This document shows, piece after piece, positions 1-64,000 of a DNA stretch of 64,000 bases. The stretch's first letter is position 1. Every line of letters starts with the position of its first letter. The stretch is taken from NCBI RefSeq assembly GCF_900176365.1, contig NZ_FWXY01000016.1, positions 1-64,000 on the forward strand. The letters are read 5' to 3'. Both the position numbers and the translations under genes were made by a program. The stretch comes from Desulfocicer vacuolatum DSM 3385. GTDB lineage: Bacteria; Desulfobacterota; Desulfobacteria; Desulfobacterales; Desulfobacteraceae. The notes under the pieces were generated by a model, which was given only the letters and a program-made list of their open reading frames with translations, did not search any database and had not been told where the DNA came from.

Positions 1-494
1 TCCATGGCATAGAGCATGGTGTGGCCGGTGCCGTCGGAGGTATAGCAGGTACGCCATTTTTTGGTGCCGCCGAAATCCCGGGAGGTGATCAAGCCGTGGG
101 CTTCATTTTTCTCGGTGATGGTCACCTTCTTACCGTTGATGATGACATCTCTGTCACCCTTTTGTACCCGACTCCAGGGAACCCCCCAGGCGGTTAACTG
201 GCGGATGGCCTTGGGTGCCGTGTTCACAAACATCCTTGCCACATCCTGGTCACATCCCCAGTCACTTCCCTTTACTGTATCTTCAAAATGGATCTCTTCA
301 TCATCGCCTTCGCCTTTGATGCCGGCACCAAGGCTTGCCTGCATGCCGCCCTGGGCTGCTGCGGAGTGGGATCGTTTGGCCGGCATCAGGGATAAAATAA
401 TGGAGTCATACCCCCGCTGCTTTGCGGCAATGGCAATCCTCAACCCCGCAAGACCGCCACCAATGACAAGTGAATCCGTATATATAACTTTCAT
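1..494 (-). CDS. frdA: Fumarate reductase/succinate dehydrogenase flavoprotein subunit (partial)
   Basis: N-terminal ~164 residues of the FAD-binding catalytic subunit, which interconverts fumarate and succinate at the membrane with menaquinone; the rest lies beyond the window. The FAD dinucleotide motif GGGLAGL is at residues 12-18. [10 protein letters not shown] at 41-50 contains H43, the covalent flavin attachment site in this family, and MLYAM is the last visible stretch. The sequence closely resembles Wolinella succinogenes FrdA. The ATG at 494 follows a GAGGAG ribosome binding site. It lies 27 bases downstream of frdC, the usual C-A-B order, so frdB is expected just outside the window. 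Direction in vivo (succinate oxidation or fumarate reduction) cannot be read from sequence. Confidence 0.95.
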
Positions 495-521
495 CTATTG
501 CTCCTCGTATCTGGGTTCTTT

Positions 522-1307
522 TTATTCTGTGTCCTGTTCATCTGCCGGGGCGGCATCCACTGCCTCCACTGTGGCATGGGGCATATAACGTTCCCCTGCC
601 TGATCCTTGTGCCGGATACCGATGATGGAAAATACCAATAAGGCAAGAAGACCCACGGTGAGAAAGAAAATGGTCAGCCGCTTTTTCCACATTTTAAGTT
701 TTTCACGGGAGGCACGGTAATCATCACCGGTGAACCAGCCCCATTTCATGCAGAGACGATAAAGACCGATGGTGCCATGGAGCTCCACTGCAAACAAAAG
801 GATCAGATAAAGGGGCCACATGTTCGAAGAAATAACACGGTCGGCAGACAGATAGGGATCAATCTGACCCGGATGGGTGAGCATGATAAAAAGATGCACA
901 GACCCCAGAAAAAACATGATAAAGGCCGTCACCACCTGGATATACCACAGGTTGGTGTCGTCGTGCTTCATCATGCCCATCTGTTGACGTATAATGGCGT
1001 GTTGTTTCCAGGAAATGGGAAATTTTCTTACGCCCAAAAGGGCATGGATAATAAAAAGGGTAAAAACACCCAGCACGGCAAAAAATACCGCCGCAGGAAA
1101 ACCTTCCCCGGTGCTGGAAAGAAAAGAAAGTTCCATGAATTTTGCCACAAAATTAAACGAGCCCTTTCCCAGCAGAATGCTGGCCACAAGCATCATGTGC
1201 ACCCACATGAACAGCCCCAGCACCAGGCCGGTACCACTTTGGGCAAGATCCAGCCGGGCCGGGATCCGGCTCTTTTTAACATTGTCATTCTCTATCAAGC
1301 GTTCCAT
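522..1307 (-). CDS. frdC: Fumarate reductase/succinate dehydrogenase cytochrome b subunit
   Basis: A 261-residue, five-helix membrane anchor that carries two b hemes and the menaquinone site for FrdAB. H37, H88, H138 and H177 sit where the four heme ligands of Wolinella FrdC lie. E59 (MELSF) and E175 (FAVELHG) correspond to the Wolinella glutamates needed for quinol oxidation and for the compensating proton path. This supports a true diheme B-type quinol:fumarate reductase/succinate dehydrogenase. The C-terminus adds an acidic, alanine-rich tail. It is the first gene of the frdCA(B) unit and is separated from upstream sucD by a terminator at 1470-1498. Confidence 0.95.
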   Translation of the reverse strand: MERLIENDNVKKSRIPARLDLAQSGTGLVLGLFMWVHMMLVASILLGKGSFNFVAKFMELSFLSSTGEGFPAAVFFAVLGVFTLFIIHALLGVRKFPISWKQHAIIRQQMGMMKHDDTNLWYIQVVTAFIMFFLGSVHLFIMLTHPGQIDPYLSADRVISSNMWPLYLILLFAVELHGTIGLYRLCMKWGWFTGDDYRASREKLKMWKKRLTIFFLTVGLLALLVFSIIGIRHKDQAGERYMPHATVEAVDAAPADEQDTE

Positions 1308-1353
1308 TCATCCTCCTTGATGACCAAATTACAAATAAGATTTGAACTTGTCC

Positions 1354-1393
1354 CTAACCTCGATCACTCCGGTTAGTCAGTGGGAACATTCCC
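1354..1393. promoter_or_regulatory. Two small dyads upstream of frdC
   Basis: The region between the sucD terminator and frdC contains CTAACC...GGTTAG (1354-1376) and GGGAA-CA-TTCCC (1382-1393). Both lie within 90 bases of the frdC start, where an operator or leader structure could sit. No known regulator site is recognised, so function is inference only. Confidence 0.25.
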
Positions 1394-1469
1394 CAATGGC
1401 CGAAGTTAGAACCAAGCCCTGAGATTTATATAAGTTCGATACCCCCGTCATGTTTAAAAAAACAACACA

Positions 1470-1498
1470 GCAGGAATATGGATAAACCATATTCCTGC
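1470..1498 (-). terminator. Terminator after sucD
   Basis: A perfect 12-bp stem (GCAGGAATATGG with its complement) and a 5-base loop. On the minus strand it is followed within 10 bases by a run of seven T. It lies 110 bases past the sucD stop and separates the suc/methylmalonyl genes from frdC. Confidence 0.85.
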
Positions 1499-1607
1499 TT
1501 TATTTCTTAACGGTAAGGGTATCGTTCAAAAAATGGTTAAACAAAAATCACACTTTACCCCTAAAGAATTTTCAAATCCCCGGGACTGTGTATCACCGGT
1601 CACGCAA

Positions 1608-2477
1608 TTAAAACGCCTGCTTGCACACATCCCCGATCTCTCCAAGGTTCTCGCACACATGGATACCATTCTTTTTAAATGCTTCCACCTTGGCCTGACC
1701 GGTTCCGCTGCTGCCGCTGATAATGGCACCGGCATGGCCCATGCGCCTGCCCGGAGGAGCCGTTAATCCGGCTATGAATCCCACCACCGGCTTGGTCACA
1801 TGATTTTTAATGTATTCTGCGGCTTCTTCTTCGGCATTACCGCCGATCTCGCCCACCATGACAATGGATTTTGTGTCAGGGTCATTTTCAAAGGCTTCCA
1901 GCACATCTATAAAATTGGTACCGTTCACAGGGTCACCGCCAATGCCGATGCAGGTGGTCTGTCCCATGCCAAGCTTGGTGAGCTGGTCCACCACCTCGTA
2001 GGTGAGGGTACCGGACCGGGACACAACCCCCACAGGACCGCCTGCCATGTGAATCTTACCGGGCATAATACCGATCTTACACTCACCCGGTGTAATAATA
2101 CCAGGGCAATTGGGTCCAATGAGACGGCATTTTTTAGTGGCCAGAAAATTTTTCACCCGAACCATATCCATCACCGGAATCCCCTCGGTGATGGCCACAA
2201 TGAGATCCACACCGGCATCAGCTGCTTCCATGATGGCATCGGCCCCAAAGGGCGGTGGTACAAAAATAAGGCTGGCATTGGCTCCGGTGGCATTCACAGC
2301 CCCCCTCACCGTATCAAAAACCGGGATGCCGTCCATGTCCTGGCCGCCCTTGCCCGGAGTAACTCCGGCAACCACGTTGGTACCATATTCAACACACTGT
2401 CTTGCGTGGAACTTACCTTCCTTACCGGTAATTCCCTGCACAAGAAGTTTGGTCTCCTTGTTTACAAATATACTCAC
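1608..2477 (-). CDS. sucD: Succinyl-CoA synthetase alpha subunit (ADP-forming)
   Basis: A 289-residue alpha subunit, the normal family length, that with SucC converts succinyl-CoA, ADP and phosphate to succinate, CoA and ATP. The CoA-binding Rossmann half contains [10 protein letters not shown] near residues 15-24. The phospho-histidine loop is GHAGAIISG, with H248 as the expected phosphorylated residue. Translation starts at GTG (2477) after GGAGAATGTT. The gene is downstream of sucC on the same strand but separated by an unusual 344 bases containing a dispersed repeat. In this block it links succinyl-CoA from methylmalonyl-CoA mutase to succinate and the Frd complex. Confidence 0.96.
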
Positions 2478-2821
2478 AACATTCTCCCCACGATCCTTTT
2501 ACTGATGCAACCGGTATCTTTCTTCGCCCATTCATGGAAAACGGCAAAGAACTCTCTGAAGCTCACGCATCAGTGATGCTTGGCACAATCTATAATAAAG
2601 CATGCAAAAAAATACCAGAAAAAACGAACGTCACACCGATTTTTTTTCAATAAATGAACCGTCATTATTTATATACCGCCACGGGCGGAACGCATTCTGA
2701 CCTCGATCTGCCCACAACGAAAATTGAAACCATCATAATTTAAGACATTTGCACGAAGTAGCACACAAAAAATGCAACCATGGCAGATGCGCAAAACTTT
2801 GTCAGTGGCAGTTACCATGTT
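2478..2821. other. Long sucC-sucD gap
   Basis: 344 bases without a convincing gene. It holds a small dyad GCATCA-G-TGATGC (2567-2579) and one copy of the dispersed palindromic repeat (2670-2730). In most bacteria sucC and sucD nearly touch, so the repeat insertion has probably lengthened the gap. Confidence 0.7.
2670..2730 (+). repeat. Dispersed palindromic repeat, copy 1
   Basis: Left and centre of the ~90-bp repeat: TATA-ACCGCCACGGGCGGA, then ATCTGCCCACAACGAAAATTGAAA. The right-hand arm seen in complete copies is missing. It sits inside the sucC-sucD intergenic gap. Confidence 0.85.
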
Positions 2822-3979
2822 TTATATTGCCGATGCTATTTTTGCCGCTGCATCCTTAAGATCCACAGCACTTGTCAGATCAAGGCCGGAATCAGCGAGA
2901 ATTTTCTTTCCCTCATCCACATTGGTCCCTTCCATGCGCACCACAACGGGAATATTAATACCTGTTTTTTTGGCTGCCTGAACCACGCCTTCGGCAAACA
3001 CATCACAACGCAAAATGCCACCGAAAATATTGATCAACACCGCTTTTACCTTTTCATCCATCAAGATGATACGAAGGGCATTTTCCACCTGCTCGGCAGA
3101 GGCTCCGCCTCCCACATCCATGAAGTTGGCGGGTTCAGCCCCGGCAAGCTTAATAATATCCATGGTGGCCATGGCAAGACCGGCCCCATTGACAATATTC
3201 CCCACATTGCCATCCAGGTTCACATAGTTGAGATTGAATTTTGAGGCTTCCACTTCCTGGGGATCCTCTTCATCCAGATCCCTGTATTCCAAAAGATCCT
3301 TATGACGAAACATGGCATTGGAGTCAATGTCCACCTTGGCATCCAGAGCAAGTACTTGGTCATCTGCCGTGAGAATCAAGGGATTTATCTCCACAAGGGA
3401 GCAGTCATTGGCCACAAAAAGAGTGTACAACTGCCGCACCAGGCCGGCAAACTGTTTTTTGCCTGCCTTGGGAATATCAAGGCCAAATCCCAGTTCTCCC
3501 AGCTGATAATTCTGGATACCCATAAGGGGGTCCACATAAATTTTAATGATTTTTTCCGGGGTATTGGCAGCCACCTCTTCTATGTCCATGCCACCCTCCC
3601 GGCTTGCCATGATAACCACCTTGGCTGTTTCCCGGTCCACCAGCATACTCAGATAGAGCTCTTTGGCAATATTCTGACCTGCCTCCACCAGAAGTTTTTT
3701 CACAAGCCTTCCCTCGGGACCTGTCTGGTGGGTCACCAGGGTCATGCCAAGGATTTCATCTGCAAGTTCCCCTGCTGCTTCCCTGGAAGGAGCGAGCTTT
3801 ACGCCTCCGCCTTTGCCACGGCCGCCAGCATGTATCTGGGCTTTTACAACCACGGGGTATCCCCCCAGTTGTTCTGCAACATTCAGGGCCTCTTCCCGGG
3901 AAAAAGCAACCTGGCCTTGGGGAACAGGCACATCATACTTTCTAAAAAGCTCCTTTGCCTGGTACTCATGTATCTTCAT
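2822..3979 (-). CDS. sucC: Succinyl-CoA synthetase beta subunit
   Basis: A 385-residue beta subunit with an N-terminal ATP-grasp fold ([15 protein letters not shown] start; [12 protein letters not shown] nucleotide loop near residues 53-64) and a C-terminal CoA-ligase domain carrying [11 protein letters not shown], the segment that contacts the alpha-subunit phosphohistidine. It provides the nucleotide site of succinyl-CoA synthetase in the cytoplasm. The start ATG has AAGGATTT upstream. It follows meaB by 37 bases and precedes sucD on the same strand, consistent with co-transcription with the methylmalonyl-CoA genes. Confidence 0.96.
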
Positions 3980-4016
3980 AATAAATCCTTAACACATTTT
4001 AATAGTTTCTTTTTTG

Positions 4017-4991
4017 TCACACATAGGACAGCAGTCTTTCGGCCGCTGCGGTGGGGGACATTAACTCATTTTCAACCTGATGGGAAATATGGGGCATATT
4101 GGCCCTGACATCGGGATTTTCTTTGAATCGATCCTTTAAACCCGTTTCCAGAAGATGCCACATCCAGTCCAAGGCCTGGGCCCTTCTTCTCTGTTCAAAT
4201 TCTTTTGTCTCTTTCATTTTCCGGCGATGCTCAAGCACCGTTTCCCAGACATTTACTGTCCCCCCCTCCAGCATGGAACTGCAAGTGAGAACTGGGGGCC
4301 GCCAGGTGGGGGATTCCGGGGTGACCATGTGCATGGCAATTTCATACTCCTGCCTGGCACTGGAAGCCCGTTCCAGATTATCCCCATCCGCCTTATTAAT
4401 GGCAATGGCATCGGCCACCTCAAGGATACCTTTTTTAATACCCTGGAGTTCATCTCCAGCCCCGGCAATCATCAGGGCCAGAAAAAAATCCACCATGGTG
4501 GACACCTGGGTTTCAGATTGCCCCACCCCCACGGTCTCCACCATGACCACATCAAACCCGGCAGCTTCACACACCAGCATCATCTCCCGGGTTTTTGCCG
4601 CCACCCCCCCCAATGTTTCCCCGGAGGGGGAGGGACGGATGAATGCATTTTCATGGCAGGCAAGCTGTTCCATACGGGTTTTATCCCCCAGAATACTGCC
4701 TCCGCTTCGCTGGCTTGATGGATCCACGGCAAGTACCGCCACCTTGTGGCCTTTGTTGGCAAGATAAAGCCCCAAATTTTCCACAAAGGTGCTTTTACCA
4801 ACGCCGGGGACACCGGTGATGCCAAGACGCACTGATTTTCCTGTGTGGGGAAGCAGTCCATCCATCATCCGGGCCGCCATGGTCCGGTGCAGGGGAAGGG
4901 AACTTTCCACAAGGGTCATTGATTTGGCAATCCAACGACGATTTCCTTCCAAAACGCCTTTAACAAAGGCATCACATTGGTGTAAATCCAT
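4017..4991 (-). CDS. meaB: MeaB/ArgK G-protein chaperone of methylmalonyl-CoA mutase
   Basis: A 324-residue G3E-family GTPase that protects and loads B12 into methylmalonyl-CoA mutase. The P-loop GVPGVGKS is at residues 60-67, the Mg/Walker B stretch VETVGVGQSE follows the switch region, and NKAD is the base-specificity motif. The C-terminus has the helical dimerisation segment. Older records call this family ArgK or LAO/AO transport ATPase, but direct adjacency to the mutase (5 bases) fixes the chaperone role. Its start lies immediately after the mutase stop, suggesting translational coupling. Confidence 0.95.
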   Translation of the reverse strand: MDLHQCDAFVKGVLEGNRRWIAKSMTLVESSLPLHRTMAARMMDGLLPHTGKSVRLGITGVPGVGKSTFVENLGLYLANKGHKVAVLAVDPSSQRSGGSILGDKTRMEQLACHENAFIRPSPSGETLGGVAAKTREMMLVCEAAGFDVVMVETVGVGQSETQVSTMVDFFLALMIAGAGDELQGIKKGILEVADAIAINKADGDNLERASSARQEYEIAMHMVTPESPTWRPPVLTCSSMLEGGTVNVWETVLEHRRKMKETKEFEQRRRAQALDWMWHLLETGLKDRFKENPDVRANMPHISHQVENELMSPTAAAERLLSYV

Positions 4992-4996
4992 TATTA

Positions 4997-7120
4997 TCAG
5001 GCTCCCAGGGCATTCAGAGTTTTATTGGCACAATCTGTAACAACACTTCCCGGACCAAACACTTCAACGGCACCGGCCGCCTTTAACATATCATAGTCTT
5101 TGGGAGGAATAATACCGCCCACCACCACCTTGATATCTTCAGCTCCTTCATTTTTCAAAGCTTCAACCAATGCAGGTACCAAGGTTTTATGCCCGGCGGC
5201 AAGGCTTGAAACCCCCACCACATGGACATCGTTTTCCACAGCCATGCGGGCGGCTTCTTCCGGTGTCTGGAACATGGGGCTGATGTCCACATCAAACCCA
5301 AAATCAGCATAGGCTGTGGCAATGACCTTAACGCCTCTGTCATGACCGTCCTGTCCCATTTTAGTCACCAGGATACGGGGTCTTCGGCCGTTGGCCTTCT
5401 CAAAATCTTCAGTTCTTTTTCTAAGGGCGGCAATGATTTCAGTATCCTGATATTCAGAGGCATAGACACCGGAAATACACTGGGTGGTGGCAACAAATCT
5501 TCCAAACACCGTTTCCATGGCGTCTGATATTTCTCCCACTGTGGCCCTGGCCCGCACCGCTTCAATGGAGGCAGCCAAAAGGTTGCCGTCTGTCTGGGCA
5601 GCCTTTTTTACATTTTCCAGGGCCTTTTCAACGGCATTGGCATCCCTGTTCTTTTTGATCTCCGCCAGACGGGCCACCTGTTCGGTTCTCACCTCATCAC
5701 TGATCTCAAGGACTTCTATGGGTTTTTCATCGTCAATGGTGTATTTGTTCACCCCCACAATAACATCTGCCCCGCCGTCAATTCTGGCCTGACGTCGGGC
5801 CGCCACCTCTTCAATGCGACGTTTGGGCATACCTGTCTCAATGGCCTTTGCCATGCCCCCAAGATCTTCAACTTCTTTTAAGATCTTTCTGACTTCATCC
5901 ACAATGTTCTGGGTCAATGATTCCACATAGTAGGAGCCGCCCAGGGGATCCACCACGGAAGTGACTTTGGACTCTTCCTGAACAATGATCTGGGTGTTTC
6001 TGGCAATTCTGGCAGAGGTTTCCGTGGGAAGGCCCACAGCTTCATCAAAGGAGTTGGTGTGCAATGACTGGGTGCCCCCAAGTACGGCGGACATGCATTC
6101 CAGTGTGGTGCGGATGATGTTATTATAAGGATCCTGCTGGGTCAAACTCCACCCCGAGGTCTGGCAATGGGTTCTGAGCATGCTGGATTTGGGATTTTTG
6201 GGATTAAACTGTGACATGAGCTCGGCCCAGAGAAACCGGGCTGCCCGCAGCATGGCAATGTCCATGAAAAAGTTCATGCCAATGCCAAAGAAAAAAGAAA
6301 GTCGCGGGGCAAAAGCATCTATGTCAAGACCTGTGGCCAGAGCCGCCTTGACATATTCAAGTCCGTCGGCCAGGGTAAAGGCTGTCTGGAGTACGGAATC
6401 GGCCCCGGCCTCCATCATGTGGTACCCACTGATACTGACTGTATTGAACTTTGGCATGTTTTCGGAACAATACCCGATGATGTCGGCAATGATGCGCATG
6501 GACGGTGTGGGTGGGTAGATATAGGTATTCCGGGTGAGGTACTCCTTTAAAATATCGTTCTGGATGGTACCTGAAAGCTGTTCCTGTTTAACGCCCTGCT
6601 CTTCGGCCGCCACAATATACCCGGCAAGGATGGGCAACACAGCGCCGTTCATGGTCATGGATACGGACATCTTATCCAGGGGAATCTGGTCAAAGAGAAT
6701 CTTCATATCTTCAACGGAATCCACGGCAACCCCGGCTTTTCCCACATCCCCAAATACCCGGGGATGATCCGAGTCATACCCTCTATGGGTGGCAAGATCA
6801 AAGGCAACGGAAAGGCCCTTTTGTCCTGCGGCAAGATTTTTCCGGTAAAAGGCGTTGGACTCCTTAGCTGTGGAAAACCCGGCATATTGACGAATGGTCC
6901 AGGGGCGCCCCGCATACATGGTGGCCTTGGGTCCCCGGACAAAGGGGGAAAATCCGGGCAATGAGGATTTAAATTCAACAGATTCAAGGTCTTCTGCTGT
7001 GTAAAGCGGTTTAATTTCAATCCCTTCCGGGGTCTGGGTATTCAATGATTCAAGGGATTTTCCCCTGAGTTCCTTTTCAGCCAGAGTTTTCCAGCTATTT
7101 ACATCCGGTACTTGTGACAT
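4997..7120 (-). CDS. scpA: Methylmalonyl-CoA mutase, B12-dependent
   Basis: A 707-residue mutase that isomerises (R)-methylmalonyl-CoA and succinyl-CoA using adenosylcobalamin. The N-terminal TIM-barrel substrate domain ([13 protein letters not shown] near residues 70-83) is followed by a C-terminal Rossmann-like B12 domain with DGHDRG. H593 is the expected lower axial cobalt ligand (DxHxxG). The size and presence of both domains fit the catalytic chain, and no separate small subunit is adjacent, so a homodimer is likely. The ATG at 7120 is preferred over the in-frame TTG at 7126 because AAAGGAAAGG lies at normal spacing. Flanked by mce and meaB. Confidence 0.96.
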
Positions 7121-7200
7121 GTTCAATACCTTTCCTTTTAGAAGATGATGATGCGTATATATCCATTTTGTTCAACCACAAAAGCCAGGGGTAGTTTATT

Positions 7201-7605
7201 TTAATCCCGCTGACACAACTCCACCAGAACACCGGATGTGTCTTTGGGGTGTAAAAACGCAATTCTGGCACCACCGGCCCCGTTGCGCGGTTTTTCATCA
7301 ATGAGCCGAATTCCCTTGGCTTTTAACTCCTCCAGTGCGGCATCAATGTTTTCCACCCGAAAAGCCACATGCTGGATACCTTCACCTTTTTTATCAATGT
7401 ATTTTGCCACTGGACCGTCCGGGGCTGTGGATTCCAGAAGTTCCACTTCACTTTCTCCCACGGGTAAAAATGCGGTGGTGACTTTCTGCGCTTCAACGGT
7501 TTCAGTACCAGCAAACTCCATGCCAAGAACATCTGTCCAAAAATTTTTTCCTTTATCAATGCTTTTAACGGCAATTCCGAGATGATCAATTTTAAGAATT
7601 TTCAT
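7201..7605 (-). CDS. mce: Methylmalonyl-CoA epimerase
   Basis: A 134-residue vicinal-oxygen-chelate protein converting (S)- to (R)-methylmalonyl-CoA. The family opening KIDHLGIAVKS contains the first metal histidine. Further metal or catalytic positions lie in GIQHVAFRVENID and the C-terminal GVLVELCQ glutamate. The length equals the family norm. The ATG at 7605 has GGAGAAAC directly upstream. It is the first methylmalonyl gene, 80 bases before the mutase. Two tandem dispersed repeats separate it from the regulator upstream. Confidence 0.95.
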   Translation of the reverse strand: MKILKIDHLGIAVKSIDKGKNFWTDVLGMEFAGTETVEAQKVTTAFLPVGESEVELLESTAPDGPVAKYIDKKGEGIQHVAFRVENIDAALEELKAKGIRLIDEKPRNGAGGARIAFLHPKDTSGVLVELCQRD

Positions 7606-7624
7606 GTTTCTCCTTCATTTTTTT

Positions 7625-7803
7625 GTAAAACCGCCACGGGTGGACCGCATTGTGATCCGGTTCCGCCCACAACAAATTTTGAAATACAGCCTTGATTTGC
7701 AGAGTATTTCATATAACTGCCACGGGCAGATCTTATTTTGATCTCGTTCTGCCCACAACGAAGCTTGAAATACGCCCCTGGTTTGCGGAGTATTTCATAT
7801 AAA
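7625..7803 (+). repeat. Dispersed palindromic repeat, tandem pair (copies 2 and 3)
   Basis: Two head-to-tail copies sharing the junction ATTTCATATAACTGCC (7625-7715 and 7711-7803). The second copy is essentially complete: CTGCCACGGGCAGA, then TCTGCCCACAACGAAGC, then GAAATAC...GGAGTATTTC, ending CATATAA. They lie between the TetR gene and mce. Confidence 0.92.
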
Positions 7804-7828
7804 AGAACAAACTCATTTTTTTATATCA

Positions 7829-8443
7829 TCATTCTTTTTCCGGCACGGAGATGGCTCGCCACACCATGTCAAACAGGACATTACTCTGTTCAGCAAGGCT
7901 CTCCTTGCATCCCCGCTGGACCCACATGAAAAAAGAGCGCTGCACCAGCCCCATCATGATATCCAGCAAAACGCCAGACCGAACCCGGGGATTAAGAATG
8001 CCTTCTTCCTGGCCTTTTTTCAGGACTTCCAGGTAAAGGTGAACCATCTTTTTCTGTTCAAAGGTTTTATCGGCCATCCATGTAGCCATGGGAAGGGTCA
8101 TAAAAAGCATACGGCCCAAATAGGGGTGTCGTTCATAATAATCCAGCTGAAGCCAGAAAACTTTTCGCAATTTTTCTTTAAGATCTTCAATGCCCTGAAG
8201 ATGGTCTATGATGCGATCAGTGAGCCTGCCCAGCCATAGATTCACATAGGTGAACACCAACTGTTCCTTGCTGCCGAAATGCTTATATATGGTGGTGAAA
8301 CTCACCCCGGCCGCCTTTGCCACATCCCGGATATTTGCCCTGTGAAAATCGGAATGGGAAAAAACATCCATCACAGCTTTTTCCAGACGATTGCTCACTT
8401 CAGGCCTTAATGCAGGTAACAATGTTTTTTTATTTTCCGTCAT
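7829..8443 (-). CDS. TetR/AcrR-family transcriptional regulator
   Basis: A 204-residue one-component regulator. The N-terminal TetR helix-turn-helix is clear (NIRDVAKAAGVSFTTIYKHF, roughly residues 38-57); the C-terminal helical domain should bind a ligand and dimerise. It is encoded just upstream of mce, the mutase, meaB and sucC on the same strand, so control of that block by an acyl-CoA or fatty-acid-type ligand is plausible but not shown. The repeat pair in between means co-transcription is uncertain. The closest functional group, such as FadR- or PsrA-like, cannot be assigned by eye. Confidence 0.88.
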   Translation of the reverse strand: MTENKKTLLPALRPEVSNRLEKAVMDVFSHSDFHRANIRDVAKAAGVSFTTIYKHFGSKEQLVFTYVNLWLGRLTDRIIDHLQGIEDLKEKLRKVFWLQLDYYERHPYLGRMLFMTLPMATWMADKTFEQKKMVHLYLEVLKKGQEEGILNPRVRSGVLLDIMMGLVQRSFFMWVQRGCKESLAEQSNVLFDMVWRAISVPEKE

Positions 8444-8814
8444 GGTTTTAGCCGTTATTTAGAGGCTTTAATCCTTTAATATTTTATAATTGAGAACTTT
8501 ATTCGCCACGGAATACCAAAATCAAACGATAATATGCTGTAATGGTTAAATTTAAGAGCATTCCGATCTTGAATGACAAAAAGGGAGTGGTGTGCGCAGA
8601 CGCATCAAACCCGTTTCTTGTACCAGGCAGGCACCACACAGTGATTTAAAAAAAGAAAAACATTGTTACTGTTTACTGCATACCACCGGGACCTTTGGCA
8701 TGTCAAGAAAAAAAACAGCCCCACCCCGAATATCTCCTAAGTTGCCATGGCGTTGTGATATCGTTCATAAAATTCCTTGCAAAATCACCTTGTTTTGTGC
8801 ATACAGAACAGGAC
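8444..8814. other. Intergenic region upstream of TetR and envelope genes
   Basis: 371 bases between divergent genes, so promoters for both should lie here. The only structure noticed is a 6-bp pairing GTGGTG (8587-8592) with CACCAC (8632-8637) around a long loop. No consensus promoter or riboswitch is recognised. Confidence 0.5.
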
Positions 8815-9687
8815 ATGACACACTGGCATGAATCCACATATATAAAAACATGGGTCAAGGAAATACTGTCACCACTGCACCTGCTCATGTTTATCATTCT
8901 GACGGTTACCACAATATCGGAATGGCAAATGAGCTGGTGTGAACATCTTGTGGGGGCATACCTTGCATCCAGCAACGAAAAAAGACCGGAAATCGGTACG
9001 GTGTGGGAAGCCGACGGCCGAACCACCACGGCCCGCTCATACCTGAAAACAATCACGGACAGCCACAAAGAAGCCAGCAGATATGCCAGGGAGGCTTCCT
9101 CTTTTATCCAGCTGGCATCGGGCATTTTACCGGGGCAATGGACCCACCTGGGCAAAACACATTTCAGGCAACTCTATCTGGCCCTGCCGGAGCCCACAGC
9201 CACAGAACTCATTCCCACCCTGGAACTTGTGTGGCTTTTCAATGCCACTGATATGAATAAAATTTTTTGTGAAGGAAAACCCAATGGCCTGGATATCTAT
9301 TTTCTGAACCCGGAAAACAGAATTCTTAAAAAAATTTTCCTGAGTCGGACAAAAATGACACACCTTGACCAGGAAAACCATATTTTCAAAGGTTCCCTGG
9401 AGGATATTGACGATTTCGCAGGCACCATATATACGGCGAATCACTTTTTCAAAACCGCACTGGCACTGCCCGCAGAAACGCTTTCTGAACTGATTATTCG
9501 ACCGGAAATACTTTTGCCCCACCGGGGTAAGATATCACAGGTGGGGATCTGGCCGAATCAAAAATCAGGGTATGTCCAGATGGGCTTTGAAATCCAGACG
9601 TCCCAAAACAACATGGTTATTTTCACAAAAGGACGAAAGCAGGCTGTCCGGCAGCTGACCCGGCAGCTCACAGGAAAAAACCAATGA
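8815..9687 (+). CDS. Membrane-anchored protein of unknown function, PBP operon
   Basis: A 290-residue protein not recognised as a known family. One hydrophobic segment lies near residues 15-35 (PLHLLMFIILTVTTI), followed by a mainly hydrophilic ~250-residue domain that is probably periplasmic. The frame is open from a TTG at 8695, but the ATG at 8815 puts the membrane segment near the N-terminus with AGGA close upstream, so it is preferred. Its stop overlaps the next gene's ATG (ATGA at 9684), indicating translational coupling to the penicillin-binding-like protein and probably a role in the same envelope complex. Confidence 0.75.
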   Translation: MTHWHESTYIKTWVKEILSPLHLLMFIILTVTTISEWQMSWCEHLVGAYLASSNEKRPEIGTVWEADGRTTTARSYLKTITDSHKEASRYAREASSFIQLASGILPGQWTHLGKTHFRQLYLALPEPTATELIPTLELVWLFNATDMNKIFCEGKPNGLDIYFLNPENRILKKIFLSRTKMTHLDQENHIFKGSLEDIDDFAGTIYTANHFFKTALALPAETLSELIIRPEILLPHRGKISQVGIWPNQKSGYVQMGFEIQTSQNNMVIFTKGRKQAVRQLTRQLTGKNQ

Positions 9688-11669
9688 ACCGAATGCCCCG
9701 CCCCATAAAGTGGATTTCCAGCCTTTTTTATATGGGACTCCTGACCGCAGGGTGCATTGTTATTATTCTATTTTTTTTCATCTTTTACGGATCAGAACGC
9801 CTCCCCAGAGTTCCCCACCCCCTGGCCCGCATCATTGAAACCCCTAAAACACAGATTTATGCAGCCACCGGAGAAAAACTCATTACCCTTGGCAAAAAAA
9901 AACCGGTCCCCCTTTCGCGCATTTCCCCCCATTTTATAAATGCCATTCTGGCAGTGGAAGACCATCGTTTCATGCGGCACAGCGGATTAAATAAATCAAG
10001 GACGTTAAAGGCCCTGTACATCACCTTGATACAGCCAGGCAAAATACAGGGCGCATCCACCATCACCCAGCAGCTGGCTAAGAATCTTTTCTTCAGTTTT
10101 AAACAGACCTATCTGAGAAAATTCAAGGAACTTCTGGTGGCTTTACAGATAGAGCACACCTTTTCCAAAGAAGAAATCCTCCACGCCTATGTGAACCAGA
10201 TTGCCTTTGGGGCCGGTGCCCAGGGAGTGGAACGGGCCGCCCGTGTTTTTTTTAATAAACCGGCATCGGATTTGACCCTGGCCGAAGCAACCCTTCTGGC
10301 AGGTCTTCCCCAATCCCCCACCCGCTACAACCCCCTCCGCCATTATGACCGGGCACTTAAACGAAGGGAAGTGGTGATTCGTCGCATGGTGGCCACAGGA
10401 TATCTCACCCGGAAAAAGGCACAACAGGTACTCCAGGAAAACCCTACGTTGTCAATCCGCCACAGAGATAGCGAAATCCACAGCTATTTTCTGGACACCG
10501 TCATTACCCGACTGATTCAACGATATGGCAAGGATGTGGTGTTTCACGGTGGCATCAGGGTCACCACCACACTGGACAGCGCCATGCAAAGGGCGGCCCG
10601 GGCATCGGTGACCAAGGGCATAGCTGCACTGGACGCCGATCCGGGAATAGACAATACGCCTGAAACAATCCCCCAGGCAGCCTTGGTGGCCGTTGATACG
10701 GATTCTGGAGCAGTAAAAGCCTTTATGGGGAAAAGGGAGTGTCTCCGATCACAGTTCAATGGAGCCGGATCCGAAAAATGTCAAGCCGGGTCCAGCTTTG
10801 CCCCATTTATTTATTATGCCGCCATGGAAAAATTAAATATCCACGGCGGCACAGAGGTGCGCGCCCCCAGGGAGGTGACCCCACCCTTTAAAAAGGAAAA
10901 AGTATTAAATACCGGGCACCTCCCCCGGGAGCACATGATTTTAAAACAGAGCATGACCGTTGCCGGGGACAGGATCGCTTTGCAATTACTGGAAAAAACA
11001 AGCCTGGACAGCGTCATCAGCACGGCCCGTATCTGCGGCATTAAAAGCCCCATCACCTCTTCCCATACCCGGGGAGTTTTCGCGGCACAGGTAACCCCTG
11101 AAGAAATGGCCTCTGCCTATGCCACCTTTGCATCGGGGGGGATTCAGCATGATCCTTTCTTTATCCGGCGTGTGGAGGATGCACAGGGAGATGTTATCTA
11201 CGAACATTTAATACAAAACAAAGAGGTATTGGATGCAGCCACTGCATTTCAAGTGGTGGACATGATGCAATGTGTTGTGGACAAAGGGCCAGCCCAACAG
11301 GTGAGACAACAAGGTTTTTTTCGTCCAGCTGCCGGACAGACAGGAACAGAAAAGGGAGATGATGATGCCTGGTTCACTGGATTCACACCGGAAATATGCA
11401 CCTCTGTGTGGATCGGATATGACACCGCCGGCAAAACAAAAACCCATGCACACAGCGCAACAACCTGCACTGCCGCCGCCGTTTCCATCTGGACGTCTTT
11501 TATGTCCCAGGCACTTGGAAATGAACCTGTAAGATCCTTTCGTATTCCTGACAACATCACTTTTAAAAGCGTGGATGCCCTCACGGGCTGCCCCCCGGCA
11601 ACCGGTGACACCGCCACTTTCGTTGTCCCCCTCAAACCTGACCAGACCATTTGCGGAGACACGCCATAA
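9684..11669 (+). CDS. Class A PBP-like protein: intact glycosyltransferase, degenerate transpeptidase
   Basis: A 661-residue bitopic protein with an N-terminal membrane helix (~residues 13-36). The GT51 glycosyltransferase domain is intact: catalytic E92 in EDHRFMRHSG, QGASTITQQLAKNL, RKFKELLVALQIE, and the LAGLPQSPTRYNP end motif. It should polymerise lipid II. The C-terminal penicillin-binding fold is recognisable, but all three active-site motifs are altered. SxxK is SSFA (S370 to A373, lysine lost), SxN is SMT (423-425), and KTG is QTG (552-554). Cross-linking activity is therefore unlikely, leaving a glycosyltransferase with a pseudo-transpeptidase. Coupled by overlapping start/stop codons to genes on both sides. 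Confidence 0.93.
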   Translation: MNRMPRPIKWISSLFYMGLLTAGCIVIILFFFIFYGSERLPRVPHPLARIIETPKTQIYAATGEKLITLGKKKPVPLSRISPHFINAILAVEDHRFMRHSGLNKSRTLKALYITLIQPGKIQGASTITQQLAKNLFFSFKQTYLRKFKELLVALQIEHTFSKEEILHAYVNQIAFGAGAQGVERAARVFFNKPASDLTLAEATLLAGLPQSPTRYNPLRHYDRALKRREVVIRRMVATGYLTRKKAQQVLQENPTLSIRHRDSEIHSYFLDTVITRLIQRYGKDVVFHGGIRVTTTLDSAMQRAARASVTKGIAALDADPGIDNTPETIPQAALVAVDTDSGAVKAFMGKRECLRSQFNGAGSEKCQAGSSFAPFIYYAAMEKLNIHGGTEVRAPREVTPPFKKEKVLNTGHLPREHMILKQSMTVAGDRIALQLLEKTSLDSVISTARICGIKSPITSSHTRGVFAAQVTPEEMASAYATFASGGIQHDPFFIRRVEDAQGDVIYEHLIQNKEVLDAATAFQVVDMMQCVVDKGPAQQVRQQGFFRPAAGQTGTEKGDDDAWFTGFTPEICTSVWIGYDTAGKTKTHAHSATTCTAAAVSIWTSFMSQALGNEPVRSFRIPDNITFKSVDALTGCPPATGDTATFVVPLKPDQTICGDTP

Positions 11670-12454
11670 TGCATTTTCTTTCCAAACATCTGGCCATCAG
11701 AATCTGGATAACAGCGCTGGCAGGCATCCCCCTCTCTTTTATAATGATCTCCCCCGTCAGCAAGGAGATTCCCCACCTTTCCCCCCCGGTGGTGTATGTG
11801 CTTATCATATGTCTTGTTTTCATCATAACAGGTGTTGGAATGAATTTCATGGCTTGTCAATTGATTAAAAACGCCATTCAAAATGCCCGAAAATATGAAC
11901 AAAACGGACAAAACAAGCAGTGCGAAAATCAATTAATAAAAGCGGTATCAATCTATAACAGTGCTTTTTTGCTACCCTGGAAAAAACAGAACACTGTGGA
12001 AAAACTCACCGGAGCCATGGCCCGTTTTTCCCTGACCCATGACCGTGCCACGCCATTGTTCATCAACGCCACAACACAATTTTTAAAATTTTGCCCCCAT
12101 GAAACCGATATTGCTGCCCAATGGTTAAAAAAAGAAGCCTTTTTTCTCCCCAATGATCCCGACTGTGACCGGGCTCTCACCCTTATTGCCCGGTCACAAA
12201 AAGACAATATCTCCATTCTTCCCCTGCTGCTGCATCGCTTTGTGAAAACCCGTCGATGTGATTTCCAGGCCCGGAATCTCTATACCTTATGTAAAAAGGT
12301 CCGCCTGCTGTCTCCATCCATGGAACAAAAAATCCTGACCATTGTTCCCGATGCTTTTACCGAATTCCCGGCTATGGATTCCTTAAACAGCATCCCGGTG
12401 CCTTCCGACGCCAAAAGCAATACCGCTTTTTCATCCCCATATCAACCCAAATAA
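11669..12454 (+). CDS. Membrane protein of unknown function, PBP operon
   Basis: A 261-residue protein with two hydrophobic segments near the N-terminus (IWITALAGIPLSFIMI and VVYVLIICLVFIITGVGM) and a helical, probably cytoplasmic C-terminal region of ~190 residues. No family is recognised. The ATG at 11669 shares its A with the stop codon of the PBP-like gene (TAATG), so it is the third coupled member of the unit; an upstream TTG at 11651 is less likely. The stop codon lies inside the left end of a dispersed repeat, suggesting the native C-terminus was replaced or trimmed by that insertion. Confidence 0.75.
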   Translation: MHFLSKHLAIRIWITALAGIPLSFIMISPVSKEIPHLSPPVVYVLIICLVFIITGVGMNFMACQLIKNAIQNARKYEQNGQNKQCENQLIKAVSIYNSAFLLPWKKQNTVEKLTGAMARFSLTHDRATPLFINATTQFLKFCPHETDIAAQWLKKEAFFLPNDPDCDRALTLIARSQKDNISILPLLLHRFVKTRRCDFQARNLYTLCKKVRLLSPSMEQKILTIVPDAFTEFPAMDSLNSIPVPSDAKSNTAFSSPYQPK

Positions 12455-12500
12455 CGGCCATGGTCAGACCTTTTTCTGATCTCGTTCTGCCCATAACGAA
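12450..12500 (+). repeat. Dispersed palindromic repeat, copy 4 (truncated)
   Basis: Reads AATAACGGCCATGGTCAGAC, then TTCTGATCTCGTTCTGCCCA; the right arm is missing. Its left end provides the TAA stop (12452-12454) of the upstream membrane-protein gene. Confidence 0.85.
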
Positions 12501-12504
12501 TGTT

Positions 12505-12600
12505 TAAAATGGTATGATGTGCCCCCGAGGGATAATGGGAGCGGCCCGGAGCCATAGACGGTCCAAGGGCAAACAGCCCAATGGCTCGAACCATCACCCA
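12505..12600 (-). repeat. Possible diverged copy of the second repeat family
   Basis: AAATGGTATGATGTGCCCCC, then CGGCCCGGAGCCATAGACGG, resembles the reverse complement of the elements at 19514-19685 and 36186-36342 (AAATGGTATCAT, GGCCGGAGCTGTAGACAGC). Similarity fades after about 60 bases. It directly follows a copy of the first repeat family, as the other copies also neighbour one. Confidence 0.5.
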
Positions 12601-12642
12601 TCAGGGTTCTGTTCAGGGGGATCAATAAAAAATAAAAAAGAT

Positions 12643-12671
12643 TTGACACGCTTTCCCTGGGCCTGTATAAA
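12643..12671 (+). promoter_or_regulatory. Sigma-70 promoter of the aroG leader
   Basis: TTGACA (12643-12648), a 17-base spacer and TATAAA (12666-12671): near-consensus. Transcription would begin about 20 bases before the leader-peptide start codon. Confidence 0.85.
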
Positions 12672-12698
12672 AATCATAACAACAAACTGGAGATAACA

Positions 12699-12773
12699 AT
12701 GAGTCAGAATTTTGCAGGCAGCTTTTATTATTTTTATAACTTCTATTTTAGGAGGCTGCCTGGGCTGTTCTGA
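12699..12773 (+). CDS. Phe/Tyr-rich leader peptide of aroG attenuator
   Basis: A 24-codon reading frame, ATG to TGA, preceded by TGGAGAT at good spacing. Residues 9-17 are FYYFYNFYF: eight of nine are Phe or Tyr, and the peptide carries seven Phe and four Tyr in total. It lies between a strong promoter and an intrinsic terminator directly before a DAHP synthase gene. This is the arrangement of pheA- or trp-type attenuation: ribosome stalling at these codons when charged tRNA-Phe or tRNA-Tyr is scarce would favour read-through. Codon bias, position and pairing segments together make chance unlikely. The frame contains no other plausible role. Confidence 0.85.
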   Translation: MSQNFAGSFYYFYNFYFRRLPGLF

Positions 12774-12800
12774 TTTAATTGATACATAATTAAAACATGA

Positions 12801-12835
12801 AAAGCCGCAGGCCAGACCCTGCGGCTTTTTTTGTT
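12801..12835 (+). terminator. Attenuator terminator before aroG
   Basis: A perfect 11-bp stem AAAGCCGCAGG/CCTGCGGCTTT (12801-12811 with 12818-12828), followed by a T tract. The leader also contains GCAGGCAGC (12714-12722) pairing with GCTGCCTG (12754-12761). An alternative pairing of GCCTGGGC (12757-12764) with GCCGCAGGC in the terminator's left arm (one bulge) would disrupt the terminator, i.e. an antiterminator. Confidence 0.88.
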
Positions 12836-12906
12836 TTCTTAAACCGCAGTTAAAACCCGGCCTCTGTCTATTTCATGTTTTCAACCCACCACAGGAGAAT
12901 GAAAAC

Positions 12907-13971
12907 ATGCAACGCACCTATGATGTTAACGTAGAAAATTTTCAACCCCTCATTACACCGGATGAATTCAAAGATGCATACCCCTTGAGCACGGAATCGG
13001 CAAAAACAATTCTGGAGGGCCGGGAGGAGATCAAACGCATCCTGTCAGGCAAAGACAACAGACGTCTTATCATCACCGGTCCCTGCTCTGTTCATGACGA
13101 AACCGCAGCCCTGGAATATGCTGAAAAATTGTGCAAACTCAGGGAAGAAGTCAAAGACACATTTGATATAATCATGCGGGTTTACTTTGAAAAGCCGCGC
13201 ACTTCCATTGGATGGAAAGGCCTCATCAATGACCCCTATATGGATGATTCCCGGGATTTGATGGAAGGATTGCGCCGGGCCAGAAAACTGCTGCTGGCCA
13301 TCACTGCCATGGGAATGCCAACGGCAACAGAAATGCTGGACCCCATTATTCCCCAGTACATCGCAGGCCTGGTGTGCTGGACAGCCATTGGTGCCAGAAC
13401 CACAGAATCCCAGACCCACCGGGAGATGTCCAGCGGTCTTTCCATGCCCGTGGGATTCAAGAACTGCACTGACGGCGCCTTGAGCACGGCCATAAACTCC
13501 ATGATTGCCGCCGCTGCTCCCCAGAGTTTTCTGGGCATTAACGAACATGGCCTGGTGAGCATTGTAAACACCAAGGGCAACCCATATGCCCACATTGTCT
13601 TAAGGGGCGGCAAACGACCCAACTACGACTCTGTGAGCATCCGGGAAGCTGTTGAAACCCTGAAACAAAAAAAACTTACCCAGGCCATTATTGTGGACTG
13701 TTCCCATGCCAACTCACATAAAAAATACCAACGCCAGCCCATTGTGTGGGAGGATGTGCTCAATCAGATACTCATGGACACGGACACCGGCCATGCCATC
13801 AAGGGACTCATGCTGGAAAGCAATCTATGCCAGGGAAGCCAAAGCATGGAGTGTGCCCCGGAGGATCTTACCTATGGGGTATCTGTCACCGACGAGTGTA
13901 TCTCCTGGGAAACCACAGAAGAATTAATAATGGGTGCCCACGAAAAAATTAAACAACACCAGGCAATGTAA
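12907..13971 (+). CDS. aroG: 3-deoxy-7-phosphoheptulonate (DAHP) synthase, AroF/G/H type
   Basis: A 354-residue class I DAHP synthase that condenses phosphoenolpyruvate and erythrose 4-phosphate, the first step of aromatic amino acid synthesis. Diagnostic stretches are ITGPCSVHD, RVYFEKPRTSIGWKGLINDP, GARTTESQTHREMSSGL, LRGGKRPNYDS, DCSHANSHKKY and the C-terminal D-E-C-I-S-W. It aligns over its whole length with the E. coli AroG family, including the N-terminal extension involved in allosteric feedback. The ATG at 12907 follows AGGAG. Expression should be set by the upstream leader-peptide attenuator, which points to Phe and Tyr as the controlling end products. Confidence 0.95.
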   Translation: MQRTYDVNVENFQPLITPDEFKDAYPLSTESAKTILEGREEIKRILSGKDNRRLIITGPCSVHDETAALEYAEKLCKLREEVKDTFDIIMRVYFEKPRTSIGWKGLINDPYMDDSRDLMEGLRRARKLLLAITAMGMPTATEMLDPIIPQYIAGLVCWTAIGARTTESQTHREMSSGLSMPVGFKNCTDGALSTAINSMIAAAAPQSFLGINEHGLVSIVNTKGNPYAHIVLRGGKRPNYDSVSIREAVETLKQKKLTQAIIVDCSHANSHKKYQRQPIVWEDVLNQILMDTDTGHAIKGLMLESNLCQGSQSMECAPEDLTYGVSVTDECISWETTEELIMGAHEKIKQHQAM

Positions 13972-13996
13972 AGAGGCCACCCAAAGGAAAATGTCC

Positions 13997-14737
13997 ATGT
14001 TGACACTAATCCCCGATGAGAATATTCACTGGTCCCCGGAACCGGACATCATTGTCCGGGCCAGACGGTTTTCCACCTTCCTCCTGAAAACCCTTAGGGA
14101 CCCCCATGGATTTCATGGGTTTGCCACCCGCCGGGCCGACCAATTTATTCCCGGGGATTTTATTTTTAACTTTCTTTCTCCAACGGAACTGGATACGGTT
14201 AACCGTTTTAAGAGCTTGAAAAAACAGGTGGAGTGGATGGCTGGAAGGCATCTGGTAAAAGAGATGGTGTGTGCTTCAGCCCCCAAAGGCACAAACCCAT
14301 GGGACATCACCATCTCATACCGGGATCAGGGGGCTCCGTTTCTGCCCCGGTATCCCGGGGTACAAATTTCCATCACCCACTCCGGCGATTATGCGGCAGT
14401 GGCCCTGTGTCACAATAAAAATAAAACCATGGGCCTGGACCTGGAAGAAATCGGGCCGGTTCCCGATGCCGGATTCATGAAACTTGCATTTACAAAAGCA
14501 GAAAGAGAATACATGGGAAATGATCCCATGAAAATTTTCAGGAGCTGGACCTTAAAAGAAGCCTTCTTGAAATATATTAAAAAGGGATTTAACGAAAGCC
14601 TGCACCAGGTGGAAATTTTACATGATGATATTTTATACAAAGGCACCAAGACCCGGGTGAAGCTGTTTTGTGCCACCATTGGTCCCGGGTATTCGATTTC
14701 ACTTGTCACGGACGAAAATCATGGGCCAGAGATTTAA
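13997..14737 (+). CDS. 4'-phosphopantetheinyl transferase, Sfp type
   Basis: A 246-residue enzyme that moves the phosphopantetheine arm of CoA onto carrier proteins. The C-terminal ACPS-superfamily signature is present: ITHSGDYAAVAL, then GLDLEE with Mg ligands D148 and E150, then WTLKEAFLKYIKKG with W184, K187, E188 and K192. The two-domain length is that of Sfp/EntD rather than the short AcpS type. The ATG at 13997 has AAAGGA at optimal distance; ATG at 13991 is an alternative. It follows aroG by 25 bases and may be read from the same transcript. No polyketide or peptide synthetase is nearby, so the carrier partner is unknown. Confidence 0.9.
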   Translation: MLTLIPDENIHWSPEPDIIVRARRFSTFLLKTLRDPHGFHGFATRRADQFIPGDFIFNFLSPTELDTVNRFKSLKKQVEWMAGRHLVKEMVCASAPKGTNPWDITISYRDQGAPFLPRYPGVQISITHSGDYAAVALCHNKNKTMGLDLEEIGPVPDAGFMKLAFTKAEREYMGNDPMKIFRSWTLKEAFLKYIKKGFNESLHQVEILHDDILYKGTKTRVKLFCATIGPGYSISLVTDENHGPEI

Positions 14738-14768
14738 AACCTGTCCACAATTTCAATTGCTACTCCAC

Positions 14769-14801
14769 AAAATGGGAGGCAGTACACCTGCCCCCCATTT
14801 T
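14769..14801. terminator. Bidirectional terminator between PPTase and efp
   Basis: Inverted repeat AAAATGGG-A-GGCAG / CTGCC-C-CCCATTTT with one A-C mismatch and a 5-base loop, ending in a T run on the plus strand and, because the stem begins with A residues, also a T run on the minus strand. It serves the convergent ends of both genes. Confidence 0.8.
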
Positions 14802-14817
14802 TCCCGAAACCATGGCG

Positions 14818-15381
14818 CTATTCGTTCACCCGCTCCACATACTCCTTGGTCCGTGTATCAATTTTTATGAGCTGCCCTTCCTCCACAAAGGGGGGGACCT
14901 GAATTTCAAATCCTGTTTCCAGTGTGGCGGGTTTGGTGTCCCCTGTTGCCGTATCTCCCTTGGCCCAGGGATCGGACTGTGTCACCCGTAAATTAATAAA
15001 ATTGGGCAGGGTCAGACCAATGGCTTTATCATTAAAGAATAACACCGTACACACAGTGTTTTCCTTCAAAATATCAATGACATCCTCCACCTGATCCGCC
15101 CCGAGGAATTCCTGCTCATAGGTGGTGGTATCCATGAAGCAATAACTGCCGGGCTCTGCATAAAGATACTCCATCTCCTTTTCTTCCAATGTCGCCTCTT
15201 CAAACTTATCCCCGGAACGAAAGGTTTTTTCAAACTGGGCACCGGTGATCATGTTTTTAAGTTTACATTTATAAAGGGCCTGGCCCTTTCCCGGTTTTTT
15301 AAACTGAAAATCCACAATAATATATGGATCACCGTCAATCTGAAATTTAAGTCCCTTTCTTAAATCGCTTGCATCATACAT
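14818..15381 (-). CDS. efp: Elongation factor P
   Basis: A 187-residue three-domain beta-barrel protein that rescues ribosomes stalled at polyproline. KKPGKGQALYKCKLKN marks the domain I loop; K32 at its tip is the position that is modified in many bacteria. The C-terminal OB domain ends in IKIDTRTKEYVERV, matching the canonical EF-P terminus. No EpmA, EpmB, EarP or YmfI homologue is in the window, so the modification type is unknown. The start ATG follows CAGGAGAA. Confidence 0.95.
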   Translation of the reverse strand: MYDASDLRKGLKFQIDGDPYIIVDFQFKKPGKGQALYKCKLKNMITGAQFEKTFRSGDKFEEATLEEKEMEYLYAEPGSYCFMDTTTYEQEFLGADQVEDVIDILKENTVCTVLFFNDKAIGLTLPNFINLRVTQSDPWAKGDTATGDTKPATLETGFEIQVPPFVEEGQLIKIDTRTKEYVERVNE

Positions 15382-15427
15382 TATTTTATTCTCCTGACGT
15401 TAACTTTTTAATGGCTGCTCATGGCCT

Positions 15428-15441
15428 TGTCTACATAGACA
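15428..15441. promoter_or_regulatory. Perfect palindrome upstream of efp
   Basis: TGTCTA-CA-TAGACA, a 14-base near-perfect dyad 47 bases upstream of the efp start and in the shared region with divergent guaA. It could be an operator; no regulator is recognised. Confidence 0.3.
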
Positions 15442-15642
15442 GCATCGCTAAAATGTTCTAATAAAACACATTCCCTTTAATTAGGCAATGCCATGATAAA
15501 AACAACTTGATTTTTTATTGCTTTTATATAAAAAATAGGATCACTATGCAAATTTAACCGATGCATGCCCATTTTTGAAAATTTTAAGCAGATGCATTCA
15601 CCAGAAAAAAACGACATACTAATTTCAGGAATATAATTTAAC

Positions 15643-17172
15643 ATGATACTTATTATTGACTTCGGCTCACAGTTCAATCAACTCATTGCCAGAAGGGTCC
15701 GGGAGCACGAGGTATATTGCCAGGTTGAACCCGCAGGGTTTGGCATTGACAAAATAAAGGCATTGAAACCGGAAGGCATCATTCTTTCAGGCGGTCCTTC
15801 CAGCATCTATGAGGAAAACAGCCCCACCATTGATGCTGACATATTCAAACTGGGAATTCCCATCCTGGGCATCTGTTACGGCATGCAGTTCATGGTTCAC
15901 ACCCTGGGGGGCAAAATAGCACGTTCCTCAAAGCGGGAATATGGTTTTGCAACCCTGAATATTTCAGACGAACAGAACCTGTTTTCAGGCATGGACAGCT
16001 CCCTTCAGTGCTGGATGAGTCATGGAGATTCCACAGAAAGTCTGCCCGGCACCTTCACTGTCACCGCATCAACCCAGAACACCCCCATTGCAGCCATTGC
16101 CGACACCAAAAACAATTTTTACGGATTACAATTTCACCCTGAAGTTGAACATACCCACCAGGGCAAGGAGATGATCCGAAATTTCATCATTGATATCTGT
16201 CATTGTGAGAAAAACTGGAACATGGAGTCCTTTGCCCACACAGCTGTCCAGGAAATTAAAGACGCTGTCCAGGACAAAAAAGTAATCATGGGACTTTCCG
16301 GCGGTGTGGACTCTTCTGTGGCCGCCCTCCTGATCCACAAGGCCATTGGAAAAAATCTGCATTGTATTTTTGTGGACAACGGGCTTTTGCGAAAAAACGA
16401 AAAAGAAGATCTCCAGGAAAGCCTCACCACCCACCTGGATTTAAACATTAAATTTGTGGATGCCCGGAAAATATTTCTGGATGCCCTGGAAGGTGTCACC
16501 GACCCTGAAGTAAAGCGAAAGGAGATCGGCAGACTCTTTATTGAAGTGTTTGACGCTGAAGCCAAAAAAATAGAGGGCGCTGACTTCCTGGGTCAGGGCA
16601 CCTTATATCCGGATATTATTGAGTCAAAATCTGCCTTTGGGGGCCCCACCTCCATCATCAAGTCCCACCACAATGTGGGTGGACTTCCTGAAAAAATGAA
16701 ATTAAAACTCATTGAGCCCCTTCAGCTTCTATTTAAGGATGAAGTGCGTCAACTGGGCCTGGAACTGGGTCTAAACGAAGATCTGGTTTGGCGACAACCC
16801 TTTCCCGGACCCGGACTTGCCATTCGAATAATGGGAGAGGTATCGGAAAAACGTCTGAACATACTCAAAGAAGCCGATGCCCTGATTCTGGAAGAGATCA
16901 GAGCCGCCGGTCTTTACCGGAAATTATGGCAATCCTTTGCCGTTTTACTTCCCATTAAAAGCGTGGGTGTAATGGGGGACAAAAGAACCTATGACAGCTG
17001 CATTGCCATCCGGGCGGTGAACAGCATCGATGCCATGACCGCTGACTGGGCAAGGCTGCCCCATGAACTGCTTGCCAGGATGTCCAATCGGATCATCAAT
17101 GAGGTGGACGGCGTGAACCGGGTGGTGTTTGACATCACTTCAAAACCCCCTGGAACCATTGAGTGGGAATAA
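15643..17172 (+). CDS. guaA: GMP synthase (glutamine-hydrolysing)
   Basis: A 509-residue bifunctional enzyme converting XMP to GMP. The N-terminal class I glutamine amidotransferase contains GICYGMQ (nucleophile cysteine) and QFHPEVEHT (catalytic histidine and glutamate). The ATP pyrophosphatase domain has the P-loop GLSGGVDSSVAAL. The C-terminal dimerisation domain ends in SKPPGTIEWE, the highly conserved terminus of the family. The ATG at 15643 begins MILIIDFGSQF. It stands alone: no guaB is adjacent. Two inverted copies of the dispersed repeat follow the stop codon and may act as its transcript end. Confidence 0.97.
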   Translation: MILIIDFGSQFNQLIARRVREHEVYCQVEPAGFGIDKIKALKPEGIILSGGPSSIYEENSPTIDADIFKLGIPILGICYGMQFMVHTLGGKIARSSKREYGFATLNISDEQNLFSGMDSSLQCWMSHGDSTESLPGTFTVTASTQNTPIAAIADTKNNFYGLQFHPEVEHTHQGKEMIRNFIIDICHCEKNWNMESFAHTAVQEIKDAVQDKKVIMGLSGGVDSSVAALLIHKAIGKNLHCIFVDNGLLRKNEKEDLQESLTTHLDLNIKFVDARKIFLDALEGVTDPEVKRKEIGRLFIEVFDAEAKKIEGADFLGQGTLYPDIIESKSAFGGPTSIIKSHHNVGGLPEKMKLKLIEPLQLLFKDEVRQLGLELGLNEDLVWRQPFPGPGLAIRIMGEVSEKRLNILKEADALILEEIRAAGLYRKLWQSFAVLLPIKSVGVMGDKRTYDSCIAIRAVNSIDAMTADWARLPHELLARMSNRIINEVDGVNRVVFDITSKPPGTIEWE

Positions 17173-17173
17173 C

Positions 17174-17313
17174 TGTTGAGGGCGGACCGGGATCAGAATA
17201 CGGTCTGCCCATGGCAGTTTATAAGAAATACTCCGAAAACTAAGGGAGTATTTCAGGCTTTGTTGTGGGCAGGCCGAGGTCAGAATAAGGTCTGCCCGTG
17301 GCAGTTATATGAA
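17174..17313 (-). repeat. Dispersed palindromic repeat, tandem pair (copies 5 and 6)
   Basis: Two copies on the minus strand. The first (17174-17223) has only the left and centre parts. The second (17224-17313) is complete and includes a perfect 10-bp stem GAAATACTCC/GGAGTATTTC (17225-17234 with 17245-17254). They fill most of the guaA to 17366 gap. Confidence 0.92.
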
Positions 17314-17365
17314 AAGATAACGTTCAATTGCCCAGAATAGATCTTGATTAAGGAGCCATATCATA

Positions 17366-18361
17366 ATGGAGACATTAAAGATATCCGAAGAAGACACAGC
17401 ACCGTCTCTTTCTGCATCCTTTTATAAACAGGAACTCAATGAACTGAAAATCGAAAAACTGGGAAATAGAATTACCATTATATCTTTTATCCTTCCCTGC
17501 CTCATTGGCGCCATTCTCGTATATGCTTACATGGATATCAACCACCGGGTGGTGGATGCCAAAGACTCCGGAAAAAGCGACATTGAACTGGTCAGCCAGG
17601 ACATGGAACTTAAAATAAACGCCATTAATGTTGAAATTGCCAAATTAAAATTTTCCCTGGATCAGCAACTTCCTGGCATCACTGCCCAGATTGAGGAGCT
17701 TTCCGCACTTAAGGCCAACCGGGAGGAAACCCTTGCCTCGTTGGAAGGTCTGAAAAAAGAGGTGGCAGTGAATAGAGATCAGTATCAGTCGGCCATCCAC
17801 ATCCTTGACCGAACCAGTAAAGAAAATCTGGCTATTATCAATAAAACAGGCGAAAGACTCAATAACAACGCCCAGGCCTTTGAAGAAAAGATATCCCGGC
17901 GCATGGAAAATCTTGAAACACAATCCAATGAAACATTTGCGACTTTTAAATCGTCTTTAAAAAAAGATATTACCCGCATGGAAAACCTGGATATGAATCT
18001 GGCCTCCTATGAAATGACCATGAAAACCCTTGGCGAAGATCTCAGCCAGACCAAAAAAGCATTCAAGGAGCAGTTGAAAAACATGGTGAGCCAAAAGGAA
18101 ATGGCAACCCTTAAAAACCAATTGAAACAAAAAATCAATCAAGACGCTTTGACCGGCGGACTTGCAAAACTAAACAAACGCATTGACACCCGTCTGAAAC
18201 AACTTGAAAAAAATATTAACAAAGCATTATCCAGTACCGGCAACCCTGCCAAAATCAAGAAGCGTGCAGCTAAACCCCCAAAAAAATCCCAGAAATCAGC
18301 CCCCCTGGTGATCTCTGTACCGGAGCCTGGAAAAATTTCAGAGACAGATCTCACCCAGTAA
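17366..18361 (+). CDS. Single-pass coiled-coil membrane protein, unknown function
   Basis: A 331-residue protein, family not recognised. An N-terminal cytoplasmic segment (~35 residues) is followed by one transmembrane helix (about 36-56, ITIISFILPCLIGAILVYAYM). A long region, roughly 70-290, is rich in K, E, L and Q with heptad-like spacing, predicting an extended coiled coil. The C-terminus is basic and Pro/Lys/Ala-rich (KKRAAKPPKKSQKSAP). The build suggests a structural or tethering protein. AAGGAG lies 11 bases before the ATG. Its stop is 7 bases from the convergent MltD-like gene. Confidence 0.8.
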   Translation: METLKISEEDTAPSLSASFYKQELNELKIEKLGNRITIISFILPCLIGAILVYAYMDINHRVVDAKDSGKSDIELVSQDMELKINAINVEIAKLKFSLDQQLPGITAQIEELSALKANREETLASLEGLKKEVAVNRDQYQSAIHILDRTSKENLAIINKTGERLNNNAQAFEEKISRRMENLETQSNETFATFKSSLKKDITRMENLDMNLASYEMTMKTLGEDLSQTKKAFKEQLKNMVSQKEMATLKNQLKQKINQDALTGGLAKLNKRIDTRLKQLEKNINKALSSTGNPAKIKKRAAKPPKKSQKSAPLVISVPEPGKISETDLTQ

Positions 18362-18368
18362 GAGCGTG

Positions 18369-19490
18369 TTATTTTTTCCTGCCCCCCACCACCAGTACAT
18401 CCCCTGGGTGTATGTAATTTTTAAATGTCAAGTTATTCCACTGGAGAAGGGTCAAAACGGAGATACCGTATTTCCGGGCAATCATGGTGAGATTTTCGCC
18501 CTTTTTAACCACATGAATTTTTCGATTATTTTTAACCATCCATTGGGCCACAAGGGGCTTGAATCGCTTATAAAACCCCTTGCCTTCTCCCCTGGGGATC
18601 ACAATATCATAGGTTCTTTTACAAAGGAAATTGCCCCTGAGTTCGGGGTTCAGATCTTTAATCTCTTTAAAAACAGTGTGGGCGGCCCTGGCCACCAGAT
18701 TTAAATTCAACCTGCCCGGCGAGGCAAACTGCACACGGTCATGGAATTCCGGGGGGTAGTAATCATTTTTTGTAAGGATAAATCCATATTTTTCAGGCGC
18801 TTGCATAATCATCTTCACGGCAGCTATTTTCAACAGATAGCGCCGGGTCTCCAAAGAGAGGTAAAGGAAATAATAATCATTGACCTCCTGTACTTCAATG
18901 GCGGCGGCAAGGCCGTTTTCCCCCATGTTATAAGCAGCCAGGGCCAGGGCCCAGCTTCCAAACTGTCCATGGAGTTTCTTTAAATATGCACAGGCGGCCC
19001 TGGTGGATCTCAAAAGATTTCGCCGATCATCCACACAACCATTCACCTCCAGCCCATATTTCAGGGCCGTTGATTTTATAAACTGCCAGTACCCGACGGC
19101 CCCTTTGCTGGAGCCGGCATGGGGCCTTAATGCACTTTCCACAACTGCCACATATTTTAAGTCATCGGGCAACCCCTGTTTTTTCAGTATGGCTTCAATG
19201 GGGGGGAAAATTCGAGAAGAACGTTTCATCCATAACAATACCTGGGAACGATTCCACAGGGTCAATAAAATTTCTTTTTCAAGGCCTTCCCTGATCCTGG
19301 GAATATCCGTGGGAACCGGCTCGCCAGCCACCAGGATGGGCCCGGTGAACCGGGTGGCCCCAACAAGGTCCGGCAATTCTGATTGGATTAAAACCGAGGT
19401 GTCTGATGCATTGGCGGGACAAAAGGCAGCGGCCCCAAAAAAGATGAACAGCATACCAATCGATTTGATGAATCGTCCCATGAATTTCAT
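18369..19490 (-). CDS. mltD: Lytic murein transglycosylase with LysM domain (MltD-like)
   Basis: A 373-residue secreted enzyme cleaving peptidoglycan glycan strands. A signal peptide (GMLFIFFGAAAFCPANA) precedes an SLT domain with VVESALRPHAGSSKGAVGYWQF in two pieces: the catalytic glutamate in VESAL and the G-A-V-G-Y-W-Q-F signature. AAYNMGENG completes the fold. A single LysM (VVKKGENLTMIARKYGIS) near the C-terminus should bind peptidoglycan. E. coli MltD has two LysM and a lipobox, neither of which is seen here. The ATG at 19490 after CAGGAG is chosen over the TTG at 19535, which lies in repeat sequence. Confidence 0.92.
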   Translation of the reverse strand: MKFMGRFIKSIGMLFIFFGAAAFCPANASDTSVLIQSELPDLVGATRFTGPILVAGEPVPTDIPRIREGLEKEILLTLWNRSQVLLWMKRSSRIFPPIEAILKKQGLPDDLKYVAVVESALRPHAGSSKGAVGYWQFIKSTALKYGLEVNGCVDDRRNLLRSTRAACAYLKKLHGQFGSWALALAAYNMGENGLAAAIEVQEVNDYYFLYLSLETRRYLLKIAAVKMIMQAPEKYGFILTKNDYYPPEFHDRVQFASPGRLNLNLVARAAHTVFKEIKDLNPELRGNFLCKRTYDIVIPRGEGKGFYKRFKPLVAQWMVKNNRKIHVVKKGENLTMIARKYGISVLTLLQWNNLTFKNYIHPGDVLVVGGRKK

Positions 19491-19513
19491 GAACAGCGGT
19501 CTCCTGTTTTTTT

Positions 19514-19685
19514 CATATGAAAAGGCAGCCTCCAAGGCAACCTAAGGCAGAGCCGCCCCTCCCATGGGTAATAGGAACCGGATAATTGAGCTGTCTACAG
19601 TTCCGGTCCGGGCCGGGGCGGCGGTATGATACCATTTGGCTCCGCGTCTACGACCCTATATTTGTTGTGTCCGCCGGGAAATGTT
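19514..19685 (+). repeat. Second repeat family, copy at 19.6 kb
   Basis: About 170 bases matching 36186-36342: shared blocks include ACCTAAGG, ATTGAGCTGTCTACAG, GGTATGATACCATTT and TGTGTCCGCCGGGAAATGT. It is internally semi-palindromic (G/C-rich arms around the ATTGAGCTGTCTACAG core). It lies directly before a copy of the first repeat family and reaches to within 24 bases of the mltD start. Confidence 0.8.
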
Positions 19686-19689
19686 GGTT

Positions 19690-19782
19690 TATATGAAAGA
19701 CTCAGCAAATCAAAGGGGTATTTCAAGCTTTGTTGTGGGCAGAGCGAGATCAGTACAAGGTCTGCCCGTGGCAGTTTATATG
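19690..19782 (-). repeat. Dispersed palindromic repeat, copy 7
   Basis: Complete copy on the minus strand, bounded by TATATGA at both ends, with AAGCTTTGTTGTGGGCAGA and GGTCTGCCCGTGGCAG. It separates mltD from the small membrane protein gene. Confidence 0.92.
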
Positions 19783-19865
19783 AAAATGATGTATCCAAAC
19801 AGCTAAAATAAGAATTACCGGTTTTTTTATTTATTGCTATCCTTTTATATGATAGATTGCCCCTT

Positions 19866-20276
19866 ATGTACACCTTACCCGTTATATTATTTTGTACCGG
19901 CATTTTGTCAGGCGGCATCCATGCTTACTTTTGGGGTCAATCTTTTTTTGACTGGCTTTTTGCCATTGCTGTGGGGGGATTTCTTGGCAGCGCCCTGGGA
20001 GCAGCGGCATTCATATATAAGTATGCGGCCCGGGAAAAAGCCCACAAACGAGAAAAACACAATGGACTGAATACCTTGGCAGGGGCACCCGGCCCTGCCC
20101 CCAAAGCCCTGACTGACCGGTCCCGGTCAAAAAAATTATCCCCCCTTCCCGGGGAAACATCTCCACTTGAAACATTCCTTGAAAAAAATTCCGGCAACCC
20201 AACCAGGGCCGAAAAGATTCAACAACTGGAAAAAGAACTCAACGCATTGAAACAAAAGAGAGAAAAAGGCAATTAA
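19866..20276 (+). CDS. Small membrane protein, unknown function
   Basis: 136 residues with two hydrophobic segments at the N-terminus (LPVILFCTGILSGG and WLFAIAVGGFLGSALGAAAF), followed by a charged tail ending in a short predicted coiled coil (KIQQLEKELNALKQKREK). No family is recognised. The ATG at 19866 is taken; a TTG at 19857 is also possible, and neither has a strong ribosome binding site. The stop is 2 bases from rbgA, so the two are probably co-transcribed. Confidence 0.65.
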   Translation: MYTLPVILFCTGILSGGIHAYFWGQSFFDWLFAIAVGGFLGSALGAAAFIYKYAAREKAHKREKHNGLNTLAGAPGPAPKALTDRSRSKKLSPLPGETSPLETFLEKNSGNPTRAEKIQQLEKELNALKQKREKGN

Positions 20277-20278
20277 CC

Positions 20279-21127
20279 ATGGCAATACAATGGTTCCCCG
20301 GCCACATGCTGGAGACAAAAGAATTTCTTAGACAAATGATTCCAAGCGTGGATGTAGTTCTGGAGGTGCTGGACGCCAGATTACCCATATCCAGTGCCAA
20401 TCCCCTGCTGGATAAAATATGCAAAAGCGTTCCCCGGGTAAAGGTTTTAAACAAAAAAGACCTGGCAGATCCCAATGCCACGACCCAGTGGCTGACATAT
20501 TTCAATGAAAAGTTTCATGGGCAATGCGTTGCCATTAACGGTACAAACAAAACAGAAACCTGGAAAACTGTGGATGATGCCGTGAAAACCATCAACCGGA
20601 ACAAGGCCCGCAAAGCAAGGGTTATGGTGGCGGGCATCCCCAATACAGGCAAATCCACCATCATGAACTCCCTGGCCGGTAAAAAAATAGCTAAAACCGG
20701 AAATACCCCGGCCATCACCCGACATCAGCAACGGGCCGGTCTGAAGAATAAAATCGATGTTTATGACACCCCGGGTATCCTGTGGCCCATCCTGGAAAAT
20801 CAGTCCGGGGCCTGTCGACTGGCTGCCAGCGGTGCCATATCTGACACGGCCATGGATTATGCTGAAGTGGCCCATTTCACGGCAGACTATCTGCTGGAAC
20901 GTTATGAAGCCCAGCTCCGGGAGCGATACCGACTGAAAGATCCTTTTCCCTCAACGGCCAATGAGCTCATTGAAGCCATTGGCACCCGTCGGGGCTGTTT
21001 AAAAAAGGGGGGCATCCTGAACTGGCAAAAGGCCTCCGAAGTGCTCATCCGGGAATTAAGGAGTGGAAAAATCGGCAGAATCAGCCTTGAATTTCCAAGG
21101 GACCACCTTACCCCTTCCCCGGAGTAG
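20279..21127 (+). CDS. rbgA: Ribosome biogenesis GTPase RbgA/YlqF
   Basis: A 282-residue circularly permuted GTPase: the G4 motif LNKKD (residues ~58-62) comes before the G1 P-loop GIPNTGKST and the G3 motif DTPGI, the diagnostic order of the YlqF/YawG family. The opening IQWFPGHM is also diagnostic. It acts in late assembly of the 50S subunit. A C-terminal helical domain follows, with GTRRGCLKKGG. Start ATG 20279, 2 bases after the small membrane-protein gene. Confidence 0.95.
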   Translation: MAIQWFPGHMLETKEFLRQMIPSVDVVLEVLDARLPISSANPLLDKICKSVPRVKVLNKKDLADPNATTQWLTYFNEKFHGQCVAINGTNKTETWKTVDDAVKTINRNKARKARVMVAGIPNTGKSTIMNSLAGKKIAKTGNTPAITRHQQRAGLKNKIDVYDTPGILWPILENQSGACRLAASGAISDTAMDYAEVAHFTADYLLERYEAQLRERYRLKDPFPSTANELIEAIGTRRGCLKKGGILNWQKASEVLIRELRSGKIGRISLEFPRDHLTPSPE

Positions 21128-21222
21128 CCCCCGGACTCCTTAAAAGAGCTTTCATAATGCGCCCTTAATGGACACCACATCACCCACTGTCTCAAAATCT
21201 AATATCACAAAAAGAGTACCCC

Positions 21223-23376
21223 ATGATAGCTTGTTATGATTATGTAAAATCCCACATTGTCCAGGTGATCACCCTGGCCCTTTTCATCTTGCTTCCGGTG
21301 TCCTTTACCCATGCGACCCTTCAGGGAAGTCCCACCCCGGATCAATCCGGTAAAAATATACAGCCAGCTCCCCTTCCCCAGTTAAATTACAGTCGGGATG
21401 ACGCCTACACCGGCATGACCATTGTCAGATCCCTTGAAAGATACCACTATTCCAGAAAAAAACTGGATGATGTACTATCGGCAAAAATACTGGATAAATA
21501 CCTGTCCACCATTGATCCTGCTAAAAACCTCTTTACCCAGAAGGATATCAAAGAATTTGAGCAGGTGAAATACTGGCTGGACAACTCCCTGGAGCGGGGG
21601 AATCTCAATCCGGGCTACGTAATTTTTAATATCTATTTACAGCGCTCCATGCAGCGCCTCCAGTACATTAAAAACCTTATTCCGGGGTGGAAAAAACGCT
21701 TTAATTTCACCCAGACAGATTTTATCTCCCTGGACCGGGACAACGACCCCTGGCCGGAAACCATGGCAGATCTTAAAACCCTCTGGTACCGGGAACTGAA
21801 AAATGACATCCTCACCCGGAAACTTGACGGTGTGGCCCCAGATGAAATCACCACACTTCTTGAAAAAAGATATCACAACAGGCAAACCCGACTGGTACAG
21901 ATTGACGAAAAGGATGTTTTTTCCAGTTATATGAATGCCGTGACCATGAGTTTTGATCCCCACACCCAGTATTTCCCCCCCCGGGCCTCCGAAGACTTTG
22001 ATATTCAAATGAGCCTCTCCCTGGAGGGTATTGGTGCCGTGCTCCAAACCGAGGACGAATATACCAAGGTGGTGAGACTCATCACGGCAGGCCCTGCAGA
22101 CAAATCCGGCAGACTCAAACCCGGGGATAAAATCATGGGGGTGGGACAGGGACTTAAAGGAGAAATCCAGGACACCGTGGGATGGCGCATTGATGAAGTG
22201 GTGAAACTCATCCGGGGCCCCAGAAACACCATTGTCCGGCTGGAAATCATTCCTGCGGATAAAAAAGGCGCCCAGCACGCACAAATCATTGTTATCAAAC
22301 GCGATGAGGTAAAGCTGGAGGAACAGGCGGCCCGGAAAAGACTCAAAACCATCATCCAGGGCAATACCCCTTACAAAATAGGCATCATTGAACTGCCCAC
22401 CTTTTACCTTGACTTCAAGTCCTACCAGGAAGGTAAAAAAGACTATCGAAGCACCACCCGTGATGTCCTTAAGTTAATTAAAGAACTGAAAAAAGAAAAC
22501 ATTGACGGCCTGGTCATGGATTTAAGGGACAATGGGGGGGGATCACTTCAGGAGGTCAATGATCTCACCGGCTTGTTCATCAAAGAAGGTCCCACCGTAC
22601 AGATCAGATCCCGTAACGGAGACATGTCCCAGATGGATGATCCCGATCCGGCCATTCAATACCGGGGGCCGCTGATGGTGATGATCAACCGCATGAGTGC
22701 ATCGGCATCGGAAATATTTGCCGGGGCCATTAAAGATTATCACCGGGGAGTCATTGTGGGCACCCAGACCTTTGGAAAGGGCACGGTCCAGGCCATGCAG
22801 TCCCTGGGGTCGGGTCAGCTTAAATTAACCAGTGCAAAATTTTACCGGATATCCGGAAAAAGCACCCAGAACCACGGAGTTCTTCCAGACATAGAATTCC
22901 CCCCCCTTTACAACAGCAATGAAATCGGAGAAAGCGCCCTGGACAATGCCCTTCCCTGGGACCGCTCCCCCCATGCAGAGTACCGGGCCTTCCGGGATAT
23001 GGCCCCCATTTTGCCTCTGTTGCAAAAAAAACATCATCAGCGCATTGCCCATAATCCTGATTTTAAATACCTCAATGAAAAATTCCAAAGAAACACGGAA
23101 ATGTTCAAGATTAAAGCGCTCTCCTTAAATGAAGCAGAAAGAAAAAATCAAACAGCGCAGCTGGATAAAGAAGAGTTGGACATGGAAAACCGTTACCGCA
23201 CGGCAAAGGGACTTGCCCCCATTGAATCTGTGGCTGCATTGAAAGAACAATGGGACGCAGAAGAAAAAAATAACGATGACAATGATTGGGAAAAAAAGGA
23301 CCTGCTTTTGGTGGAAACCACCCACCTGATGGCTGATTTCATAGCGATTTCACGTGCCAGGGGATATAAGTGGTAA
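21223..23376 (+). CDS. ctpA: Carboxy-terminal (tail-specific) protease, S41A
   Basis: A 717-residue periplasmic protease. A signal peptide (VITLALFILLPVSFTHA) is followed by a long N-terminal domain (DKYLSTIDPAKNLFTQKD), a PDZ domain (~residues 265-355, SLEGIGAVLQ to RLEIIP) and the S41 core. SASASEIFAGAI supplies the nucleophile serine and TFGKGTVQ the general-base lysine, the Ser-Lys dyad of E. coli Prc/Tsp. The length and the C-terminal extension also fit Prc rather than the shorter CtpA of Gram-positives. It degrades proteins by their C-termini and often trims peptidoglycan hydrolases. Only mltD is such a neighbour here. Confidence 0.95.
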   Translation: MIACYDYVKSHIVQVITLALFILLPVSFTHATLQGSPTPDQSGKNIQPAPLPQLNYSRDDAYTGMTIVRSLERYHYSRKKLDDVLSAKILDKYLSTIDPAKNLFTQKDIKEFEQVKYWLDNSLERGNLNPGYVIFNIYLQRSMQRLQYIKNLIPGWKKRFNFTQTDFISLDRDNDPWPETMADLKTLWYRELKNDILTRKLDGVAPDEITTLLEKRYHNRQTRLVQIDEKDVFSSYMNAVTMSFDPHTQYFPPRASEDFDIQMSLSLEGIGAVLQTEDEYTKVVRLITAGPADKSGRLKPGDKIMGVGQGLKGEIQDTVGWRIDEVVKLIRGPRNTIVRLEIIPADKKGAQHAQIIVIKRDEVKLEEQAARKRLKTIIQGNTPYKIGIIELPTFYLDFKSYQEGKKDYRSTTRDVLKLIKELKKENIDGLVMDLRDNGGGSLQEVNDLTGLFIKEGPTVQIRSRNGDMSQMDDPDPAIQYRGPLMVMINRMSASASEIFAGAIKDYHRGVIVGTQTFGKGTVQAMQSLGSGQLKLTSAKFYRISGKSTQNHGVLPDIEFPPLYNSNEIGESALDNALPWDRSPHAEYRAFRDMAPILPLLQKKHHQRIAHNPDFKYLNEKFQRNTEMFKIKALSLNEAERKNQTAQLDKEELDMENRYRTAKGLAPIESVAALKEQWDAEEKNNDDNDWEKKDLLLVETTHLMADFIAISRARGYKW

Positions 23377-23424
23377 TTTATACCCTGTTATGTTATTTAA
23401 ATGCTGATTGTTTTTGAATTAAAA

Positions 23425-23496
23425 ATAACTGCCGTGGGCAAACCCGTTCTGATCCGGCCCTGTCCACAACAAACAACAATAAAAGGAGTATTTCAT
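23425..23496 (+). repeat. Dispersed palindromic repeat, copy 8, running into ppiC start
   Basis: ATAACTGCCGTGGGCAAAC, then CCTGTCCACAACAAACAAC, then GGAGTATTTCAT. The terminal GGAGTATTTCAT of the repeat family here is the Shine-Dalgarno and the first two bases of the ATG of the parvulin gene. Confidence 0.8.
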
Positions 23497-23773
23497 GGCA
23501 AAAGCCAGTGCCCGCCATATCCTGGTGGAAACAAAAGAAGCGTGTCAAAACCTCATTGATGAAATAAACAATGGTGCCGATTTTGCTGAACTTGCCAGAC
23601 AGCATTCAAAATGCCCCTCCGGAAACAGGGGAGGAGAATTGGGTGAGTTTGGTCCAGGCCAGATGGTACCGGAATTTGACCGGGTGGTATTTAATGAAGA
23701 GGTGGGGAAACCCCACGGCCCGGTAAAAACCGATTTTGGATACCACATTGTAGAAATTACAAGCCGTACTTAG
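23495..23773 (+). CDS. ppiC: Small parvulin-type peptidyl-prolyl isomerase
   Basis: A 92-residue stand-alone parvulin with no signal peptide, hence cytoplasmic. The fold is recognisable throughout: ARHILVET opening, FAELARQHSKCPSGNRGGELGEFG, GQMVPEFDRVVF and the ending TDFGYHIVEIT. Length and sequence match E. coli PpiC (93 residues). It catalyses cis-trans isomerisation of peptidyl-prolyl bonds. The start is fixed by GGAG seven bases upstream, which belongs to the end of a dispersed repeat. It lies 118 bases after the tail-specific protease gene. Confidence 0.94.
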   Translation: MAKASARHILVETKEACQNLIDEINNGADFAELARQHSKCPSGNRGGELGEFGPGQMVPEFDRVVFNEEVGKPHGPVKTDFGYHIVEITSRT

Positions 23774-23936
23774 TAAAGCATTTCACCTTTTTAATGCCCC
23801 AATGATCAATTCTGTATATTTATTCTCCGGAAAAACAGGGTCGTGCATTCGGTATCAAACATACAGACCAAAGCTGTCATCATTTTGATATCTCAAAGAT
23901 AATGCACATGGCCCGGTTCACGCCATTTCCGGACAG

Positions 23937-26900
23937 ATGCCAATGAAAAAAATTGATCAATTGATCATTGGGTTGCAGGGTAACGCGTCCATGGGCACAT
24001 CTGATTCACATCCGTCTGCACAAACCGTTGCAACGTCACTGCGCCCGGGACGAACCATACTAACCATTTTTCTTTGCCTTATCATTTTTCTGTGCAGCCT
24101 TCCCTTTTTGCTTCCCAAACTGATCAACAATGATTATATCAAAGCCAAAGCCTTTTCCCTCATGGGACAATCATTGTCAGAAAATATCCATGTGGATCAC
24201 ATTGCCATGGTCTTTTTTCCCCGGCCCGGTTTCAGACTTGACGGGATTAATCTTTATCACAAAAAATCCCTTGGTATTGGCATTAAAACTGCTTTTTTAT
24301 TCCCTGACATCGGTACGCTTTTTTCCAGGAATCCCATGCCCCTCACCGGTGAGATTCTCCTGGAACAGACCACCCTGGTATCCTCGGAATACAATAGAAG
24401 TCCTCTTCCCCGCCCGGCAATTATTAAAAACAGCAGCATCAAACGCCTTGCCATACACTTTTCCTATACTTCTTTGGAACAATTTTCCTTTAATTTCAAG
24501 GGATCGCATCTTAAAATCCCGGCAAGCGCCCACCCGAAACACCCCATTTATGCCCGTTCCCTGGAAGGTGAAGCAAAAATAACCCCACACATATTATCCC
24601 TGGTCCTTGGGCCCGCTGAATTTAACAATCCTGCCATGAACCTGGAAATACGTTTTCTCCGGGACAATGTGGCACACACCTCACAGCTGAGCTTTACCGG
24701 TGAACATGTCCATATTCCCCCTTTGCGGGCCATGTCATCCATTTTTTTAAAAAAAAGCGCCATTGCCACCACTTTGTTCAACATTGTAAGGGGGGGAACC
24801 GTTCCACAAGTCAATGTTACTTTTAACAACAAAAATGATCAATTCCTGTTTGACCCCAAGAAAATGCGCATTGATGCCAGGCTCAAGGGAGGCACCATTG
24901 CCATCCCTTCCACCCAACTCATTGCAACGGATGTCATGGCAACGGTACAGGTGAAAAACGGAATGTTATTGCCGGAAATTTCCCAGGGAACAGTGGAAGA
25001 GGCCCGGCTGAACCGGGGTTCCCTACAGGTGGACCTGTTGAATAAAAAACATCCATTCCAGGGGAAGTTTTCCCTTAAAGCCGATCTTGCAAAATTGCCC
25101 GGAGTATTGAAATCCCTGTTGCCGGGTACCCGTCTTTCCCGGGAACTTGAACTCACCGAAAACATCGCCGGAAAAGCAACCGGCACCCTGGAACTTACCC
25201 GGACCGATGAACACCTCAATGTGGCTGTCCATTGTAAAAATATTGATGTGACCGGAACCTACCAGCGTTTTCCCGGCAACAGCTTTCACCTCCGGGCAGA
25301 TACGTTTTCCTTTCAAAAAGAGAAAATAACCATAAAAGGTATTGAGGGCACCATGGGCCCCTGGCAAATTTCCCATGTTTCAGGGGAGATATCCCCCAGA
25401 TCCCCCCACCTTTTTCACATCGCCTCGGCCCGGGGTGTCTTTCCCACACAGGAGACACTTGCCTGGTTAACGCAATTCCATGCCATGCCTTCCCCGGTGA
25501 TACCATTTTCATCCCTGCAGGGAACCCTTACCCTGGACCAAGTGGACCTGAAAGGGATCATGTTTTCCCCGGCCCATTGGACATATGCAATAAAAGGTGG
25601 CCTTAACCGGGGCTCACTTTATGACACCCCGGAAAAAAAAGGCATCTCAGACATATCCTTCTCCTTTGACCTTTCCCCCCAAGGATTCTCACTGAAAAAC
25701 ATCACCGGCACCCTCCATGACACAGCATGGGTGATGAAAAACAGCCCCCAAAACCAATTGTCCGTATCCCTGGCACAATTAATCCAGGATATACACCCCC
25801 CCATAACCTTCACCCGCACAACCCTGGAAAAAAACCGTCAAGCCGTCTCATTTCAAGGTCAGGCCCACCTTCCCGGAGAAATTTCCATGGCAATGACAGG
25901 GAAAGTCAGCAATAAAAACATCATCCTGGAAGAATTGGAAATAAAAGATCCAAACCTTTCCAGGGCCACGGTGTCTTATTCCCCCGGAAGTCCACTGACA
26001 TTTAAGGGGAGATTAAACATAAAAACCCTGAAACATGTTTTTAAAAAAAACAGCGACACCGCAGCTGTATTAACCATCCCGGGAATCAAGGGAGACTGTG
26101 TCCTTGCCGCCAACCCCCAAGCGGGGGTCACCCTGTCCATGGACCGGCTGGAGTTGGATACCCTCTGGGCTGTTACAGCACCCCAAAACACAAAAACGGT
26201 TACCGTCAACAAGACTGGACAAATGAACACCAAAGGGAACAATAATGCACTAATTGACCATATGAAAATGATCCCCCGACCCATGCTTGTCAATGTGGGC
26301 ACCCTTGCGTGGAACCGTTTCCTTATTTCACCGCTTTTATTGGAAATTTTCCCCCGACCCACGGGTACGGATGTGGCTATCCAGGCATCAAAGTGGTGTG
26401 GCCTGCCCATCACAGGGAAGATACAAAAAAAGGCAAATACGATTAACTTGACTCTGGAGTCAAATGCCCGGAACCTGGATTTTGCCACCATCTTTGGGTG
26501 TCTCATGGAAAAGGGCACCCCCATTCAAGGCAGCTACAATTTAAAAACAAAACTGTTTGCCATGTCCCGGGAGAACGTCCCCCCGGGCCCCGGTTTTATT
26601 TCTGGGTTCCAGGGTCCCTTTGAACTTTATGCACACAATGGCAGAATTTTTCAAATGACCTTTTTATCCAGAATAGTATCCCTCATAAATGTTTCAACGC
26701 TTTTAAAAGCAAAACTGCCAGACCTCTCCCAGCAGGGATTTGCCTATGACACCATGATTTTTAAAGGAAAAGTCAAAGAGAGTCGAATTTTCATCAAAAA
26801 AGGCGTCATCAACGGTGTGGACATGACATTGCTCATCACAGGATGGATTGATCCGCTGAAAAAAACCATGGATCTTCTCTGTTTTGTCTCCCCCCTGAAG

Positions 26901-27104
26901 TCCGTTGACACCCTTATCCAGAAACTGCCCATCATCAACACCATGTTCCAGGGGGATCTCATCTCCATTCCCATCACTGCAAAGGGCAGCATTCATGATC
27001 CTGATGTCATTGCCCTTTCCCCGGTGGAAGTGACAAAGGGCATTTTCAATACCCTGAAAGACATCCTCACCACCCCCCTGACCCTGATGAAAGAACTTCC
27101 TTGA
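23937..27104 (+). CDS. AsmA/YhdP-like membrane-anchored protein
   Basis: A 1055-residue protein with an N-terminal membrane helix (TILTIFLCLIIFLCSLPFLL, about 41-60) and a very long beta-rich body. The last ~200 residues (from FQGPFELYAHNGRIF to ITAKGSIHDPDV) match the AsmA-like C-terminal region found in YhdP, TamB and AsmA relatives. Such proteins form periplasmic bridges moving phospholipid to the outer membrane. Assignment to a particular subgroup is inference. The ATG at 23937 is used; ATG at 23943 is equivalent. It stands alone between ppiC and the NIF3-like gene. Confidence 0.85.
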   Translation: MPMKKIDQLIIGLQGNASMGTSDSHPSAQTVATSLRPGRTILTIFLCLIIFLCSLPFLLPKLINNDYIKAKAFSLMGQSLSENIHVDHIAMVFFPRPGFRLDGINLYHKKSLGIGIKTAFLFPDIGTLFSRNPMPLTGEILLEQTTLVSSEYNRSPLPRPAIIKNSSIKRLAIHFSYTSLEQFSFNFKGSHLKIPASAHPKHPIYARSLEGEAKITPHILSLVLGPAEFNNPAMNLEIRFLRDNVAHTSQLSFTGEHVHIPPLRAMSSIFLKKSAIATTLFNIVRGGTVPQVNVTFNNKNDQFLFDPKKMRIDARLKGGTIAIPSTQLIATDVMATVQVKNGMLLPEISQGTVEEARLNRGSLQVDLLNKKHPFQGKFSLKADLAKLPGVLKSLLPGTRLSRELELTENIAGKATGTLELTRTDEHLNVAVHCKNIDVTGTYQRFPGNSFHLRADTFSFQKEKITIKGIEGTMGPWQISHVSGEISPRSPHLFHIASARGVFPTQETLAWLTQFHAMPSPVIPFSSLQGTLTLDQVDLKGIMFSPAHWTYAIKGGLNRGSLYDTPEKKGISDISFSFDLSPQGFSLKNITGTLHDTAWVMKNSPQNQLSVSLAQLIQDIHPPITFTRTTLEKNRQAVSFQGQAHLPGEISMAMTGKVSNKNIILEELEIKDPNLSRATVSYSPGSPLTFKGRLNIKTLKHVFKKNSDTAAVLTIPGIKGDCVLAANPQAGVTLSMDRLELDTLWAVTAPQNTKTVTVNKTGQMNTKGNNNALIDHMKMIPRPMLVNVGTLAWNRFLISPLLLEIFPRPTGTDVAIQASKWCGLPITGKIQKKANTINLTLESNARNLDFATIFGCLMEKGTPIQGSYNLKTKLFAMSRENVPPGPGFISGFQGPFELYAHNGRIFQMTFLSRIVSLINVSTLLKAKLPDLSQQGFAYDTMIFKGKVKESRIFIKKGVINGVDMTLLITGWIDPLKKTMDLLCFVSPLKSVDTLIQKLPIINTMFQGDLISIPITAKGSIHDPDVIALSPVEVTKGIFNTLKDILTTPLTLMKELP

Positions 27105-27229
27105 AAATTTAAACAGAGTGTCATAAAAAAAATAGATTCATCCAGTTATCCATCCATGATGTGACAGGCAGCGGGCCTGGCCCGCACCCACAAATTCATG
27201 GCAGAAAGCAAGGCCAAAAAGGAAAAAAC

Positions 27230-27550
27230 ATGTATTTAATTTCATTCTATGTCCCCCCGGACCATCTTGAAACGGTGAAAAATGCCCTGTTTAAAAAAGG
27301 TGCCGGAAAAATCGGTCACTACGATGCCTGTGCCTGGCACACCATGGGCCAGGGGCAGTTTCGTCCCCTGGCGGGAAGCCAGCCCTTTAAAGGGGAAGAA
27401 AATATCATTGAACAGTGTGAAGAAGCCAGGGTGGAAATGGTGTGTGAGGATCATATACTCAAAACCGTTCTCCAGGAACTTGTCCGGGTTCACCCCTATG
27501 AAACCCCTGCCTACCATGCCATTCAGGGGGTAACGCTTGAAAATCTGTGA
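27230..27550 (+). CDS. NIF3/YqfO C-terminal-domain-like small protein
   Basis: 106 residues resembling the CutA-like insert domain of NIF3-family (YqfO) proteins as a stand-alone protein: MYLISFYVPPDHLETVKNAL at the start, GAGKIGHYDACAW, GEENIIEQCEEARVEM and VHPYETPAYHA near the end. The H-P-Y-E-T-P-A-Y motif is characteristic. Function is unknown; metal binding has been suggested for the family. The ATG at 27230 has AAGGAAA in front and is preferred to the in-frame start at 27161. The 3' end overlaps the next gene by 14 bases, indicating an operon of four genes ending at 29307. Confidence 0.85.
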   Translation: MYLISFYVPPDHLETVKNALFKKGAGKIGHYDACAWHTMGQGQFRPLAGSQPFKGEENIIEQCEEARVEMVCEDHILKTVLQELVRVHPYETPAYHAIQGVTLENL

Positions 27551-28337
27551 CCATCACGCCCGGGACTACACGGCCCCCTTTGAAACCCGGTTGACCATGG
27601 GCTACTCCACCCTGGATACCCGGGGACTGATCAAAATGGTCAGTATTATGAATTTTCTCCAGGACACAGCTTCGGAACATGCCTCTCATCTGGGTGTTTC
27701 CGGATTTGATCTGGCCCGGCAAAATGCGGCCTGGGTGATATACCGGTATCACATTGAGATTCACTCCCATCCCGGATGGCTGGAAACAGTGACCATGTCC
27801 ACCCACCGCCGTGCCTGGAAAAATCTTTATGAGGTTCGGGAGATTCTCATGAAAACAACGGGTAAAAAAAATCCCTTTATCACCGCCACAACGGCCTGGG
27901 TCATGGTGAATAGAAAAAACCAGCGTCCCTTGCGTCTGGATAAACATCTTCCCCGGGGGATGCTGGCCAGCCCCTTGAGCCGGGATCCATTTCCCCAGCC
28001 CCTGCAACCCTTTGAGCGTGTGGATTTTGAACTTTTTTTCAAGGTGAGAATGCATGATCTTGATCTCAATGACCATGTTAACAATGCCATCTATGTGGAG
28101 TGGGCCGTTGAAACCCTTCCCCGGGAATTTCTGGAAAAATACCGACCGGGAACCGTTGATGTGATTTTTCAAAAACAGGCTTTTTATGGTGATATCATTG
28201 TATCACGCACCCAGATCACCTTCCAGGCAGATCTTTTGCCAATCACCGTACACACCATTGAAAAAAAGACAGACAGGGGAATACTGGCCACCCTCCATGT
28301 CACATGGAGGCATCAAAAGGATGATAAAACGAAATAA
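27537..28337 (+). CDS. Acyl-ACP thioesterase (FatA-like)
   Basis: A 266-residue double-hotdog thioesterase that would release fatty acids from acyl carrier protein. The N-terminal hotdog contains MVSIMNFLQDTASEHAS and the C-terminal hotdog MHDLDLNDHVNNAIYVEW, with the N and H of the family's catalytic region. The length matches bacterial FatA homologues. The likely start is TTG at 27537, with AGGGGG well placed; the next ATG (27597) would remove part of the first beta strand. It overlaps the NIF3-like gene upstream and recX downstream. Confidence 0.88.
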   Translation: MKICDHHARDYTAPFETRLTMGYSTLDTRGLIKMVSIMNFLQDTASEHASHLGVSGFDLARQNAAWVIYRYHIEIHSHPGWLETVTMSTHRRAWKNLYEVREILMKTTGKKNPFITATTAWVMVNRKNQRPLRLDKHLPRGMLASPLSRDPFPQPLQPFERVDFELFFKVRMHDLDLNDHVNNAIYVEWAVETLPREFLEKYRPGTVDVIFQKQAFYGDIIVSRTQITFQADLLPITVHTIEKKTDRGILATLHVTWRHQKDDKTK

Positions 28338-28812
28338 AACCAGTGACATCTCAACTGCCCGGGCCTATAATATCTGTATTAGATTTCTGGCACCCCGCCC
28401 CCGCAGTGAGCAGGAGATACGACGTCATTTAACAAAAAAAGATATTCCGGGCCGGGTGATTGATGACACAATTCAAAGACTCATGGAAACAAACCTGGTT
28501 GACGATGCCGCCTTTGCCCGGATGTTTGTGGAAAGCCGGGAGCGCCACAAACCCAGATCCAAATTTGCCCTGGGATGTGAATTGCGGCAAAAGGGAATCA
28601 AGGACAGCATTATTGACAAAAGTCTTGAAGATATTGACGAGGAAGTGTCAGCCTGGCATGCGGTGCAACCCCGGCTCAGGTCCTGGCAAAGACTGCCCCC
28701 TGATAAATTTAAAAAAAAGCTGTTCAACTATTTACAATACCGGGGATTTGGCTATGGCATCTGTCTGACCACCTGGAACAAGGTGATGCCAGACCCGGAG
28801 GAGCAGCCATAA
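28321..28812 (+). CDS. recX: RecX-family regulatory protein
   Basis: A 163-residue three-helix-repeat protein that modulates RecA filaments. Typical RecX features are the first repeat (ARAYNICIRFLAPRPRSEQEIRRH), the VVDDT-like I-D-D-T-I-Q-R-L linker with LVDDAAFARMFVESR, and the C-terminal FNYLQYRGFGYG. The ATG at 28321 has AAAAGG directly upstream and overlaps the thioesterase end by 17 bases; the frame is open upstream but that part shadows the thioesterase. recA is not in the window. Confidence 0.88.
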   Translation: MIKRNKTSDISTARAYNICIRFLAPRPRSEQEIRRHLTKKDIPGRVIDDTIQRLMETNLVDDAAFARMFVESRERHKPRSKFALGCELRQKGIKDSIIDKSLEDIDEEVSAWHAVQPRLRSWQRLPPDKFKKKLFNYLQYRGFGYGICLTTWNKVMPDPEEQP

Positions 28813-28824
28813 GGATATTTAAAG

Positions 28825-29307
28825 ATGAAAATTAATTTCTTTGCCATTGGCGGCACCATTGACAAGGTCTACTTTGATGCACTGAGCCAATATCATGTGG
28901 GTTCCCCTGCCATTGAAACCATCCTTAAAGATGCCCGGGTGAATTTTGAGTATGAGATCACATCCCTTCTTAAAAAAGACTCCCTGGATATGACCCCCAC
29001 GGACCGAAAGAGCATTTTGGAGGCCATATCCAATGACCCGGCACAATTTATTGTCATCACCCATGGCACAGACACCATGGTGGAAACGGCTATCTCACTG
29101 AAGCCCATCAAAAACAAAACCATTGTTCTCACCGGTGCCATGGAGCCTGCCAAGTTTAAATCCAGTGATGCCGCCTTTAATCTCGGGTCGGCCATTGCAG
29201 CGGTTCAGACCCTGCCGCCCGGGGTGTACATTGCCATGAGCGGCAGGATTTTTGATCCTGAAAAGGTTTCCAAAAATCGTGAAGACAAGCAATTCCAGGA
29301 CAAATAG
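28825..29307 (+). CDS. Single-domain asparaginase-like protein
   Basis: 160 residues covering only the N-terminal domain of type I/II L-asparaginases (normally ~330). Catalytic positions are present: T11 in GGTID, S53 and D55 in DSLDM, T82-D83 in THGTDT, and K149 aligned with the E. coli AnsB lysine in VSK. The C-terminal domain, which contributes residues across the subunit interface, is absent with no frame remnant downstream. Short stand-alone homologues occur in other proteobacteria; the substrate is unproven. It is the last gene of the 27230-29307 unit, 8 bases from the convergent M16 gene. Confidence 0.85.
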   Translation: MKINFFAIGGTIDKVYFDALSQYHVGSPAIETILKDARVNFEYEITSLLKKDSLDMTPTDRKSILEAISNDPAQFIVITHGTDTMVETAISLKPIKNKTIVLTGAMEPAKFKSSDAAFNLGSAIAAVQTLPPGVYIAMSGRIFDPEKVSKNREDKQFQDK

Positions 29308-29315
29308 AGCAAATT

Positions 29316-32207
29316 TCAATGTGCCAGGATTTTCAACCGGGCACGGTTGTCCCTGCCCAGAAATTTGGCAGCCAGTGCGGAGAGCTCTTCCGGGGTAACA
29401 GCATGGTAATCAGAATAAATCTCCCGGGGCCACTGGAGTTGTTCCGGATGATGCCATGAGCCGGACATCACCGATTTAAGCCAGTATCGATTTTTTTTCT
29501 GCATGTCCCGGATATGGGTCAACACAGGGGGCAACACCAGGGCCAGCTCCTTTGCAGTGACCCCCTCGTGGGCCAGATTATCTGCTATTTTTTCCATCTC
29601 CAGCATCACTTGATCTGCCATTTCAGGGGCCGTGGCCACTGTGGCATGGAGCACCCCATACCCCTTGTATGCCTGGGAAGGTTCATTCATGGCATGGGGA
29701 GAATAGGTTACCCCCAGGGTTTCCCGAATCTGTTTTCTCAACCGTTCGGAAAAAATCTGGGCCAGCACATTCAACCGCCGGGTCTGGTGAATATCCCAGA
29801 AATCATCTGATTTAAAGGCAAGGTGAACCAATCCCTTATTAATCCTGGAATCCACTTCGATCACCCTGGCCTGTCCCATGGGGAAGACAGGCTGCCTGGA
29901 CGGGGTGCCATGGAAAGTCAGGTCCCGCATGGGTAAAGACCCCAGATACACGGCGGCAAGAGCCTTAACCTGTTCCGGCACGATATCCCCGGCAATGGAA
30001 ATCTCCAGGGGTGCCCGGTTGAAAAAAGGCATTAACCACCCCTTTATCCCCTCCAGAGTAAGGGCATTCACCGCTTCCATGCCAGGCATTCCAAAACGGT
30101 TATCCCCTCCGGCAAAAAACACATCACCCTCCAGGGCCATCATTCCCTGGGGTGACATGGTGAGTTCTTTGTACATCTGGCCATACCGTTCCCGGGCAAG
30201 ATCAAAGGATGTCTTTCTGAATCCCGGGTCCACAAAACTTGCCTGGAGCAACTGCAATACAAGTTCCACCTCCTTTGCATCGGCCTTGCCGGAAAAAAAG
30301 AAGCTGGTGTGATCCATGCCGAACTCCAGACTCACATCCCGACCGGCCAGGGCCGCTTCCAGGGCGTCCATGTCCAGGGCCCCCATTCCGCTTTCATTGA
30401 CCACACTCTCAGCAATCATGGCAAGTCCGGGCAAAGAAGCCGGTTGGGACTGCTTTCCAGGCCCAAAGTCCACTTTAAAAACAAACTCCCCTTTTTTAAA
30501 ATCACTCTGGCGTAGATTCAAGCGCACCTTGTTTTCAAAATCAATTTGAACAATGCCCGAATCTTCCAGAACCGTTGTAGCTGTTACCTTCCCCGGCGTC
30601 ACAGGTTTTTCAAGATAGGGAAAGGTCTGGAGATGGTCATTGACCCAGGGTTTTACCGGCCGGGCTGCACTTTTTTTATAAGCGGCTGCAATCACAGCCC
30701 CAGGAGAGAGATCCTCCCCGGATATCTCTGCATTACCGGTGACTTTTATCAATAAATGATCTTCATCCCACAGGGAGTAAAAGGCTTTATTGATATCCCC
30801 AAGGGTGAGGCGTTCAATAAAGGGCTTGAGAATTTTCAACTCATTTTCAGGGGATTGAAACACCCGTTGACGATTAATTTCCCGCACAATTTTTCTTGAA
30901 AGCCTTGTACTTTCACGGGATTCAGCACGGTTCACCGCGCTTTCCAGGGACTGAATCACCTCAGCTTTTACCCGGCGAAACTCCTCTGGGGTAAACCCGG
31001 AAACCAGTGCCCGGCGAAGGCTCTTTTCCAGAAAAGCCAGAGAAGCCTGCCACTGCTCCGGATCTGACTCCGATGCCACCACCGTGAAATGGGCATTATG
31101 GAAATAGGTGCCGGAATAGGCACCGGCATCGGAAAAAGGCGCTTTTTGCTGGCTCACGGCCCGGGAAAGACGATTCTGGAGCATCATGTTTCCCAGCTCT
31201 TCAACGGTTCGCTGCTGGTAGGCCTGAAGGGTATCAGGTTTAAAATCAACTTTTTTAACCGTTAAAATGGAAACCTCTGTGTTACCGGCTTCGGGTTCAA
31301 AATGGTAAAATGTTTTAAGACCGGCATGGGGGGTCCACTCATCCGGGGGTAGCAAGTGCACAGGTGCCCGGGGCACCATATCGCTGAAATTCTTTACAAT
31401 TCGCTCTTTTGCCAGCTCAAGATCAAAATCCCCCACCATGACCAGCACCATATTTTCCGGTCGATACCAGGTATCATAAAACGATTTTAACAGGGCATGA
31501 TCCATTTTTTCAAGCACCTCATCCGTGCCAATGGGAAATCGCCGGGAAATCATTGATCCGGGCATTTCAAAGGCCATGGAGGCTTTGAATGTGCGATAGG
31601 ACGCTGAATCACGTTCTCTTTTTTCAGCCAGTATCACCCCCCGTTCCCGCTCCACCTCCTCCGGCAGCAACAATGCCCCCTGGGCATAATCCTTCAAAAC
31701 CCCCAGGGCTTTATCCATGCTTTTACTGTCATTGACAGGCAGGAAAATATCATACACCGTTTCATAAAAACCGGTGTGGGCATTGGCATCGGGACCGAAC
31801 ATCATCCCAATGGATTGAAAGTACTCCACCAGCTCACCGGGTTTATAATGGGTTAAACCGTTAAAAAGCATATGCTCCAGATAATGGGCTGATCCCTGCT
31901 GCCCATCTGCTTCATTCATGGAACCCACCTGGACATCAAGATGCATGCTGATACGATTTTTGGGTGTGGTATTGGCCATCAGCACATAGCGCAGACCATT
32001 TTCAAGTCGGCCTTGAACCAGTGCAGGATCCGGGAGAAGCGTTCCCGTGGTAATTGCAGGGGAAATACTTTTTTTTCCAGGGGAAAAGGATCCCATGGAC
32101 ACCTTATCCTGGGCAAAATCTCCATCATCGATTACAGTAGAACAAGCCGCCATTATCAAGGGCAAAGTTAAAGTCATCAGAAGTGCAAACCATTTTCTAT
32201 TAATCAT
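29316..32207 (-). CDS. M16-family zinc metalloprotease, lipoprotein
   Basis: A 963-residue protease of the pitrilysin/PqqL type. The lipobox LIMAAC puts the lipidated cysteine at C22. The inverted zinc motif is H108-Y-L-E111-H112, and the third ligand should lie in the E-rich stretch VERERGVILAEKRERD. A second, inactive M16 half follows (from about residue 540) and forms the clamshell partner. It should act on peptides in the periplasm, anchored to a membrane. The ATG follows TGGAGG at normal spacing. The gene is monocistronic and convergent with the asparaginase-like gene. Confidence 0.93.
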   Translation of the reverse strand: MINRKWFALLMTLTLPLIMAACSTVIDDGDFAQDKVSMGSFSPGKKSISPAITTGTLLPDPALVQGRLENGLRYVLMANTTPKNRISMHLDVQVGSMNEADGQQGSAHYLEHMLFNGLTHYKPGELVEYFQSIGMMFGPDANAHTGFYETVYDIFLPVNDSKSMDKALGVLKDYAQGALLLPEEVERERGVILAEKRERDSASYRTFKASMAFEMPGSMISRRFPIGTDEVLEKMDHALLKSFYDTWYRPENMVLVMVGDFDLELAKERIVKNFSDMVPRAPVHLLPPDEWTPHAGLKTFYHFEPEAGNTEVSILTVKKVDFKPDTLQAYQQRTVEELGNMMLQNRLSRAVSQQKAPFSDAGAYSGTYFHNAHFTVVASESDPEQWQASLAFLEKSLRRALVSGFTPEEFRRVKAEVIQSLESAVNRAESRESTRLSRKIVREINRQRVFQSPENELKILKPFIERLTLGDINKAFYSLWDEDHLLIKVTGNAEISGEDLSPGAVIAAAYKKSAARPVKPWVNDHLQTFPYLEKPVTPGKVTATTVLEDSGIVQIDFENKVRLNLRQSDFKKGEFVFKVDFGPGKQSQPASLPGLAMIAESVVNESGMGALDMDALEAALAGRDVSLEFGMDHTSFFFSGKADAKEVELVLQLLQASFVDPGFRKTSFDLARERYGQMYKELTMSPQGMMALEGDVFFAGGDNRFGMPGMEAVNALTLEGIKGWLMPFFNRAPLEISIAGDIVPEQVKALAAVYLGSLPMRDLTFHGTPSRQPVFPMGQARVIEVDSRINKGLVHLAFKSDDFWDIHQTRRLNVLAQIFSERLRKQIRETLGVTYSPHAMNEPSQAYKGYGVLHATVATAPEMADQVMLEMEKIADNLAHEGVTAKELALVLPPVLTHIRDMQKKNRYWLKSVMSGSWHHPEQLQWPREIYSDYHAVTPEELSALAAKFLGRDNRARLKILAH

Positions 32208-32648
32208 GACAACGCCTCCAGTGGATACACATTATCCTTCACGGGCAGATGTGATTTTAAAGTTTTTAGAAAAACAAACAGCATCTGTCATTTTGTTTTT
32301 ACCGTTTTCAGAGCAATATTCCCGTTTTTAAAAACCGCTTTCAAAAAATAGCAAACAACTTTCAGGTCAAATGATAGATACCGGAAAAGCAAAACCAATC
32401 CCGATTATTTTATCCACAATAATCATCAATTTTATGCATGGCAAATGGGCAGATTGTTTTTTTAAAGCCACATTAAAAAAAGATGGCCGAAGCACAATGC
32501 TCCGGCCAGATTTATCTATTCTCCAAAAATCAGGAATTTCACATACGGATATATGGATGTTTTTGAGAGCCTGTTTAAAAATTCAAAGACCCAAGGCAAA
32601 TCCCGTGGGATTGCAACCAAGTCATCCATATTTTAAACAGAATCTGAA
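32208..32648. other. Intergenic region between ppiD-like and M16 genes
   Basis: 441 bases, AT-rich, no credible gene. It holds the terminator at 32475-32508 and a short fragment resembling the left end of the dispersed repeat (CACGGGCAGA near 32241). The promoter of the M16 gene should lie between the terminator and 32208. Confidence 0.6.
32475..32508 (-). terminator. Terminator after ppiD-like gene
   Basis: Hairpin GGCCG-A-AGCA / TGCT-C-CGGCC with a 3-base loop (32485-32507); on the minus strand it is followed by ATCTTTTTTT. It lies 140 bases past the ppiD-like stop. Confidence 0.75.
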
Positions 32649-34538
32649 TTATTCCAGAAACCCCGGTTCAATTTCTATGGTACTTTTTTCTTTCAATGCC
32701 GTAATCCAGTCTGCATAGGCCGCGTTTTGTTTCATTGAGAGCAAACTCTTTTTTACGTCATCAAGGTTTTCCTGGACGTTGGCTTCCTCCGGTACCTGTT
32801 GTTCTTTCATGGCAATGAGGTAGTATCCATCATGTCCCTTGAGTACCCCGGGATAAACGGTGTTATCTTTAAGCTGAAAAGCAGCTTCAACAATGTCAGG
32901 ACTCTGCCCCAATTCCGGAATGGTCTCTTTTTTACCAAAAAAAGCTGTTGACTTCAGGGGAAGTGATTTCAAATCTGCCAATGTTTTAAGATCTTTACCC
33001 GGTCCTGCATCATCGAGCCACGCCTGGGCCGCCTCTTTGGCTTTTTTATCCTGAAGTTCCTTTTTAACTGCCATGACCACCTTGTCTTTAACGGTTTCCA
33101 GGGGCAGATCTTCCGGTTCATCTCTGTCAATGGGCTTGATAATGTAAAAAGTATCTTCCACCTCTTTTACATCACTTATTTCCCCCACGGGCAATGACAG
33201 AGCTACACTGGCAAAGGCCGGGGCATTTTCCCCCATTTCCTTTGGCCCTGTGGCATCAAAGGGGCCTTTTTCCAGCACGGTGGCACCGGCAATAAGGCCT
33301 GCCTGCTCCAGATCATCCCCGTCAATGACGGCATCAAAGGCAGTGGATGCCGCAGTGTAAGCAAGGCTCTTAAGGTCTACATTTTCAAGTTTTTTTTCAA
33401 TATCCGGGGTGGCATCTTCCATGGAACGGGTGCTGGCTTCTGTGCGTCCATTGACTTTAATGATGTGCCACCCAAACATGGTTTTCACAGGCTCACTGAT
33501 TTCATTGACAGCCATGGAAAACGCTTTATCACCAAAGGGTTTTACCATGTCATCTTTTTCAAAGCTTCCCAGGTACCCCCCGTTGTCTTTGCTCATGTCC
33601 TGGGAGTATGTTTTGGCAAGCTGAGCAAAATCTTCACCGGCAACGGCCTTGTCATACACTTCCCGGGCCTGTTTTTTTGCAGCATCCACAGCAGCGTCAT
33701 CGGCATCCTCCGCCACCCGGAAAAGAATATGGCTGGCGTCCACCTTTGCAGGCGAAAAAAATTCATCCTTATTGGCAAGATAATAGGCTTCCACTTGATC
33801 CTTTGAAATGGCTGCCTTCCCTTTAAAATCATCGACGCTGAAGCTTAAATACTGCACCGTAACCCTTGGCTTGGACTGATATATTGCTTTATTTTTCTCA
33901 TAATAAGCTTGAATTTGATCTGCTGTGGGGGTCAGTTCCTGAAATGTATCGGGGTCTGAAAATAGATAATTAAGACTTACCTTGGTTTCATTGTCACGGT
34001 ACCATGCCCGGGCTTCAGGGTCTGTCACTTTGATATTTTTCAGCACCAACTCCCTCACCCGGTTCTGGCGAAGTGTTTCCCTGTGACTGGGTTCAAAGGC
34101 CTCAGGACTGAGTCGGTTCAGAGATAACACCCTTCGATAGGTTTCAATGTCAAATTTGCCATCCTTTTGAAATGCCGGGATGGACACCAGGGATGCCTGG
34201 AGCTCTGCATCGGAGACTGTCAATTCAAGGGCATCAGCCTCCTGGGAAATCAACATATCCTCGATGAGTCGATCCATGGCCATTTTTTCAACCTGGAGAA
34301 GTTTGAGCAAGTCATCGTTGAGGTTATCCCCAAAACGCTGGCGCATCTGTTCAATAACATTTTGATGGGATCGTCTAAATGCATCCATTGAGATGGGCAC
34401 ATCATTCACCAGCGCCACCTGACCACCCGTTTTTGATCCCATGGAACCCATTCCCAGAAATACAAAAACAAGGACAATCAGGCCAAGAATAACCTTAATA
34501 ATCCAGGACCCGGTGTTTTCACGCATCAGCCTGAGCAT
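32649..34538 (-). CDS. ppiD: PpiD/SurA-like membrane-anchored peptidyl-prolyl isomerase
   Basis: A 629-residue periplasmic chaperone. The N-terminal membrane helix (IIKVILGLIVLVFVFLGMG) is preceded by few residues, as in PpiD. A SurA_N-like helical domain follows (residues ~35-190), then a parvulin domain (DASHILFRV to FGWHIIKVN, about 262-365) and a second helical and beta region. It helps fold outer-membrane proteins emerging from the Sec translocon. The start ATG has AAGGAG at 7 bases. It stands alone on the minus strand with its own terminator. Confidence 0.9.
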   Translation of the reverse strand: MLRLMRENTGSWIIKVILGLIVLVFVFLGMGSMGSKTGGQVALVNDVPISMDAFRRSHQNVIEQMRQRFGDNLNDDLLKLLQVEKMAMDRLIEDMLISQEADALELTVSDAELQASLVSIPAFQKDGKFDIETYRRVLSLNRLSPEAFEPSHRETLRQNRVRELVLKNIKVTDPEARAWYRDNETKVSLNYLFSDPDTFQELTPTADQIQAYYEKNKAIYQSKPRVTVQYLSFSVDDFKGKAAISKDQVEAYYLANKDEFFSPAKVDASHILFRVAEDADDAAVDAAKKQAREVYDKAVAGEDFAQLAKTYSQDMSKDNGGYLGSFEKDDMVKPFGDKAFSMAVNEISEPVKTMFGWHIIKVNGRTEASTRSMEDATPDIEKKLENVDLKSLAYTAASTAFDAVIDGDDLEQAGLIAGATVLEKGPFDATGPKEMGENAPAFASVALSLPVGEISDVKEVEDTFYIIKPIDRDEPEDLPLETVKDKVVMAVKKELQDKKAKEAAQAWLDDAGPGKDLKTLADLKSLPLKSTAFFGKKETIPELGQSPDIVEAAFQLKDNTVYPGVLKGHDGYYLIAMKEQQVPEEANVQENLDDVKKSLLSMKQNAAYADWITALKEKSTIEIEPGFLE

Positions 34539-34966
34539 ATACTCTCCTTATGCCATTCATAATAATTAATATAGCAATTGCAGATAAACCCGTCACGGTT
34601 GACTTCCAAATATTATTTATTAATAAATAGAGAAAACCGGGCAAAATTCATCCACAACAAAATTTTGAAAATTCAGTGACTCGCCGCATGTTTTATTTAA
34701 ACAAAGAAAGCAATTAACAAATCTGCTTTTTTAACGCGATCTTCAGCCATGTGTCAAGGGTTATATAAGTACCATGGAACATCTCCAATTTCGGGAATCT
34801 CTCATATGATCCCAAAAATAATTTACTCTTTTTTGAAAAATCCCCCCAAAAATGGACACATGGTTCTGGAAAGTGTAAAGCAGAAATAAAGGATGCCGAA
34901 TTCCCATGGCATTGTCAGAACATGCCGCGTGAAAGACAGGCTTTTTACAAAGTTTCAAAATTTATG
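34539..34966. other. Intergenic region upstream of tRNA-Ala genes
   Basis: About 430 bases with no convincing gene. Near 34645-34685 there is a degenerate piece like the repeat's centre (TCCACAACAAAATTTTGAAA). The divergent promoter of the ppiD-like gene should be at the left end. Confidence 0.5.
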
Positions 34967-34995
34967 TTGACAGACGAAGGGATTTCAACTATTAA
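34967..34995 (+). promoter_or_regulatory. Promoter of tRNA-Ala genes
   Basis: TTGACA (34967-34972), exactly 17 bases, then TATTAA (34990-34995), ending 17 bases before the first tRNA. Confidence 0.85.
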
Positions 34996-35012
34996 GGTCT
35001 TGTTTTTCTTGT

Positions 35013-35088
35013 GGGGCTGTAGCTCAGATGGGAGAGCGCATGACTGGCAGTCATGAGGTCAGGGGTTCGATCCCCCTCAGCTCCACCA
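35013..35088 (+). tRNA. tRNA-Ala (GGC), first copy
   Basis: 76 bases including an encoded CCA. The acceptor stem GGGGCTG pairs with CAGCTCC (one G-U). The anticodon stem CATGA/TCATG encloses loop CTGGCAG, giving anticodon GGC (codons GCC/GCU). The T arm contains GGTTCGATCC. Confidence 0.97.
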
Positions 35089-35198
35089 CAATACAATAAA
35101 CAGGTGTGCTTATTTGAATTTTATTTGTGTGCTTGCTAACATTATCCATCACAGATACAATTTAACTGAAATTATTGTATTTTGAATTTATATCTTGT

Positions 35199-35274
35199 GG
35201 GGCTGTAGCTCAGATGGGAGAGCGCATGACTGGCAGTCATGAGGTCAGGGGTTCGATCCCCCTCAGCTCCACCA
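35199..35274 (+). tRNA. tRNA-Ala (GGC), second copy
   Basis: Identical in all 76 bases to the gene at 35013, and the match extends into short flanks (CTTGT before, CAAT after). The 110-base spacer is AT-rich and unrelated, indicating a recent duplication of the tRNA segment or gene conversion. Probably read from the same promoter. Confidence 0.97.
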
Positions 35275-35674
35275 CAATTTTGGATAAATATATTTACCTT
35301 TTTATTTTTCAGGCGCCGTTGTGGGCAGTCTTAACAAATAAAGAGGTTTTTTGTTTTACCCCCTAAAAACAACGTTTTTTTCATTGCCGCACACACCCCC
35401 TCCACGATAAAATACAGACACCTTCCTTTGACTTACAGTTGTTCAGACCTATTTTTAGATAGTAGATGCAAACAAACAGGATCAAAGTAACCCGTGCATC
35501 AACCATTGAACTAAATTTTGGGCTTGTTCATAATTAGGGTCATTTGTGATAATTTTTTAATGCTGAAAAACAATATTTTTAATTACAGCACATTGTGGCC
35601 AATAAAATTTCACATCACATACAGTGACCCAGCTTATGATTATCCCCTGAACTCTTACAAAGGAGGGACAAATC
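35275..35674. other. Intergenic region after tRNA genes
   Basis: 400 AT-rich bases between the tRNA pair and the small lipoprotein gene. No gene, strong hairpin or complete repeat copy seen. A fragment GTTGTGGGCAGTCT near 35319 echoes the repeat centre. Confidence 0.5.
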
Positions 35675-36019
35675 ATGACTGCTTTAAAAACCAGAATTTT
35701 CATTATTTTTTCTCTGTTGTTCCTTACATTGTCTTGCCAAAGCATGGACCTGCAAAACTCAGACGGGGCCTATTATTCCGGCAGACACGCCGGTGCGAAA
35801 CTGGCAAAACAAGACGCACTGAACCACAGATGCACTGATTATAACCGTCAACCATCCAATTTCATGAGGATGCAAATCAAAACCCACTTAAAAGCAGACA
35901 AAACCCACAGATCCCCATCATATATCAAAGGATTTAAATGGGGATATCGTGTTGCTTTCAGGGATTACGCAGATACCTATTGTGGCGGGAATGATTATTC
36001 AGAATTATTGAATCACTAA
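35675..36019 (+). CDS. Small lipoprotein, unknown function
   Basis: A 114-residue protein with a lipoprotein signal: MTALKTRIFIIFSLL, then the lipobox LTLSC, lipidated cysteine C21. The mature ~94 residues contain a hydrophilic domain with GYYSGRHAG-like glycine/aromatic repeats (YYSGRHAGAKLAK and YIKGFKWGYRVAF) and two further cysteines. No family is recognised. A strong AAAGGAGGG ribosome binding site supports real expression. It is isolated between tRNA genes and a repeat-rich intergenic region. Confidence 0.78.
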   Translation: MTALKTRIFIIFSLLFLTLSCQSMDLQNSDGAYYSGRHAGAKLAKQDALNHRCTDYNRQPSNFMRMQIKTHLKADKTHRSPSYIKGFKWGYRVAFRDYADTYCGGNDYSELLNH

Positions 36020-36127
36020 ATCCTGCTGCTCACAAAAATATCCCTATATATTTCCCCCACAAGACAGCCCATGAGGAGAAAAGCCTTTTCATAAAAAAAC
36101 CTTCACAATGGTGTGGCAATTATTTAT

Positions 36128-36182
36128 CTTTGCTGCGAGTGGGCCGAGTTCAGAATACGGTCCGCCCGTGGCGACTATATAA
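36128..36182 (-). repeat. Dispersed palindromic repeat, copy 9 (truncated)
   Basis: CTTTGCTGCGAGTGGGCCGA, then ACGGTCCGCCCGTGGCGACT and TATATAA; left and centre portions on the minus strand. It abuts the second repeat family element. Confidence 0.85.
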
Positions 36183-36185
36183 AAA

Positions 36186-36342
36186 AGCAACTTCCAAATT
36201 TACCTAAGGGGGCACAGCCCCCCGAGGGGCAATGGGAATCGGCCAATTGAGCTGTCTACAGCTCCGGCCGGGACAATTGCCCCTCGGGGGGGGCAGCATA
36301 ATGTCATTTTCTATATTCATTGTGTCCGCCGGGACATGTGGG
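36186..36342 (+). repeat. Second repeat family, copy at 36.2 kb
   Basis: About 157 bases matching 19514-19685. The outer arms CCCCCCGAGGGGCAATGGGA and its near-complement CAATTGCCCCTCGGGGGGGG enclose ATTGAGCTGTCTACAGCTCC, so the RNA or single strand could fold into one long hairpin. The end TGTGTCCGCCGGGACATGT is shared. Confidence 0.82.
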
Positions 36343-36364
36343 GCACACCATTCTTACTCGTTTA

Positions 36365-38473
36365 TCACAAAAGCCCTTTCTCACACTGGGCCTGAATGGC
36401 TGTAATGGCCACGGTGTTAACAATGTCCGTAACAGTGCATCCCCGACTCAGATCATTCACAGGATACTTCAATCCCTGGAGAAGGGGCCCCACAGCCACA
36501 GCACCCGATGATCTCTGGACAGCCTTGTAGGTGTTGTTTCCCGTGTTAAGATCAGGAAAAACAAATACCGTGGCAGCACCGGCCACATCACTCTGGGGCA
36601 ATTTGGCCTTGGCCACAAAGGAGTCCACGGCCGCATCGTACTGGATGGGCCCTTCAAGTTTCAGGCCCGGCATGACATTGTCTGCCCTTTCACGGGCAAG
36701 CTCTGCAGCCCTTCTGACCTTATCCACATCGGCCCCCTTTCCCGAAAAACCAGTGGAATAAGAAAGCATGGCCACCACCGGTTCAATGCCAAAGGTTTTG
36801 GCAGTCTGGGCCGAGGTAATGGCAATCTCAGCCAACTCCTCAGCATTGGGGTCTGGATTGATGGCGCAATCGCCATACACCAGCACCCGGTCCTCCAGGC
36901 ACATAAAAAAAACACTGGAGACAATGGAACATTCCGGGCGGGTACTCAAAATCTGAAGGGCCGGGCGAATGGTTGCTGCCGTGCTGTGGGCCGCCCCGGA
37001 CACCATACCGTCGGCATGACCGGCAAACACCATCATGGTGGCATACTCGTTGACACTGGTCATCATATCATGGGCGTACTCCGGAGTAATTCCTTTATGT
37101 TCCCGCAGGGCATAATAGCTTTGAATATACTCATCAAAAAATTCAGAATCCGGGGGATTAATAATATTCACCGATGGCATTCGAAGCCCCAGATTATTGA
37201 TCTTTGTTTCAATTTTATCCCTGTTGCCCAACAAGGTAATGTTCACCACTTCCCGCCGCATTAAAATTTCAGCAGCCCTTAATACTCTTTCCTCCTCACC
37301 TTCCGGGAGAACAACATGCTGTTTATGAGCCTTGGCTTTTTGAATCAGCTCCAACTCAAACATCTGGGGGGTTTTTATGGTGGTACGAGTCTTAATAACC
37401 TTTTCCGCCAGCTTTTCCGTATCCACATGCTTTTCAAAGGTGGCCAGAATCCGGGTGATTTTTCGCTTATCCTCGGGGAAAATGCCTGCATGGAGATTAT
37501 TGATGCGGGTGGCTGTGGGAAAGGTGTTTTCCTTAACACTTAAAATGGGACAAATACCCGGGAACCCTTCAATCAACTCCTGCACAGGTCCTGTGGGCTT
37601 CAGTCCGCCGGTGAGTATTATCCCTGCAATGCTTTTCTGGGACCGTGAGGATACCGCCGCAAGACAGGCCACAATGACATCTGCCCGATCCCCGGGGGTG
37701 ATGATTAATGCCCCATATTCAATTCTGGGCAAAAAATTCCTCAACTGCATGGCGGCAATGGTAAAATTGTACACATGGCGGGTGAGCTGATCTTCACCCC
37801 ACAACACCTCAGCCCCCAGTTCTGCCACGATTTCACTCACGGTTGGACGATTCAGTGAAGACTCTTCAGGAATGGTGTAAAGCAGTTGATTTTCACCCAG
37901 ACTATGCTTTGACAGTCGATCCATGATCTCCCACCCGGAAGCGCCATCGGTTCGGGTAACAATGGCACCAATGGTGGGACATTTTCTTTTTGCCAAAGCC
38001 GCAGAAGCTGTTTCCACAGCCTGAATGGTTTCATCCACGGTTTTTCCCTGGGACCCTGCCACCATGAGCACCGAGGCGGAAAGATTTTTACTGATTTCAG
38101 CATTGATATCAAAATCAAATTCCGATGAAGCGGTCAAGGAATCGGTTCCCTCGCACACCACAAAATCACACTGGGCTCTAAGGGCATTATAACGGTTAAT
38201 AATAATCTCAAACACCTCTTCCTGCCTGCCGTGGGAGGCAAGATCAGTGGCTTCTTCCGCAGTGAGCCCATACATTTGATCCAAGGGAATACCAAGATTA
38301 AAACAGGCGTCCATGAGCTGTAGATCTTTATTAACACCATATTTTTTCTGAACAATGGGCCGAAAAAAACCCACCTTATCAATTTTACGGGACAACAGCT
38401 CCATAACACCCATAGTAACAACGGTTTTTCCGCTGCGTGGCCCAGTGGCACTGATATACAAATTATTGGTCAT
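36365..38473 (-). CDS. pta: Phosphate acetyltransferase, long form
   Basis: A 702-residue three-domain Pta interconverting acetyl-CoA and acetyl phosphate. The N-terminal P-loop-like BioD-type domain (ISATGPRSGKTVV, residues 7-19) and a central DRTGG domain precede the catalytic PTA_PTB domain (from about 375, with LPEGEEERVLRAAEI, GMVSGAAHSTAATIRPALQI and SSVFFMCL). In acetate-oxidising or fermenting sulfate reducers it works with acetate kinase, which is not in this window. The ribosome binding site is weak. A long inverted repeat CCTGTTTTGGG/CCCAAACAGG (38549-38604) lies upstream. Confidence 0.95.
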   Translation of the reverse strand: MTNNLYISATGPRSGKTVVTMGVMELLSRKIDKVGFFRPIVQKKYGVNKDLQLMDACFNLGIPLDQMYGLTAEEATDLASHGRQEEVFEIIINRYNALRAQCDFVVCEGTDSLTASSEFDFDINAEISKNLSASVLMVAGSQGKTVDETIQAVETASAALAKRKCPTIGAIVTRTDGASGWEIMDRLSKHSLGENQLLYTIPEESSLNRPTVSEIVAELGAEVLWGEDQLTRHVYNFTIAAMQLRNFLPRIEYGALIITPGDRADVIVACLAAVSSRSQKSIAGIILTGGLKPTGPVQELIEGFPGICPILSVKENTFPTATRINNLHAGIFPEDKRKITRILATFEKHVDTEKLAEKVIKTRTTIKTPQMFELELIQKAKAHKQHVVLPEGEEERVLRAAEILMRREVVNITLLGNRDKIETKINNLGLRMPSVNIINPPDSEFFDEYIQSYYALREHKGITPEYAHDMMTSVNEYATMMVFAGHADGMVSGAAHSTAATIRPALQILSTRPECSIVSSVFFMCLEDRVLVYGDCAINPDPNAEELAEIAITSAQTAKTFGIEPVVAMLSYSTGFSGKGADVDKVRRAAELARERADNVMPGLKLEGPIQYDAAVDSFVAKAKLPQSDVAGAATVFVFPDLNTGNNTYKAVQRSSGAVAVGPLLQGLKYPVNDLSRGCTVTDIVNTVAITAIQAQCEKGLL

Positions 38474-38761
38474 GATATATCTTTATTTATCCTAAGAAGT
38501 TAGAATGACAACACGCAAGTAAATATTCGGTCAGCACCCCATTTTCACCTGTTTTGGGCCTGCTCACATAACAATAGTATGCCACACAGTCCCAAACAGG
38601 CAAATATGGAGCACTGTACAAACATTTACATTCCCAAGCCGAATATTCAATATTAAGTGAAACTTATAGGTGGCAAAAAGGCTCCATCCCATACAAATGC
38701 ATTACAAATATTGCGGATCGACTTTTCACAGGTTCATCAAGTTGTGTTTTTTTTGACAGAC

Positions 38762-40453
38762 TCACACCTCCGCCTGCCCCATGATTTTTTCCAAAATCAC
38801 CATGGTAATCATGTAAGTGGGTCGAACCCCTTCCATACCCATGGCACCGGCAGCCAGAGTATTGCCGGTCATCAAGGGATTATCCGAAGCATAATAGGCA
38901 TACCGCACAGACACCCCCGGCAAAATATTACCTTTGATCACCGATGCATTAATGGCTTTATGATAATGCCCCCCTTCCATCTCCAGCCCCACGGCATTCC
39001 AGTCGGATTGAAACATCCCCAGCACATCTTTATTTTGCAGGGAAGTTCCCAGCACCGTGGCCATGGTCCCCCTGTGAACGGAAATATCTGCATCAAAATC
39101 TTCGGAGGTAAGATCATTGGAAAAAAGATAGTTATCCGACGTCCCCTCCAGCACATGGGCCGTTGCCAGCATGATATCCCCTTTTTCACCGGTGAGGGTA
39201 CCGGCTTTTCCCATGATGGAGATGGAGGCAAGGTTCAACGCCCAGGTGCCGGAGCTGTCTTGTCCGGGCTTGAGCAATTGCTCCATCAACTCAAAGGCCT
39301 GGGCGCCAAATGCATAATCCATGACAAGAATCACCGGCATGCGGTCAAGGGGCTGGGAGAACGCCAGATTTAAACCGGGGTGACAGGGCACATCCTCGAG
39401 CATGGCCGTATCAATGAGCTGACAATGGGTATTAGAGCCCGATTCATCGGACAATTGCACAAGCCCATTTGTTTCGGCAAATGCCTGGATGGTATGGGTT
39501 TCATTTTTAATGGAATTAAAAAAATGATAAATATCAGAATTATCCAGGTCAGGATTTTTCCGGACCAATGCGCCATACCCATACAACACATTGAGCACAC
39601 TGTGCAGATTGGCACTGATAATGTGCAAAGGCCGGTTTTTCAACCCCATCTCTGACAGATGTTTTTTAATCTTGGCGGCCCATATTTTACCATACTTTTG
39701 ATGCCCGATAATGCTCATAAGAGAAGGAGCAAAGTAAATGACCAGTGCATTTTCTCTGGCCAGCTTCTCATTTTCAATGCGCCGCCCCAAATGATAAATC
39801 AAGGAAAAAAGACCTGTGTTACTTTGAGATTCAATGCGATTTTTTTCCAGATACTCATAGGTCTCACGGGTTTCATTGTAAGGTCGCCCCAGAATAATAC
39901 TTAAATTCCACAGGGCGGAATCCAACTCACCCATACTCAACTCCCCAACGTGATCCACCACCTTTTCAAGGCGTCCCCACTCAATGCGAATGTTGCCATA
40001 ATCATCGTGCATTCTAAGATAAATCTTCTTGGCCTCGATGTTGAGAAAGGTCATATGGGTAATGATATCGTAGATTTCACTGATTCCCCGGGAAACAATG
40101 AAACAAAATTCATGCTCACTGATCCGATAGGAAACCCGCCTTCTTTTAAGAGGTTCAATTCGTTTAAAGGGAGTGTCCTCAAAATCGTCCTCATCGGTGA
40201 GGATAATCTTGGTACTTTTTTCCACACCCTGGGGAAGGCGATCGATAACATATTCAAGCCCTTTTAGTTCCACCACCTTTGCATCGTTCATGGTGCCGTA
40301 TATTTCCGGACTCAAATCCCTTAAACACCCCTCAAGGGCCTTGCCGAATCGACCGGAAGGACGATAAAACCCCCTTATGGCAAGGGAGTCTGTAATGGTT
40401 TTAAACTCCCGGATGGCGACCCGGGCCCGCTGGGATTCTTTTAAATGTTCCAT
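38762..40453 (-). CDS. Uncharacterised 563-residue protein with nucleoside-phosphorylase-like C-terminus
   Basis: The N-terminal ~290 residues are not recognised. The C-terminal part has the look of the purine nucleoside phosphorylase/AMP nucleosidase fold: ILVMDYAFGAQAFELME, GKAGTLTGEKGDIMLAT (a G-x-x-G then G-D-I pattern), and GLEMEGGHYHKAI, where E-M-E is the ribose-contacting motif of that superfamily. YYASDNPLMTG could be the base-binding loop. The assignment is inference from motifs. The start ATG has AGGAGG. Its stop is 288 bases upstream of pta on the same strand, so linkage to pta is weak. Confidence 0.75.
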   Translation of the reverse strand: MEHLKESQRARVAIREFKTITDSLAIRGFYRPSGRFGKALEGCLRDLSPEIYGTMNDAKVVELKGLEYVIDRLPQGVEKSTKIILTDEDDFEDTPFKRIEPLKRRRVSYRISEHEFCFIVSRGISEIYDIITHMTFLNIEAKKIYLRMHDDYGNIRIEWGRLEKVVDHVGELSMGELDSALWNLSIILGRPYNETRETYEYLEKNRIESQSNTGLFSLIYHLGRRIENEKLARENALVIYFAPSLMSIIGHQKYGKIWAAKIKKHLSEMGLKNRPLHIISANLHSVLNVLYGYGALVRKNPDLDNSDIYHFFNSIKNETHTIQAFAETNGLVQLSDESGSNTHCQLIDTAMLEDVPCHPGLNLAFSQPLDRMPVILVMDYAFGAQAFELMEQLLKPGQDSSGTWALNLASISIMGKAGTLTGEKGDIMLATAHVLEGTSDNYLFSNDLTSEDFDADISVHRGTMATVLGTSLQNKDVLGMFQSDWNAVGLEMEGGHYHKAINASVIKGNILPGVSVRYAYYASDNPLMTGNTLAAGAMGMEGVRPTYMITMVILEKIMGQAEV

Positions 40454-41138
40454 TCACCCTCCTTTGCTCTCCAATGAGCGCCTGCCTGTTTCTTTATTTA
40501 TTTATGGTCGCCCGGCACAGCCAGCCATGGTAAATCCAATTGTCGGTATCATATCATATGGCAAAAACCAAGTCTTTAAATTTAACGCGCTGTGAATAAA
40601 GAAACCCCACGAAAGCGCACTATTGCCCTAAAAGAACGCTCAAATTTAAATGCGCGCGCCAACAAAATTGACCATGGTATCAGGCATTGGTGAGAATCAA
40701 ATGAATGGGACTTAAGAAGGCTTACCCATTGCCGGGGAGCAATGCCAGTAAGGAAAAAACATATTTTTTGAGAGGAGAGAACATCCTTTTTTCTATGCCT
40801 TTGGATAAAAACATCAAAAAGGTGTTGCCGGAGCATGGTGCAGATCATAAACCATGGCAGTTATTTTAATCCAGCTCTGTCCACAACAAAACTCAAAATG
40901 CGCCCTTGATTTGGCAAATATTTACCTTATTTGAAAAGAATTTCTTATAAGAACGGACACATCTTTGCGGGCATAGCCAATATTAAAAATGGTATTATGC
41001 AACCCTTGACGGCCAGCCTGTCCAGAACGAAAGCGTCGGAGAAATTCTTACCCTTTGATTTCCAATGTTCCAGACAGATCAGCCATCGGGGCTGTGATGA
41101 AGGCAATCGAAGATCACCTTTTAACACAAAAGACAACT
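40454..41138. other. Long intergenic region with repeat
   Basis: 685 bases with no supported gene; the short open frames lack ribosome binding sites and recognisable protein sequence. It contains repeat copy 10 (40847-40929) and two similar AT/GC blocks, TTTAAATTTAACGCGC near 40575 and AAATTTAAATGCGCGC near 40642. Confidence 0.55.
40847..40929 (+). repeat. Dispersed palindromic repeat, copy 10 (diverged)
   Basis: CATGGCAGTTATTTTAATCC, then CTCTGTCCACAACAAAACTC, then CCTTGATTTGGCAAATATTT; all sections recognisable but degenerate. Confidence 0.7.
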
Positions 41139-41726
41139 TTAAAGATTAAGCCTTACCCAGTTCATATCTTTTAAAAGATCCTTAGTTATCTGAATAATTT
41201 CCTTGTTATCTGCCGGTTTCTCAATAAACGCGTCAGCACCTGCTTCCATGATTTCAGAACGATTTTCCTTGGTGCTGTATCCTGTGAGAATCAAAATCTT
41301 AATATGTGATGTGGATTCGTTGGATTTCAGAAAACGACACACCTCAAACCCATCCATTTTCGGCATGACAAGATCAAGAATAATCAAATCCGGATTAAAC
41401 TCCTTGGATTTAACGCCAGCTTCAAATCCATTCAAAGCAGTCTCAACCTCACACTTTTTCCGGGTGAATAGTTTTTGCAGCCCCTGGACAATGAGGGGCT
41501 CATCATCAACAATGAGAATTCTGGGAGAGGCGTCCAGCTGTCTGCTGATATACTTAATCCCATGCCCTCTTAAGGCATCCTCCAGGTCACTTTTAGCAAT
41601 GCGATGATGTCCGCCCGGGGTTACGAAACTTTTGATTTTACCGGCCTTGACCCAGCGCCACATGGTCATCCGGGTTACACTGCAAAATTTTGCTGCTTGG
41701 GGTATTGTTAAGATTTCCGTATTCAT
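41139..41726 (-). CDS. Response regulator with N-terminal excisionase/MerR-type HTH
   Basis: A 195-residue regulator with reversed domain order. Residues 1-60 form a DNA-binding domain of the excisionase/MerR type (IPQAAKFCSVTRMTMWRWVK, then FVTPGGHHRI, a wing typical of helix_turn_helix_17 proteins). After a short linker comes a complete receiver domain: ILIVDDEP acidic pair, IILDLVMPKMDG with the phospho-acceptor aspartate, ILTGYS, and the FIEKPAD lysine. The ATG at 41726 follows AAAGGA; an in-frame start 36 bases earlier is less likely. No histidine kinase is adjacent, so it is an orphan. Its target is unknown. Confidence 0.88.
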   Translation of the reverse strand: MNTEILTIPQAAKFCSVTRMTMWRWVKAGKIKSFVTPGGHHRIAKSDLEDALRGHGIKYISRQLDASPRILIVDDEPLIVQGLQKLFTRKKCEVETALNGFEAGVKSKEFNPDLIILDLVMPKMDGFEVCRFLKSNESTSHIKILILTGYSTKENRSEIMEAGADAFIEKPADNKEIIQITKDLLKDMNWVRLNL

Positions 41727-41779
41727 ATCAATTCCTTTCTTTTTTCTGTTAAAATCATACACATTAAATATTACATCAT

Positions 41780-41865
41780 TATATAACTGCCACGGACAGA
41801 CCCCATATTAAGCTCTGTCTGTCCACAACAAAGCAAAAATTTTCCCCGATTTATCGGGATTTTTC
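41780..41865 (+). repeat. Dispersed palindromic repeat, copy 11
   Basis: TATATAACTGCCACGGACAG, then CTCTGTCTGTCCACAACAAA. Its right part is replaced by a compact hairpin CCCGAT-TT-ATCGGG followed by T residues on the plus strand, at the end of pgi. Confidence 0.82.
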
Positions 41866-43550
41866 TATTCTGGATTATAAAAACCGCCCCACGTCTCCCC
41901 CCTCACCATGGACTTAAAGGTATTGATCAGCCCATTGGTGGATGAATCATGGTTTGTCACTGCGTCCGGGGTTCCCAGCTCCGGAAGAATTTTTCGGGCC
42001 AAATCTTTACCGAGCTCCACCCCCCACTGGTCAAAGGAAAAAATATTCCATATGACTCCCTGGGTAAAAATCTTATGCTCATACATGGCAATGAGACTGC
42101 CAAGGATACGGGGAGTCAACTGCTTGAACAATATGGAGTTGGTGGGACGATTTCCCTGGAACACACGATGGGGAACCAAAGTTTCCAGGCTCAAAGAATT
42201 CCCGCCGGCATCTTTCATTTCCCGGATCACCGCCTGTTCATCCCGCCCGGACAACAGTGCTTCGGTCTGGGCAAAAAAATTGGACAACAAAATTTCATGG
42301 TGCGCTCCCATGGGGTTGTGACTCAGGGCCGGGGCCAGAAAATCTGCCGGCACCATGCGGGTCCCCTGGTGAATCAACTGATAAAAAGCATGCTGACCAT
42401 TGGTACCGGGCTCTCCCCAGATGATGGGTCCTGTATGATAAACAACTTTTTTGCCGCTGCGATCAATACTTTTTCCATTGCTCTCCATGTTGGCCTGCTG
42501 AAAATAAGCAGGAAAGCGATGCATATATTGATCATAGGGCAAAATGGCTTCGGTGTGGGCACCAAAAAAATTATTATACCAGACACCGATGAGAGCCAGC
42601 ACCACAGGAATGTTTTTCTCCAGGGGAGTGGTGCGAAAATGCTCATCCATTTCATATCCTCCCCGGAGAAGTGCATCGAAATGGTCGTATCCCACATAGC
42701 AGACAATGGAAAGACCAATGGCGGACCACAGGGAATAGCGGCCACCCACCCAGTCCCAGAATTCAAACCGATTGGCCGGAGAAATACCAAAGGCATCCAC
42801 GGCAGATGCATTGGTGGATATGGCCACAAAGTGCTTTTCAATGTGCGCCTTATCCCCGGCATGGGACAAAAACCACTCCCGGGCAGAATGGGCATTGGTC
42901 ATGGTCTCCTGGGTGGTGAAAGTCTTGGATGCCACCAGAAACAAAGTGGTTTCAGGATTTATGTTTTTCAATATTTCTGCCAGGTGGGTACCATCAATAT
43001 TGGAAACAAAATAAACAGACACCCCTTTTCTGGCAAAGGGCCTAAGGGATTCCGTCACCATGAGAGGCCCGAGATCAGAGCCGCCAATACCGATATTTAC
43101 AAAGGTATTAATAGCTTTCCCTGTATATCCCCTCAGCTTACCCAAATCAATTTCCCGGGAAAATTGCTTCATTTTTGCCAGAACTCGCTTCACTCCGGGC
43201 ATCACATCCTGTCCCTGGAATAAAACAGGAAAATTGCCTTTATTTCTAAGGGCGGTGTGAAGTACGGCCCTGTTTTCCGTTGCATTGATGAGCTCTCCGG
43301 AAAACATTTTGTCCACGGCCCCGGACAGATCCAGACGACGGGCAAGGGATATCAGCAAGCTCAACGTCTGTTCAGTGATAATATTTTTGGAAAAATCCAC
43401 CAGGATATCGTTAAACCGGATAGAAAAACGATGGAATCGATGCAAATCCCGGGCAAACAAATCTTTCATGTGAACCGCCTTCATCTCCAGAAAATGCGAT
43501 TCCAGCCGTTGCCATTCATCTGTCTGTATGGGAGATATGGTCTTCAGCAC
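41865..43550 (-). CDS. pgi: Glucose-6-phosphate isomerase
   Basis: A 561-residue enzyme interconverting glucose 6-phosphate and fructose 6-phosphate. The two SIS subdomains carry the signatures [12 protein letters not shown] and [13 protein letters not shown], and the [19 protein letters not shown] stretch holds the catalytic glutamate/histidine region. The C-terminal [11 protein letters not shown] is also canonical. The length is normal for the long bacterial form. The start is GTG at 43550 after GTGAGG. Downstream on the same strand lies the HTH-receiver regulator, separated by 138 bases and a repeat, so the two are probably independent. Confidence 0.96.
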
Positions 43551-44324
43551 AATACCTCACTTTAATTACACTTAATTCACGGAAGAAAACAGTCATAACA
43601 TTCTGTTTCCAGAACCTGTCGTTGCAGATTTCAAGAACATCCGTTTAGTTAAATTAATTTATATGAAACAACCATCAATTAACGTCTTATTTTTTGAGCA
43701 TAAGGTAGAAGCACCGCCTCTCTTTTACTGTTACATTTAACCACACATTCTTTATAATTTCAACAACTTATTAAAATATAATATGTTTTTTATAAAACCC
43801 CTTGAATTTACAACATAAAATACAATACCACACAACCCCTGAACACCGTTTGTTTGGAAACCGCAGATGCAGCAACTATTTATTTTAGGAGTACTATCTC
43901 TGGATAAAAATAATCGGGCAATGGGTTCAAAAAATGGCGATTGTACTTTTTGAAAACCCAAAGCGTCATTTATCGATAAAAGCACAACACACCAATGACA
44001 TGATCCTATTTTTTTTATAACCGCCATGGGCGCACCATATTCCAACCTCGGCCCACCCACACAAAGCTTGAAAAAACAGTGGTTCCCAGAATTTTTCATC
44101 CAAACAGCCACTGCCGACCCCGGCTACGATATAAAAAAAGATATGTTTTTCATTGACAATGCCCCACCCATTGGTTCATTTATGAAAATTTGATCGGAAG
44201 AAGCACATGCGGGTAAGCTTGGGATAAATTCAAAGAAAGATTATGATAAAACAATATTTGGACCGTTGCTGCATCACAAAACATGACAGCAGGCATTAAC
44301 ATCACAGTAATTTAGAGGGAAATA
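43551..44324. other. Long intergenic region between pgi and GntR gene
   Basis: 774 AT-rich bases between divergent genes. It contains repeat copy 12 (44016-44080). A 119-codon minus-strand frame (43752-44111) runs through the repeat and is not credible. Promoters of pgi and the GntR gene should be at the two ends; no consensus stands out. Confidence 0.55.
44016..44080 (+). repeat. Dispersed palindromic repeat, copy 12
   Basis: TTATAACCGCCATGGGCGCA, then CTCGGCCCACCCACACAAAG and CTTGAAA; left and centre only. Confidence 0.8.
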
Positions 44325-45059
44325 ATGAAATTTGATGCAGTGCACATCAATTCCGCACCGGAACTTTTGGTAAAAGAGATCATCAAGCAGATTCAAGCGG
44401 GACACCTCACCCCCGGCGATGCCCTGCCCTCCCAACGCGCCCTTGCAAAAATGTTCAAGGTGGGTCTGGGATCGGTGCGGGAAGCCATAAAAATTCTCAA
44501 TGTCATGGGTTACCTTCATGTGATCAGAGGCAAAGGAACCTATATTTCAGAAACCGCCCTTGACACAAAGGCACACCCATCCAAGCTGGAAAAAGCTTTT
44601 GAAGTGGTTTCGCTGGCAGAATTAATGAAAGCCAGGGAAATTCTTGAGTGTGAAGCCGCGGCCATGGCGTCACAGGAGGGGGACAAAGAAGCCATTGCCC
44701 AATTGAGACACATTGGAGAGCAAATGGATTTTAACAACAAAAACACAAATTTCTACTATAGGACTGATTTCAATTTTCACATGGCAGTGGCAGATGCCAC
44801 CCACAACAAAGCCATCATCGAGCTTCTCAAGATTCTTGTGGACAAAGCCCATGAGCATGTGGGCCTCATGGATGATTCTCTGAGCATATCCATGCCCCCC
44901 AATGCCCACACAGCCATCATTACGGCAAAAAATGTCATTGAAGCCATTGCAGCAGGCGATGGCGCAAAGGCCAGAAAAGAGATGCTGGATCATTTAAACA
45001 TTGTCAAAGCCAATCTACACAATGAATTTCCAGGCACCACCCCCATAAAAAAAATTTAA
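44325..45059 (+). CDS. GntR-family regulator, FadR subfamily
   Basis: A 244-residue regulator with an N-terminal winged helix-turn-helix (LPSQRALAKMFKVGLGSVRE, then VIRGKGTYI wing, residues ~25-75) and a C-terminal all-helical FCD ligand domain (from about 90). The FCD metal positions are suggested by RTDFNFHMAVADATHN (D and H) and later histidines. Family members respond to organic acids or acyl-CoA. The start has AGAGGGAA upstream. It is convergent with the sigma-54 activator and has no enzyme gene beside it, so the target is not evident. Confidence 0.92.
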   Translation: MKFDAVHINSAPELLVKEIIKQIQAGHLTPGDALPSQRALAKMFKVGLGSVREAIKILNVMGYLHVIRGKGTYISETALDTKAHPSKLEKAFEVVSLAELMKAREILECEAAAMASQEGDKEAIAQLRHIGEQMDFNNKNTNFYYRTDFNFHMAVADATHNKAIIELLKILVDKAHEHVGLMDDSLSISMPPNAHTAIITAKNVIEAIAAGDGAKARKEMLDHLNIVKANLHNEFPGTTPIKKI

Positions 45060-45142
45060 TTTCCCCCGCTCACGCCACATTTTTCACCTAAATAAAGAAG
45101 GAGACAGGCGGATGCCCATGGATAAAACATCCCATGCAACCG

Positions 45143-46624
45143 TCAATTTACAATGAAATCCTTACGATTAATTTTAAATTTTTTTAATTTATAATGAAGG
45201 GATTGGGGAGAGATGCCAAGCATCCTTGCGGCCCCTGCTGCATTGCCGCCGCTTCTTTGCAAGGCATTACACAGGGAATTGTGTTCATTGGCGTTTTGAA
45301 TATCAGAAAGGCTCGGGGAACTTTCCTGCCCCCCCACCTCTCCGTAACACAGAGGGATCAAAGAATCCACGCCGGGCGCAGCCATGCCTTTGCCACCGGA
45401 ATCATCCAGGGAGTTGAGCACATGAACGGGCAGGTGCCCTAAGCGTATCAGGGTTTCCCCATTCACCATATTCATGGCCCCTTCAATGACATGTTCAAGT
45501 TCCCGGACATTGCCCGGCCAATGGTAATTTAAGAAAAGGGAACTCACCCGACGGGAAAGTCCGGTAACCCGCTCTCCCAGGGACCCATTAAATTTACGAA
45601 CAAAATGACTCACCAACAACTCCATATCGTTCCGCCGGTCCCTCAATGGTGGAATCATTATAAATACCACGCCCATTCGATAGAACAGATCCTGGCGAAG
45701 GGAACCGGACTCAATGATCTCCCGGGGATCCCTACCCACGGCACTGATGATTTTAATATCAAGATGAATCTCCTCCAGAGAGCCCAACCTACGCACTTTT
45801 TTCTCCTGAACCACCCTTAAAAGTTTGGCCTGAAGGGTGATGGGCATGGAATCGAGTTCATCTAAAAATATGGTACCTCCATTGGCCTGTTCAAACAAAC
45901 CCGATTTTTCAATGGCACCGGTGAACGCCCCCCGGGAGGTGCCAAAAAGGATACCTTCCAAAAGATTTTCCGGAATGGCAGCACAGTTAATGGGGATAAA
46001 TTTATGCCCGGAACGCCTTCGATGGTTATGTATGGACTGGGCAAACAACTCCTTGCCGGTGCCGGTCTCCCCTGAAAGCATTATGGGAGAGGGAGACTCT
46101 GATGCCATTTTTGCCGTTTTTACCGCATGGAAAAGCCCCCCGTTCTCTCCCACCATATCGGAAAAGGTGTAGCGGGTACCATTTCCTTTCCCCTGGCACG
46201 ATTTTTTAGGTTGATCGGAGGAGATAATGGTTTCCAGCATCTGGTAATCCTTTGTAAAACTAATTGCCCCCACCACCTTTCCATCACTATTAAATAGGGG
46301 AAATACATTGCTGATGACATTTGACATTTTACCCAGACGGGTGCGATACATAATCACCTTGTTCCTGACGGCTTTACCCGTTCGGATACAAGCCATGGTG
46401 GTGGAATTTTTTTCATTGAGCTGATAAATATCAGTAATTTTTTTCCCCGGGGCATAATCCATATCAAGATCATCAATCTTTGCCATGGCTCGGTTGTAAT
46501 ACAAAACTTCTCCATGGACATCTGCAATGATAACCCCTTCATGCAGGTCCCTTAAAATCAAAAATGCGTTGGCGTTATCTGTGATACCCAACTTTTTTTG
46601 CAACAAATGAATATCCAAGGTCAT
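45143..46624 (-). CDS. Sigma-54-dependent transcriptional activator with PAS domain
   Basis: A 493-residue enhancer-binding protein. An N-terminal PAS domain (~15-125, LHEGVIIADVHGEVLYYN) senses an unknown signal. The AAA+ domain has Walker A GETGTGKE (185-192), the sigma-54 contact loop GAFTGA (232-237) and the FLDELDSMP Walker B. The C-terminal Fis-type HTH is NAAGAARMLGISPQSLHYKL. There is no receiver domain, so control is probably ligand- or redox-based. The ATG at 46624 follows TAGGAG; the upstream TTG is rejected. It is divergent from the MttB-family gene, which has a -24/-12 promoter, making that gene its likely target. Confidence 0.93.
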   Translation of the reverse strand: MTLDIHLLQKKLGITDNANAFLILRDLHEGVIIADVHGEVLYYNRAMAKIDDLDMDYAPGKKITDIYQLNEKNSTTMACIRTGKAVRNKVIMYRTRLGKMSNVISNVFPLFNSDGKVVGAISFTKDYQMLETIISSDQPKKSCQGKGNGTRYTFSDMVGENGGLFHAVKTAKMASESPSPIMLSGETGTGKELFAQSIHNHRRRSGHKFIPINCAAIPENLLEGILFGTSRGAFTGAIEKSGLFEQANGGTIFLDELDSMPITLQAKLLRVVQEKKVRRLGSLEEIHLDIKIISAVGRDPREIIESGSLRQDLFYRMGVVFIMIPPLRDRRNDMELLVSHFVRKFNGSLGERVTGLSRRVSSLFLNYHWPGNVRELEHVIEGAMNMVNGETLIRLGHLPVHVLNSLDDSGGKGMAAPGVDSLIPLCYGEVGGQESSPSLSDIQNANEHNSLCNALQRSGGNAAGAARMLGISPQSLHYKLKKFKINRKDFIVN

Positions 46625-46934
46625 TGAGACTCCTATGTCAGGCAAATAAAAATTTTTTTATATACCTATTACAGCCGTTCATTGATTGTCAAGTCAAAAC
46701 CGCCTTACAGAAAGCCCCCTGATCCCCCTGATATTATAAATTATTTTCTTAAAATTCAACACCCTTGAGCCATCCCCCCTGTTTTCATAAGCGCCGCGCC
46801 ACCACCGGATCACTGGCATGGAAATCAAATTTATTTAATTTTACAGAGAAGCCTCCCTCCCATTTACCAACCGAATGAACCCCACTCCTTGATCCCGCAA
46901 AAATTCAATCCCGACAATCTCACCTACATTCCAT

Positions 46935-46946
46935 GGGGTTAACCCC
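46935..46946. promoter_or_regulatory. Candidate enhancer palindrome
   Basis: GGGGTTAACCCC, a perfect 12-base dyad about 80 bases upstream of the start expected from the sigma-54 promoter, where an upstream activating sequence would sit. Confidence 0.45.
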
Positions 46947-46994
46947 CACATGATGCCCCGGGCTTTGCCATGGACATCCCCCAAAAACACAATA

Positions 46995-47011
46995 TTGGCA
47001 TATTTTTTGCT
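46995..47011 (+). promoter_or_regulatory. Sigma-54 (-24/-12) promoter
   Basis: TTGGCATATTTTTTGCT matches the 17-base consensus YTGGCACGRNNNTTGCW at all the key GG (46997-46998) and GC (47009-47010) positions, with 10 bases between them. It lies 84 bases upstream of the MttB-family start codon. Confidence 0.8.
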
Positions 47012-47094
47012 TTTACACATCCGTGATGTATTGGTAAAACAGCCCGTCTGTTCCGGTAACGGGCTTATCCATAACAAACAAAAGGAGAAACGCA

Positions 47095-48546
47095 ATGACA
47101 ACGAACAGCCTGACCGACGAACTAAAATTCACCCCAACAATGAAGATTCTCAACGAAGAGCAATTATCTGCCCTTCACCAGGCAACCCTGGATGTGCTGG
47201 AAAAAACAGGTGTCAGCATCACCCACCCAAAGGCACTTGAAATACTGGACGGCGCCGGTTGCAAGGTGGATGCAAACCGGGTGTATTTCCCACCGGAGCT
47301 GGTTGAAAAGGCAATATCCACGGCACCGAAAAGTGTTAAACTGGGCAACCGGGACAACTCCTGCAATATTACACTGGAAGGCGCAAACACCTACTTTGGT
47401 GCCACCATTGACTGTGTAAACTACCTTGACCCTGACACCCAGGCGGTGAGCGAATGCAAAAGCGACCATGTCATAGGCATGGCAAAACTATGCGATGCCC
47501 TGGACAAATATGACTGGACCATGACACTGGGAATTTCCAGGGATCTGCCTGAACATATCCAGGACAGAGGCGTGGCCCGCATTGCCCTGGAACATTGCAG
47601 CAAGCCTGTCATTGTTTCCTGCAATGATGCAGAAAGCCTGAAGGAAATCTATGAAATGGCTCTTCTGTGCCAGGGTGGCGTTGAAAACTTTAACAAAGCC
47701 CCCCTCCTTGGTACACTGAACTGCACCATCTCTCCATTGACCCACGATGATCACCTGGTGGGCAAAAACATCTATGCTGCTGAAAAAGGTATTCCCATTG
47801 TCCACTACTCCGGCATGCAGCTTGGGGGAAGTTTTCCTGCCACCCTTGCCGGCGGCATTGTCATGGGCAGTGCTGAATCCCTGAGCGGCCTTGTTCTGCA
47901 ACAGGTCATCAACCCGGGAGCCCCCTTTGTATTTGGTTCTTTTATTACCATTATGGATATGAAAACCACAGTATTTTCCTATGGTGCCATTGAAATGGCC
48001 ATGATGGTGGGCGGCATGTCCCAGCTTTCCCAGCGATACGGTCTGCCTTTTTTCAGCACAGCCGGATGCACCGATTCAAAAAGTGTGGATGCCCAGGCCG
48101 CAGCAGAAGGCAGTCTGCAGGATCTGGTTGTGGCCACTGTGGGCGGCGGACTTGTCCATGATACCCATTGCTGGCTGGACCACGGCAGTATTCTTTCTCC
48201 GGCCCACTTGGTCATGGGGCAGGAAATACTAAGGATGGTGAACAAGTTCACCCAGGGAATCGATGTATCTTCAGACACTGTGGCATTGGATGTGATTGAT
48301 AAAGTGGGCCCCGGCGGCACATTCCTGATGGAGCCCCACACAATGAAGAACTTTAAAAATGTTCTCTACCCGGAACTGTTCCAGCGCACCAAGGCCCAGG
48401 CCCCCGGCACCACTTTGGAAGAGACCTTTGATGACCGGCTGCGCACAAGAACCCTTGAGCTGTTAAAAGCGCCCCCGAAAAATCCCCTTTCAGAAGAAAT
48501 TGTCCGTGAATTTGACCTTCGACAAAAAAAATGGGGAGAACTTTAA
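47095..48546 (+). CDS. MttB-family corrinoid-dependent methyltransferase (non-pyrrolysine)
   Basis: A 483-residue TIM-barrel protein of the trimethylamine methyltransferase superfamily, whose members move a methyl group from a quaternary or tertiary amine to a corrinoid protein. Recognisable stretches are ATLDVLEKTGVSI, YFGATIDCVNYLD and GLPFFSTAGCTDSKSVDAQAAAEG. The frame is open from start to stop with no in-frame TAG, so it is a pyrrolysine-free member like the glycine betaine or proline betaine enzymes. The substrate is unknown. No corrinoid protein or reactivase is adjacent. AAAGGAG precedes the ATG. Control is probably by the divergent sigma-54 activator. Confidence 0.92.
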   Translation: MTTNSLTDELKFTPTMKILNEEQLSALHQATLDVLEKTGVSITHPKALEILDGAGCKVDANRVYFPPELVEKAISTAPKSVKLGNRDNSCNITLEGANTYFGATIDCVNYLDPDTQAVSECKSDHVIGMAKLCDALDKYDWTMTLGISRDLPEHIQDRGVARIALEHCSKPVIVSCNDAESLKEIYEMALLCQGGVENFNKAPLLGTLNCTISPLTHDDHLVGKNIYAAEKGIPIVHYSGMQLGGSFPATLAGGIVMGSAESLSGLVLQQVINPGAPFVFGSFITIMDMKTTVFSYGAIEMAMMVGGMSQLSQRYGLPFFSTAGCTDSKSVDAQAAAEGSLQDLVVATVGGGLVHDTHCWLDHGSILSPAHLVMGQEILRMVNKFTQGIDVSSDTVALDVIDKVGPGGTFLMEPHTMKNFKNVLYPELFQRTKAQAPGTTLEETFDDRLRTRTLELLKAPPKNPLSEEIVREFDLRQKKWGEL

Positions 48547-48572
48547 ACAGATTTTTGCTTTGATTCAAAAAC

Positions 48573-48604
48573 AGAAGGGAGTAAAGTGCCCCATACTCCC
48601 TTCT
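48573..48604 (+). terminator. Terminator after MttB-family gene
   Basis: Perfect 11-bp stem AGAAGGGAGTA/TACTCCCTTCT with a 10-base loop, followed by GCATTTC. It begins 27 bases after the stop codon. The T tract is short. Confidence 0.7.
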
Positions 48605-48746
48605 GCATTTCATATCCATGGGACTGCCGGGCTTTTTGAGTTGACCGGTTTCCGGAGTTTGGTTATAAAGTCGGTCATCCTGTTCATGGGACAATTCCAT
48701 CACCTGATCAGGATGGCCAAGCTTACGGTCAAGCCCGACAAAATTT

Positions 48747-48812
48747 TAATGACTGCCACGGGCAGACTGTATTCCGGCCCTGACCTGCCCACAACAAAAC
48801 CGGAAAGAATAC
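48747..48812 (+). repeat. Dispersed palindromic repeat, copy 13
   Basis: TAATGACTGCCACGGGCAGA, then CTGACCTGCCCACAACAAAA and GAATAC; left and centre clear. It lies upstream of the M18 aminopeptidase gene. Confidence 0.87.
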
Positions 48813-48853
48813 TTGCTCTTTCTTAAAGAAAAAAACTCAAAAAGGGTTGTCAC

Positions 48854-50182
48854 ATGGATATCAAGTCATACAACAAAAACCTTTTCAATTTCCTCCACAC
48901 CGCTGCATCCCCCTTCCATGCCGTGGCCAACACAGCTCAAATACTTACCCAAAATGGATTTACACAACTTCTGGAAACCGAGCCCTGGAAGCTTGAAAAA
49001 GCATCAAAATATTTTGTTATCCGTAATCACAGTGCCCTCATTGCCTTTTACACCGGAAACCTTACCCCCTGGGAGACGGGCATCAAGCTGTGCGGTGCCC
49101 ACACAGACAGCCCCAGTCTTAAATTAAAACCCACACCGGAACTGCTATACAACACCATGACACGCCTGGGTGTGGAGGTTTACGGCGGAGCCCTGCTCAA
49201 CACATGGTTTGACCGGGGATTGAATCTGGCAGGCAGACTCATCCTTCGCTGCCGTGGGAAAGAAAACAATACCCACCTCACCGGCGGCTTAATCAACCTG
49301 AATGCCCCTGTGGCAGTTATTCCCTCCCTTCCCATCCACCTGGATCGGGAAGCCAACAGCAAAAAGAGCATTAACGCCCAGACAGATTTGCCCCCCCTGT
49401 TTTTGACCGGGGCCTTTTCACACCCCGGAGCGTTCAATGAAGCTTTGCAAAAAGCAGGAAAAAAAATTGCCGCTTCCGGAGATAAAATAGAAGAGATCAT
49501 GGGATTTGACCTCTTTTTTTCCGATATTCAACCCCCTTTTTTCACCGGTCTAAACCAAGAAATCATATCAGCACCCCGCCTTGACAACCTTCTTTCCTGC
49601 CATGCTGCCGTGCAAAGCCTTAAGTTTGCCCGGGGAGCAACCCCCTGTGTTGCCATCCTCGCCGACCACGAAGAGGTGGGAAGTAAAACCCCGTCTGGAG
49701 CCGAAGGCACCTTTGTCACGGACACCCTGACTCGAATGATTCCAGACACAGAGTATCGACTCCGGGCCTTTGCAAAATCCTTCATGGTCTCCCTGGACAA
49801 TGCCCATGCCCTGCATCCGGCCCATGATCAGCGTTACGACACCGCCCATGCCTGTTTTTTAAACCGGGGACCGGTATTAAAAACAAACGCTGCCATGCGC
49901 TATGCATCGGATGCGGTGTCCTGTGCACTGTTCCGGCAGCTGTGCCACGGGGCCGGTGTCCCGATGCAGACCTTTGTCATGAAAAGCGATATGCCCTGCG
50001 GCAGCACCATAGGCCCTGCCATCTCATCTGCCACAGGTATCAGAACCGTGGATGTCGGTGCCCCCACCATGGCCATGCATGCCATTCGAGAACTCACCGG
50101 AAACACAGATCCCCACGCATTATTCAAGGTATTAAAGCACTGGTTCACCATGGATGAAGAACCGCTTTTATCCTTGACATAA
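48854..50182 (+). CDS. apeB: M18-family aspartyl aminopeptidase
   Basis: A 442-residue dinuclear zinc aminopeptidase acting on N-terminal acidic residues. GAHTDSPSLKLKP supplies the first metal histidine and catalytic aspartate. ADHEEVGS carries the catalytic-base glutamate and a metal glutamate. SLDNAHALHPAH contains the bridging aspartate region, and the C-terminal TVDVGAPTMAMHAIRE ends with the last metal histidine. The length is normal. The ATG at 48854 has AAAAAGGG upstream. It is cytoplasmic (no signal) and monocistronic. Confidence 0.94.
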   Translation: MDIKSYNKNLFNFLHTAASPFHAVANTAQILTQNGFTQLLETEPWKLEKASKYFVIRNHSALIAFYTGNLTPWETGIKLCGAHTDSPSLKLKPTPELLYNTMTRLGVEVYGGALLNTWFDRGLNLAGRLILRCRGKENNTHLTGGLINLNAPVAVIPSLPIHLDREANSKKSINAQTDLPPLFLTGAFSHPGAFNEALQKAGKKIAASGDKIEEIMGFDLFFSDIQPPFFTGLNQEIISAPRLDNLLSCHAAVQSLKFARGATPCVAILADHEEVGSKTPSGAEGTFVTDTLTRMIPDTEYRLRAFAKSFMVSLDNAHALHPAHDQRYDTAHACFLNRGPVLKTNAAMRYASDAVSCALFRQLCHGAGVPMQTFVMKSDMPCGSTIGPAISSATGIRTVDVGAPTMAMHAIRELTGNTDPHALFKVLKHWFTMDEEPLLSLT

Positions 50183-50458
50183 ATTCCCAGTATGGTTATA
50201 CCGCTTAAATTAATGTTTCAACTTTCGGGATCAGCGGATTGACTTGATCCCAGGCCTGTATTTTATATGTTTTACCGGTTCACAGGGGTATCTATTAACA
50301 AAAAAACAGATTTAATTCACCCTCCCCACACCGGGTATAAAACCCGACCTCGCTGGCCAAAGCTCAATTCCGAAAGCTGAACACATGAGAGCACCCAATT
50401 CATCTCTAACACAAACTGCCTTGCAGGCCGGGGAAGTTACGGAGTAAACTATTCAAAT

Positions 50459-50977
50459 ATGAATTTTAATCAAAAACTTGAACAAAACAAAAAGCAAATC
50501 ATTGACCAATGGTTTCTTCACACAATCAACTCCTATCCCCAGGAAACCGCCAGGGTCCTTGGGAAACTAAAAAACAGATTTGATAATCCGGTGGGAAGCG
50601 CCACAGCCCACTCCCTTGAAGAAAGTTTTAATCTTTTGCTGCAAAAAGAAATTGACATTGATAAAATTGAAACGGCCCTGGATTCCATCATCCGCATAAG
50701 GGCGGTGCAAAGTTTCAGTGCATCCCAGGCTGTGGGTTTTGTGTTTGAATTAAAAAAAATTATAAAAACGGTTTTAGAAGGTGAAAGGGACAATGATTTT
50801 GATGGAAAAATCGATGAAATGGCCCTTGCCGCATTCAATCGGTTTATGAAGTGCAGAGAGAATATATTCCTTTTAAAGGCAACGGAATCCAAAAGGCGGA
50901 TTCACAGCGCCTTTGAAAGGGCAGGCTTAGTAACAGAGCTCAAGGAAAAAGAACTCCTTGACTCGGACAAATCTTAA
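50459..50977 (+). CDS. RsbRD N-terminal-domain-like protein upstream of dsrMKJOP
   Basis: A 172-residue all-helical protein resembling the N-terminal domain of RsbR/RsbRD stressosome co-antagonists: LEQNKKQIIDQWFLHTINSY at the start and FSASQAVGFVFELKKIIKTV in the middle. It has no STAS domain. It sits 58 bases before dsrM on the same strand, and similar genes are often found next to dsrMKJOP in sulfate reducers. A sensory or regulatory link to sulfite respiration is inferred. A weak promoter (TTGACT at 50239) may serve the whole cluster. Confidence 0.82.
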   Translation: MNFNQKLEQNKKQIIDQWFLHTINSYPQETARVLGKLKNRFDNPVGSATAHSLEESFNLLLQKEIDIDKIETALDSIIRIRAVQSFSASQAVGFVFELKKIIKTVLEGERDNDFDGKIDEMALAAFNRFMKCRENIFLLKATESKRRIHSAFERAGLVTELKEKELLDSDKS

Positions 50978-51035
50978 ACAGGCTGTTATTCAGAACATGT
51001 TTCTGACACAGCCGAAACAGTGAGGTGGTTGAAAT

Positions 51036-52043
51036 ATGAATCAAAAGTACATGGTGCCCCTGGCAGGCGTTTTGCTGCTTTTTCTGCTGGCTTATGCAGG
51101 GGTTGAGGGAGCCGGTATGCAGTGGTTCTTCGGAATAATAGTCCCCTATGTTGCGGTCATCGCCTTTGTTGGCGGTTTTGTTCGCCGTGTCATGGGATGG
51201 GCAGCTTCCGCAGTTCCCTTCCGGATTCCCACAACCTGTGGACAGCAGAAATCGCTTCCATGGATTAAACAGAACTGCATTGATAACCCTGATAAAGCAT
51301 CGGGTGTTTTCATGCGCATGGTTCTTGAAATTTTTCTTTTCAGATCCCTGTTTCGCAATACCAAAGCGGCCTTTAACAGGAACGAAAAGAACAAACTGAC
51401 CTACTCCTGGGAAATTTTCCTGTGGGTGGGCGCCCTTGCCTTTCATTACTCATTTCTGGTGGTGATTATCCGGCATCTGAGATTTTTTCTGGAACCGGTA
51501 CCTTCCTGTCTTAAGTTCCTGGAATTTTTTGACGGGATTGTTCAGCTGGGACTTCCCGGGCTATTCATCTCCGGCGCGGTACTTTTGCTGGCAGCCCTTT
51601 TTCTGCTGGCAAGGCGTATCTTTGATGCCAAGGTCAGTTATATTTCCCTGGCAGCTGATTATTTTCCTCTGTTTCTCATCATCGGTATTGCCGCTTCCGG
51701 TATTGCCATGAGATATTTTACCAAGGTGGACATCATCGGCATTAAATCCTTTACCATGGGACTTGTCACCTTTCATCCCGTCATCCCCGATGGTGTGGGC
51801 GGACTTTTTTATGCTCATATCTTCATGGTCAGCGCATTGTTCGCATATTTTCCGGTGAGTAAACTCATGCACATGGGCGGAATTTTCCTGAGCCCCACAC
51901 GGAATATGGCAAATAACAACCGTGCCAAAAGACATGTTAATCCCTGGAATTATGCTGTGGACATTCATACCTATGAGCAGTATGAAGATCACTTCAGAGA
52001 AAAAATGATAGACGCTGGACTTCCAGTGGATAAGAAGGAGTAA
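51036..52043 (+). CDS. dsrM: DsrM, membrane diheme cytochrome b subunit
   Basis: A 335-residue NarI-like membrane subunit that oxidises or reduces menaquinone in the DsrMKJOP complex of dissimilatory sulfite reduction. Several hydrophobic helices are visible. Histidines for heme b lie in FHYSFLVVIIRHLRFF and in the later helix pair (TFHPVIPDG, FYAHIFMV). An N-terminal extension with two helices (~1-45) precedes the NarI-like part, as in other DsrM. The start has GAGGTGG. It is followed by dsrK after 3 bases. Confidence 0.96.
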   Translation: MNQKYMVPLAGVLLLFLLAYAGVEGAGMQWFFGIIVPYVAVIAFVGGFVRRVMGWAASAVPFRIPTTCGQQKSLPWIKQNCIDNPDKASGVFMRMVLEIFLFRSLFRNTKAAFNRNEKNKLTYSWEIFLWVGALAFHYSFLVVIIRHLRFFLEPVPSCLKFLEFFDGIVQLGLPGLFISGAVLLLAALFLLARRIFDAKVSYISLAADYFPLFLIIGIAASGIAMRYFTKVDIIGIKSFTMGLVTFHPVIPDGVGGLFYAHIFMVSALFAYFPVSKLMHMGGIFLSPTRNMANNNRAKRHVNPWNYAVDIHTYEQYEDHFREKMIDAGLPVDKKE

Positions 52044-52046
52044 TCA

Positions 52047-53693
52047 ATGTCTGACGAACTTAAACCTGATGAGTTACTGGACAAGGTAGATCACACCCCC
52101 TCCCAGGGCACCTGGATGACTGAGTCCGTCCAGATTCGACCCGGCATGTACTGCTACGCAGCAAAGCCTGAGAGTGTGGAAACCCTTGGCCTTCCCAATG
52201 CCCGATCATGGAACCCCATGGAAGCGGACTGGAAATTGCCGGAAAACTGGCAGGAAATCATCCACAACGGCATCAAGGACCGTCTGGAGAAATTCAGAAC
52301 CTTCAAGATTTTCATGGATGTATGCGTTCGATGTGGTGCCTGTGCAGATAAATGTCACTTCTTCCTTGGCACCGGTGACCCCAAAAACATGCCGGTCCTC
52401 AGAGCGGAGCTGTTGAGATCTGTTTACAGAAATGATTTCACCACAGCCGGAAAACTTCTCCAGAAAATTCCCGGAGGAGACAAACTGGGCGGTGGCAGAC
52501 CCCTGACCCTGGACGTACTGAAAGAGTGGTGGTACTACTTTTTCCAGTGCACCGAGTGCCGCAGATGTTCTGTTTTCTGTCCCTACGGTATTGACACCGC
52601 AGAGATCACCATCATGGGCCGGGAACTGTTGAACCTTCTGGGTCTCAACATTGACTGGATTGCCACCCCGGTGTCCAACTGTTACCAGACCGGTAATCAC
52701 TTGGGTATTCAGCCCCATGCATTTAAGGATATGCTGGATTTCTTCACCGAAGACATTGAAGAGATCACCGGCGTTGATGTGGCCCCCCAGTTCAATAAAA
52801 AAGGGGCCGACATTCTGTTTATCACCCCGTCAGGGGATGTATTTGCAGACCCCGGTACTTACACCTGCCAGGGCTACATGATCCTGTTCAAATATCTCAA
52901 AGACAAGTATGACCTGGATGTTACCTGGAGCACCTATGCTTCTGAAGGTGGTAATTTTGGTTTTTTCACCTCCCACGAGACCATGAAGCGACTGAATGCC
53001 AAAATGTATGCCGAGGCCAAACGTCTGGGGGTTAAATGGATTCTGGGCGGCGAATGCGGCCACATGTGGCGGGTGATCAACCAGTACATGGACACCATGA
53101 ACGGTCCTGCAGATTTCCTGGAAGAGCCTGTAAATCCCATCACAGGCACCAAGTTTGAAAATGCCAAATCAACAAAAATGGTTCACATCACCGAATTCAC
53201 CGCTGACTTGATAAAGCATGGCAAGCTGGAACTGGACAAAAGCCGCAATGCCAACCGGGTGATGACCTTCCACGATTCGTGCAACCCTGCAAGGGGTATG
53301 GGGCTTCTGGATGAACCCCGGTATATCATTGAGAACACATGTGACAACTTCTATGAGATGCCCATCAACACCATCCGGGAACAGACCTTTTGTTGCGGCA
53401 GTGGCGCAGGACTTAATGCCGGCGAAAACATTGAGCTCAGAATGGCCGGCGGCCTTCCCCGGGCCAATGCGGTGAAATATGTCCATGATAAATTTGGTGT
53501 AAACACCCTGGGTACCATCTGCGCCATTGACCGGGCGGCCCTGTCCACCTTGATGGAATACTGGGTACCGGATGTTGAGGTGTATGGTATACACGAACTG
53601 GTTGGAAACGCCCTGATTCTGCCGGGCGAGCAGGAAAGAGAGATGGATCTGCGAATGGAACCGCTACCCGGCAAGGAGGAAGCAGATGAGTAA
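52047..53693 (+). CDS. dsrK: DsrK, HdrD-like iron-sulfur subunit
   Basis: A 548-residue cytoplasmic subunit related to heterodisulfide reductase HdrD. Two [4Fe-4S] motifs, CVRCGACADKC and CTECRRCSVFC, are followed by a CCG domain (CNPARGMG, then CCGSGAG) that binds the special noncubane cluster. It receives electrons from DsrM and is thought to reduce the DsrC trisulfide. AAGGAG precedes the ATG. The 3' end overlaps dsrJ by 8 bases. Confidence 0.97.
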   Translation: MSDELKPDELLDKVDHTPSQGTWMTESVQIRPGMYCYAAKPESVETLGLPNARSWNPMEADWKLPENWQEIIHNGIKDRLEKFRTFKIFMDVCVRCGACADKCHFFLGTGDPKNMPVLRAELLRSVYRNDFTTAGKLLQKIPGGDKLGGGRPLTLDVLKEWWYYFFQCTECRRCSVFCPYGIDTAEITIMGRELLNLLGLNIDWIATPVSNCYQTGNHLGIQPHAFKDMLDFFTEDIEEITGVDVAPQFNKKGADILFITPSGDVFADPGTYTCQGYMILFKYLKDKYDLDVTWSTYASEGGNFGFFTSHETMKRLNAKMYAEAKRLGVKWILGGECGHMWRVINQYMDTMNGPADFLEEPVNPITGTKFENAKSTKMVHITEFTADLIKHGKLELDKSRNANRVMTFHDSCNPARGMGLLDEPRYIIENTCDNFYEMPINTIREQTFCCGSGAGLNAGENIELRMAGGLPRANAVKYVHDKFGVNTLGTICAIDRAALSTLMEYWVPDVEVYGIHELVGNALILPGEQEREMDLRMEPLPGKEEADE

Positions 53694-54081
53694 AAACGCA
53701 ATTATGGCAGGCCTTGTGGTATTTGTTGCCATGGCACTGCTCCCTTTCTGGTATAACATCGGCGGCAGCAGTGCAGCGCCGGAGCCGGAACTTTCGGAAA
53801 AGGCAAAAGCGGCCCAGAAATGTGTGCTGGATAAATATGACATGAGAGCCAACCACATGTCTTTGCTGGATGAATGGCGGGATTCCGTGGTAAGAGATGC
53901 AGATCGTCTATATGAAAGCACCAATGGAAAAACCTTTCAGATGAGCCTCTCCACCGGAGAAGAATCGTGTCTTGGATGCCACACTGACAAGGAAAAGTTT
54001 TGTGACAAATGTCATACATATGCCTCAGTGGACCCCTATTGCTGGGAATGCCACACAACACCCAAGGAGATTAACCAATGA
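53686..54081 (+). CDS. dsrJ: DsrJ, triheme cytochrome c
   Basis: A 131-residue periplasmic cytochrome anchored by an uncleaved N-terminal helix (IMAGLVVFVAMALLPFWY). Three heme motifs are present: CLGCH, CDKCH and CWECH. C46 (QKCVLDK) matches the cysteine that serves as an unusual heme ligand in Allochromatium vinosum DsrJ. AAGGAGG precedes the ATG. It overlaps dsrK upstream and dsrO downstream. Confidence 0.96.
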   Translation: MSKNAIMAGLVVFVAMALLPFWYNIGGSSAAPEPELSEKAKAAQKCVLDKYDMRANHMSLLDEWRDSVVRDADRLYESTNGKTFQMSLSTGEESCLGCHTDKEKFCDKCHTYASVDPYCWECHTTPKEINQ

Positions 54082-54896
54082 AAAAAAGCAGAAGAAGCTT
54101 TCTCAAAGCAGCGGGTGTGACTGCACTGGGCATTGGTGCGGCTCCGGCAATAAAGGCCGTTGCCTCATCCGGATCCGTTGCGGCACCGGTTAAGACCAAA
54201 AAAGCCGAGGCCCTGAACGCCAAGCGATGGGGCATGGTTATAGATACCAACAAGCTCACCGATGAAGTTGCTGAAAACATTGTCCATGCCTGCAAAAAGG
54301 CTCACAATGTACCGGACTTTGACCATGAGCCCGATGCTGAAAAATACCCCGACACCCAACCGGTAAATAAGACCCAGGAAATCAAATGGATCTGGGAAGA
54401 ACATTTTGAGCACGCCTTCCCGGACAAGGAAGACGAGTTCCTTGCAGAAAAGTTCAGACACCTTCCCTTTCTGGTGACCTGTAACCATTGCAAAAATGCA
54501 CCCTGCGTCCAGGCGTGTCCCACCCAGGCCACTTTTAAACGGGAAGACGGCATTGTGCTCATGGATTTTCACCGCTGCATCGGATGTCGTTTCTGCATGG
54601 CAGCCTGTCCCTTTGGCTCCAGAAGCTTTAACTTCAGGGATCCCCGCCCCTTCATCGAAGAGATTAACCCTGACTTTCCCACCCGAAGCAAGGGTGTTGT
54701 GGAAAAATGCAACCTCTGTGCAGAACGTCTGGCCAAAGGTCAGCAACCGGCCTGTGCCGAGGTGTCTGAAGGTGCCATCACAGTGGGTGATCTTGAAGAT
54801 CCCGCCTCCAAGGTCAGGGAACTTCTGGCTGAAAACTATGCAATCCGACGTAAGCAGGAGCTTGGAACCGAGCCCTCTGTTTACTATATCATGTAA
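54078..54896 (+). CDS. dsrO: DsrO, periplasmic ferredoxin-like subunit
   Basis: A 272-residue iron-sulfur protein exported by the Tat system (SRRSFLK, then AAGVTALGIGAAPAIKAVA). Cysteines for three [4Fe-4S] clusters are seen: C135/C138/C143/C147, C167/C170/C173/C177 and C211/C214/C226 plus C72. Compared with four-cluster relatives, the first three cysteines of motif I and the last of motif IV (S230) are missing together, i.e. exactly one cluster is lost. It passes electrons between DsrJ and DsrP. The start overlaps dsrJ by 4 bases. Confidence 0.96.
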   Translation: MKKSRRSFLKAAGVTALGIGAAPAIKAVASSGSVAAPVKTKKAEALNAKRWGMVIDTNKLTDEVAENIVHACKKAHNVPDFDHEPDAEKYPDTQPVNKTQEIKWIWEEHFEHAFPDKEDEFLAEKFRHLPFLVTCNHCKNAPCVQACPTQATFKREDGIVLMDFHRCIGCRFCMAACPFGSRSFNFRDPRPFIEEINPDFPTRSKGVVEKCNLCAERLAKGQQPACAEVSEGAITVGDLEDPASKVRELLAENYAIRRKQELGTEPSVYYIM

Positions 54897-54907
54897 GAGA
54901 GGCACGT

Positions 54908-56065
54908 ATGCTTGAAATAGCTATTAAAGGAAGCAAAAAGTACTGGATATGGCTGGGGCTGCTCCTCGCTGTCATGACTGTGGCCTTTGTCGTATATATT
55001 GATCAGTTTGTAAACGGACTGATGATCACCGGCATGAGCCGGGATGTCTCCTGGGGATTTTACATTGCCAACTTTACCTACCTTGTGGGGGTTGCCGCAG
55101 GTGGGGTCATGGTGGTGATCCCCTATTACCTCCATGACTATGAAAGATTCCACAGAATCACCATCCTTGGTGAATTTCTGGCCGTGGCATCCTTGATCAT
55201 GTGTCTTTTGTTCATTGTTGTGGACCTTGGGCAGCCCGTGCGCATGCTCAATGTGCTGCTTTATCCCACCCCCCATTCCATGCTGTTCTGGGACATGTGT
55301 GTGCTTAACGGCTACCTGTTCCTTAACATTGTCATTGGATGGAAGGTGCTGGAAGCAGAAAGAAATCAGGTTAAACCACCGGCATGGACCACACCTTTGA
55401 TTTACTTGTCCATTCCCTTTGCCATCGGCATTCACACAGTGACTGCGTACCTGTACTGCGGTCTTCCGGGAAGGGGTTTCTGGCTCACTGCCATCCTGGC
55501 ACCCCGATTTCTGGCATCGGCCTTTGCAGCCGGTCCGTCTGTGCTCATTCTGCTTTGCTACCTCATCCGGAAAATCAGCAAGTTTGATCCGGGCTGGGAA
55601 GCCATTCAGACCCTGTCTAAGATTGTGTGCTATGCATTAATTGCCAATGTATTTTTCTTTTTCTGTGAAGTATTTGTTGTATTTTACAGTAAAATTCCAG
55701 GCCACATGTCCCATCTCCAATACCTGTTTGCCGGCCTCCACGGCCACAACGCTCTGGTACCCTGGATGTGGACATCCATGATATTGATGTTCATTGGTAT
55801 TGCCCTCACTGTGGTACCGGCATTCAGAAGCAATAAAACCCTGCTTCCCTATACCTGTGCCATGATCATCATCGGTACCTGGATTGACAAAAGCCTTGGT
55901 ATGATCTCCGGCGGTTTTGTTCCCAACCCCCTGCACCATGTCACAGAGTATGCCCCCACCTTTAAAGAGATGATTATTTCTCTGGGTGTTTTTGCCACAG
56001 GTTTTTTCATTCTCACCATTCTGTTCAAACTTGCCACCACTGTTAAGGAGGAGGTAAGAGGATAG
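54908..56065 (+). CDS. dsrP: DsrP, NrfD-like membrane subunit
   Basis: A 385-residue integral membrane protein with about ten hydrophobic helices, of the NrfD/PsrC family. It exchanges electrons between menaquinone and DsrO and completes the DsrMKJOP complex. Helices include WIWLGLLLAVMTVAFVVYI at the N-terminus and LGVFATGFFILTILFKLAT at the C-terminus. AGAGAGG precedes the ATG. It is the last dsr gene, followed by a terminator; dsrAB, dsrC and dsrD are not in the window. Confidence 0.96.
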   Translation: MLEIAIKGSKKYWIWLGLLLAVMTVAFVVYIDQFVNGLMITGMSRDVSWGFYIANFTYLVGVAAGGVMVVIPYYLHDYERFHRITILGEFLAVASLIMCLLFIVVDLGQPVRMLNVLLYPTPHSMLFWDMCVLNGYLFLNIVIGWKVLEAERNQVKPPAWTTPLIYLSIPFAIGIHTVTAYLYCGLPGRGFWLTAILAPRFLASAFAAGPSVLILLCYLIRKISKFDPGWEAIQTLSKIVCYALIANVFFFFCEVFVVFYSKIPGHMSHLQYLFAGLHGHNALVPWMWTSMILMFIGIALTVVPAFRSNKTLLPYTCAMIIIGTWIDKSLGMISGGFVPNPLHHVTEYAPTFKEMIISLGVFATGFFILTILFKLATTVKEEVRG

Positions 56066-56096
56066 TTTACCTTGATGTTAAGTAATTGATTCCATG

Positions 56097-56135
56097 CGGG
56101 GTGTCCTTTTTTTGAGGGACACCCCGTTGTTTTCA
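56097..56135 (+). terminator. Terminator of the dsrMKJOP operon
   Basis: Perfect 10-bp stem CGGGGTGTCC/GGACACCCCG (56097-56106 with 56117-56126), a 10-base loop, then TTGTTTTC. It begins 31 bases after the dsrP stop. Confidence 0.88.
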
Positions 56136-56138
56136 CAA

Positions 56139-56314
56139 GAATTACCATGGGCCGACCGTATTCTGATCCGGTTCTGCCCACAACAAAGCTTGAAATACAC
56201 CTCTGATTTGCGGAGTATTTCATATAAACTGCCATGGGCAGACCTTATTCTGTACTCGGTCTGCCCACAACGAAGATTGAAATACATCCCTGGTTTGCGG
56301 AGTATTTCATATAA
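56139..56314 (+). repeat. Dispersed palindromic repeat, tandem pair (copies 14 and 15)
   Basis: Two complete head-to-tail copies (56139-56227 and 56223-56314) sharing ATTTCATATAAACTGCC at the junction. They lie between the dsr terminator and the cyclase-like gene, whose possible ATG (56320) is 6 bases past the end. Confidence 0.93.
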
Positions 56315-56319
56315 AAAAA

Positions 56320-59037
56320 ATGGGGCTGCCGCCCGAATATTTACATTTTTTAAACAGGCTCTTTCAAAAAGAAATTTATGAGTGGACCGCCATGAAAAAT
56401 TTTAACCGATTTATCAGGAACATCTGCCGGCGCATCCTCCCCAGAGTCACCGGGCAGGAGCAGTCTCTTTACCAGAGACTCAACGTAATTTTTGGATTTT
56501 TTTTCCTCATCCCCACCTTTGGTCTGCTCTACTTTCTCATCACCTACGATCTACTTTCAGACAAGTATATACCTCATTTTTTCGTTCTGTTTCTCATCTG
56601 CTCCCTTGCCGGATTCGTTACATTGAGAATGGTGTTTGAAAAAATTGCCAACCTATCCAACGGGGTGACCCAGACCCTTAAAACAGAATTTGAGTCCAAC
56701 GGCATCCGAAAGGGTGTGGATGAGGTGGAAAACATTTCCAAGTCATTCACCCTTTTTGAGCGTCAACTAAATAAAACCTTTTCCCAGCTTGAAAAAAAAG
56801 TTTCAGAAATTGCCATTCTAAAGGAACTGTCTGATCTGTGCTATGTCACCTTTGACCCGGAAGAGCTGCTTTACGTGACACTGGAACGGGGACTGAAAAT
56901 TGCAAACGCTGACATTGGCTCCATTTTAATCCTTGAGGACAATCCGGAAAAGCATTTTGTTGTAAAAGCCAGTATCGGCCTGGGAGAACACTTAAACATT
57001 GGCAGTTCCATTGATTTTAAAACCAGCATTGCCAAATACGCCATCATAAACAAAGCCCCGTTTGTGGTGGAGGACATAGAAAACGATACCCGCCTTGGCC
57101 CCTTGGTGAACAAGTCGCAATATGGATCAAAATCCTTTGTGTGCATGCCCATTAAAACCATCAGAGATATCATCGGTGTCATGACCCTGTCCCGGAAAAC
57201 CGATACCTCCATTTTCACTGTGGAAGACATGGAAGGCCTGATCCCCCTGGTTTCCAATGCAGCTTTTACCTATGAAAACCTAAGGCTCCTCAATGAAATT
57301 GAAGGGGCTGTCCGCACAGAAGATGCCATGGGGCACCTGATAAACACCGTGAACTCCAGCATGCGGGACATAGAGCTGTACCAGACGCTTCTAAAAGATA
57401 TTTTAAAAATTGTTCCCCTACAGGGGGCCATACTCATGGCAAATGATGTGTCCGACGGCAACACCATTACAGTTGTGGACTTTTTTTCCAAAAACAAAAC
57501 TGAAATTCAACGGGGAGAATCTTACAGCTGCAAAGACTCCATTCTGGAGCGCCTGTTCATCCAGGGGGATTCCACCATTATGGAAAATTTGGAAGAAGAG
57601 TTAACCTCTCCTGTGGAGAAAACACTTTTTTTAAGCCATGGAGGTACATCAGGCTTGATCCATCCCCTGCTGAATTCCGGAAAACTCACCGGTTGTTTTG
57701 CATTTATTTTTAAAGATTATAAAGCAACATTAAAACACCACGAACTGACCCGAAAAATATCCAATCTCTTTTCCCTGGCCATGGAAAAAACCACCCTTTC
57801 CCTTGCAGCCCGGCAACGGGCCAGTGAACTTGCAACCATCAGGCAGATCGGAAGTGTACTGGCATCATCCACCTTTGACATCGAACAGGTTTTATCCTTT
57901 ACCATGGACATGATCCGGGTGGCGTTAAAGGTGGAAGCAGGCTCTTTGCTTCTCATTGAAGATAAACAGCTCAAGGTTAAGACAGCTTTTAATGTAACCC
58001 TGAAACAAACCACAGATTTCACCGTTCAGCTGGGGCAGGGTATTGCCGGTTATGTGGCCTCCAAGGGAGACTGCCTCATTGAAAACGATGTTCAGTCATC
58101 ATCCATGTTTTTTTCTGCCATTGATGACAGCACAGGGTTCACAACCCGTTCTGCCCTGTGCGTTCCCATGATCTCCCAGGGAAAAGTGATCGGTGTCATT
58201 GAGGTGATCAACAAAATAAACGGTAAATTTGTGGCAGATGACCAGCAACTCCTCCAGGCCATTGCCTCATCAGTGAGCATTGCCATTGAAAATGCCCGGC
58301 TTTATAAGGAGACTCTGTCCATTGCCGAGCAGGAACGGGGCATTCGCCAAATTTTTCAAAAATTTGTCCCCAAGGAAATTGTCAGCAAAATTGTCCATGG
58401 GGGAAGCAATGAACAGCACCTCATGGAGGAGTTCAAAACCGTCACCATTTTAAATATTGACATTAGAAATTTTTCAAAGCTATCCAACAGCATTGGCCCC
58501 CAAAAAACTGTTTTTGCTTTGAACCATTTTTTCTCAATCATGGGGGAAATCATCTTTTCCAACCACGGCATTGTGGATAAATACCTGGGAGACGGCTTTC
58601 TGGCCTTGTTCGGCGCCCCCCTTGCCACCATTTCCGATGCTGACAATGCCGTTTTCGCGGCCGTTGAAATGAAAAAGGCATTGGGTGACATCAATACCTA
58701 CCTAAGAGAAAAAATCGGTGTAACCCTGAACACAGGTATCAGTATCCACACCGGCGAGGTGGTTGTGGGCAACATCGGGTTTGACAAAAAAATGGACTAC
58801 ACGGTCATTGGGGATGCAGTGAATTCAGCGTTCGGCATCCAGGAGATGACAAAACAGATCCCAGACAGTATTTTGATTTCCGAAAAAACAATGAAAGCCA
58901 TGCGCTACTCTGTGAAAGTCAATGAAATGGCAACCCCCCCGGATACCCCCAAGGTGGAAGGACTCAGAGTGTTTGAACTAATCTCTCTGAGCCGCCCTGA
59001 ACCCATATATACCCCCGATGAAAGCCCCCCCGCATAA
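56320..59037 (+). CDS. Membrane two-GAF nucleotide-cyclase-like protein
   Basis: 905 residues from the ATG at 56320; the ATG at 56392 (881 residues) is as likely. Two membrane helices (~45-105) with a short linker precede GAF-A (~165-320), a helical or degenerate GAF segment (~345-480), GAF-B (~505-665) and a class III cyclase domain (~705-870). GAF-B has N631-K632, F637, D641-Q642, close to the NKFDE signature of cyclic-nucleotide-binding GAF domains. The cyclase keeps metal D714 and D758, purine-contact K754 and N835, but the transition-state arginine of NxxxR is G839. Activity is therefore doubtful. Relation to the dsr operon is positional only. Confidence 0.9.
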   Translation: MGLPPEYLHFLNRLFQKEIYEWTAMKNFNRFIRNICRRILPRVTGQEQSLYQRLNVIFGFFFLIPTFGLLYFLITYDLLSDKYIPHFFVLFLICSLAGFVTLRMVFEKIANLSNGVTQTLKTEFESNGIRKGVDEVENISKSFTLFERQLNKTFSQLEKKVSEIAILKELSDLCYVTFDPEELLYVTLERGLKIANADIGSILILEDNPEKHFVVKASIGLGEHLNIGSSIDFKTSIAKYAIINKAPFVVEDIENDTRLGPLVNKSQYGSKSFVCMPIKTIRDIIGVMTLSRKTDTSIFTVEDMEGLIPLVSNAAFTYENLRLLNEIEGAVRTEDAMGHLINTVNSSMRDIELYQTLLKDILKIVPLQGAILMANDVSDGNTITVVDFFSKNKTEIQRGESYSCKDSILERLFIQGDSTIMENLEEELTSPVEKTLFLSHGGTSGLIHPLLNSGKLTGCFAFIFKDYKATLKHHELTRKISNLFSLAMEKTTLSLAARQRASELATIRQIGSVLASSTFDIEQVLSFTMDMIRVALKVEAGSLLLIEDKQLKVKTAFNVTLKQTTDFTVQLGQGIAGYVASKGDCLIENDVQSSSMFFSAIDDSTGFTTRSALCVPMISQGKVIGVIEVINKINGKFVADDQQLLQAIASSVSIAIENARLYKETLSIAEQERGIRQIFQKFVPKEIVSKIVHGGSNEQHLMEEFKTVTILNIDIRNFSKLSNSIGPQKTVFALNHFFSIMGEIIFSNHGIVDKYLGDGFLALFGAPLATISDADNAVFAAVEMKKALGDINTYLREKIGVTLNTGISIHTGEVVVGNIGFDKKMDYTVIGDAVNSAFGIQEMTKQIPDSILISEKTMKAMRYSVKVNEMATPPDTPKVEGLRVFELISLSRPEPIYTPDESPPA

Positions 59038-59142
59038 TAACACCCCAAATACGGCCATTCCATAGTCTTACCCGGCTGGAACCGACTCCGGGAAACCGCC
59101 CCCGAAGCAGGGAAGATTGACACGGGATTTCATTTTTTTATC

Positions 59143-59171
59143 TTGACAAAACAGGGGGGGTACCCTATTAT
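59143..59171 (+). promoter_or_regulatory. Promoter of rplU-rpmA-obgE operon
   Basis: TTGACA (59143-59148), 17 bases, TATTAT (59166-59171): near-consensus sigma-70 promoter, ending 55 bases before the rplU start codon. Confidence 0.88.
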
Positions 59172-59226
59172 TTGGGATTTTAGTGTAATCGTTACATAAG
59201 ATAGATACATAAAGGAGACAAAGCGT

Positions 59227-59538
59227 ATGTATGCAGTTATAAAAACCGGCGGCAAGCAGTACAAGGTTGAAGAAGGGGATCTGCTTCGGGTGGAAAAACT
59301 TGAGGGAACCGAAGGGGCTGAAATCAACTTTGACGATGTTCTCATGTACTCTGACGGTGAGAACGTGACCCTGAACGGCGGTGAACTTGACAGCGTTGCC
59401 GTAAAGGGTCACATTGTGGAACAGGGCCGAGGGAAAAAAGTCCTTGTTTTTAAATACAAACGGCGGAAGGGATACCGAAAAATGAGGGGTCATCGACAGG
59501 CCTACACCGCTGTGAAAATCGATTCCATCCAGGCATAG
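59227..59538 (+). CDS. rplU: 50S ribosomal protein L21
   Basis: 103 residues, the standard length. [18 protein letters not shown] at the N-terminus and [20 protein letters not shown] near the C-terminus are family signatures. It binds 23S rRNA. It opens the conserved rplU-rpmA-obgE gene order; AAGGAGACAAAGCGT precedes the ATG. Confidence 0.98.
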
Positions 59539-59555
59539 ACAATAAGGAGATAGAG

Positions 59556-59810
59556 ATGTCACATAAAAAAGCAGGCGGAAGTTCAAAAAACGGTCGCGAC
59601 AGTAATGCCCAACGCCGGGGCATAAAAGTATATGGTGGGCAGACCGTTGTTGCAGGCAATATTCTGGTAAGACAACTTGGAACCAAAATCCATCCCGGTC
59701 AGAATGTGGGCATGGGTAAAGATTACACTCTCTTTTCAAAGATTGACGGTGTTGTGGCCTATGAGCGAAAAGGCCGTGACAAAAAGAGAGTCTGCGTTTA
59801 TGAAGCGTGA
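59556..59810 (+). CDS. rpmA: 50S ribosomal protein L27
   Basis: 84 residues. The N-terminus [20 protein letters not shown] is canonical and reaches toward the peptidyl-transferase centre; it has no Firmicutes-type cleaved extension. AAGGAGATAGAG precedes the ATG. The stop overlaps the obgE GTG start. Confidence 0.98.
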
Positions 59811-60808
59811 AGTTCATAGATGAAGCAACCATTTTCGTCAGGTCCGGCAACGGCGGTCCCGGCTGCGTAAGCTTCCGGAGAGAGCGGTTCATTGAACGGG
59901 GCGGGCCTGACGGAGGTGACGGCGGTAACGGCGGAAGCATTATTTTAAAAACAGATAAAAGCAAAAGAACGCTTTTTGATCTCCGTCGCCAGCGCATTAT
60001 CCGAGCCAAAAACGGCAGCCCGGGCATGGGCCGACTGCGGCACGGGAAAAATGCCCCCCACCAGATCATCCCTGTTCCCCCCGGCACCTTGGTCATAAAT
60101 GAAGACACCGGTGAAACCATTGCAGATCTCACCCAGCCGGACCAGCAGTTTGTTCTGGCCAAAGGAGGCATTGGTGGGCGGGGAAACAAGCGATTTTCCA
60201 CCGCCACAAACCGAGCGCCCAGACATGCCCAGCCCGGTATGCCGGGGGAAGAATTCAATCTTCGCCTGGAGCTCAAACTCCTTGCAGATGTGGGGCTGGT
60301 GGGCCTTCCCAATGCCGGGAAGTCCACATTGGTGAGTCGACTTTCTTCGGCCCGTCCTAAAATTGCAGACTACCCCTTCACCACCCTTGCACCCTCCCTT
60401 GGAATGGTTCAACCGGGATATGGCGAGCCCTTTGCCGTGGCTGACATTCCAGGCCTCATAGAAGGTGCCCACCAGGGTGTGGGGCTTGGCATTCAATTCT
60501 TAAAACACATTGAACGCACCGGTATTCTGGTCCATATTATTGATGTGTCTGCCATTGATCCTGATACCCCTCTGGAAGCCTATCACCTGATCAACAAAGA
60601 GTTGGAACAATACAGCAAAGCACTGGGCCAAAAACCCCAGCTGTTAGTATTAAATAAAATAGATCTCACCGGGGCCCGGGAAAAGGCAGATGCCTTTATT
60701 GAAGCACTGGGAAATAACGATGTGATCACCCTGTCTGCGGCCACGGGAAAAGGCACGGACAGGCTCAAACAGATCCTTGCAGAAAAACTCGGAAAAACAG
60801 ATGGATAG
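59807..60808 (+). CDS. obgE: GTPase ObgE
   Basis: A 333-residue ribosome-associated GTPase in 50S assembly and stress control. The glycine-rich Obg fold (residues 1-158, [14 protein letters not shown]) is followed by the G domain with GLPNAGKST (G1), the DIPG (G3) and LNKIDL (G4). The extra C-terminal OCT domain of some species is absent. Translation starts at GTG (59807), overlapping the rpmA stop by 3 bases. Confidence 0.97.
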
Positions 60809-61952
60809 AGTCAGACAGTCGACCCTTGAAAACAGTCGACGCATTGTTATCAAAGTGGGCAGTGGGGTGTTATCCCTTGACCATGGCCTCAATCTTAAGC
60901 TCATTGAAAGCTTAAGCCACGCCATTGGAAATTTGACCACCCAGGGCACCCAGGTGATTCTCATCTCCTCGGGGGCCCTGGCGTGTGGGGTAAAAAAAAT
61001 CGGTTTTCAGCAAAAGCCCGATGATGTCAAAGGACGTCAGGCAGCCTCTGCTGTGGGGCAGGCAGGCCTGATACTTGCCTATGAAAATGCCTTTGAAACC
61101 GTGGGCTGCAAGGTGGCCCAGCTGCTGCTCACCCGGGATGATCTTGCCAACAGAAGACGCTATCTCAACGCCAGGAATACCATCAACACCTTGTTGGACT
61201 GGCGCATTGTTCCCATCATCAATGAAAACGATACCATTGTAACAGAAGAAATGAAACTGGGGGGCAATGACAATCTCGGCGCCATGATTACCCTGCTCAT
61301 GGATGCGGACCTCATGATCAATCTCACCGACACCGACGGCCTTTATGATAAAGATCCCCGGGAACATGCCGATGCCCGGCTAATTCCCATGGTAACCAAA
61401 ATCACCCGCAAAATGGAAAAAGCCGCTGCCGGAGCTCCGGGAACTCTGGGGACCGGAGGCATGCTGACAAAACTCCAGGCGGCCAAGCGGCTGGCCCGGG
61501 CAGGAATTCCCATGATCATCGCCCCGGGCCGAAAGTCGGATATTCTTCTTCGAATTTTCAGGGGAGAACCCGACGGCACCTATTTTGTCCCCGGCAAAAA
61601 AAGGCTGAACAGTCGAAAATGCTGGATTGCCTACAGTTTAAAACCCCAGGGAGAGATTCATCTGGACAAGGGGGCCACCCGTGCCATTCTCTCCCGGGGA
61701 AAAAGTATTCTTCCCATCGGCATCACCTCGGTGAACGGTACCTTCAGCAAAGGCGCATCTGTGGAAATCAAGTCAGACACCAATCAAACCCTTGGTAAAG
61801 GCCTTGTCAATTATTCTTCCGAAGATGTCACCTGCATCATGGGGCACAGAAGTGATACCATCTGCAATGTACTGCAACTGTCACGGCCCTATGCAGAGGT
61901 GATACACCGGGACAACCTTGCAATTACCTATGAACAGGACGACGCATCATGA
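60801..61952 (+). CDS. proB: Glutamate 5-kinase
   Basis: A 383-residue kinase for the first step of proline synthesis. The amino-acid-kinase domain begins RRIVIKVGSGVLS and contains INENDTI and GTGGMLTKLQAA. A C-terminal PUA domain (from ~290, LDKGATRAILSRGKSILPIG) is present, as in the longer bacterial form. The ATG at 60801 overlaps obgE by 8 bases; the TTG at 60777 lacks support. It is followed by proA with an ATGA overlap. Confidence 0.96.
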   Translation: MDRVRQSTLENSRRIVIKVGSGVLSLDHGLNLKLIESLSHAIGNLTTQGTQVILISSGALACGVKKIGFQQKPDDVKGRQAASAVGQAGLILAYENAFETVGCKVAQLLLTRDDLANRRRYLNARNTINTLLDWRIVPIINENDTIVTEEMKLGGNDNLGAMITLLMDADLMINLTDTDGLYDKDPREHADARLIPMVTKITRKMEKAAAGAPGTLGTGGMLTKLQAAKRLARAGIPMIIAPGRKSDILLRIFRGEPDGTYFVPGKKRLNSRKCWIAYSLKPQGEIHLDKGATRAILSRGKSILPIGITSVNGTFSKGASVEIKSDTNQTLGKGLVNYSSEDVTCIMGHRSDTICNVLQLSRPYAEVIHRDNLAITYEQDDAS

Positions 61953-63205
61953 ACTACGAATCAACGGTGATGGACATTTCCATCAATGCAAGAAAGGCAG
62001 CCAGACAGATTGCCGCAGCAGACACAGACACAAAAAACAAGGTGCTTGACCTCATTGGAAAAAAGCTGATCCAACAAGCCCGGGATATTTTTAAAGAAAA
62101 TGCCCGGGATCTCACGGCTGCAAAGGAAAAGGGGCTCTCCCCTGCCATGCTGGATCGATTGAAAATCACAGACCAGACCATTGACCAGATGGTTCAAGGG
62201 TTAAAAGAGGTGGCACAACTCACCGATCCTGTGGGGGCCATCACCCGGAACTGGACCCGTCCCAACGGTCTTAAGGTATCCAAAATGCGGATTCCCCTGG
62301 GTGTCATTGCCATGATTTACGAATCCCGTCCCAATGTCACCGTTGATGCCGCAGCCTTGTGCCTCAAGGCAGGCAACGCCACTATCTTACGGGGGGGGTC
62401 CGAGGCATTTCACTCCAATAAAATTCTGGCTGACATCATCCAGGCGGCCCTTTTTGAATCCGGCCTTACCAGAGAAATCGTCCAGGTATTACCGGTTACT
62501 GACAGGGAAGCGGTGACCCATCTTTTAAAACAGGAAGCATACATTGACGTGGTGATTCCCCGGGGGGGAGAAACCTTGATCCGATATGTGGTAAACCACG
62601 CCACCATGCCGGTGCTTAAGCACTACAAGGGCGTTTGCCACGTGTATGTGGATGAGACCTTTGACATGGACAAGGCCCTTGAGATCTGCTTTAATTCAAA
62701 AGTCCACCGCCCCGGGGTGTGCAATGCCCTGGAAACCCTTTTGGTCCATGAAAAAGCTGCCCCTGATTTCTTACCGGCCATGCTGGAAAAATACCATGAC
62801 GCCGGGGTTGAAATCAGGGGATGCGAACAGACCTGCAAACTCTTTTCCCAGGCTTTGCCTGCTGAGGAAACCGACTGGGATGCTGAATATCTGGATCTTA
62901 CTCTAAGTGTCAAAGTGGTGCCTGACATGACAGCAGCCATGGATCACATTGCAGCCCATGGATCAAATCACACAGATGTCATTGTCACCACCCATGACAA
63001 CCGCGCCAAAGAGTTCATCCGCCGGGTGGATTCCTCCATGGTGGGGGTCAATGCATCCACCCGGTTCAACGATGGGGGCCAACTGGGCCTGGGGGCTGAA
63101 ATCGGTATTTCCACTTCAAAACTCCACGCCTTTGGTCCCATGGGGCTGGAAGAGCTCACGGCCACTAAATTTGTGGTCATGGGTCAAGGACACACCAGAC
63201 AATAG
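61949..63205 (+). CDS. proA: Glutamate-5-semialdehyde dehydrogenase (gamma-glutamyl phosphate reductase)
   Basis: A 418-residue NADPH-dependent reductase for the second proline step. Signatures: PLGVIAMIYESRPNVTVDAA, the catalytic cysteine in RPGVCNALETLLVH and GLGAEIGISTSKLHA near the end. It starts at ATG 61949 inside the proB stop (ATGA). The length is normal. Confidence 0.97.
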   Translation: MNYESTVMDISINARKAARQIAAADTDTKNKVLDLIGKKLIQQARDIFKENARDLTAAKEKGLSPAMLDRLKITDQTIDQMVQGLKEVAQLTDPVGAITRNWTRPNGLKVSKMRIPLGVIAMIYESRPNVTVDAAALCLKAGNATILRGGSEAFHSNKILADIIQAALFESGLTREIVQVLPVTDREAVTHLLKQEAYIDVVIPRGGETLIRYVVNHATMPVLKHYKGVCHVYVDETFDMDKALEICFNSKVHRPGVCNALETLLVHEKAAPDFLPAMLEKYHDAGVEIRGCEQTCKLFSQALPAEETDWDAEYLDLTLSVKVVPDMTAAMDHIAAHGSNHTDVIVTTHDNRAKEFIRRVDSSMVGVNASTRFNDGGQLGLGAEIGISTSKLHAFGPMGLEELTATKFVVMGQGHTRQ

Positions 63206-63214
63206 AAGGTATTT

Positions 63215-63865
63215 ATGAAAGAGGGCTTATTCGGGGGCACATTCAATCCCCTTCACAATGGCCACATAAAGGTGATCACCCACGTAAAGAAAGCCTTTGC
63301 CATTGACCGGATTCATCTGATCCCCTCTGCCGTCCCCCCCCATAAGCCCATTGAAAACCTGGCACCGGCCCGGGATCGCCTTGAAATGATACAAAAAACC
63401 GTGGCATCCATCCCCGGGCTTTGCGCCTCGGATCTGGAGATCAGACGCACCGGCCCCTCCTTTACCATTGACACCGTCACTCAATTTATCAATACAACGG
63501 ATCATGACACAGATCCTTATTTCATCCTGGGTACCGATGCATTCTTTGATATGGATACCTGGAAACAAACCTGTGAGATATTTGAAAAAACAAATATCAT
63601 TATCATGACCCGGGCAGGAGAAAGGCGAAAACTCAGGGATATTGCTGATTTTCTGGCATCCCAGGTGCCCTGTAACTATGACTTTGACAGGGCCTCCATG
63701 ACCTTTTCCCATCCTGAATTAAAAGCGGTGCACCTGTGCAACCCCCCGGAAATTCAAATCTCCTCCACAGCCATTCGACACCGTGTAAAAAACAATCAAT
63801 CCATTGATTCCCTGGTTCCTGAACCGGTGGAAAATATCATTATAAAAAAAGGACTCTATTTATGA
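63215..63865 (+). CDS. nadD: Nicotinate-nucleotide adenylyltransferase
   Basis: A 216-residue enzyme transferring AMP to nicotinate mononucleotide in NAD synthesis. GGTFNPLHNGH is the nucleotide-binding HxGH region and ISSTAIRHRV the C-terminal ISSTxIR motif. Nine bases after proA; stop overlaps rsfS by 4 bases, the common nadD-rsfS pairing. Confidence 0.96.
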   Translation: MKEGLFGGTFNPLHNGHIKVITHVKKAFAIDRIHLIPSAVPPHKPIENLAPARDRLEMIQKTVASIPGLCASDLEIRRTGPSFTIDTVTQFINTTDHDTDPYFILGTDAFFDMDTWKQTCEIFEKTNIIIMTRAGERRKLRDIADFLASQVPCNYDFDRASMTFSHPELKAVHLCNPPEIQISSTAIRHRVKNNQSIDSLVPEPVENIIIKKGLYL

Positions 63866-64000
63866 TTCAAGACCCCAATGCCGCCGGAAATCCGGAGCAA
63901 TTTCTTGCCGCTGCATTTCAAAGAAAGCCTGAAAAAGTTGTGGCCCTTGACGTTCGGGGCTTGACCGCCTATGCCGATACCATTATTATCATCACTGCCA
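63862..64000 (+). CDS. rsfS: Ribosomal silencing factor RsfS (partial)
   Basis: First 46 residues of RsfS, which binds L14 and keeps ribosomal subunits apart in starvation. VVALDVRGLTAYADTIIIIT is the family's conserved N-terminal strand region. The ATG at 63862 overlaps the nadD stop (ATGA). The window ends within the gene. Confidence 0.9.
   Translation, partial: MIQDPNAAGNPEQFLAAAFQRKPEKVVALDVRGLTAYADTIIIITA

Follow-up and report, generated by a model that had tools for sequence, protein, structure and literature searches.

A probable Phe/Tyr leader-peptide attenuator upstream of aroG in Desulfocicer vacuolatum, with related copies before other aromatic genes in Desulfobacterota

We propose with high confidence that aroG of Desulfocicer vacuolatum is preceded by a ribosome-mediated leader-peptide transcription attenuator, which would tie its expression to charged tRNA-Phe and tRNA-Tyr. 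With the same confidence, taken jointly with this attenuator reading, we propose that the element forms a regulon in Desulfobacterota, related copies preceding alternative entry enzymes of the pathway and other aromatic genes. The mechanism itself is classical leader-peptide attenuation; what appears to be new, judged against the literature that could be searched, is a regulon-wide family in Desulfobacterota, its association with unrelated entry enzymes, and leaders in which two or even three aromatic amino acids would be sensed together.

The switch would work as follows. When Phe and Tyr are sufficient, the ribosome would pass the FYYFYNFYF run, reach the TGA at 12771 and mask segment 2, leaving segment 3 free, and the terminator would form before aroG. 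When either amino acid is scarce, the ribosome would stall on the run and mask segment 1, so that segments 2 and 3 could pair and RNA polymerase continue into the gene. Without translation, the pairing of segments 1 and 2 should guard the terminator. We infer stalling, timing and the response to amino acids from the analogy with trp and pheA. On this scheme AroG, the first enzyme of aromatic synthesis, is very probably made only under a shortage of Phe or Tyr.

The features involved are listed in Table 1, with positions counted along the window, that is, the whole 64-kb stretch of DNA that was analysed.

Table 1. Features of the aroG upstream region (positions in the window)
Feature	Position	Strand	Description and basis
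Sigma-70-type promoter TTGACA-17-TATAAA	-35 box 12643-12648; -10 box 12666-12671	+	Candidate; sequence, 11/12 consensus by eye
Shine-Dalgarno GGAG of leader	12689-12692	+	6 nt before the leader ATG; sequence
Leader peptide ORF, MSQNFAGSFYYFYNFYFRRLPGLF	12699-12773	+	24 codons + TGA; sequence; kept in related aroG loci
Segment 1, GCAGGCAGC	12714-12722	+	Pairs with segment 2; fold and covariation
Control codons FYYFYNFYF	12723-12749	+	8/9 aromatic (4 Phe, 4 Tyr); sequence
Segment 2, GCTGCCTGGGC	12755-12765	+	Alternative partner of segment 1 or segment 3
Intrinsic terminator	12800-12839	+	Stem 12800-12811 with 12818-12829, then T tract
Segment 3, GCCGCAGGC	12804-12812	+	Antiterminator partner of segment 2; also 5' part of terminator
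aroG (regulated gene)	12907-13971	+	Class Ia (AroFGH) DAHP synthase, 354 aa

The aroG product scores 464.9 bits against NCBIfam TIGR00034 (cut-off 173.2) and is the sole match to this family in its own genome assembly, which is 98% complete. Four sequence features are expected of an attenuator, and all are seen upstream of the gene: a translatable short ORF with a Shine-Dalgarno sequence, a run of codons for the end products of the pathway, an intrinsic terminator between leader and gene, and an antiterminator whose formation precludes the terminator and is itself precluded by the 1:2 stem. The promoter was read by eye. The automated scan accepts only -10 boxes that end in T and therefore called none at 12643-12671, and the promoter shows no obvious conservation in relatives compared by eye, unaligned. 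A short ORF with eight aromatic residues in nine was never obtained in 3000 dinucleotide shuffles of 12600-12906 (one shuffle gave seven of nine), and on neither strand of the window does any other ORF of up to 60 codons have this content. Its RNA folds with a z of -6.85, none of 200 shuffles being equally stable.

The near-consensus promoter, the 24-codon frame with its aromatic run and the leader hairpin described in the initial annotation are thus all recovered, the hairpin (segments 1 and 2) with a pairing energy of -18.6 kcal/mol. The proposed antiterminator pairing is also present (-17.4 kcal/mol), although it is not perfect, containing bulged or unpaired bases. What had been described as a perfect 11-bp terminator (-20.9 kcal/mol) does have its stem and T tract, but with 12 standard pairs (13 with the closing G-T) around a 6-nt loop; the interval originally given, 12643-12835, ends within that T tract.

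The stretch 12505-12640 was considered as a further structured RNA and rejected (fold z -0.82, nothing unusual), and an Rfam search of 12440-12660 at E 0.1 gave no match. Elsewhere in the window, a short ORF with seven of nine aromatic residues, MKKNRCDVRFFWYFFACFIIDCAKHH, runs on the minus strand from 2650 downwards between apparent sucC and sucD genes and is probably a chance occurrence; two tRNA genes (35013-35085 and 35199-35271) lie 113 bases apart with equal Rfam scores. There was no match to a plasmid record.

The comparison of aroG upstream regions in relatives, proposed at the outset, bears directly on the layout. Relatives were the best 80 of 352 loci from named records, together with whole-genome searches with DNA for the best 30 each. 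Loci L001-L050 and L082-L119, duplicates removed, form a related set of 72 (56-100% identity), reduced to 71 by dropping L050, whose upstream DNA is absent; L049, which has no gene start, was never counted. An aromatic leader precedes aroG in 66 of the 71, and leader and intrinsic terminator occur together in 65 (in L102 the leader is present and the terminator falls below the criteria used). Of 19 loci from the same phylum at greater distance (L120-L138, 48-56% identity), one has the leader (L137); the boundary between the two sets (L119, 58%) was set after the distribution of the leader was known, and both sets pooled give 67/90. None of 26 loci from Pseudomonadota and other outside records, which contained neither E. 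coli nor Shewanella, has an aromatic leader, their best short ORFs showing fewer than four aromatic residues per nine. A 4-base Shine-Dalgarno match accompanies 45 of the 66 leaders, the start codon being picked by a script that favours such a match.

Relatives that lack the leader while keeping the flanks had been named as evidence that would count against attenuation. Five of the 71 do lack it (L009, L015, L024, L032 and L034), and one of these is explained: in L009 a contiguous series runs from the same type of leader through CM-PDT (the prephenate dehydratase gene), aroE, aroA, shikimate kinase, chorismate synthase and a prephenate-dehydrogenase-like gene to aroG (the last three names before aroG being assigned by reading the sequences). 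In the other four an aromatic leader was looked for upstream of aroG and not found. Taken with the covarying stems and the frame-specific codons described below, the leader in 66 loci supports the pheA/trp-like layout that had been suggested.

Selection on these leaders is visible at the level of the peptide. Over the 66 leaders the aromatic fraction of the run is 0.88 in frame versus 0.26 and 0.29 when the reading is shifted, and Phe and Tyr interchange between the leaders of relatives; the third codon positions are T in 385, C in 105, G in 43 and A in 12 of 545, which makes 490 with T or C. This frame dependence is what we would hold against a reading of the leader as a riboswitch or protein-bound RNA, with a small ORF merely incidental to a T-rich loop, a reading that we regard as very improbable: the strong conserved hairpins would suit it, and there is a weak likeness to the trpB motif RF04312 (33.6 bits, a score similar to that of unrelated families), but the codons are aromatic in one frame only and with the third positions just given, and neither the aroG leader nor 23 further loci gave an Rfam match at gathering score. 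Membership of RF04312, itself a riboswitch candidate, was accordingly rejected (gathering score 59), as were membership of RF01859, Phe_leader (26 bits versus a gathering score of 55), and a T-box riboswitch (no Rfam T-box match at gathering score in the 64-kb window and the 23 further loci).

To return to attenuation, the dual sensing of Phe and Tyr that had been proposed suits the codons of the run in this lineage, the clade of L001-L008 and L018, which holds aroG at 12907, having a run without Trp; many relatives, however, add a Trp codon, so that sensing of Phe and Tyr together would be only this lineage's version. On the aroG tree (77 rows) the Trp codon takes at least 12 changes by parsimony, and strongly supported branches force five or six.

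Covariation was studied in an alignment, A1, of 52 of the 66 leader loci, and holds for these 52; the 14 left out are more divergent (L019, L022, L023, L028, L029, L041, L043, L045, L046, L048, L093, L115, L117 and L137). In A1, 96.6% of the terminator cells are paired, and 6 of the 12 pairs carry two-sided changes; the corresponding values are 81.8% and 5 of 7 for stem 1:2, and 82.2% and 4 of 9 for antiterminator 2:3. Cells with two-sided changes number 21, 18 and 13, respectively, each above all 500 shuffles, and paired cells drop to 23-64% with partners shifted by one to three columns. Other measures do not rise above the shuffles, namely the changed pairs (4) and pair types (12) of the antiterminator (243 and 276 of 500) and the pair types of stem 1:2 (217 of 500). 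Columns 94 and 146, an antiterminator pair, go from U-A to C-G in six sequences, and one position that joins segments 2, 3 and 4 reads T-A-T in 32 of the 52 rows, C-G-C in 5 and mixed in 15. The 2:3 duplex, counted with the first terminator of each locus and not the stronger of a tandem pair, beats 95% of shuffled upstream sequence in 47 of the 66 loci and falls short of this level in 19, including the near relatives L002, L004, L006 and L007; the leader at 12699-12839 is matched by 3 of 200 shuffles.

Conservation of segment 2 also has a bearing on a nascent-peptide arrest of the TnaC type, in which the finished aromatic peptide would stall the ribosome on binding a free aromatic compound. 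The C-terminal LPV or LPG, often followed by R, F or C, that recurs across many leaders could be expected of such a peptide, but this stretch coincides with segment 2 (CTGCCTG), the pairing partner of segments 1 and 3, so the recurrence is explained at the nucleotide level. The long runs in which Phe and Tyr are exchanged, and the Tyr-only runs before an extra tyrS, better match the sensing of starvation, and we think that an arrest of this kind is improbable.

Folding agrees in part with the alternation expected of an attenuator. When the ribosome is placed on the run before the 3' arm of the terminator is made, at least five pairs form with the 5' arm in 66/66 folds, not always via segment 2 (L093 is an example), and when it is placed on the stop codon all 66 folds contain the terminator, both counts standing without a shuffle control. 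With the 3' arm present, at equilibrium, the antiterminator persists in 10 of 66, and the terminator wins at 12800-12839. Since the terminator mostly wins once its 3' arm exists, the outcome must depend on the order in which the RNA is made, as it does in known attenuators, and by this analogy kinetic control of the switch must be assumed.

The terminator might instead be constitutive, the short protein being translated for a separate role and aroG left unregulated, which is to us the least credible of the readings considered. Terminators upstream of genes can simply insulate, and in 22 of the 66 leader loci a second one follows the first (e.g. L019, L021, L088). Here, however, the candidate promoter and the leader are placed between the upstream gene and the terminator, so that a constitutive terminator would work against aroG, and the antiterminator is kept in most loci. 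Several of the tandem loci have a second terminator whose 5' arm can pair with the 3' arm of the first; such a terminator may be a fail-safe or a second switch.

The attenuator extends well beyond aroG. A covariance model made from A1, and so from aroG leaders only, gives 111 bits to the leader upstream of aroG at 12907. At E 0.001 it finds the element in 90 of the 98 related genomes (85 at 1e-7), and at E 1e-5, with only 10 candidates scored per genome, in 66 of 297 genomes sampled across the phylum. Outside the group, one of 15 genomes has a weak match (39.7 bits); this is the genome of L051, which bears the title Klebsiella pneumoniae MAG, a label that may be wrong, and its aroG shares 56% identity with that at 12907-13971. 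Minus-strand matches over the aroG leader itself (32 and 15 bits) were taken as an artefact because the terminator is symmetric.

The next gene was read for 119 matched loci only, some of which are one place represented twice. On a first pass it was a class Ia DAHP synthase in 53, ADH synthase in 34, CM-PDT in 15 and none of these in 17. A type Ib DAHP synthase lies downstream in seven loci (six of the 17 and one first assigned to CM-PDT; NCBIfam confirms two of them), aroK-aroC in two (the kinase, tested in one, scores under its curated cut-off there, the remainder being identified by reading) and tyrS in one (394.2 bits, cut-off 113.8). In all, 111 of the 119 loci have an aromatic-pathway gene or tyrS next. 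The other eight comprise two acyl-CoA ligases, one metallo-hydrolase-like gene, two contig ends, one locus with no clear gene and two false matches, L257 and L260 (53 and 48 bits), in which the aromatic leader is absent. Two Tyr-rich leaders, L207 and L208, one with eight Tyr in a row, stand some 300 nt ahead of a gene that resembles ADP-forming acyl-CoA ligases and in L208 scores under the curated cut-off. After removal of duplicates of peptide and gene, the distinct leaders number 90 for class Ia (model matches and aroG loci), 29 for ADH synthase, 14 for CM-PDT, seven for type Ib, two for aroK-aroC and one for tyrS, with six unassigned.

The pair of ADH synthase and DHQ synthase II is an archaeal-type entry into the pathway. 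Both enzymes are found at L175 (TIGR01949, 366.1 bits, cut-off 299.45; NF002627, 496.4 bits, cut-off 392). Although the model was made from aroG leaders only, its scores at the 29 places before ADH synthase range from 51 to 112 bits and reach at least 80 in 18 of them, which speaks for common descent of the leader RNA before both genes. Of 58 relatives, 19 have no class Ia match (several assemblies being incomplete); the element stands elsewhere in 15 of these (before ADH synthase in 11, CM-PDT in three and type Ib in one) and has no match in four. Two genomes, G007 and G022, carry it before both class Ia and ADH synthase.

The codon content of the leaders seems to fit the gene that follows. 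The 90 distinct leaders before aroG hold 279 F, 377 Y and 43 W, and the 14 before prephenate dehydratase 67 F, 37 Y and 2 W, a higher share of Phe. Among 30 tyrS loci scanned, two (L244 and L295) have a leader with at least five Tyr in nine residues, in which Tyr is the sole aromatic residue, and 28 have none; both of these genomes carry two tyrS matches. We consider it likely that one attenuator family governs entry into the aromatic pathway in Desulfobacterota, whichever enzyme is used. The same RNA is found before class Ia, type Ib or ADH synthase/DHQ synthase II, and the switch would therefore have stayed while the chemistry was replaced, the control run being retuned by its codons: Phe/Tyr with or without one Trp for the entry enzymes, which with Trp would sense all three end products, Phe-rich for prephenate dehydratase, and Tyr-only for an extra tyrS.

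D. vacuolatum itself has a second copy of the element (L174; contig C37, 4981-5130, minus strand, 91.4 bits) before CM-PDT - aroE - aroA - aroC, whose leader, MFGFFADRYFFYFWFYFRTGLQAVC, contains Phe, Tyr and Trp, and its trpE-like gene has a separate leader with QFQWWHWW (L142, about 544-640); no type Ib DAHP synthase above the family cut-off was found in this genome. The three leaders (aroG, CM-PDT and trpE-like) differ in codon mix, and it can therefore be predicted from their sequences that they share out the three aromatic signals. Of 30 trpE genes scanned, 22, with that of D. vacuolatum among them, are preceded by Trp-rich candidates (at least two Trp in seven residues), some being doubtful by eye, and one weak model match (45.9 bits) is directly upstream of a trpE (G049).

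How does this family compare with known systems? The trp leader of E. coli is the classical case of attenuation, and the ilvGMEDA leader of the same species is a precedent for one leader that counts several amino acids; unlike both, the leaders described here would pool aromatic amino acids and act on the entry to the pathway. The E. coli pheA leader, Phe-rich and with alternative hairpins and a terminator, has similar parts, but gene, codon mix and phylum differ, and the similarity to the Phe_leader model is weak.

Nearer in its target is aroR-aroF of Corynebacterium glutamicum, where attenuation is reported for a Phe-Tyr-Phe leader peptide before a DAHP synthase gene, with a greater effect under Phe limitation and none of Tyr availability (PMC4046766, PMC11802643). 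Compared by description, both systems have a leader peptide with Phe/Tyr codons before such a gene, but aroR has three aromatic residues where the D. vacuolatum leader has eight codons, and it belongs to another phylum; the leaders of Desulfobacterota often add Trp, and the family precedes several types of gene. The uORFC-13-1 motif proposed for Acholeplasma aroF likewise puts a uORF with Phe codon(s) and a terminator before a DAHP synthase gene; its 24 representatives are reported to come from Acholeplasma and environmental sequences only, and its U run yields at least one Phe (PMC8632094). An aroF attenuator, with the same type of target, has been proposed for E. coli and Shewanella as hypothesis or RNA prediction (PMC8632094, PMC2659441), a table in the latter giving Tyr-tRNA as its signal. 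The terms Desulfo-, aromatic and phenylalanine are all absent from the main text of a broad attenuator survey (PMC2965389). In the searchable literature, mostly titles and the starts of abstracts with few subscription papers, we found no aromatic leader in Desulfobacterota and no leader combining Phe, Tyr and Trp; this search covers none of the proteobacterial attenuator comparisons of 2001-2004 (cited in PMC1262725).

These results offer a testable scheme for the control of aromatic amino acids by RNA in sulfate reducers and their relatives. The scheme makes predictions codon for codon: a response to Trp is expected of those leaders that contain a Trp codon, and not of the aroG leader at 12699. 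The results also suggest that a cis-regulatory RNA may have been kept while the first enzyme of the pathway was replaced by an unrelated one, and so provide a direct case for asking which layer is more conserved, regulation or catalysis.
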